The position numbers were made by a program, and so were the translations under genes. From IMG/VR virus record IMGVR_UViG_3300048912_000040, positions 1-22,258 of that record: a stretch of 22,258 nucleotides of DNA. One strand, written 5' to 3'. Shown in pieces: positions 1 through 22,258 of the stretch. Origin of the DNA: a virus. The stretch's first letter is position 1. Each line of letters starts with the position of its first letter. Under the pieces are notes generated by a model. The model saw only the letters and a list, made by a program, of their open reading frames with translations. It was not told where the DNA came from and made no database searches.

Positions 1-6
1 AAGTGA

Positions 7-195
7 TTACGCATCCCGCGTCGTTGAACGCACGCATTCAAGACGGATTTTCGTCACGTCTTTTGACATTATGCGACGCTCGAAAAGTTCTTCGACCCGA
101 TGTTCGCAATCTTTGGTTGCCGCCGAGTACCTTTCAGGCAAAGTCCAGCCGAACGGGTGGCCATGCACCCAAACCGTGATTAGGATTTGCAGCAT
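7..195 (-). CDS. Small protein of unknown function at the end of the block
   Basis: 62 aa; its ATG lies 1 nt after the peptidase stop. It reads LQILITVWVHGHPFGWTLPERYSAATKDCEHRVEELFERR then VTKIRLECVRS. The layout (short beta strand, LPERYS turn, helix with a Cys, strand with a second Cys) looks like a small folded domain, possibly held by a C-C pair (C30 and C54). No membrane segment after the mild N-terminal hydrophobic stretch. Not recognised. Complete within the window; the stop ends 6 bases from the left edge. Confidence 0.6.
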   Translation of the reverse strand: MLQILITVWVHGHPFGWTLPERYSAATKDCEHRVEELFERRIMSKDVTKIRLECVRSTTRDA

Positions 196-196
196 T

Positions 197-538
197 TCAG
201 AACGTCAGCCTGTCGAAGCCGTTGCACTTGCAGACTTCATCCGCCAGCAGTTGGAAGTTCGGGCCGTGATCGTCGCAGGCACCAACCTCTTCAAGATGAA
301 GATGTATCATTTCATGGGCGAGCGTTGATAAGAGGATGGTGTGGCTACCAACCAATCGACGGGAAACCCGGATGTAGTGCTGCCGCCCTATCCTTTGATA
401 TTCCGCAAAAAGACGCTTGGTCGTGACCCGAAACGCGATTTCATCCGAAGGCGGCAGACTCCATTTCCGAAATGGAGGCGCACAACAGAGATAGTCATAG
501 GCCGCCGCAAGCAGCTCCTTGGTAATGGGAAGGATCAT
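197..538 (-). CDS. SprT-like zinc metallopeptidase
   Basis: 113 aa from the ATG at 538 (ATGA overlap with the phosphoesterase stop); the longer reading to 652 is a shadow. Zinc motif HEMIH at 75-79 with E76 as the catalytic acid, third ligand candidate H91 in CDDHGPNFQ, and a preceding strand HYIRVSRRLVG. HExxH followed by HGxxF is the SprT/SPRTN-type arrangement. Cys residues C18, C19, C88, C103 and C105 might add a zinc site. No C-terminal Zn-ribbon beyond that. Substrate unknown; SPRTN relatives cleave DNA-protein crosslinks. Confidence 0.82.
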   Translation of the reverse strand: MILPITKELLAAAYDYLCCAPPFRKWSLPPSDEIAFRVTTKRLFAEYQRIGRQHYIRVSRRLVGSHTILLSTLAHEMIHLHLEEVGACDDHGPNFQLLADEVCKCNGFDRLTF

Positions 539-1473
539 ACCCGGATGATCTCGCCGCGGAATTGAACCGACTTCGCATCCCAGACCGTACAGAGTTCGGG
601 ATACATCAGCCGGCCGTCTCTGAAGGTCAGAACGGCAAAGCCCGAGATCCAATTTTTCGGACCGTCCTCGGTATAGTCCGTGAACGCCTTATGATCGGGG
701 TCGGCAACGCATCCGGTGTCAATGCCGTAGCGTGTCCCGTTGTAGTCAGTGTAAGGCGTTACTTTCTGGGAATGCAGGTGCCCGGTCACCATCGTCTTTC
801 CGGCCCCCACAGTGTTGTTGTGCGTGGCGTGGACGCCGCCCTTCCAGCGATGTTTGCAGACTACGGAGTCGTTGATCCAGATGCTCCAGCCCTTCTCCCA
901 GGCCGGAAAATGGTCTCCCAAGTGAATGCCTTTTATGTTGCGATATTCGCTGGCAACGGTCGCAAGGCGCGTTTCAAACCGGGCATCGTGGTTTCCCAAA
1001 GTCCAGATTTTCCGGCAACCGCGGGGAATGGCCTGAACGATGTCCGCAAGATGATCCTGCGCTGCCTCGATTTCCTCAACGGGGGATGGCGCACTTTCCC
1101 AGCCAATCGGCGGATGTCTCGATATCTTCGGAAAGTCGAGAACGTCACCGTTGAGGATGACGGCCGATGGCTTCAGATCCTTGCAGATCTTCTTGAGCGC
1201 GCGAAGTGCCGTAGACTCAGCGCCAGGCCAAATATGAAGATCACTAGCAACAACAACAGAACCGTTTTTGAGGTCCATGAGTGCCCGATGGGGATATTCT
1301 TTGGTGGCACCCTGCTTTGAAGGGGCAACAATGCGGCCGTGAATTTTCTCCAGCCTTGCCCGTCGCGCATATACGTTCCGCTCCGTCGTGCCGAGGATTT
1401 CAGATGTTCTTTTCCCGCCTACAGAGTCGAAAACGGCGATAAATTCTTCGTCCGTCGTTGTGGCGGCTGTCAT
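535..1473 (-). CDS. Calcineurin-like metallophosphoesterase with N-terminal HTH-like region
   Basis: 312 aa. Metal sites typical of the superfamily: ASDLHIWPG (D78, H80), LNGDVLDF (G109, D110), LGNHDARFE (N161, H162, D163), H208 in CKHRW, and GHLH (231-234). The first 60 residues (FDSVGGKRTSEILGTTERNVYARRARLEK) look like a helix-turn-helix, suggesting nucleic acid binding. The substrate is unknown; phage relatives are often annotated only as phosphoesterase. TGATG overlap with the 37-aa gene, ATGA with the next gene. Location after the lysis genes suggests an accessory, not virion, function. Confidence 0.88.
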   Translation of the reverse strand: MTAATTTDEEFIAVFDSVGGKRTSEILGTTERNVYARRARLEKIHGRIVAPSKQGATKEYPHRALMDLKNGSVVVASDLHIWPGAESTALRALKKICKDLKPSAVILNGDVLDFPKISRHPPIGWESAPSPVEEIEAAQDHLADIVQAIPRGCRKIWTLGNHDARFETRLATVASEYRNIKGIHLGDHFPAWEKGWSIWINDSVVCKHRWKGGVHATHNNTVGAGKTMVTGHLHSQKVTPYTDYNGTRYGIDTGCVADPDHKAFTDYTEDGPKNWISGFAVLTFRDGRLMYPELCTVWDAKSVQFRGEIIRV

Positions 1474-1586
1474 CAGGCACCGCTGTAGGATGGCACAAAC
1501 TTAATCGAAGCTAAGAGCACTCCCAACGCAACCATGCAAACAACCGTAAAGGCCAGCCAAAATGTGGCCCATGCATCTTCGTTCAT
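1473..1586 (-). CDS. 37-aa single-TM protein
   Basis: 37 aa: MNEDAWATFWLAFTV, then VCMVALGVLLASIKF, ending VPSYSGA. One TM segment at about 8-28, acidic N-terminus. Its stop overlaps the phosphoesterase start (TGATG), which supports it as a real gene despite its size. An ATG in another frame 11 nt upstream gives only a Cys/Gly-rich peptide and is less convincing. It could be a lysis regulator or simply a small membrane protein. Confidence 0.6.
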   Translation of the reverse strand: MNEDAWATFWLAFTVVCMVALGVLLASIKFVPSYSGA

Positions 1587-1614
1587 GCGTTTTCATACCT
1601 ATCGAGTTGACTGC

Positions 1615-1800
1615 TTAATGCCGCCCGTGCCGGTAACGCGCGATGGCGAAAAATATCTGCAAGCTGAGATAGGAAAGGCCAGCAATTGGCATCAACAGCG
1701 CTGCATATTGGGATGCTTGTTCCAGCACGGGCAACCACCATGGAGTGACGATCGCCAGTAGCGATATCGGGTAGGCAAGGAGCTTGTGATGAGCGATCAT
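1615..1800 (-). CDS. 61-aa two-TM membrane protein
   Basis: 61 aa, starting 7 nt after the lipoprotein gene. It has two hydrophobic segments (about 8-26, LAYPISLLAIVTPWWLPVL, and 33-53, AALLMPIAGLSYLSLQIFFAI) and a basic end ARYRHGRH, consistent with both termini in the cytoplasm. Topology resembles class II holins or antiholins, but I recognise no family. No strong SD; probably translated by coupling. Confidence 0.68.
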   Translation of the reverse strand: MIAHHKLLAYPISLLAIVTPWWLPVLEQASQYAALLMPIAGLSYLSLQIFFAIARYRHGRH

Positions 1801-1807
1801 TGGCGCG

Positions 1808-2062
1808 TCAGTTACTCAAGTGGAATTTCGCTAACGCCCGCTCACGGAAGAACAGCCGCAGCCATTTGTGCTTGAATGTCTCTGGCGGGGCGACTTTTGG
1901 AGCGGGAGCCACAACGGGAGGCGCGGCGGCGACCGGCTGCCGAGCGACAGGAACAGCTTTTTTCACATGATGGCGCGGGACCGGGGGGCTGGCGGCTAGC
2001 GGCGGCTGATGAGCGCAACCAACCAATGTGGCCGCAACTAAAATAGTCATCATTGGTTTCAT
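1808..2062 (-). CDS. Proline-rich lipoprotein, outer-membrane spanin candidate
   Basis: 84 aa from the ATG that makes an ATGA overlap with the holin stop; a longer in-frame reading to 2260 is a shadow of the holin. Signal and lipobox: MKPMMTILVAATLVGC, with acylated Cys at residue 16 (LVGC). The mature part is Pro/Ala-rich (PVAAAPPVVAPAPKVAPP), then a basic end FKHKWLRLFFRERALAKF. Short proline-rich lipoproteins in lysis cassettes are typical Rz1-like outer spanins. An inner-membrane partner is not obvious; the 56-aa protein is the best candidate. Confidence 0.8.
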   Translation of the reverse strand: MKPMMTILVAATLVGCAHQPPLAASPPVPRHHVKKAVPVARQPVAAAPPVVAPAPKVAPPETFKHKWLRLFFRERALAKFHLSN

Positions 2063-2451
2063 CGTCGTAAAAGCTTCCCTATGGTGGATTCTGGAACGCC
2101 CTTGATTTTCTCGGCGGTTCGAAGCGTGCCAAGTCCGAGCATTCCGGTTAAAATGCCCATCAACGTCTGGGCATCTGCCGCAGGAAGGGTGAAGATGGGA
2201 GCGATAACGGCCGAATAGCCGAGGCCAACGACACAGATCCAGCCGCAGGCCGGACGCCAACCAGCGACAAAGATTGACGGGTTGGAGGCTTCCGCCGTGT
2301 TGGTTGCCGACTGAGCTGCGGCAATTGCTGATTCCGCGTCCTGGATTTTATTAGCCGCGGCGGCCCGCTGCTCGGCATTCGGGAAAAGCTGGATCAACTC
2401 TTTCAGAACGTCGGTAATTCCGCCTAAGCCGGTGATATCAAACAGGCCCAT
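2059..2451 (-). CDS. Holin, GTA-type 3TM family
   Basis: 130 aa. Forms the lysis pore or lesion. The N-terminal part GLFDITGLGGITDVLKELIQLFPN is amphipathic, followed by an Ala-rich helix; then FVAGWRPACGWICVVGLGYSAV (61-82), with the WRPxxGW motif of GTA_holin_3TM proteins, and a second hydrophobic stretch about 97-112. Length and motif match the family. It starts 2 nt after the 56-aa gene and overlaps the lipoprotein gene by ATGA. Confidence 0.87.
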   Translation of the reverse strand: MGLFDITGLGGITDVLKELIQLFPNAEQRAAAANKIQDAESAIAAAQSATNTAEASNPSIFVAGWRPACGWICVVGLGYSAVIAPIFTLPAADAQTLMGILTGMLGLGTLRTAEKIKGVPESTIGKLLRR

Positions 2452-2453
2452 AA

Positions 2454-2624
2454 TCAGGCCTTTGGCTTGACGGCAGCGGCGATCGCATCAGCCTTGGCGT
2501 GGAGCTTGGCAGACAGGGCATTCGCGCCGATCACAAGACCCTGAATCCGCTCTTTGTAAAACCAAACGAGCGCACCGCCGGCGACGAAAACGACGGCATC
2601 ACCCAAGCCGGTCAAAATAAACAT
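2454..2624 (-). CDS. 56-aa single-TM lysis-region protein
   Basis: 56 aa, short enough to be missed by a size cutoff. ATG is preceded by AAAGGA with 8-nt spacing, lying inside the end of the endolysin gene. It reads MFILTGLGDAVVFVAGGALVWFYKERIQG, a TM segment at about 5-22, followed by an Ala-rich amphipathic helix (NALSAKLHAKADAIAAAVK) and KPKA. It lies between endolysin and holin with gaps of 3 and 2 nt. It could be an inner-membrane spanin-like partner, an antiholin, or a small holin. No family recognised. Confidence 0.72.
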   Translation of the reverse strand: MFILTGLGDAVVFVAGGALVWFYKERIQGLVIGANALSAKLHAKADAIAAAVKPKA

Positions 2625-2627
2625 TAA

Positions 2628-3278
2628 TTATTTTCCTTTGCTAAAGAGAGAGACGATAAAGGCGAATACGGACGGTGGCTTGGTGTCGACCGCGGTCGGT
2701 TGTGGCACTTTCGGGTCGAAACAAATGGTGATGTCCAGAGCGGCCATCGCCAGCAACAGCCCCGCGCAACCGGGTTGAACGTCAATCACATTGGGATTGA
2801 ACACGCCGTCGCGGACGTACTTGCCGGACTTGTATTGATCCGTTCCGCTCCAGATGTAGGGCGACGGCAGGCAACGGTTCGCATAACCAAGCCCGTTGTA
2901 TTGCTCCAGCAGCGTCAGAAGGCCGCCGATAGACCAATCCTTGTTACGTGCCGCATAGGGGGCGCAGTTAACGAGAGCGTCCACGGCCCCGTCTTCCCAC
3001 GAGTTGAATGGCCCTCGCCCAGCCGGGACGTGGACTGATACCCTATCCAGCGGATCGCCCTGCCCGAGCTGGCAATTCCAGTTTTGCGAGGCTTCCCGCT
3101 CGTGGATAACCGCGACGACAAACCAGGGGACGCCCGTGCGTTGTTCCACGTTTTGATATCGGGCTTTGGCTTGGGGTTCGACCAACGCGCGGGCAACGGA
3201 CGTGAAGTTTCGCGTTGCCTTGGCACCAGTCCAGCGTTTTGCGTTCGCTGCCTTCAGGGCTGCGTTATCAGGTTTCAT
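2628..3278 (-). CDS. Endolysin (lysozyme-like)
   Basis: 216 aa. Predicted peptidoglycan-degrading enzyme. Seen: TGVPWFVVAVIHEREASQNW (49-68), where E60 or E62 is the candidate catalytic acid, QLGQGDPLDRVSVHVPAG, SWEDGAVDAL, SIGGLLTLLEQYNGLGY, and SPYIWSGTDQYKSGKYV. These fit a lysozyme-family endolysin often found in alphaproteobacterial phages, in which HxxEAS, NGDPL, E-x-YNGxGY and SPYLW are conserved. No N-terminal signal or SAR segment. The C-terminus SVFAFIVSLFSKGK is hydrophobic and unusual. First gene after the terminator. Only weak SD. Confidence 0.82.
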   Translation of the reverse strand: MKPDNAALKAANAKRWTGAKATRNFTSVARALVEPQAKARYQNVEQRTGVPWFVVAVIHEREASQNWNCQLGQGDPLDRVSVHVPAGRGPFNSWEDGAVDALVNCAPYAARNKDWSIGGLLTLLEQYNGLGYANRCLPSPYIWSGTDQYKSGKYVRDGVFNPNVIDVQPGCAGLLLAMAALDITICFDPKVPQPTAVDTKPPSVFAFIVSLFSKGK

Positions 3279-3296
3279 GTTTGTTTTTTCTCAAAG

Positions 3297-3318
3297 AAAA
3301 AGCCGCTTAGAAGCGACT
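3297..3318 (-). terminator. Intrinsic terminator between tail and lysis genes
   Basis: Minus strand AGTCGCT, loop TCTA, AGCGGCT (7 bp with one G-U pair) followed by four to five T residues, 12 nt after the Gly-rich gene stop. A second A/T-rich inverted repeat (TTTTCT, AGAAAA) follows. It separates structural from lysis genes, though read-through is possible. Confidence 0.7.
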
Positions 3319-3329
3319 TGAATAGGCCG

Positions 3330-4355
3330 CTATGGCGTATAAGTGACGATAATCACGCCGTTACCGCCGGCACCGCCGTTGCCAAATCCGGGCGAGCCGC
3401 CCCCGTTCGCGCCGCCACCGCCGCCGCCGCCGCCGTAGTTGCCGCCGTTGCCGCCATTACCAGCCGCCGAGCCGCTTCCGGCGCCACTGCCGCCACCGCC
3501 ACCGCCTCCAGGGCCTGCCGGCGCGCTGTCGGAGGTCTGCGTCCAGATCACGCCGGCACCGCCCGTGCCGCCCGGCTGCGGCGTCCCCGAGCCGGCAAAG
3601 CTGCCGCCGCCACCGCCGCCACCCGAGCCATGACTTCCATTGCCGCCAGCGGTCGGCGACGTGGTGCTGCCAGTGCCGCCCGTGCCGCCGGCCGTGCCGT
3701 CCTGCGCCACACCGCCCGCGCCGCCGCCTGATGCATCCTGCGCTGCTGCCGCCGTCCCAGCCGAACCATCCGACGCGCCGCCGCCCGCGCCGGACCAGAA
3801 ATTGCCGCCCGTGCCACTCGCCCCGACTTTGCCCGCTCCATGCGGACCGCCCGCGCCGCCGCCACCGCCGGCCGAACCGGATCCCGCGCCGTCACCGCCA
3901 TTACCGCCGCTCGCCGCTCCCGTGGTCGGTGTACAAGACGCCGACGCACCGCCGACGCCGTTGACGCCGCTTGAGCCGCCGGCACCCGCGCCGCCGCCTT
4001 TCGCGATGCAAACGCCGCTGTTGAAATTCGTATCGGTGCCAGCCGTGCCGGACGAGTTAAGGGATGTGGCACCGGTGCCGCCTTGGCCGATGCTGATTGT
4101 AATGCTCGCCCCTGGCGTGAGCGTTATATTGCTGATTGTCGCGTAAGCGCCGCCGCCACCACCACCGGAGGACCACAAGCCCGTCCCGCCAGATCCGCCA
4201 CCACCGCCGCCGCCGATGCACTCGATCTTGTTGTTGGCGTTGTTCCAATCCATCGGCACCGTCCATGTGGTGCCGCTGGTTAGAAAGATCGTACCGCCAC
4301 CGCCGCCACCGCCACCTCCGCCGCCACCGGTCGCCGCGGCGCTGCGCCGTGACAT
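3330..4355 (-). CDS. Glycine-rich tail adhesin candidate
   Basis: 341 aa from the ATG at 4355 (MSRRSAAAT then 12 glycines). A TTG 48 nt upstream would overlap the previous gene and is less likely. After the glycine run come TTWTVPMDWNNANNKIECIGGGG and AYATISNITLTPGASITISIGQGG, the hallmark of Gly_rich_2-type phage domains, then a very long Gly/Ala/Ser region with FWSGAGGGAS, and the end GGNGVIIVTYTP, a typical closing strand. Such domains are known to fold into polyglycine-II bundles in T4-like gp38 adhesins. Role in receptor binding is inferred. It is the last gene before a terminator. Confidence 0.83.
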   Translation of the reverse strand: MSRRSAAATGGGGGGGGGGGGTIFLTSGTTWTVPMDWNNANNKIECIGGGGGGGSGGTGLWSSGGGGGGAYATISNITLTPGASITISIGQGGTGATSLNSSGTAGTDTNFNSGVCIAKGGGAGAGGSSGVNGVGGASASCTPTTGAASGGNGGDGAGSGSAGGGGGAGGPHGAGKVGASGTGGNFWSGAGGGASDGSAGTAAAAQDASGGGAGGVAQDGTAGGTGGTGSTTSPTAGGNGSHGSGGGGGGGSFAGSGTPQPGGTGGAGVIWTQTSDSAPAGPGGGGGGGSGAGSGSAAGNGGNGGNYGGGGGGGGANGGGSPGFGNGGAGGNGVIIVTYTP

Positions 4356-4365
4356 CAATTGAGGA

Positions 4366-5061
4366 CTAAACAGCACGAGCTTGCCAGCCCCGCGCCTTGG
4401 CAATGATGGTGGTCGAGTTCGCGCTAGGCGTGAATGCTTCGACCGCCTGAAACTGAATGTAGAGCGTTTTTGCGCCCGATGTTGGTTTCGTCACCACAAA
4501 CGCGCCGGCCGCCGAGTTGTTGGTTTCGTTAAAGGTTGGCACCAGCCGTCCGACCGCACCATCGGAAAAGCCAGATTCCATCCAGCCCATAAACGAACCG
4601 ATATAGCCCGCCTTCTTCTGGCTATAAGCGGCGTTATCGCCGGCCCCGACGCCGGACGAAGTGGTCGGATCGCTGTTGAACAGATAGGCCCGAAGCTTCT
4701 TGCCGCCGAGCCCGGTGTCCGTGGAGCTGATCAGAATTTCGCTGATAAAAATCGGGTCGTCGTTGGTATCTGACACCGTGGCCGATAGCGCTGTCACTGA
4801 TCCCGCCGTCGCATTATCGGAAATCGAATCGCCAGCGGCATAAGCCGTTATGTTAGCCGGTCGCGTCAAGGTCGAGAACGTCGCCACAAATGCGAGGTTG
4901 GAAAGCCCCTTGGTAAAGATCGAGCCGCCGCCCGATCCATCGGCCACCACCTGCCCGAACGAAAAAGGCCCGCTGCCGGCGCCGCTCTCGTCCCATGCGC
5001 GCATCGTGCGGGTGGTGCCGCCCCCGTCCTTGATGGATAACGTCGACCAAGACCCGGCCAT
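4366..5061 (-). CDS. Tail-associated protein, unknown
   Basis: 231 aa. Begins AGSWSTLSIKDGGGTTRTMRAWDESGAGSGPFSF, a beta-rich opening like those of phage tail proteins encoded before glycine-rich or fibre genes, though I cannot name the family. The middle is Ser/Thr/Ala/Gly-rich; the C-terminal half (KTLYIQFQAVEAF through TTIIAKARGW) looks like a beta sandwich. No catalytic motif. Located between the tip and the Gly-rich adhesin candidate, so it may be an upper baseplate or fibre attachment protein. It starts directly after the 62-aa gene. Confidence 0.72.
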   Translation of the reverse strand: MAGSWSTLSIKDGGGTTRTMRAWDESGAGSGPFSFGQVVADGSGGGSIFTKGLSNLAFVATFSTLTRPANITAYAAGDSISDNATAGSVTALSATVSDTNDDPIFISEILISSTDTGLGGKKLRAYLFNSDPTTSSGVGAGDNAAYSQKKAGYIGSFMGWMESGFSDGAVGRLVPTFNETNNSAAGAFVVTKPTSGAKTLYIQFQAVEAFTPSANSTTIIAKARGWQARAV

Positions 5062-5250
5062 TTAAACTGCTCCCATATAAGCGCTGTCATAGAATTTTGA
5101 GAAGTCGAGAAGATAATCGACGCCGTCAACCGGATAATCGTCGACTGGATAGAGCGTGCCCACGCGGACCGTGGTCGGCGTGGTGCCGATGCTCGATCCG
5201 ATGTTGCCCGGCTCGAAGATCGCATTAATGCAAAGGTCAAGTGACGGCAT
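5062..5250 (-). CDS. Small tail-region protein, unknown
   Basis: 62 aa, starting 3 nt after the tip protein stop and ending directly against the next ATG (TAAATG). It reads PSLDLCINAIFEPGN, a Thr/Val strand section, then VDDYPVDGVDYLLDFSKFYDSAYMG. Acidic, no signal peptide or TM segment. I do not recognise it. Its tight spacing on both sides supports expression. Probably a minor tail-tip structural protein. Confidence 0.62.
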   Translation of the reverse strand: MPSLDLCINAIFEPGNIGSSIGTTPTTVRVGTLYPVDDYPVDGVDYLLDFSKFYDSAYMGAV

Positions 5251-5253
5251 TTG

Positions 5254-7116
5254 TTAGCTCCACGCCGAAAAGCCCGTCGGCATTGTGTAAAGGAATGACG
5301 TGCCGCCGAAGTTGGCGGTGACATATACGCCGTTCGCGTTTAGCGACTGGTACGGATAAGCGGCATGAACGCCAAACACCGAGGAGATGTCTACGCCGCC
5401 GACATTGGTTGCCGGATCATAGGTCGCGTTGCCGTTCCAGTTGCCGCCGTTTAGCCGGAACCAGCCGCGCATATTAGTCAAATCAATCGCGACGCTAATC
5501 ACGGCATTGGTGTAATAACTGCCGATGCTGGGAGATCCTATAGGGTTTGAACCATCAAGCAGAATATTTCCACCTGGATTTACCGTGAAAGCGTGCGCGC
5601 TAGTCGATCCAATCGTGGTGAGATCGGCGCTTCCGGTGCAGATCCCGGTCGGCATCCCGCCGCTGGTGTAATACGTCGCGCCTGTTTTGATCTCGAAATA
5701 CCATTTCCCGCTGGTGTGGCTGGTGATGCCACGAACGCCGTTGAGGTTGTTGTCCGTCGCTTCCGCGATCAGATCGCCCCCGGATAACGAGATGTGCGCG
5801 GTCTTATCGCTCGGATTCCACGAGGCCGTGCCGGACGGCGCGACGAACGTGCATTTCAGGATCGGTTCTGCCGTGAACTCCACCATATAGTTAACGCCAT
5901 GGGTGGTCTCTTTCACGCGGAAAATATCGTCGCTGAAATCATCGCCGAGATCGCTGATCTGCACCAGGTCGCCCGGCTCGATCTGCAAGCCATAGCCCAT
6001 CGCCGTGGCGCTGACCGTCTTGCGGGTCAGTTCCTCATGATATTTTGTAAAGGTCGTGATCGCGGCCCGAGTAGAGGCGTCCATGATCACGGGCAAATAG
6101 GCCGAATCGGTGCCGATCGACGTTGTCACCGCCACCGGGTCATGCGGCAACGTCGCCCGAAACGGGACGATTGTATAGTCCGCGTCCGGGTCAATGGTCG
6201 ATAGCTCTAGCGTGTTGGTGACCGTGTCGGCGCCCTGGCGATTGACAGTCACATTGCCGCAAAGGGTTGTAGTATTCAGCACGATATCCGGGGAAACGGT
6301 CGAGCCGCGATCAACGATCCGCAGTTTGTCGGTTTGCAGAATATCCCAGTTCGGATAAAACCGCGCGAAGTACTGGATTAGCTGCAAAAAGTTGGTTTGA
6401 TCGGAGATGATCAGGCCACCGCTTGCCACGCCATCGGTTACGCCGCTGGTCGCGAACTTGCTTGATGTAAGCCCCACCCAGGGCGAATATGCCAAACGCT
6501 CGAAGGCTTCGCCGAAGTTGACATCATCGCCACTGGCATCGGCGATGACGGCCGCGACATAGGGGATCTTGCCAAACTTGGTATTAGCGAGCGGCAGATT
6601 TTCAAACGCGATCAGCATTTGCGGTCGGTAGGCGACGGCATCGCCGCCGAAATGGGCGGTTTCCAGCGCATCCGCCGACTGCGACAACGTGCCGCCATAG
6701 AAGCGAAAAGTAAACGCCTCGCTGGCAAACCCGCCCGATGAGGTCCACACCACTTCCGAGTCAAAAGCAATTTCGCGCAACGTCCTGGTGCCGCTCGGAT
6801 CGGCAGGAACGCCGAATGAGATGATGAACGATGCGGCCCCGCTCGCAAACCACGGCCCCGAAATGATGTCGCCACCGATGCGGCCAACGCCAAACACCGA
6901 AAGCGGGATTATGTGCCCATATAACGCATAAGACGTTTCGGTCGGGTTGACGCCAGTGACGGTAGACACGCTCGCGGGTGCAGCGGTAGACGCAGCGCTA
7001 TAAAGATAAGTATTCGAAGTATTTCCGATATATCCATAACCATTAATCCAAATTGGACTTGTGTTAGTCGCCCATATTTCTCCGTTGTTAAGGGTTTGGA
7101 ATGTTGTCGTTCCCAT
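5254..7116 (-). CDS. Tail tip protein with C-terminal SPRY-like domain
   Basis: 620 aa. Residues about 60-430 look like a phage tip/J-type protein (Phage-tail_3-like): SVFGVGRIGGDIISGPWF, GKIPYVAAVIAD, the fibronectin-free hub strands DTVTNTLELSTIDPDADYTIVP and the repeat-like YGLQIEPGDLVQISDLGDDFSDDIFRV. Residues about 431-620 read as a SPRY/B30.2-like beta sandwich: GKWYFEIKTGA (470-480), SVAIDLTNMRGWFRLNGG, and YVTANFGGTSFLYTMPTGFSAW at the end, a pattern known from phage tail proteins. The tip part is much shorter than GTA megatron proteins, with the SPRY-like part probably binding the host surface. Confidence 0.82.
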   Translation of the reverse strand: MGTTTFQTLNNGEIWATNTSPIWINGYGYIGNTSNTYLYSAASTAAPASVSTVTGVNPTETSYALYGHIIPLSVFGVGRIGGDIISGPWFASGAASFIISFGVPADPSGTRTLREIAFDSEVVWTSSGGFASEAFTFRFYGGTLSQSADALETAHFGGDAVAYRPQMLIAFENLPLANTKFGKIPYVAAVIADASGDDVNFGEAFERLAYSPWVGLTSSKFATSGVTDGVASGGLIISDQTNFLQLIQYFARFYPNWDILQTDKLRIVDRGSTVSPDIVLNTTTLCGNVTVNRQGADTVTNTLELSTIDPDADYTIVPFRATLPHDPVAVTTSIGTDSAYLPVIMDASTRAAITTFTKYHEELTRKTVSATAMGYGLQIEPGDLVQISDLGDDFSDDIFRVKETTHGVNYMVEFTAEPILKCTFVAPSGTASWNPSDKTAHISLSGGDLIAEATDNNLNGVRGITSHTSGKWYFEIKTGATYYTSGGMPTGICTGSADLTTIGSTSAHAFTVNPGGNILLDGSNPIGSPSIGSYYTNAVISVAIDLTNMRGWFRLNGGNWNGNATYDPATNVGGVDISSVFGVHAAYPYQSLNANGVYVTANFGGTSFLYTMPTGFSAWS

Positions 7117-7119
7117 GGC

Positions 7120-7956
7120 TTAAACCTGTTGCGCCGCTGCGGCAGTGCCGAGGAAATGCGGCTCGCCCTGGAAATTTAGTTGATTGCTGAACTTGGCGCA
7201 GCCGGCGGCGCCTAGCGTCTTGTCGCAGCCAGGATACAGCGTCAGCGACATCCCAACCGCAAGAAACAATCGGCAAGGCAGATAGGAACTGACCGTCTGC
7301 GTCGACTGCACCCATTTGGCCATTTGCAAGGCTTTGCCGCTTGATGTCACGACCACGCCTTGGTTAAAATAACCATCGGCCTGCACCAGCCCCGACACCG
7401 TAAATGTAAAATTATCAGTGATCGATGCGACCGTCGCGGACACCGCATAGACCGCCTTATTCAACTGACACAGGACCGAAAACAAATCGGTTCGGCACAT
7501 CGGCGCCCGCTTCTGTGTCATCACCACCCGCGAGAATGACGCCGCGCCCTTCACATCAAACGCAACTTGATGCTGGATAATGTCGGACGAAATGTTTGAC
7601 ACCTCTCCCGTAAATAGCAGCCCTTTTCGTGTCAGATTGAGCCGGTCGACAATATAGAGTTGCACTGTAGCGCCATCGAACAGCCCGAGATCGATGTCGG
7701 CGCTGTTAAACGTGGTCGCGAATCCGAACCCATGCACCGCAACAATCTGGCAACTCGGCATCTCGCCGTTGTCGGTGTGCTTTACCGCGCTGACCTGGAG
7801 CCCCGGCACCACGGCGAAGGTATCGCCGTCGACCACGAGCGCGGTATCAGATTCCGCAAAGCGAATAATCGTGCCGTCGGTTCGCGTAATGACGCCAATC
7901 CTCGCGGGAAACCCAAACGTCGGGTTTGAGATGGCGAGCGGCGAAAAATCCTTCAT
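7120..7956 (-). CDS. Tail hub protein, DUF2163 / BR0599 family
   Basis: 278 aa. The baseplate hub of GTA-like tails. Seen: TRTDGTIIRFAESD, a middle VQLYIVDRLNLTRKGLLFTGEVSNI, and a C-terminal LYPGCDKTLGAAGCAKFSNQLNFQGEPH, the family's end pattern (GCDK, then CxxKFxNxxNFxGxPH). Cysteines C154, C163, C244 and C253 are in the arrangement that in related hubs and in lambda gpL serves an iron-sulfur cluster (established for relatives, inferred here). Other cysteines are C69 and C228. The gene follows DUF2460 with an ATGA overlap, as in GTAs, and precedes the tip protein by 3 nt. Confidence 0.9.
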   Translation of the reverse strand: MKDFSPLAISNPTFGFPARIGVITRTDGTIIRFAESDTALVVDGDTFAVVPGLQVSAVKHTDNGEMPSCQIVAVHGFGFATTFNSADIDLGLFDGATVQLYIVDRLNLTRKGLLFTGEVSNISSDIIQHQVAFDVKGAASFSRVVMTQKRAPMCRTDLFSVLCQLNKAVYAVSATVASITDNFTFTVSGLVQADGYFNQGVVVTSSGKALQMAKWVQSTQTVSSYLPCRLFLAVGMSLTLYPGCDKTLGAAGCAKFSNQLNFQGEPHFLGTAAAAQQV

Positions 7957-8600
7957 GACTCGCCGATCACTTCCTTGACCGGAATGGATTGGATGGAAGT
8001 CAGATCAGCCTCGTTCATGACAACCGGCAACTGATCGGTGTCAAACCTAACCGGAACGTCAAACTGCCCGGTCCATGTCAGGACCGCGGCTGCGGGCGGT
8101 GCCGGCGCGAACGTAACGACGCCGCTGCTGCTGATTGTGTAATCCGTCGCCACAGTCTTGGTGACGCCATCGACCTTGATGACCGGGGCCGGGGTTGAAC
8201 ATACCAGCGTAATTGACCGCACATAGAACAATGATCCCGGCGTACTGAGCAGAATTTGACTCGGGTCATAGGTCTTGACTAATTGAAAGGACGTGGTTGA
8301 TCCATCGCCGTTGCCGAACAGTTCATCGGTGGTGGTGTAGTCGCTCCAATCGCGGAAGCGAAACGGATAGAGACTGCCAAAATGCGCCCGCCATAGCGCC
8401 AGGATCGCCATGAAATCGCCGACCGGATCATCCGAGGACATCAGCCCATAGGAGAGGTCGCCGACCGCGCGGCACTTTGTCCATTGGGCAAACCGCTGCT
8501 CATTACCCGCGATCGCCTCCTGAATAACATTCCTAAAGCTCGGCCCGAATTTTGAGGAACGCTCGATCCGTTCCGGCAATCGATAATCGGGAATGCTCAT
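7953..8600 (-). CDS. Distal tail protein, DUF2460 (GTA ORFG12-like)
   Basis: 215 aa. Expected to form the ring at the end of the tail tube linking it to the hub, as in the Rhodobacter GTA. Seen: PERIERSSKFGPSFRNVIQEAIAGNEQR near the N-terminus, a family signature, followed by RFAQW, GDFMAILALWRAHFGSLYPFRFRDWSDY (69-96), the strongly conserved core in which FRFRDWSDY precedes the next domain, then DGSTTSFQLVKTY and TDYTISSSGVVTFAPAP. Length matches the family. ATGA overlaps with the tape measure and hub genes. Confidence 0.92.
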   Translation of the reverse strand: MSIPDYRLPERIERSSKFGPSFRNVIQEAIAGNEQRFAQWTKCRAVGDLSYGLMSSDDPVGDFMAILALWRAHFGSLYPFRFRDWSDYTTTDELFGNGDGSTTSFQLVKTYDPSQILLSTPGSLFYVRSITLVCSTPAPVIKVDGVTKTVATDYTISSSGVVTFAPAPPAAAVLTWTGQFDVPVRFDTDQLPVVMNEADLTSIQSIPVKEVIGES

Positions 8601-11269
8601 CCACGGCTCACTGCTGAAATTTGTTTAGAACTGGACTGCAACGCCTGATAGACAGTCCGGCCTATTGCGTTGGCATCCTTGGCCGCGCCGCCGTTTACCG
8701 TGATGCCGCCGAGATTGATAACGATATTCTGCGACCCGCCGCCACCGCCGCCACGTTTGGACGGCATCGGGTCGACATAGATCCGCTCGCCGCTCGCTAC
8801 CGGAATGGTCGCAATCATGTTGTCGTTTGCGCTCGGGGATCCAGGCACATCGACATAGCCGCCGTCCGCCATGCCCTGCGAGCGGAAGCCGATATGCGAG
8901 GTGCGCGGATCTTGTGTGTAATAAGGGGATAGTGCCTCTCCCATGGTTTTGTTCAGGCTATCGGTCGAGGTGGATAACTTGTCGAGCGAGCTTGTGAGTT
9001 TATCGGTTGATGTTGTGGTCTTGGTGTTCTTGAAAGGGTCAGGTATGCCATAGGTCGCCATCCAGTAATAATTGTCACGATCCGCTGGACTCATATTGTC
9101 CAATTGAACATTTATCGGTAGGGTGCTGACCGTGTTGCCCTCAATCCCTGACTTGTATTGAAACTCGCCGAAAGCGTTATCGCCACCGGACGTAAAATCC
9201 TCGAACTGCGCATCGTGCGCCGCCGTGAGTGCGTTATACTCTTGTTGAGCGGCAGCATCTAAAGCCGCGGCCGTCTGCTGGGCGGCAGCACCCACACCGA
9301 GCAAGTTTTGTTGCCATTGCAGTGCGGCATCGGCGGCCTTGACGGTATATTGATGCGCGGTTTCTGTCGCCAAAGATGCGGCGGTGGTCGCATCTGCCCC
9401 CGCGTTGATCGCGTTCTTATAGGCGATAGCCGAAGCCGTGGATGCCTCGGTGCCATTTTGGATCGCCTTAGTCATGGCGTCCTGGTCTTTCATCGACTCA
9501 ATTTGTTTTTCGATTTGAGTCGTCGCTTGCGCGTGCGCGGTTGCCAATTGCGCGGCGGCAACTAGCGAAGCCTCGTCCAATGATACGCCTTGCGCCAAAA
9601 GGTTGTTCTGGGTCGCCAGCGCCTGCGCATCCATCTGACCGGCTGCGGTCACTTGCGTCGCAACGTTTAGCTGGTTTTGCAGATTAAGCAGCGTCATGGC
9701 GGTTTGGGTGGTAACGCCGCCATAGACTTCTTTTAATTGTTCGACCGCTTGCGCCTGACGAATAGTGGTGTCTAGCGATTCCTGCTGTAGTGACTTTTGA
9801 TGCTCCAGAACGGCAATCGCCCCGTCATCATAGGCAGGAGCTTTCGCGCCCGGCGTATTTTGAACGGCGTTGAGATTATCTAGCGCCTCTTGCAGCTTGC
9901 CAATGGCATCGATCTGGGGCAACGTCGCATTGACGTTATCAAACGCGGCTTTGGACATCGCATTAAGCTGCGCCATCGCATGCGTCGTATCGAATGCGTT
10001 TACTTTTTCCTGAACGGCTGCAATCTGCTTGTCGAGCGCATCAAGTGCCCCATTGATCTGGCTGGTATCCAAGAACTCGCCACGCGCGTTCTGCCCGGTC
10101 GTGGCGAGCTGGTTGCGCTGCCCTTGAAGCTGCGTCAGTTGATCTTGTGGCGCTTGCGGCGCTGGGCCGCTGGCAATGTTAGAAACGGTGTTTTTGAATT
10201 TTTGCCACGCCGCAGTCAGGCCGCTAACGCTGTTTTCGGCCGTTTTATTAGCTGCGGTCGTCTTATCAATAAAGACCTGCAACGCCGTGGTTTTGTCGCC
10301 GGCATCGATTAGCGTTCGGATATATTCTAGCGTTGAGGCATCTAGCGCCCCATAACGCGCATCCAGCTTCTCAATGCCGGGCAAACCATCCTGAATCGCG
10401 CCAACGAAATCTTTTGTGGCCTCGGTCGCATCCTTGCCAGTCAAGACCGCGTAGCCCTGGATGGCGTCGCCAACGCCTTTCAGGCCGGAAACCGCAACTT
10501 CGCCGGTCTTGGTGAACTCTAGTGCCACGTCGCGCGCCTGAGAGACCGACAAGCCGGTCGCGGTGGCGTTGGCCTTGGTGAAATTGGCGATATCGGTTGC
10601 GGTCGCCCCGGTGCGCGCCCCAATGCCGGTTAGCGCCTGGTCAACCTGCGAACGCGCCTCGCTCCAGCTATTTGCTAAATATAGCGCCGCCGCGGCCGCA
10701 CCGCCGGTCACGCCGATGATGGCTGTCATAGGCGTGATGAAACGCCCCAGCATACCCGTGACTTCGCTGAACGCGCCTGAAAGCCCGCCCTGCCCGCTCG
10801 CCGCATAGGTTAGGTGGTTGATTTGACCCGTTAGCGCCTGGGTTGGTGGGATGCCCATCGCCAGTTGTTCGCCAACCGAACGGAAGGAATGCAGCAACGC
10901 CTGGCCTTGGGTGCTCAAGCGGTCGTGTTCGTCGCCGAGTTCCTTTTCAGCACTTACAGCCGCGCCATAGCGAACCGCCGCCGCCGCTAACACGTCGTTG
11001 GCGCGCTGCTGCAAATCAGGGTTTTGTGCAACCGCCTTGTTGACAGCGTCTTGAACCTTCGCGAACTGCGAAGCCTGCCCCGCTGATGTGTTAAAACGCC
11101 GTTCCAGACCCTGAAACTTGCTATCCAGCGAGGTAGTCGATTTTTCGATACTGTCAGACGCGACCGAAACGCCATCCATCGACTTGCCGAGCTGGTTAAG
11201 CTGGTCCGTCGATTGTTGGACGCCTTGCGTCTCGGCTTGGATAATTAGTTTGTCGGTCGTGTCGGTCAT
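8597..11269 (-). CDS. Tail tape measure protein
   Basis: 890 aa. Sets tail length and is ejected with DNA. Long Ala/Gln/Thr-rich helical stretches run through most of the chain (for example residues 30-130 and 430-640). A hydrophobic segment lies at about 173-199 (GRFITPMTAIIGV then an Ala run), followed by a domain of the lambda gpH type (TGIGARTGATATDIANFTKA and GVGDAIQGYAVLTGKDATEATKDF). The C-terminus has a Gly-rich hinge and NIVINLGGITVNGG, common at tape-measure ends. Helical rise implies a tail on the order of 130 nm, a rough inference. ATGA overlaps at both ends. Confidence 0.94.
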   Translation of the reverse strand: MTDTTDKLIIQAETQGVQQSTDQLNQLGKSMDGVSVASDSIEKSTTSLDSKFQGLERRFNTSAGQASQFAKVQDAVNKAVAQNPDLQQRANDVLAAAAVRYGAAVSAEKELGDEHDRLSTQGQALLHSFRSVGEQLAMGIPPTQALTGQINHLTYAASGQGGLSGAFSEVTGMLGRFITPMTAIIGVTGGAAAAALYLANSWSEARSQVDQALTGIGARTGATATDIANFTKANATATGLSVSQARDVALEFTKTGEVAVSGLKGVGDAIQGYAVLTGKDATEATKDFVGAIQDGLPGIEKLDARYGALDASTLEYIRTLIDAGDKTTALQVFIDKTTAANKTAENSVSGLTAAWQKFKNTVSNIASGPAPQAPQDQLTQLQGQRNQLATTGQNARGEFLDTSQINGALDALDKQIAAVQEKVNAFDTTHAMAQLNAMSKAAFDNVNATLPQIDAIGKLQEALDNLNAVQNTPGAKAPAYDDGAIAVLEHQKSLQQESLDTTIRQAQAVEQLKEVYGGVTTQTAMTLLNLQNQLNVATQVTAAGQMDAQALATQNNLLAQGVSLDEASLVAAAQLATAHAQATTQIEKQIESMKDQDAMTKAIQNGTEASTASAIAYKNAINAGADATTAASLATETAHQYTVKAADAALQWQQNLLGVGAAAQQTAAALDAAAQQEYNALTAAHDAQFEDFTSGGDNAFGEFQYKSGIEGNTVSTLPINVQLDNMSPADRDNYYWMATYGIPDPFKNTKTTTSTDKLTSSLDKLSTSTDSLNKTMGEALSPYYTQDPRTSHIGFRSQGMADGGYVDVPGSPSANDNMIATIPVASGERIYVDPMPSKRGGGGGGSQNIVINLGGITVNGGAAKDANAIGRTVYQALQSSSKQISAVSRG

Positions 11270-11898
11270 CTAAGCGTCACCACGATTGCCGGAACGCGGC
11301 TGTCTCTGTTCTTGCGAGCAATGCGCCCGCCGACAGCGGCTTGATAGGAAAAGCGTATTTTCGCGACGTTGCTAAAGCGCCGGTTAGCATCTTCGGCCGT
11401 CCGCTCATAAATCCGGTTTGGAACTTGAATGACGAAATCCCGCCCTGATTTGGTCTTGCCGATTTCGATCTTGCGGCTATAGGGCTGGACGTTCAGGAAC
11501 GTGTATTCACTTGCAGGCGGCGGCTTTGCCGGGTCGTCGCACTCGGCGCCATCGGCATAGAGCGTATGGCTTCGTTGGTAGGCCCCGCTCAATATAGGCG
11601 AACGCGCCACAAGCGTTGAATAGATCCATAGCAGCGCATCGCCAACGAGCGACCATTCGGCAATGATGGTACCGCGATCAGGATTGACGCTTTCCAGCGG
11701 TGCGCCTTCGCGCCCATCTACGGTAACGGTCTTTGGCGGTACTGTGCCTATGACCCTTGCGTTCTGGGCATCCGCTGCGGCGATCTCTTGCCGCGCAAAA
11801 GCGGCGACCCGTTCGCTTCGCGCTTGCGGTGATAATCGACCATCAACAACCAGCTTGATGGTCCGTTCAAATGGCGTGATTTTAACCTTTACCGCCAT
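11266..11898 (-). CDS. HK97 gp10-like neck / tail completion protein candidate
   Basis: 210 aa, starting inside the end of the chaperone extension at an eight-A run. The centre reads LWIYSTLVARSPILSGAYQRSHTLYADG (90-117), close to the gp10-like pattern in which a helix precedes RSPVxTGxxxxS, and FLNVQPYSRKIEIGK (134-148) resembles its N-x-xPYAxxIExG strand. The N-terminal 70 residues are charged and less typical. gp10-like proteins are normally encoded between head-closure and terminator genes; here it lies between chaperone and tape measure, the notable oddity. ATGA overlap with the tape measure. Could instead be a tail-specific minor protein. Confidence 0.62.
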   Translation of the reverse strand: MAVKVKITPFERTIKLVVDGRLSPQARSERVAAFARQEIAAADAQNARVIGTVPPKTVTVDGREGAPLESVNPDRGTIIAEWSLVGDALLWIYSTLVARSPILSGAYQRSHTLYADGAECDDPAKPPPASEYTFLNVQPYSRKIEIGKTKSGRDFVIQVPNRIYERTAEDANRRFSNVAKIRFSYQAAVGGRIARKNRDSRVPAIVVTLR

Positions 11899-12283
11899 TT
11901 TTTTTGTTTAATGCCTCATTCAAAATGCCCGCGCGGAGCGACCCTAGTTTGATGATGGCTATCGCTTCGCGTGGCTCGAGCACGTTTTCAGTCAACCGGG
12001 ACCACGCCGCCAAGCACTCCCAGGTTATGACCGGATGCGACCAGCCGTTGCCCTGAATGCCTTGGATGATCTCGCAAAATGAAGCCCAGATATAGGCTAG
12101 AGGTTCGGGAAATTCTGGCGGAATGTCCTCATCAGGGTCAATTTGCAGCTTGATGCCGAGCACGGCAAACTGCCGGGCGGCAGATTGCTTATGTTCGCCC
12201 TCGGTAGCGCCGTCGCTTAGGCGGCGGCTTCGCTTGGTGCTCCACTCTGCGAAGGCGTAGAGCTTTTCGCAGAGCGTTGCGAA
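11882..12283 (-). CDS. gpT-like extension of the tail chaperone, made by -1 frameshift
   Basis: 133 codons in the -1 frame, joined to the first 133 residues of the gpG-like protein to give a predicted 266-aa fusion. It reads FATLCEKLYAFAEW, then a linker, then LGIKLQIDPDEDIPPEFPEPLAYIWASF, a helical WECLAAWSRLTENVLEPREA segment, and ends KKNGGKG. In lambda the T domain binds tail-tube subunits and gathers them on the tape measure. The only independent start would be a GTG at 12163 without a convincing SD, which would drop 40 protein-like codons. It overlaps the next gene by 17 nt. Confidence 0.82.
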   Translation of the reverse strand, partial: FATLCEKLYAFAEWSTKRSRRLSDGATEGEHKQSAARQFAVLGIKLQIDPDEDIPPEFPEPLAYIWASFCEIIQGIQGNGWSHPVITWECLAAWSRLTENVLEPREAIAIIKLGSLRAGILNEALNKKNGGKG

Positions 12284-12681
12284 AAATTTCCGTTATCGGT
12301 CGCCCTGATCCAGACTTGCAAAAACCAGTTGGTGGCAGGCAACGAATAGAACTCTTTGGCGTTATCTACCGTGCAAGGGACGGCGATCTCTTCTGAAGTA
12401 TCAGGATCGACAAGATACCAGCCGACAGTTAACGCCGCACATTTGGCTATGTTGCGCTCTAACGGATCAGCAGGGGCATCTGTTACGCCTTTGCGCGCTC
12501 TCTCGATCGCGGCGGCGCGTTCTTCCTTGTCGAACTTGCGTCCGGCAGCGCCATCGGCGGCGCGGACCTCGACATAAGCCTCTTTGCCGTCATTATCTTG
12601 GATGGCCGAACCTGAAACCGGGTCGATCAGAACAACCCGGAACGGCGTATCGTTCGCAGCGAGCGAACCAAACTTTCCCAT
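12217..12681 (-). CDS. Tail assembly chaperone, gpG-like (unshifted product)
   Basis: 154 aa, ATG with SD AAAGGTG close upstream. Expected to coat the tape measure during tail assembly, like lambda gpG. Seen: GKFGSLAANDTPFRVVLIDPVSG beta start, a charged helix (EERAAAIERARKG), AKCAALTVGWYLV, and FYSLPATNWFLQVWIRA near residue 128. After residue 133 the zero frame turns into low-complexity SQRSAKSSTPSQSG, as expected of a tail beyond a frameshift site. Identification comes from size, position between tube and tape measure, and the frameshift cassette. Confidence 0.85.
   Translation of the reverse strand: MGKFGSLAANDTPFRVVLIDPVSGSAIQDNDGKEAYVEVRAADGAAGRKFDKEERAAAIERARKGVTDAPADPLERNIAKCAALTVGWYLVDPDTSEEIAVPCTVDNAKEFYSLPATNWFLQVWIRATDNGNFSQRSAKSSTPSQSGAPSEAAA
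12243..12289 (-). promoter_or_regulatory. Programmed -1 ribosomal frameshift signal (gpG to gpGT)
   Basis: The slippery heptamer A AAT TTT (12289 down to 12283) lies in the gpG frame as GGA AAT TTT TCG. After a 6-nt spacer (TCGCAA) comes an 11-bp stem: CGCTCTGCGAA (12276-12266) with TTCGCAGAGTG (12253-12243), one G-U pair, 12-nt loop. The -1 frame has a TAA at 12295-12293, just upstream, and is then open to 11882. Slip site, spacing and stem match the standard -1 frameshift layout; the heptamer type resembles the RSV A AAU UUA site. All elements are seen; efficiency is unknown. Confidence 0.88.
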
Positions 12682-12702
12682 ATTTCACCTTTGGCGGTAG
12701 GT

Positions 12703-12732
12703 GATCGGAGAAGCCCGCCAGCTTCTCCGATC
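12703..12732 (-). other. Hairpin C, perfect 12-bp stem before the tail chaperone gene
   Basis: GATCGGAGAAGC, loop TGGCGG, GCTTCTCCGATC on the minus strand: a perfect 12-bp inverted repeat with a 6-nt loop. It ends 21 nt before the gpG-like start; the following bases contain the SD AAAGGTG but no T-run. It may protect the 3' end of the tail-tube message or lower downstream expression, or be an RNase III-type processing site. The inverted repeat is seen; the function is inferred. Confidence 0.7.
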
Positions 12733-12761
12733 GTTGCTCGGTCAAGGGCGCATCACTGCGG

Positions 12762-12776
12762 CCAAGCCGTGCTTGG
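12762..12776 (-). other. Hairpin B after the tail-tube gene
   Basis: Perfect 6-bp stem CCAAGC, loop ACG, GCTTGG on the minus strand, one base from hairpin A. No T-run. Confidence 0.5.
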
Positions 12777-12777
12777 T

Positions 12778-12795
12778 TCCCTGTAGCGGCAGGGA
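12778..12795 (-). other. Hairpin A after the tail-tube gene
   Basis: Perfect 6-bp stem TCCCTG, loop CCGCTA, CAGGGA on the minus strand, 6 nt past the tail-tube stop. First of three hairpins in a 120-nt intergenic region. Confidence 0.5.
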
Positions 12796-12801
12796 TTAGG
12801 G

Positions 12802-14043
12802 TTAGGTGGCTTCGGTATCGCAGACACGAATGGTCGTTGCTTCAACACCGGGGGTCGTCCCGCCATAGGCCAGCGCTTGGAACGGGAGGGTGATTATCTG
12901 GCCCTGTTCGCCGGTCACACCCACCGCCGCGTCACCAAGTTTAATGCGCGGCAGATAGATGGTGTTGGCAGGCGAGTTCACGGCTGATGTCGTGGTCATG
13001 TAGCAGAGCAAGTCGATTTCAGTTTCGTTCAGGAAGTCGTCAATCAGCGTGCCGCCGTCGAGCAGAGCCGTCATCTGGCCCGTTACGTTGGCGCGGCCGA
13101 TGAAGACTTCCGGTGTGAAGTTCTGGCCCACAACAGCGTTCGTTGATGGGTTGTTGTTCAGGTCGATACTTAGACTCGTCACAACGCCGACCGTCGAACC
13201 GCCGACGCGGAGCAATCCGTTCACCGCCGTGAACAGCCCGTTTGTATTTGCGGAAGTCGGGCTTGTGAAGAACGGCGAAGACGCGCCCGAGCCCGTTTCC
13301 ATGTCGCGGCCCATGACGTTGACATCAAAGGTCGCCATGCCCGTGGCGGGAAGAGACCATTTCACGCCACCGATGCGGCATTCCGTGAACAGATTGTGGT
13401 AATCAAGCGTCGTATAGTAGTGTTCGAAGCCGAACTTGCGGTAAACGTGACCCGTTGACGGCACCATCACGTTTTTGCCGACGGTGGCGACCGTGAACGC
13501 CGTGTCAGCCGCTTCCGTGGTCGGGTTCGGGAACACCGCTAGAATGCGGTTTGAACCTGAAAAACCAGTGATAACGAAATTTGTTGCGTTGTTCGCGCTG
13601 GTCGCAAGACTCGAAAATCGGATGATGTCACCGACCCGCAAGCCGAGTGCAACCGGGTCACCGCCGCCAAAGGTGATGGTTCCAGACGCATCGAGCGCAG
13701 CGCTGGTCAGGTCGCTTTCGGTCAGCGAAACCGTGCTGGCCTTCGTGCCCAACATCGCCGCTTCGATGAAATCGAAGTAAGTACCCGGCGAGTATTCGCC
13801 ATTGATGCCGCCTGTTACGCTGCGGCCACCATGCCGGAAGTCGGCAATCTGGTGATCCGCGCGAATTTCATTCGACTGATAGGTTTGCTTGGCAAGTTTC
13901 AGCGTGGAAGACACGCGGCGCAGGATTTGCGCGCTGCCCACACCAAGGTCGCTGGAAGAAACGGCTTCCGCGTTCGAGGTCATGGCCCCAGAGGCATAAG
14001 CCTTGTATGCAATGCGTACCGACGTGCCTTGTTCGAGGCTCAT
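12802..14043 (-). CDS. Major tail tube protein
   Basis: 413 aa. Polymerises into the tail tube. Seen: opening SLEQGTSVRIAYKAYASGAM, the segment LRRVSSTLKLAKQTYQSNEIR, GGRSVTGGINGEYSPGTYFDFIEAAMLG (characteristic of the phage tail-tube family in which a SxSG/xGxxxGE-like strand precedes a helix), a middle SGNRILAVFPNPTTEAADTAFTVA, and two later tube-domain-like parts. It is longer than the classic tubes (about 150-300 aa), so it probably has an inserted or extra beta domain. It sits before the frameshifted chaperone pair, the canonical order. Strong SD, separate cistron, hairpins on both sides. Confidence 0.85.
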   Translation of the reverse strand: MSLEQGTSVRIAYKAYASGAMTSNAEAVSSSDLGVGSAQILRRVSSTLKLAKQTYQSNEIRADHQIADFRHGGRSVTGGINGEYSPGTYFDFIEAAMLGTKASTVSLTESDLTSAALDASGTITFGGGDPVALGLRVGDIIRFSSLATSANNATNFVITGFSGSNRILAVFPNPTTEAADTAFTVATVGKNVMVPSTGHVYRKFGFEHYYTTLDYHNLFTECRIGGVKWSLPATGMATFDVNVMGRDMETGSGASSPFFTSPTSANTNGLFTAVNGLLRVGGSTVGVVTSLSIDLNNNPSTNAVVGQNFTPEVFIGRANVTGQMTALLDGGTLIDDFLNETEIDLLCYMTTTSAVNSPANTIYLPRIKLGDAAVGVTGEQGQIITLPFQALAYGGTTPGVEATTIRVCDTEAT

Positions 14044-14057
14044 GGTTTAGTTCTCCA
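14044..14057 (-). promoter_or_regulatory. Tail-tube ribosome-binding leader
   Basis: The minus strand reads ATGGAGAACTAAACC directly before the ATG. GGAG is a strong SD with 9-nt spacing. The 10-mer TGGAGAACTA is identical to that in the capsid leader. Confidence 0.7.
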
Positions 14058-14071
14058 TCTATTGGGATGCG

Positions 14072-14086
14072 GCGCCGTCACGGCGC
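14072..14086 (-). other. GC hairpin before the tail-tube gene
   Basis: Perfect 6-bp stem GCGCCG, loop TGA, CGGCGC on the minus strand, 28 nt before the tail-tube SD region. No T-run, so not a standard terminator. It matches the hairpin placement before the capsid gene. Confidence 0.5.
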
Positions 14087-14105
14087 TGCTTGGTTCACGG
14101 CCTCG

Positions 14106-14564
14106 TCAGCCGATCTGGTCGAATGTCAGTTCAATCTCTGCAATGGCGCAGAGATAATTATTCACCTCTGACGAGAGGCCGGGCGGCGACAGGTTCGAAC
14201 CTGGGCCAACCGGGACGACATCGGCGGAAAAAACCGAGATGTCGGCATCTCGAAAACTTCTAAGAGCGGCGGCAACGGTTTCCGCCGTGTCCATCACCGG
14301 CCCCATGCCAACCGCGCCGGTTGGCGGCGAGAACACATAGGCTTCAAGCGTTGCACGGTTGCGATAGATGTTCGCCCCGCGCCCGCCGCCATAGGCGACA
14401 GGTGAACCGCCCGAGCCGCTATTATTGAATACGAAATAGACAAAGGTCGTCGGCGTATCCGGCAGAATGGGCGGGTCATCCCCGTGCCAATACAAAGGCA
14501 CAGAAAGGCCCGCCGCCTCGATCCGTGAACGGATGGCGTCCAGCGCGTCGGCTGCGGTCGTCAT
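14106..14564 (-). CDS. Tail terminator / tail completion protein candidate
   Basis: 152 aa, ATG start 32 nt after the lectin-like gene. Begins TTAADALDAIRSRIEAAGL, a helical opening typical of tail terminators, followed by beta strands (PTTFVYFVFNNSG, ANIYRNRATLEAYVFSP), a helix (DTAETVAAALRSFRDADI) and a final strand pair (NNYLCAIAEIELTFDQ). This alternation and size, and the location immediately before the tail-tube gene, fit a lambda gpU / DUF4128-like terminator capping the tail tube. No decisive motif; position is the main argument. Confidence 0.68.
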   Translation of the reverse strand: MTTAADALDAIRSRIEAAGLSVPLYWHGDDPPILPDTPTTFVYFVFNNSGSGGSPVAYGGGRGANIYRNRATLEAYVFSPPTGAVGMGPVMDTAETVAAALRSFRDADISVFSADVVPVGPGSNLSPPGLSSEVNNYLCAIAEIELTFDQIG

Positions 14565-14596
14565 TGCTCAGTCGCTCGGGCTTGTGGTGGCGGAAA

Positions 14597-15652
14597 TCAT
14601 GCGAGCGTGATCCCGTAATAGGTCGCGATGTTTTGTCTAATCGCAGTCCTGTCAGATGAGGACAGCACCGCAGGGAATATATAAAATTCAAGAATTTGCC
14701 CCTGCAACCCAAACCCGCCAGATGATGGATCGTCACATCCCAGAACCAAGGGAAGATTTATAGCGCCCACATTGCCATCGCCGTAGATGTAGTCGGAATT
14801 TTTTGTTAGGACCGCGCCGTTAGCTTTGAGGTCAGCCGAGGAGTCGTTCCAAGCCGTGTCGAACAGGTAATAAGTCCCAGCGTCCGGGCTTAGTGTGTAT
14901 CGCCCCCCATTGCCTGAGTTAAACGACTCGCCGTCAGCGCCAGCCTCCAAACCGATGCCACTCCCAAGAAATTCCAGCCAGAGATCGGGGCCATCTGGGA
15001 ATCCGATATCCTGCCCATTTATGCCTGCTATGCGGCCGCCGCCGCTTGCTACCGTTTCCACTTTCGCAAGAGCAAAAATCGTGAATGCGCTATTGGGTAG
15101 CGATATATTATTAGTCACCAAAAACAACGAACCATCAAATGAAAGCCCCGGCTTCCCGTTGGATGTCGAAGCCACCCAAGCTGGCTGGGACAGTGCGGTT
15201 GATTGGGATGCATCAAGCCCATTTCCGCTTTGATCGTTCCAGATAGCAACAAAAGGATTGGCACCGCCAAGGAATGTATTTATGCCGCTAATGTCGAGAT
15301 CGCCTGTTAACGTGTCACTCGAAAAACTCTGCTCGGCATCATCGCTATCTCGCCTGATTGTAAGCACAGGGGAGCCAGCCATAGCAGACGAGAGAGCCCG
15401 CCCACCAAACGCGGCGGCGGCCGTTACCGTTGTTAAATCCAGCGGACCTACATAGTCCCCCCCACCACCGCCGCCGCCACCCGACGAAACGTTGACCACT
15501 CCTGAATTATTCCAAAGCTGCCCCCCCAAACCTGGATCAGCGGTCGGAAGCGCAGCAATTATTTTTGCCCCGCTTTCAACGACGATCTGACCGCCCGAGG
15601 CGATAACCAGCACGTCGCCGTCGCTCATGTAAATTGTGGTTTGATTTGTCAT
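14597..15652 (-). CDS. Lectin-like protein with GH54/concanavalin-type domain and capsid-region docking module
   Basis: 351 aa. Residues 11-58 repeat the module of the 62-aa protein encoded after the capsid gene. A linker of eight glycines (58-65) follows, then a beta-sandwich candidate from about 70 to 351. That part carries SPVLTIRRDSDDAEQSF (93-110) and FVAIWNDQSGNGLDASQ (134-150), close to the N-terminal signature of GH54 alpha-L-arabinofuranosidase B domains (RxSDD then YDQSGNGNHxTQ), and later features of concanavalin/LamG folds. Catalytic residues were not verified, so binding is likelier than hydrolysis. It sits among head-neck genes (ATGA with the head-closure gene), not with tail fibres, which suggests display on the head or neck. 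Could alternatively be a tail-side adhesin encoded out of order. Confidence 0.75.
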   Translation of the reverse strand: MTNQTTIYMSDGDVLVIASGGQIVVESGAKIIAALPTADPGLGGQLWNNSGVVNVSSGGGGGGGGDYVGPLDLTTVTAAAAFGGRALSSAMAGSPVLTIRRDSDDAEQSFSSDTLTGDLDISGINTFLGGANPFVAIWNDQSGNGLDASQSTALSQPAWVASTSNGKPGLSFDGSLFLVTNNISLPNSAFTIFALAKVETVASGGGRIAGINGQDIGFPDGPDLWLEFLGSGIGLEAGADGESFNSGNGGRYTLSPDAGTYYLFDTAWNDSSADLKANGAVLTKNSDYIYGDGNVGAINLPLVLGCDDPSSGGFGLQGQILEFYIFPAVLSSSDRTAIRQNIATYYGITLA

Positions 15653-15996
15653 CCGCTAACCTGAATATCTAGAGCGATCAGCGTCCCGCCGATTCGGCGC
15701 GTGTTGTCGTCAACCGACTTTATCGCCAGTTCCCGGCCGCGAACGACAAGTTTGTCGTTGGTCGTGATCGGCAATAGCGAGGAAACATCTTCCGCCATCG
15801 CAATTACCCTGCGATCACCCTGCACAATTGAGCCAACGAGCTCGCTCGGCTTGTAGCCCATGACGCGGGCTTTTGCAGTCACGTCAGTCTTTGGCCGCGG
15901 CGTGCCAGATCCGGTGAAGCGGCGGAAAACAACATCCTCGCCCACTTCATCAATCATTGCGCGATGGCTGGCGTGCAGATCGATCAGCGTAGTCAT
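15649..15996 (-). CDS. Head-closure / head-tail joining protein (stopper candidate)
   Basis: 115 aa from the ATG at 15996, chosen because it makes an ATGA overlap with the connector stop; an alternative start lies four codons upstream. Seen: DEVGEDVVFRRFTGSG, a middle KARVMGYKPSELVGSIVQGDRR, and the C-terminal beta segment TNDKLVVRGRELAIKSVDD. This size and pattern (small beta-barrel, GEDVVFRR motif near the N-terminus) fit head-closure or joining proteins encoded after gp6-type connectors. Assignment rests on pattern and position. ATGA overlap with the next gene. Confidence 0.75.
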   Translation of the reverse strand: MTTLIDLHASHRAMIDEVGEDVVFRRFTGSGTPRPKTDVTAKARVMGYKPSELVGSIVQGDRRVIAMAEDVSSLLPITTNDKLVVRGRELAIKSVDDNTRRIGGTLIALDIQVSG

Positions 15997-16616
15997 GCCA
16001 ACGCCCAACTGCGGAAGTTTTCCAGCAGGCTAGCGACGGTATCGTTCAATGATTTATCCAGCGCCCCGGTGGCCTCTATCTCAACAGAGCCGACACCTTC
16101 GACAACCCTCTTCCTTACCATCTGGCTCGGCCCGCCGAACACAAACAAGCGGCCGATGCGCAGAAGCATGGCGGACACAAGTTCGGACGGGACGGTCGCA
16201 TACCCGGCCACGGCAATAATCGTAATGCGCGAACCGACCTGCGTCGTGGGCCAAACTTGGTTGTATTTGAGGACGATTGACGGGGCGAGGCCCTCTAAGC
16301 GGGCTTCATACACCGCCGCATCAAGCGCCTGCGTAACACCGTCAACGTCAACGTATGAAATCGATGTGACGGACTGGATCGGAGAAACCGGAAGTCGCTT
16401 GAATTCGGAAAAGCTATCGCACTTCATAGACACGGTTTGCGTGACGATCTTGATGTCGCAATAGCGCTCGACAAAGCCGCGCTCTGCCAGGATCATGCGT
16501 GTAATCATGTCGTCATAGCTGGTGTCAGCCGTCGCAATCCCGCACTGCTGCTTGACCTGCGCCGCAGTCACCGGCTCAGACGCGGGCGCTACCGTAACAG
16601 TCGCGGGATACCACAT
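15993..16616 (-). CDS. Head-tail connector, HK97 gp6-like
   Basis: 207 aa. Forms the adaptor ring below the portal. Seen: the opening VTVAPASEPVTAAQVKQQCGI, then a helix (YDDMITRMILAERGFVERYCDI) and the beta segment LPVSPIQSVTSISYVDVDG, a well-known signature of the Phage_gp6-like connector family. The C-terminal part VPSELVSAMLLRIGRLFVFGG is the expected second helical segment. Length is somewhat above minimal family members. Coupled to its neighbours by TAATG upstream and ATGA downstream. Confidence 0.87.
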   Translation of the reverse strand: MWYPATVTVAPASEPVTAAQVKQQCGIATADTSYDDMITRMILAERGFVERYCDIKIVTQTVSMKCDSFSEFKRLPVSPIQSVTSISYVDVDGVTQALDAAVYEARLEGLAPSIVLKYNQVWPTTQVGSRITIIAVAGYATVPSELVSAMLLRIGRLFVFGGPSQMVRKRVVEGVGSVEIEATGALDKSLNDTVASLLENFRSWALA

Positions 16617-16810
16617 TAGCGGCGGCTTTTCTGCTTGCGCGTCTCGATCGCCGGAAAGGCAACCGCCCGCTCGATCTGACGTTCAGCCACCGGCAACGCG
16701 AACCCCGCGCCGATCAGGCGCAAAGCCTCATCCTGCGGGAAATCGCGCTTGTCGCCCGGTTCTAAGGAAAATGCCGGCCCCGAAAGGCCGACAGTCATTT
16801 CAATTAGCAT
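16616..16810 (-). CDS. Small conserved phage head-neck protein, function unknown
   Basis: 64 aa starting at MLIEMT. The start is set by a TAATG overlap with the upstream 62-aa gene; a longer in-frame reading starting further upstream overlaps that gene and looks spurious. The pattern FSLEPGDKRDFPQDEALRLIGAGFALPV followed by a basic tail resembles small proteins commonly found between capsid and connector genes, in which a short beta strand precedes a D/E-A-x-RLI-x-AGFA helix. No catalytic motif is visible. TAATG overlap with the connector gene. Likely an assembly or structural accessory. Confidence 0.75.
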   Translation of the reverse strand: MLIEMTVGLSGPAFSLEPGDKRDFPQDEALRLIGAGFALPVAERQIERAVAFPAIETRKQKSRR

Positions 16811-16998
16811 TAGCCGGCCGAGACGGTCACGACACCCGCATTGCTCCACAACTGACCCACAACGTGGGGGTCTGCGGTGGGCAGCGTTGCGACAAGTATA
16901 CCGCCGGACTCGACGGTAATCTGACCGCCAGAAGCAACGACCAATTCGTCGCCGCCGACCTTTTTGTAAACTTTGGATTGGTAAGTGGCATCAACCAT
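16810..16998 (-). CDS. Small head-associated protein, candidate decoration or docking module
   Basis: 62 aa, ATG with GGAG about 8 nt upstream (GGAGCCTGAACA). I do not recognise a named family with certainty. Residues 15-62 (GGDELVVASGGQ through PTADPHVVGQLW to VVTVSAG) are about two-thirds identical by hand count (32 of 48) to residues 11-58 of the 351-aa lectin-like protein encoded at 14597-15652. No signal peptide or TM segment; the composition suggests all beta. The slot directly after the capsid gene is where phages often encode decoration proteins, so a capsid-binding role is plausible. It also resembles short C-terminal modules I have seen on phage structural proteins. TAATG junction with the next gene. 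Confidence 0.75.
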   Translation of the reverse strand: MVDATYQSKVYKKVGGDELVVASGGQITVESGGILVATLPTADPHVVGQLWSNAGVVTVSAG

Positions 16999-17028
16999 TG
17001 TTCAGGCTCCGTATGAGGAAATAGAGGA

Positions 17029-17044
17029 GGCGGGATAACCCGCC
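17029..17044 (-). other. GC-rich hairpin after the capsid gene
   Basis: Perfect 6-bp stem GGCGGG with loop TTAT and CCCGCC on the minus strand, just after the capsid stop. Flanking GAGG and CCTC can extend it with a bulge. There is no downstream T-run, so it is not a standard intrinsic terminator. It could be a 3'-end stabiliser or RNase processing structure for the capsid message. Confidence 0.5.
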
Positions 17045-17059
17045 CCCTCGTTGTTTGCT

Positions 17060-18325
17060 TTAAGCCTGGATGAGATGCTTGACGGCCGCGGTATCCACCA
17101 GCTCACCGTCGAAACGGATCAGGCCAGCAATACCGAGATCGGGCCAGAAACGCTCACGCATGACGCCGATGACCGGGCTGCCAACCTTGCGAACCCAATA
17201 CTTTCCGAAGTCGCCGAAGATCATGGTCTTGTTGCCGGTGGCAAGCGAAGCCATCGCCTGGTTGATGGAGTAGTTATAGCCAAGCAGCGAGCCGGGGGCG
17301 CCCTGCTGTATATTGCCCATCTGCCAGATGTACTGACCGTTGCCGTCCTTCAGCTTGCGGATGGCCTTCAGGGTCGAGTCATTGAACATGAACCGAACCT
17401 TGGGACCAGTGCGGTAGGCCGGGTCAACCGAGTGGACGAGATCAAGGATTTCGTCCACCGTGACCGCAGCAACCGCGGCGGCAGTCTTACCGAGAGTCGA
17501 GGCAGTCACAACGCCCATCGGCGCCGAGGAGCCCGATCCCGTGGTAAGCTGGGTGTTCGCGGTGCGGCCGAGACGCTCGCCGAGCAGCGAACCAAGCAGA
17601 GATTCGATGTTGAAAATCGAATCCTGATTGAGTTCCGTGCTCCACTTGACGAACTCGGTGTCGAACACGTAAGCGTCGAGGCGCTTCTGACCGAACACAG
17701 CGTCTTCCGAACCGTCGTCGGTGAGCGCGGTGCCTTCCGTGTGGGCACCGGCCGACTTGGACGTGTCGTTAATGGTCGGAATGTTGATCTGGTTACCCGA
17801 GGAGGTCAGCATTTCCTGGGAAACACCGGGATCGTACATCGGGCCATAGGCCAGCATCGAGCGGACGATCTCGTTGGCGAGATCAACCGGGACGGTGTAG
17901 CCGCCAGCCGTGGTGGTGCCGGCGGACTGGATGCGGAATTCCGCGTCGCCCTTCTTCACAACGCCCGCGCGCAGAACGGAACGTTCCTCGGCGGAAAGTT
18001 CGGCCACGTCGCCGCCGGCACGAAGCATCTTGTAGAACACTTCGCGATATTCGGGCTTCTCGGCATCGGCAACGCCGCGGGCCTCGCCATCCGGGCTGGT
18101 CGGGCGCTGTGCACGGCTGATCTCAACGGCACGCTTCTCCAGCGCAGCAATCTTCTCCTCGCGCTCGATCTGCTTTTCAAGCCGATCATGCTCGGCCATG
18201 GCGGCGTCGTGGGCGGTTTCCAGTTCCTTGGCGCGGGCTTCGTCAGCGGTGCCGATCTGGTCGAGACGTTCGCGGGCTTCGGCGATGATTTTCGCCTGCT
18301 TCTCCCGCATTTCTTTGATGGTCAT
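17060..18325 (-). CDS. HK97-fold major capsid protein
   Basis: 421 aa. Builds the icosahedral head. Residues 1-75 are strongly charged and heptad-like (Glu/Lys/Arg/Ala rich), the expected delta-domain coiled coil that acts as built-in scaffold and is cut by the protease encoded upstream. The body follows, with the N-arm segment YREVFYKMLRAGG (93-105), SAGTTTAGGYTVPVDLANEI at 134-153, a P-loop or E-loop region, and the C-terminal A-domain. Length is typical for precursor capsid proteins of this fold. The exact cleavage site cannot be read off. Strong SD, and RNA hairpins on both sides of the gene. Confidence 0.95.
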   Translation of the reverse strand: MTIKEMREKQAKIIAEARERLDQIGTADEARAKELETAHDAAMAEHDRLEKQIEREEKIAALEKRAVEISRAQRPTSPDGEARGVADAEKPEYREVFYKMLRAGGDVAELSAEERSVLRAGVVKKGDAEFRIQSAGTTTAGGYTVPVDLANEIVRSMLAYGPMYDPGVSQEMLTSSGNQINIPTINDTSKSAGAHTEGTALTDDGSEDAVFGQKRLDAYVFDTEFVKWSTELNQDSIFNIESLLGSLLGERLGRTANTQLTTGSGSSAPMGVVTASTLGKTAAAVAAVTVDEILDLVHSVDPAYRTGPKVRFMFNDSTLKAIRKLKDGNGQYIWQMGNIQQGAPGSLLGYNYSINQAMASLATGNKTMIFGDFGKYWVRKVGSPVIGVMRERFWPDLGIAGLIRFDGELVDTAAVKHLIQA

Positions 18326-18340
18326 AGTGATAGTTCTCCA
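18326..18340 (-). promoter_or_regulatory. Capsid gene ribosome-binding leader
   Basis: The minus strand reads TTGGAGAACTATCACT directly before the capsid ATG. GGAG is a strong Shine-Dalgarno with 10 nt spacing. The block TGGAGAACTA recurs before the tail-tube gene, the other high-copy structural gene. Confidence 0.7.
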
Positions 18341-18363
18341 AAAAAATAGCCGCTCTGGGCGGC
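18340..18363 (-). terminator. Terminator-like hairpin between protease and capsid genes
   Basis: On the minus strand GCCGC, a 5-nt loop CCAGA, then GCGGC, followed by TA and seven T residues. The stem can gain one outer G-U pair. This is the shape of an intrinsic terminator or attenuator, yet it lies inside the head operon just 5' of the capsid ribosome-binding site. It may partly terminate, or act as a 5' stabilising or processing hairpin for the capsid message. Seen in sequence; function inferred. Confidence 0.6.
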
Positions 18364-18390
18364 CGTTTCGTTGGGCTTCAGCGGGATCGC

Positions 18391-18978
18391 TTAGGCTTTA
18401 CTCCGGAGTTTTAGCTCCAGGTTGGCTTTCATACGGAGGCGATGCGCCGCCGCGTTGAAATTCTTGCGTTTGGTCTCCTTGCGCGCCTCGTCCAGCGAGC
18501 GCAGCGCAATCGAGGTGTCGTCATAGGCCGGGAACGCCACGGCCGACACTTCGAACAACTCGACTTTGTGGATGGTCCGCGCCGGCACGTCGCCGGACTC
18601 GTCCCACTCGTCATGCGTGACGCGGAAGCCGAATGACATGCCGGAGATGTCGCCGCGCTCTAGTTGCACTGCGAGGTCTCGGCCGTCCGTGGTGTCCGGC
18701 AGATCAACCTCAACCGCGAGACCCGTGCCGTCTTCCTTCAGACGCAAGGTTCCTGCGGTGGAACGGCCGATGACGCGCCCGCTGTCGTGGTCGATCAGCG
18801 CGCGAATATCAGAATTCTTGATGGTCTCGGCAAAGGCGCCAGGCGCAATCGACTCAGTGAAATAACCGCCAATGTCAGCCCGCGTATTGAACAGCGCAGC
18901 ATAGCCTTTGGCAGTCTTGCCCGCATCACTGGCGCGGACTTCAGGCGGACTAGTTAGCGCCCGTCGTTCCAGGGTCAT
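18391..18978 (-). CDS. Prohead protease (HK97 gp4-like, S78/U35 type)
   Basis: 195 aa. Cleaves the capsid scaffold (delta) region during head maturation. Seen: AKGYAALFNTRADIGGYF near residue 23, GAFAETI near 47, catalytic His candidate H64 in ALIDHDSGRVIGR, the ISGMSFGF motif at 111-118 carrying the nucleophile candidate (S115, with S112 alternative), and VELFEVSAVAFPAY further on. These are hallmarks of the family. Position between portal and capsid is canonical. ATGA overlap with the portal stop. A hairpin followed by a T-run lies between its stop and the capsid gene. Confidence 0.93.
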   Translation of the reverse strand: MTLERRALTSPPEVRASDAGKTAKGYAALFNTRADIGGYFTESIAPGAFAETIKNSDIRALIDHDSGRVIGRSTAGTLRLKEDGTGLAVEVDLPDTTDGRDLAVQLERGDISGMSFGFRVTHDEWDESGDVPARTIHKVELFEVSAVAFPAYDDTSIALRSLDEARKETKRKNFNAAAHRLRMKANLELKLRSKA

Positions 18979-20189
18979 TTGACCACTCCATTGTCTGTGA
19001 CGGCGGGCGCGGGAGAGCTTCCGAGTTCAATAGTTGCACCTTGAATGTAGAGTACGTCGCCATTCTTCATCGGCGGGCGGTTGTCGAGTGCGCGGCCCTC
19101 ATTCGGCGTTAGCAAGGCGTTTTGTACGCCGCTCGCCAGCGATTCCATCCGCGATTTGAAGTCGCCGCGCATCAGCGCATCAAGGCTGTGCTCTGCGTAG
19201 CGATTGCCAGTACGGCCAAAGATTTTTAGATTGATCTCCTCCTCAAACGCCTTCGCCCATTGGGCGATCAGATGCTTGACGAGATGCAAGTCCTGCTGCT
19301 CGGTATTCGAAAACGTGCCGTGTGTGAGGTCTTGCAGGAACACCGGCGGCAGATTGTAGACGCGGGCGATCTCGACAACCTGAAACTGACGCGCTTCCGT
19401 CATCTGTCCCTTTGCCGGGTCGAAGCCAACGGGCTTTAGCTCGTAGCCGGCAGGGATTGGGAAAACGGGTTCGCTGTTAGATTTCGCGGCGTCAATCGCC
19501 CGCTTGATGTCGCCCTGAGCACGCTTAACCGCTTCCGGCCCCGCCGGCATCGGACCCACGAGCGCAAGAGGCGGCACCCCACCCCCAGCGAAGAAGCCAG
19601 AGGCGTAATCATTCATTGCCAAGGCTAGTTGAATGGCCTTTGAACCCAGCACGATCGGCCCATAGACCCCTAGCTGATCGCGGCGAAGCATGAACGGAAC
19701 GTCTATCACGTCTATCGCAGGGTATACCTTCCCCTCGAATTCATAGACCTTTTTGCCGTTGACCCGCTTGACCATCGTATAAAATGGGTCCATCGGCCAA
19801 ATACCGACGACATTGCCGGCAACGCGCTCAATCCAAGACAGCCCGCGCCCACCCGTAAACACCTGCTGCCAGAAATATTTGCGCCAGCCGAACGAGGTCC
19901 ACTCGTCGTTAGGCGCCTCGTTCAAGATCCGCTGGATGCCGCCCTTGATACGCTCGGCGCCGCCATCCTTGGCGCGATAAGCATGAAGCGGCAGGCTTGC
20001 GAGGCTCGCCGGCAGGAATGAGGACGCCGCGGCGACAGCGGGCACCTGTAACGCGCTATCGATCGTAACAGCCGGCAGGGTGCCGCTCGATATGCCGAAG
20101 TAGGACAGGAAATTCTCGGCGCTTACCGGGACGCGCGGGTCTTCCGGAGAAGCCCGCTTTTCCTTTCGGCCGAATAGGTTGAAATTCAC
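18975..20189 (-). CDS. HK97-family portal protein
   Basis: 404 aa. Forms the dodecameric portal at the head vertex through which DNA enters and leaves. Seen: N-terminal FNLFGRKEK, then a stretch ending PLHAYRAKDGG, a central TMVKRVNGKKVYEFEGK region, and the conserved segment VYNLPPVFLQDLTHGTFSNTE followed by the long helix and EGRALDNRPPM, all typical of HK97 gp3-type portals. Length is normal for the family (about 400). It overlaps terL by ATGA upstream and the protease by ATGA downstream, which fixes the start and implies translational coupling. Confidence 0.93.
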   Translation of the reverse strand: MNFNLFGRKEKRASPEDPRVPVSAENFLSYFGISSGTLPAVTIDSALQVPAVAAASSFLPASLASLPLHAYRAKDGGAERIKGGIQRILNEAPNDEWTSFGWRKYFWQQVFTGGRGLSWIERVAGNVVGIWPMDPFYTMVKRVNGKKVYEFEGKVYPAIDVIDVPFMLRRDQLGVYGPIVLGSKAIQLALAMNDYASGFFAGGGVPPLALVGPMPAGPEAVKRAQGDIKRAIDAAKSNSEPVFPIPAGYELKPVGFDPAKGQMTEARQFQVVEIARVYNLPPVFLQDLTHGTFSNTEQQDLHLVKHLIAQWAKAFEEEINLKIFGRTGNRYAEHSLDALMRGDFKSRMESLASGVQNALLTPNEGRALDNRPPMKNGDVLYIQGATIELGSSPAPAVTDNGVVK

Positions 20190-21904
20190 GAAGCGCCCAC
20201 CAGACTGTATCCAGGGTCATCCCAAGGGGAGATCGTCGGAATGTTGTTGTTACGGTCACGGGACTTGAGCCCGCACACCATCGTCAGCGCCACCGCACCG
20301 TCGATGCGAAATCTGGCTTTGTCTTTGTCCAGCTTCCGATTGCCGGACGGGTCCATCGATGCCACAGCGTTCGCCATGTTCCAGTTCAGAACCGGGTTGC
20401 TTGCGTGCTCTAGGTGCCGCTCGATCACTTCGATTTCGAGAGTGTCGATCGCGGGCGCCATGTCCCGAAAGCCCTGGCCCCACGGAATGAGCCGAAGGCC
20501 CGAGCCGCGCTTACTCTCGCCGCCCTTGTCTTCCCACGCCTCGAACCCGAGGCGGTCGAACTCACGCAGCAAATCAGCGATGCGCCAACGGTCATAAGCG
20601 AGGCCCAGCACCGTGTAGCGCTGCCAAAGCTCTACAATCTTGTTCGCAACCACTGCCGGGTCGATTGTGCGGCCTGGCGATACAAGCAGATGGCCATCTT
20701 TGTGCCATTGCGAATAGCGATTGTTACCAGAACCGAAGTCCCGGTTACTGTGCTCGCTTAATAGGTCTTCCGGTTTCCAGAGGAACGGCCTGACCTTGGT
20801 TTTTTCTCCAGCGCTACACATAACCAGCGCGGTAAGGTCGACCACCGCCGACATATCCAGCGCAAGATAAACTTCTTCCTTATCCGCGAAATCTGCCGGC
20901 CCAACGCAGGCCATCCATTCCTTGCGGGATATCAGCGACGACGTCGGAGACACCCGCTGGTTTAGATATAGGTTGCGGAATTTCGGCTCCTCTGCCGGCA
21001 TCCGTTGCGCCTTGTCGGCAATCGCCTTCAGGTCGTCGAATGACCTGAAATCGCCTAACGCGGGATTCGCTTTCTTCCATTCCTTTGAGTCGAAGATGTC
21101 TTGGCAATCTTCTGGGACTTCATAGAGGTGGCAAACAATCCGAGGATCTTTGGCGCCAGCACTATCATCAATAAGCTTCGACAGGATATGTTCAGGATCG
21201 TTTGACTGCGTAGAAATGACAACAAACAACGGGTCAGAACGGGCGCCAAACGATGTATCAAGAACGTCGTACAGTTCCCGGCTTTTTGCCTGCGCCAACT
21301 CATCGAACACAACGAACGTAGGGTTCAGGCCGTGCTTGGTGCCCGCCTCTGCGGACATCGCGCGATAGAACGAACCGTTCGAATAGCAAGCAATCGTCTT
21401 GGTCGAGTCGATGCACCGCAGAACCTCGCCCAGCTCAGGGTCGGCCCGAACGATCTGCGCGGCGACCTTGTAGACCTGCGCGGCCTGTTCACGGTCATTC
21501 GCGGCCGAGTAAACTTCGCCGTTCTGTACCGCTTCCGGGCCGATCAGATGAACCAGCACCAGCGCCGCGATTAGCGCTGTCTTGCCGTTCTTGCGGGCAA
21601 TCGACAGGATGGCGCGACGAACCGTCCGAGATCCTGTTTTCGGATCGTGTGGTTCGTAAATGTCGCGGATGAAACGCTTCTGCCACTCCCGAAGCTTGAA
21701 CTTGCCGCCATGCCCCTCGCCTGACGGAACGGTTAGCTGCTCAATGAAGCGGATGACCCGCTCTGCCCGATAAGGCCGGCGAACTTGCTTTTCTTTTGTT
21801 TTGCGGTTGGCAGCTTGAGCGCGGCGCGGCTTTTCGGGTCTAGACCTAGCCTGTCGCCCAGGCTTGCGATTATTGCCGCCTGCCCGTTCAGTATCTTCAG
21901 CCAT
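20186..21904 (-). CDS. terL: Phage terminase large subunit (ATPase and nuclease)
   Basis: 572 aa from the ATG at 21904 (reading MAEDTE); an in-frame GTG at 21946 would give 586 aa. This is the DNA-packaging motor and headful or cos nuclease. Using numbering from the GTG: Walker A-like ARKNGKT at 117-123, Walker B FVVFDE at 211-216, coupling motif VISTQS at 243-248, and RNase H-type acidic residues D364 (LALDMS), D452 (YDRW) and D549 (RIDG). No ATG, GTG or TTG occurs in this frame between the end of terS and the ATG at 21904, so the basic N-terminal tail must overlap terS. The stop overlaps the portal start by ATGA. Family: Terminase_1-like. Identification is firm; the exact start is not. Confidence 0.93.
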   Translation of the reverse strand: MAEDTERAGGNNRKPGRQARSRPEKPRRAQAANRKTKEKQVRRPYRAERVIRFIEQLTVPSGEGHGGKFKLREWQKRFIRDIYEPHDPKTGSRTVRRAILSIARKNGKTALIAALVLVHLIGPEAVQNGEVYSAANDREQAAQVYKVAAQIVRADPELGEVLRCIDSTKTIACYSNGSFYRAMSAEAGTKHGLNPTFVVFDELAQAKSRELYDVLDTSFGARSDPLFVVISTQSNDPEHILSKLIDDSAGAKDPRIVCHLYEVPEDCQDIFDSKEWKKANPALGDFRSFDDLKAIADKAQRMPAEEPKFRNLYLNQRVSPTSSLISRKEWMACVGPADFADKEEVYLALDMSAVVDLTALVMCSAGEKTKVRPFLWKPEDLLSEHSNRDFGSGNNRYSQWHKDGHLLVSPGRTIDPAVVANKIVELWQRYTVLGLAYDRWRIADLLREFDRLGFEAWEDKGGESKRGSGLRLIPWGQGFRDMAPAIDTLEIEVIERHLEHASNPVLNWNMANAVASMDPSGNRKLDKDKARFRIDGAVALTMVCGLKSRDRNNNIPTISPWDDPGYSLVGAS

Positions 21905-22224
21905 GGCGATTGTGTTTGCGACCCCGCAGAGTTGATCACAATCCACTCAAAGCTCGGATTGCTGATCTCCAGCGCCGCCTTTTTATGGATGGCCCATGCC
22001 ATCCCGAACGCTGCTAAGTGAAAGCTATCCAGCGCCGAATAGACGCTGGTCGGCATTGATTGCTTAATGACCTCGATGCACCCGCGGGCGTCGTCCATCA
22101 GATGCTCGGGGACGAAAGGTTGGCCCAAAGCCTCGATGCCGGATTCTTCAATGAGACGCTTGCCGGGGTTGCCCTCTAGGGCTTCGACAGCAGCTAGTTT
22201 GCCTCTTGGACCGCGCTTACCCAT
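21733..22224 (-). CDS. terS: Phage terminase small subunit (P27-like)
   Basis: 163 aa, ATG start preceded by GAGGG a few bases upstream. It probably recognises phage DNA and recruits the large subunit for packaging. The N-terminus (GKRGPRGKLAAVEALEGNPGKR) followed by a helical middle and a C-terminal LGLDPKSRAALKLP stretch matches the usual layout of P27-type small terminases (family knowledge, not searched). It directly precedes the large terminase, the expected position. The unusual point is a long out-of-frame overlap with the large subunit (about 170 nt). The C-terminal tail, rich in Lys then Ser, lies wholly inside that overlap. Confidence 0.88.
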   Translation of the reverse strand: MGKRGPRGKLAAVEALEGNPGKRLIEESGIEALGQPFVPEHLMDDARGCIEVIKQSMPTSVYSALDSFHLAAFGMAWAIHKKAALEISNPSFEWIVINSAGSQTQSPWLKILNGQAAIIASLGDRLGLDPKSRAALKLPTAKQKKSKFAGLIGQSGSSASLSS

Positions 22225-22258
22225 AAACCCTCAAAACCTGCGGCGTCTAAAATGCGTG

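Follow-up and report, generated by a model that had tools for sequence, protein, structure and literature searches.

In phage lambda, the tail chaperone gene lies between those of the tail tube and the tape measure, gives a short product and a -1 fusion, and carries in the overlap of its two frames the gpG/gpGT slip site, G GGA AAG. The roles of gpG and gpGT in this phage have been described (PMC5009743, in excerpt). For the gp12/gp13 chaperones of Acinetobacter phage Loki, a -1 frameshift has been proposed at AAAAAAC, a site that adjoins a stop codon, and another gene stands there between the chaperones and the tape measure (PMC5313236, in excerpt). According to the excerpted part of the PRFect study, phage chaperones differ widely in their slip motifs, and annotation in the phage database of that study is uneven (PMC10885494).

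We analysed a virus record of 22,258 bases from IMG/VR, called here the window; all of its features given below lie on the minus strand. It carries a siphovirus-like tail module which contains a terminase, a portal, a protease, a capsid protein, head-tail connectors, a tail tube, a pair of chaperone frames, a 210-aa gene, a tape measure, and tail-tip proteins. A second record, IMGVR_UViG_3300048911_000137 (L002; 41,465 bases), represents the window's own phage, 800 bases being identical with 0 differences. The tail tube gene (12802-14043; PF18906, Phage_tube_2) is directly followed by a gpG-like chaperone gene encoding 154 aa (12217-12681). After the chaperone frames come the 210-aa gene (11266-11898; PHROG 16336), which overlaps the end of the second frame, and the tape measure gene (8597-11269; PF06791, TMP_2, and PHROG 24). 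The chaperone thus sits between Phage_tube_2 and TMP_2, as expected for the lambda gpG/gpGT type, with one 210-aa gene intervening. Elsewhere in the window, a 351-aa gene (14597-15652), located between the head closure gene (15649-16008) and a 152-aa gene that adjoins the tail tube gene, matched no Pfam family above the cut-off, and a holin of the gene-transfer-agent type (PF11351) is found at 2059-2451.

The locus therefore resembles that of lambda in its gene position, in having a short frame and a -1 extension, and in the slippery heptamer of the overlap. It differs from lambda by its heptamer (A AAT TTT in place of G GGA AAG), by a second domain belonging to PF23812, by a predicted downstream stem, and by the 210-aa gene. 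It shares with Loki the intervening gene and the proposed -1 frameshift, whereas the Loki site abuts a stop codon, unlike A AAT TTT in the window. We conclude that translation of the tail chaperone gene very probably involves programmed -1 frameshifting of the lambda gpG/gpGT type, a device known from many phages.

The chaperone gene and its slip site

The heptamer AAATTTT (12289-12283) is in phase with the gpG frame, where it is read GGA AAT TTT TCG, and the gpG stop, TAA, follows at 12219-12217. From the heptamer, the -1 frame stays open until its stop at 11884-11882, i.e., over 135 codons, of which 111 lie beyond the gpG stop, and the fusion of both frames would measure 266 aa. An earlier note, made from the letters of the window alone, had proposed a frameshift cassette at this place; its heptamer, its spacer, its stem and loop, and its 266-aa fusion were all recovered when we rechecked the letters. 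It had also placed the last -1 stop just upstream of the heptamer, which is correct, although this TAA (12293-12295) lies 3 nt from the heptamer and not 4. Such an arrangement is unique in the window. Indeed, among the 17 in-frame heptamers of the X_XXY_YYZ form (6624 codons, 21 genes), only A AAT TTT at 12289-12283 opens a -1 frame that overruns its gene by far, the next best reaching 10 codons past the stop.

At this site, most ribosomes would follow the gpG frame to its stop and produce the 154-aa chaperone. In a minority of them, the tRNA-Asn on AAU and the tRNA-Phe on UUU would slip back by one base and re-pair with AAA and UUU, and reading would continue in the -1 frame, so that a helical TAC_18 domain is added and gpGT, a fusion of 266 aa, results. 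If the two products act as they do in lambda, the tape measure protein would be coated by gpG, and the less abundant gpGT would bring in the tail tube protein.

The gpG part itself matches no family in Pfam and no sequence in the PDB. Its AlphaFold model (pLDDT 79.7) is well ordered up to about residue 130 and falls below 50 for residues 136-154, so the predicted fold ends at the slip site (N132-F133), and the description of the gpG tail beyond this point as low-complexity fits. With this model, Foldseek retrieved nothing from the PDB at E 0.001 or better. When the 373 chains that Foldseek ranked highest were aligned in structure, the best was Bacillus YqbN (Z 5.0, 97 residues, 3.7 A), the second the HK97 tail chaperone (Z 4.2, 95 residues, 5.3 A), and the third, which is also the last at Z of 2 or above, a Vibrio PICI protein (Z 3.0). 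HK97 gp13 and YqbN (2OB9, 3KLU), to which the sequence search of the PDB found no similarity, are thus the closest solved folds to the predicted gpG. Among viral models (BFVD), 12 matches reach E 0.001; one of them, at E 3.6e-5, bears the name "Tape-measure chaperone" and comes from Caulobacter phage Sansa, for which both a short (161) and a long (310) version were matched. The Loki chaperone is a weak structural match (E 0.038). The modelled gpG protein can hence be assigned a chaperone fold, at modest Z.

Conservation of the junction and reachability of the second frame

A profile search with gpG retrieved 18 viral loci, that of the window's own phage (L002) among them, whose gpG identity to the window is as low as 31%; four of these loci (L038-L041) sit on the contigs of L007, L008, L033, and L009, where their junctions were read. 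Each of the 18 has A AAT TTT, in phase with gpG. The sole match with a full genome, a contig of a Hyphomicrobiales MAG (L011), has the same heptamer in the same phase, so that the comparative alignment proposed in the earlier note does reveal a conserved slip site. In a nucleotide alignment of 19 rows, the first six bases of the heptamer are invariant; since these rows were picked for carrying A AAT TTY, this invariance is partly a matter of selection, from which the count of 18/18 is free. One more candidate relative, L012, was rejected as a partial chance match in which the gene pair is absent, and a tblastn search of phages with the gpG of the window gave no match.

This conservation bears on the possibility that we are looking at a sequencing error or at a dead, frame-broken chaperone gene. 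A single-base break of the frame can look alike. However, no gpG relative that was found has the break at any other base; these relatives come from unrelated viral contigs as well as from a bacterial genome contig, and their heptamer is invariant. Because of this conservation of the junction, we consider an error or a dead gene as virtually refuted.

In the 16 core loci, the heptamer is invariant, and AAT TTT is preceded by A in every one. Outside the heptamer, the same loci use AAT for 39 of 94 Asn codons and TTT for 34 of 109 Phe codons, and A occupies 12% of third positions (the gpG part of this count comes from 9/16 loci and, the loci being related, we claim no probability from it). In a slip of two tRNAs, the AAA codon of the -1 frame is never decoded, and its constancy thus points to the RNA. 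A slippage of the RNA polymerase on the A/T run could also lead to the longer product, by transcriptional realignment. The slip site does consist of A and T only, and six T in a row are found in L042 and L044. Nevertheless, transcriptional slippage as a rule needs runs of about 8 or more; with five T in the window and four in 13 of the 16 core loci, the run is short for this mechanism, and the heptamer keeps the codon phase that a slip of two tRNAs requires. We therefore regard polymerase slippage as extremely improbable. In another locus, L021 (minus strand, 1887-1878), the gpG stop TAG comes immediately after A AAT TTC, which implies that the gpG tail past the site is dispensable in L021.

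The T domain of the -1 frame (11882-12289) belongs to PF23812, Phage_TAC_18 (31.1 bits for a curated cut-off of 27), a family that all 20 T domains of our alignment A6 match at E 0.1 or better. Its AlphaFold model is made entirely of helices (pLDDT 87.9); Foldseek found no credible counterpart to it in the PDB, none reaching E 0.001, and the sequence of the domain gave one match of chance level among PDB sequences. In the record of Caulobacter phage DMCA (L017/L019), the T domain occurs twice (486-857 and 51149-51520), probably through a terminal repeat.

The first ATG or GTG of the -1 frame is at codon 42 in the window. A separate second gene, perhaps translationally coupled to the first, could start at this GTG (12163) and give 93 aa without any frameshift; indeed, such an ORF appears in the mechanical ORF list, and in most public records of relatives the second ORF is annotated on its own, with a later start. 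On the other hand, the approximately 41 codons that lie between the heptamer and GTG 12163 are conserved at the protein level, and the start of codon 42 is absent in 12 other A AAT TTY loci, where the first ATG or GTG comes at codon 45-115. Moreover, 15 of the 16 core loci present no ATG, GTG, or TTG in the first 36 codons of the -1 frame. An independent translation of the second frame is thus very improbable, and the intact separate start which, according to the earlier note, would have spoken against a frameshift was not found near the junction in relatives. The protein conservation of the T domain begins precisely at the heptamer, and in many loci a -1 stop is found within 18 nt upstream of it. 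Taken together, the lack of an early start, the conservation from the heptamer onward, and these upstream stops indicate that the T frame can be reached from gpG alone, so that it would be translated only as part of the gpGT fusion. With its slip site conserved and its second gene devoid of a start near the junction, the frameshift first proposed for this gene is well borne out by the comparison.

Signals around the slip site

Downstream of the heptamer, a 6-nt spacer, TCGCAA (12277-12282), is followed by a stem of 11 bp, one of them G-U, whose 5' arm (12266-12276) and 3' arm (12243-12253) enclose a loop of 12 nt. This stem-loop probably slows the ribosome over the slip site. The 134 nt downstream of the heptamer fold with -61 kcal/mol (z -4.10), as good a value being reached by 0 of 200 shuffles, and the 55 nt downstream with z -3.28. 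At 8 of the 11 pairs, at least one double change is observed among the relatives, for instance a G-C pair of the window that becomes A-U in L009. Over 19 sequences, 72.2% of the 209 cells are paired in the register of the stem, versus 26.8-43.1% when it is slid by 1-3 bases, a comparison which is biased in favour of the stem because the window supplied the register. RNAalifold finds in the same number of sequences a weak consensus stem of 5 pairs (-0.04 kcal/mol), and, of 21 A AAT TTY loci, only 7 reach a z of -2 or lower downstream of the heptamer and two have a positive z. Our reading is that the stimulatory stem is likely real in the window and in its near relatives L007, L009, L033, L056, and L036, and that it would be weaker or different farther out.

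A stem at 5-8 nt from the slip site is one feature of a dnaX-type signal, and the window presents it (11 bp after 6 nt). The other feature, an upstream Shine-Dalgarno sequence, is not conserved among the core loci. It had been suggested that CAGGG (12303-12307) may act as an internal stimulator of this kind, a suggestion that the relatives do not sustain: among the 16 core loci, AGGG at about 13 nt upstream is found only in the window. Purine stretches exist at the same distance in L042 (GAGG) and L044 (GGGG), and GAGG adjoins the heptamer in L036; the remaining 12 core loci contain no such stretch. CAGGG probably has no functional role.

A pseudoknot between CGCC in the loop and a later GGCG had been proposed as well. 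Full pairing does occur in several core loci, namely in 7/16 (window included) with the nearer partner, at offset 78, and in 5/16 with the farther one, at offset 90. Of the close relatives, L007 does not form it with the nearer partner, nor L056 with either, and the pseudoknot is at most a candidate structure. Since the nearer GGCG is located inside the codons of a conserved DGA protein motif, the pairing alone is no evidence of a pseudoknot.

Slip-site types in the PF23812 chaperones

The T domain allowed us to compare slip sites beyond the gpG relatives. Phage records were sampled (14 taken from 40 among the matches listed, of 90). The 210-aa protein led to two further phages, EBPR siphovirus 3 (L014) and Azospirillum phage Cd (L015). 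Left out of the tree were duplicates or near-duplicates (L008, L058, L060, L063, L072, L077), two truncated T domains (L061, L062), two loci where no partner frame was seen at the junction (L027, L029), and Pseudomonas phage PaMx28 (L065). In the latter, one T fewer in the slip run (at 1498) results in a +1 frame relation, which is either a sequencing error or a real -2/+1 site.

Among the 47 T-domain rows retained, A AAT TTY is the commonest type (20), followed by T TTT TTN (14), A AAA AAC (5), and G GGA AAC (3); the others are U_UUU without a full heptamer (3), A_AAG (1), and a +1 relation (1). The U_UUU assignments, and that of A_AAG to Serbin (L066), were made by eye. The heptamer of the window, described earlier as an uncommon choice for phage tail genes, is therefore uncommon in a general sense only. 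A search of the open-access literature returned no case of AAAUUUU/AAATTTT as a tail-chaperone slip site, a paper on a Wolbachia hydrolase having surfaced.

On the tree, the 7 types require 12 changes (minimum 6, shuffled mean 23.6), a number that stays the same when the first three residues, i.e., those of the slip site, are removed; how many exchanges took place exactly is uncertain, a number of the deep branches being long or weak. The clade that holds the window is supported and consists of 15 rows (14 in a second tree), all with A AAT TTY. From this distribution, we give an even chance to the following scenario: in the PF23812 family, which is spread over phages of alphaproteobacteria and others, the frameshift would be kept while its signal is repeatedly replaced, mostly around a shared slip of tRNA-Phe on U UUY. 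The signals concerned would be A AAU UUY, U UUU UUN, U_UUU by itself, A AAA AAC and G GGA AAC, which often adjoin the stop codon, possibly A_AAG, and the +1 site UUU C of L024. An E. coli survey, as far as its excerpt extends, found that UUN and AAN codons shift best, that homogeneous ones such as UUY beat others, that U_UU.C and U_UU.U are among the best tetramers, and that UUY is shifty in the A site (PMC4066793). A U UUY at the A site fits this excerpted survey.

Other arrangements were observed in the family. In L024 (about 1378-1403), the TAC_18 frame is +1 relative to the gpG frame (ACG TTT C TCC); the tRNA-Phe could slip forward there from UUU to UUC, and a sequence error is also possible. 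In distant TAC_18 loci of alphaproteobacterial genomes (L048, L049, L051, L052, L031, L032), A AAA AAC or G GGA AAC is found with the gpG stop UGA abutting the heptamer.

In Bradyrhizobium phage ppBdUSDA122-1 (OP596612), a TAC_18 domain 27% identical to that of the window is preceded by A AAT TTT, also in the same phase; the record describes the first gene as an ABC transporter and marks no frameshift. At L013, the gpG gene goes under the name of a branched-chain amino acid ABC transporter. A joined chaperone gene is absent from all 13 annotated public regions inspected (L013, L016, L064-L067, L069, L070, L072-L076), and the public records of relatives thus miss the gpGT fusion.

In conclusion, there is a high probability, judging from the comparative evidence, that the frameshift of the window is real and ordinary in kind, a good and conserved case with a less usual heptamer. 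It provides a well-supported frameshift signal, A AAU UUU, for phages of alphaproteobacteria. The most interesting extra lies in how often the slip site was exchanged in the PF23812 chaperone family, which offers a comparative slip-site series in one gene. If the replacement of signals is true, this family would constitute a natural series for asking what limits a fixed ratio of the proteins sets on which slip signal is used.

Follow-up and report, generated by a model that had tools for sequence, protein, structure and literature searches.

The locus described here lies in a viral DNA of 22,258 nucleotides (IMG/VR record IMGVR_UViG_3300048912_000040), which was analyzed as a whole and is referred to below as the window. 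Two of its open reading frames, encoding proteins of 62 (P0003) and 351 (P0002) amino acids, are of particular interest; both are on the minus strand, as are all other window features for which coordinates are given. In order of transcription, the genes encode terminase, portal, protease, HK97-type capsid, the 62-aa protein, a 77-aa conserved protein, head-tail adaptor, head closure protein Hc1, the 351-aa protein and a putative tail terminator, followed by tail tube, chaperone, tape measure and tail-tip genes. Terminase, portal and protease were assigned by reading the open reading frames, without a family scan. The major capsid gene (17060..18325; PF05065, E 3e-52; phrog_10) is separated by 61 bp from the start of the 62-aa gene (16810..16998; phrog_12102, E 1.5e-5), which is the first gene past it and sits in the head block. 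Within this gap is a GC-rich, terminator-like hairpin of 11 bp (17024..17049), recognized by pattern match only, which could possibly lower expression downstream of the capsid gene. The 77-aa head-block protein (16616..16849) also occurs at the same position or nearby in three other loci (L034, L130 and L131), and is followed by a gp6-like head-tail adaptor (15993..16616; phrog_442, E 1.5e-26) and Hc1 (15649..16008; phrog_161, E 9.5e-8). The 351-aa gene (14597..15652), whose ATG overlaps the Hc1 stop codon, lies 1.4 kb downstream of the capsid gene and hence inside the neck block, where it is flanked on its other side by the putative tail terminator (14106..14564), assigned by position and without a family match. 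Among the tail-end genes, a Gly-rich protein (3330-4403; PF21722, E 2.6e-6) is a possible further adhesin.

The two proteins share most of the shorter one. An ungapped alignment of residues 15-62 (62-aa protein) with residues 11-58 (351-aa protein) has 32 identities in 48 positions, the very count made by hand in the original prediction; the Smith-Waterman score is 172 against 31.9 +/- 5.2 in 2000 shuffles (z = 26.7). Identity amounts to 15/24 in the first half of this alignment and 17/24 in the second. When small gaps are allowed, the match runs from residue 1 to 62 of the short protein and from 1 to 58 of the long one, with 36 identical positions over 58 residues; as homology reaches both N-termini, nearly the entire 62-aa protein has been duplicated. 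The DNA of the module copies is identical at 92/144 positions. Third codon positions agree in only 18/48 codons and dS is saturated, from which it follows that the duplication is old. The proposed duplication of a module within the head-neck block is thereby confirmed, as is the run of eight glycines described after it, except that the module itself ends with the first of these (G58), leaving a linker of residues 59-65 (15458..15478).

The 48-residue module is in fact composed of two elements, here termed half A and half B. Half A spans residues 1-38 of the 62-aa protein (16885..16998) and, in degenerate form, residues 1-34 of the 351-aa protein (15551..15652). It is the N-terminal signature of phrog_12102, a largely uncharacterized family, with the consensus YxxKVYxKxGGDExVVASGGxIxVESGG at the N-terminus. 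Much of its strongest conservation resides in the N-terminal segment and not in the repeat. While the 62-aa protein matches 18 of the 19 conserved family columns, the 351-aa protein matches 10/19, the lowest value among 75 half-A sequences. Its losses cluster in the N-terminal YxxKVYxKxGGDE, and the ASGGQI..VESG core together with half B is kept. An improved half-A profile confirmed 147 relatives in one scan, 80 of which were kept. In every one of these relatives half A is N-terminal, and the part that follows it ranges from about 30 to more than 300 residues and comprises helices, beta-domains or tailspike-like beta-helices; for instance, the tip is tailspike-like in L265 (phrog_2234, 1.1e-5) and a beta-helix in L255. 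Searched against the PDB, the half-A profile returned chance matches only.

The genomic setting of half A is equally constant. An HK97-type capsid gene lies less than 3 kb upstream in 67/67 testable half-A open reading frames, and within 1.2 kb in 59 of them, testable being those with more than 2.2 kb of upstream sequence (67 out of 76 distinct ones). The capsid profile was built partly from half-A loci, though it was half A and not the capsid by which those loci were chosen; among loci chosen for the lectin domain discussed below, this profile matched in just 3/78. A constant N-terminus and a variable C-terminus beside a capsid gene are what would be expected of a virion-anchored head fibre. 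Between the capsid and half-A genes there is usually a gene for a protein of 140-150 aa (PHROG 5707; e.g. L034:5519-5944), which is absent from the window. This protein is a candidate decoration protein; in the PDB it (~144 aa) found only efflux-pump matches, apparently by chance, and no known decoration protein.

Five distinct half-A open reading frames (L020/L048, L030/L050, L049, L268 and L285) begin with a signal-peptide-like hydrophobic stretch, such that half A would begin at the N-terminus of the mature form. Taken at face value, such starts could mean that half-A proteins are exported to work at the surface of the cell, superinfection exclusion being one example, instead of being virion parts. 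We consider this very unlikely, given that some 70 of 75 half-A sequences, including the two in the window, have no such start, that the genes lie inside the head morphogenesis block and that some phages carry tailspike-like tips. All the same, signal-peptide-like starts would not be expected of proteins that join capsids in the cytoplasm, and they count against the virion-borne role favored below.

Half B, with the motif LPTADP..GQLW.., occupies residues 39-62 of the 62-aa protein (LPTADPHVVGQLWSNAGVVTVSAG; 16813..16884) and residues 35-58 of the 351-aa protein (15479..15550). It was found in at least 531 places in IMG/VR and is a C-terminal cap: in 67 of 68 distinct proteins it ends no more than 5 residues from the C-terminus. 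The single exception, and thus the sole internal copy, is that of the 351-aa protein, in which 295 residues follow. Half B occurs in small proteins directly 3' of capsid genes of phrog_371 (~31 loci) and phrog_283 (L005, L094), as well as two genes past a phrog_334 capsid gene (L058). It also occurs in a protein encoded after a major tail protein (L016), and it forms the end of a T4-like phage protein and of a pectin-lyase-fold protein from a Vibrio phage. Since its hosts include proteins encoded away from the capsid gene, half B is a general cap for proteins of the virion type; it is frequently, though not invariably, found near the capsid gene and is not specific to it. Against the PDB, the half-B profile gave chance matches only, and a literature search for the half-B string returned no relevant paper containing it. 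A further instance is the 54-aa gp08 of Sphingomonas phage MMDA13; the main text of the published paper on this phage reports no virion mass spectrometry. Collagen-like (GPTGPT) proteins whose genes follow portal-like genes also end in half B (L013, L014, L019, L021, L022, L080 and L106), sometimes with two such genes in a row. At L113:3648-4775, the place taken by the capsid gene in related contigs is occupied by a homing endonuclease gene (phrog_314), immediately ahead of a half-B gene.

The breadth of half B, which caps collagen-like, pectin-lyase-fold and T4-like phage proteins alike, raises the question of whether the whole module is simply a generic fibre element, namely a beta-structured trimerization shaft and its cap, devoid of any docking role and linked to capsid genes merely by inherited gene order. 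Several half-A relatives indeed carry repeated SGGxIxVESGG units reminiscent of fibre repeats. Against this stand the occurrence of half A only beside capsid genes (67/67) and the placement of its strongest conservation largely at the N-terminus as opposed to the repeat, and we therefore hold this explanation to be unlikely.

The combination of A and B is not confined to this phage. In L124 and L263, the capsid gene is immediately followed by one for a stand-alone A+B protein. In the Ancylobacter prophage L131 such a gene comes 0.5 kb past the capsid gene, and between Hc1 and the tail genes this prophage carries no lectin gene. In a five-row tree, the branch leading to P0003 is short (0.09) and that leading to P0002 long (0.86). 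Together with the existence of stand-alone forms elsewhere and the lack of a lectin gene in L131, this suggests that the short form is probably ancestral and the lectin form derived. P0003 is about as close to the L124 protein (67% identity) as to P0002 (60%), and a tree of five short sequences does not place these three in a definite order; the copy may have been made within this genome or may have come from a close relative. Single-sequence PDB searches gave chance matches only, and so did a fold search with the AlphaFold model of the 62-aa monomer, which found no PDB match.

These relatives bear on the proposal, made in the original prediction, that the module docks the lectin on the head. 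In its most literal form, both proteins would bind one class of sites on the capsid lattice, most of them decorated by the 62-aa protein and a minority carrying the 351-aa protein with its lectin. The constant-N, variable-C design of the capsid-linked half A, the A+B proteins directly 3' of capsid genes and the near-complete set of conserved columns in the 62-aa protein all speak for such a scheme. Against it, the most conserved N-terminal motif is gone from the long copy, half B lacks specificity for capsids and the 351-aa gene sits among neck genes; same-site docking is accordingly possible, though we would not bet on it. In other words, the docking idea gains from the linkage of half A to capsid genes in all 67 testable cases and from A+B proteins encoded behind the capsid gene of three further phages or prophages, and loses from the wide distribution of half B and the decayed motif of the long copy. 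The linkage thus supports docking of the 62-aa family, and less strongly that of the 351-aa copy.

What the long copy carries is a domain of its own. Residues 66-351 (14600..15457) are predicted to form a ConA-type beta-sandwich (phrog_10356, E 3e-18) related to GH54 arabinofuranosidase B. The lectin-domain profile matches GH54 with E 8e-12, a match limited to GH54 residues 16-88, outside the catalytic region. AlphaFold modeled most of residues 71-160 and 321-351 with pLDDT >90, and a Foldseek search with this model retrieved GH54 (6sxt, E 1.4e-12) as the best match, as well as the tailspike of cyanopodophage Pan3 (1.1e-8). The lectin-like nature originally ascribed to the remainder of the protein is thereby upheld by profile, predicted structure and fold comparison. 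The module was modeled at low confidence in the 351-aa protein, and as the 62-aa monomer its model had no PDB match. The 351-aa protein ends without an extra C-terminal domain. Phase variation through the G tract of its gene was considered and dropped, as frameshifts would truncate the protein and no variant was seen.

The lectin domain has more than 500 viral relatives, in none of which, as far as they were examined, does the A+B module stand in front. The A+B-lectin combination was seen nowhere else among the sequences examined, although its parts are of known kinds; it comes from a single virus, as a 41-kb contig that also carries it is 100% identical in every compared piece and hence not independent. 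Elsewhere the domain is fused to Hc1 (L149:3756-5834, whose alignment with the phrog_10356 profile extends across both the Hc1 and the lectin portion) or to the tail terminator (L151:2377-4083 and L160:2951-4570), and in L172/L178 its gene stands between those for terminator and tail tube. Related domains are found within tail genes in phages of Gordonia and Arthrobacter. The fusions in L149, L151 and L160 suggest that this domain has been recruited repeatedly to the phage neck. One viral contig (L201:1113-6086) bears three consecutive lectin-domain genes.

Such recruitment makes display at the neck at least as plausible as the head placement first envisaged. The 351-aa protein could be a fibre at the head-tail junction, held by Hc1, the terminator or portal-proximal capsid contacts, with the module serving as an oligomerizing stalk only. 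This would fit a gene set between Hc1 and the putative terminator, the neck-associated relatives of its lectin domain, a half A that has decayed in its anchor motif and retained its core and half B, and the precedent of carbohydrate-binding modules in lactococcal neck passage structures (PMC6669499). Gene order is nonetheless a weak guide to position, and the relatives of the module are linked to capsid genes, not neck genes, so that we grant a neck location a substantial chance, if somewhat short of even. It should be borne in mind that same-site docking and neck display are mainly versions of the account that follows, differing in location, and that the likelihoods attached to them are not to be added up.

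Taken together, it seems fairly probable that the 351-aa protein is a virion-borne adhesin of the head or neck, in which a duplicated stalk of the head-fibre type displays a glycan-binding domain. The 62-aa protein, made up of half A and the cap, half B, would be a minimal form within a family of short, capsid-gene-linked proteins of the head-fibre or decoration type. Its gene, or that of a close relative, would have been copied into the neck gene block; there, the copy would have lost its stop codon and acquired a GH54-related domain of the ConA type, joined through a glycine linker. In the resulting protein, A+B may form a stalk, short, rich in beta structure and probably oligomeric, on the head or at the head-tail neck, from which the flexible linker would present the lectin domain to host-surface polysaccharide for reversible first attachment. 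A point against this account is that the long copy, with the most divergent half A, may not bind the site used by the 62-aa protein; the low-confidence model of its module, the lack of a PDB match for the 62-aa monomer and the occurrence of the fusion in just one virus count against it as well. The decayed motif, the position of the gene and the neck fusions of the lectin domain elsewhere favor the neck, or else an altered site, and a role as stalk for the module.

A broader reading, which is rather doubtful at present, is that half A is a general docking tag for the capsid or portal vertex that bears interchangeable tips throughout a large and almost unstudied group of environmental phages and prophages; the tip-less and lectin-tipped copies in this virus would then share or divide sites, yielding a head or neck adhesin independent of the tail. 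The partners of the module elsewhere, which the original prediction had advised looking for, form a clear pattern: half A is followed by swappable tips, half B is terminal in all but one of its proteins, and a repeat spotted by hand has resolved into three families that can be tested, namely half A, half B and the ConA-type domain. Half A emerges as a capsid-gene-linked N-terminal element with 147 relatives and only one annotated phage among them. If it does dock on capsids, it would serve as a small natural tag by which domains could be displayed on phage heads, and would account for the gain of head or neck adhesins by some phages. The unique lectin fusion amounts to a natural experiment in adding such an adhesin, and this virus probably has an additional adhesive arm close to the head or neck.

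Several known systems share parts of this design. Among annotated phages, half A is clear only in gp35 of Azospirillum phage Cd (PHROG 12102; deposited as two records), which is likewise encoded in the gene block after the capsid gene, but ends in a short, probably helical tail and has neither half B nor a lectin. The virion structural proteins of PHROG 10356 have the ConA/GH54-like domain (E 3e-18), yet none of those examined has an A+B module in front of it. GH54 alpha-L-arabinofuranosidase B (1wd3, 6sxt) has the same fold and N-terminal sequence motif, whereas the 351-aa protein lacks its arabinose-binding C-terminal domain and matches it in sequence only over the short GH54 segment given above. 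Lactococcal neck passage structure proteins are located at the head-tail junction and combine a constant N-terminus with variable C-terminal carbohydrate-binding modules (PMC6669499); with 500-900 aa, a BppU-like N-terminus and a coiled coil, they differ from the 351-aa protein, and the likeness is one of design. The head spike fibre Rcc01080 of RcGTA is N-terminally anchored, flexible and capsule-binding (PMC7296036, PMC10218006). Like the protein proposed here, it is a capsid-linked adhesin with a short N-terminal anchor, a flexible connection and a beta-rich, sugar-binding body, and RcGTA is of alphaproteobacterial origin, as are several hosts of half-A relatives. It differs in requiring a separate pentameric base protein and in its anchor, IALGLGLGL; in this phage the candidate anchor is A+B, which also exists as a stand-alone copy. 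As the RcGTA spikes and the lactococcal neck passage proteins illustrate, an adhesin at the head and one at the neck are both workable arrangements.
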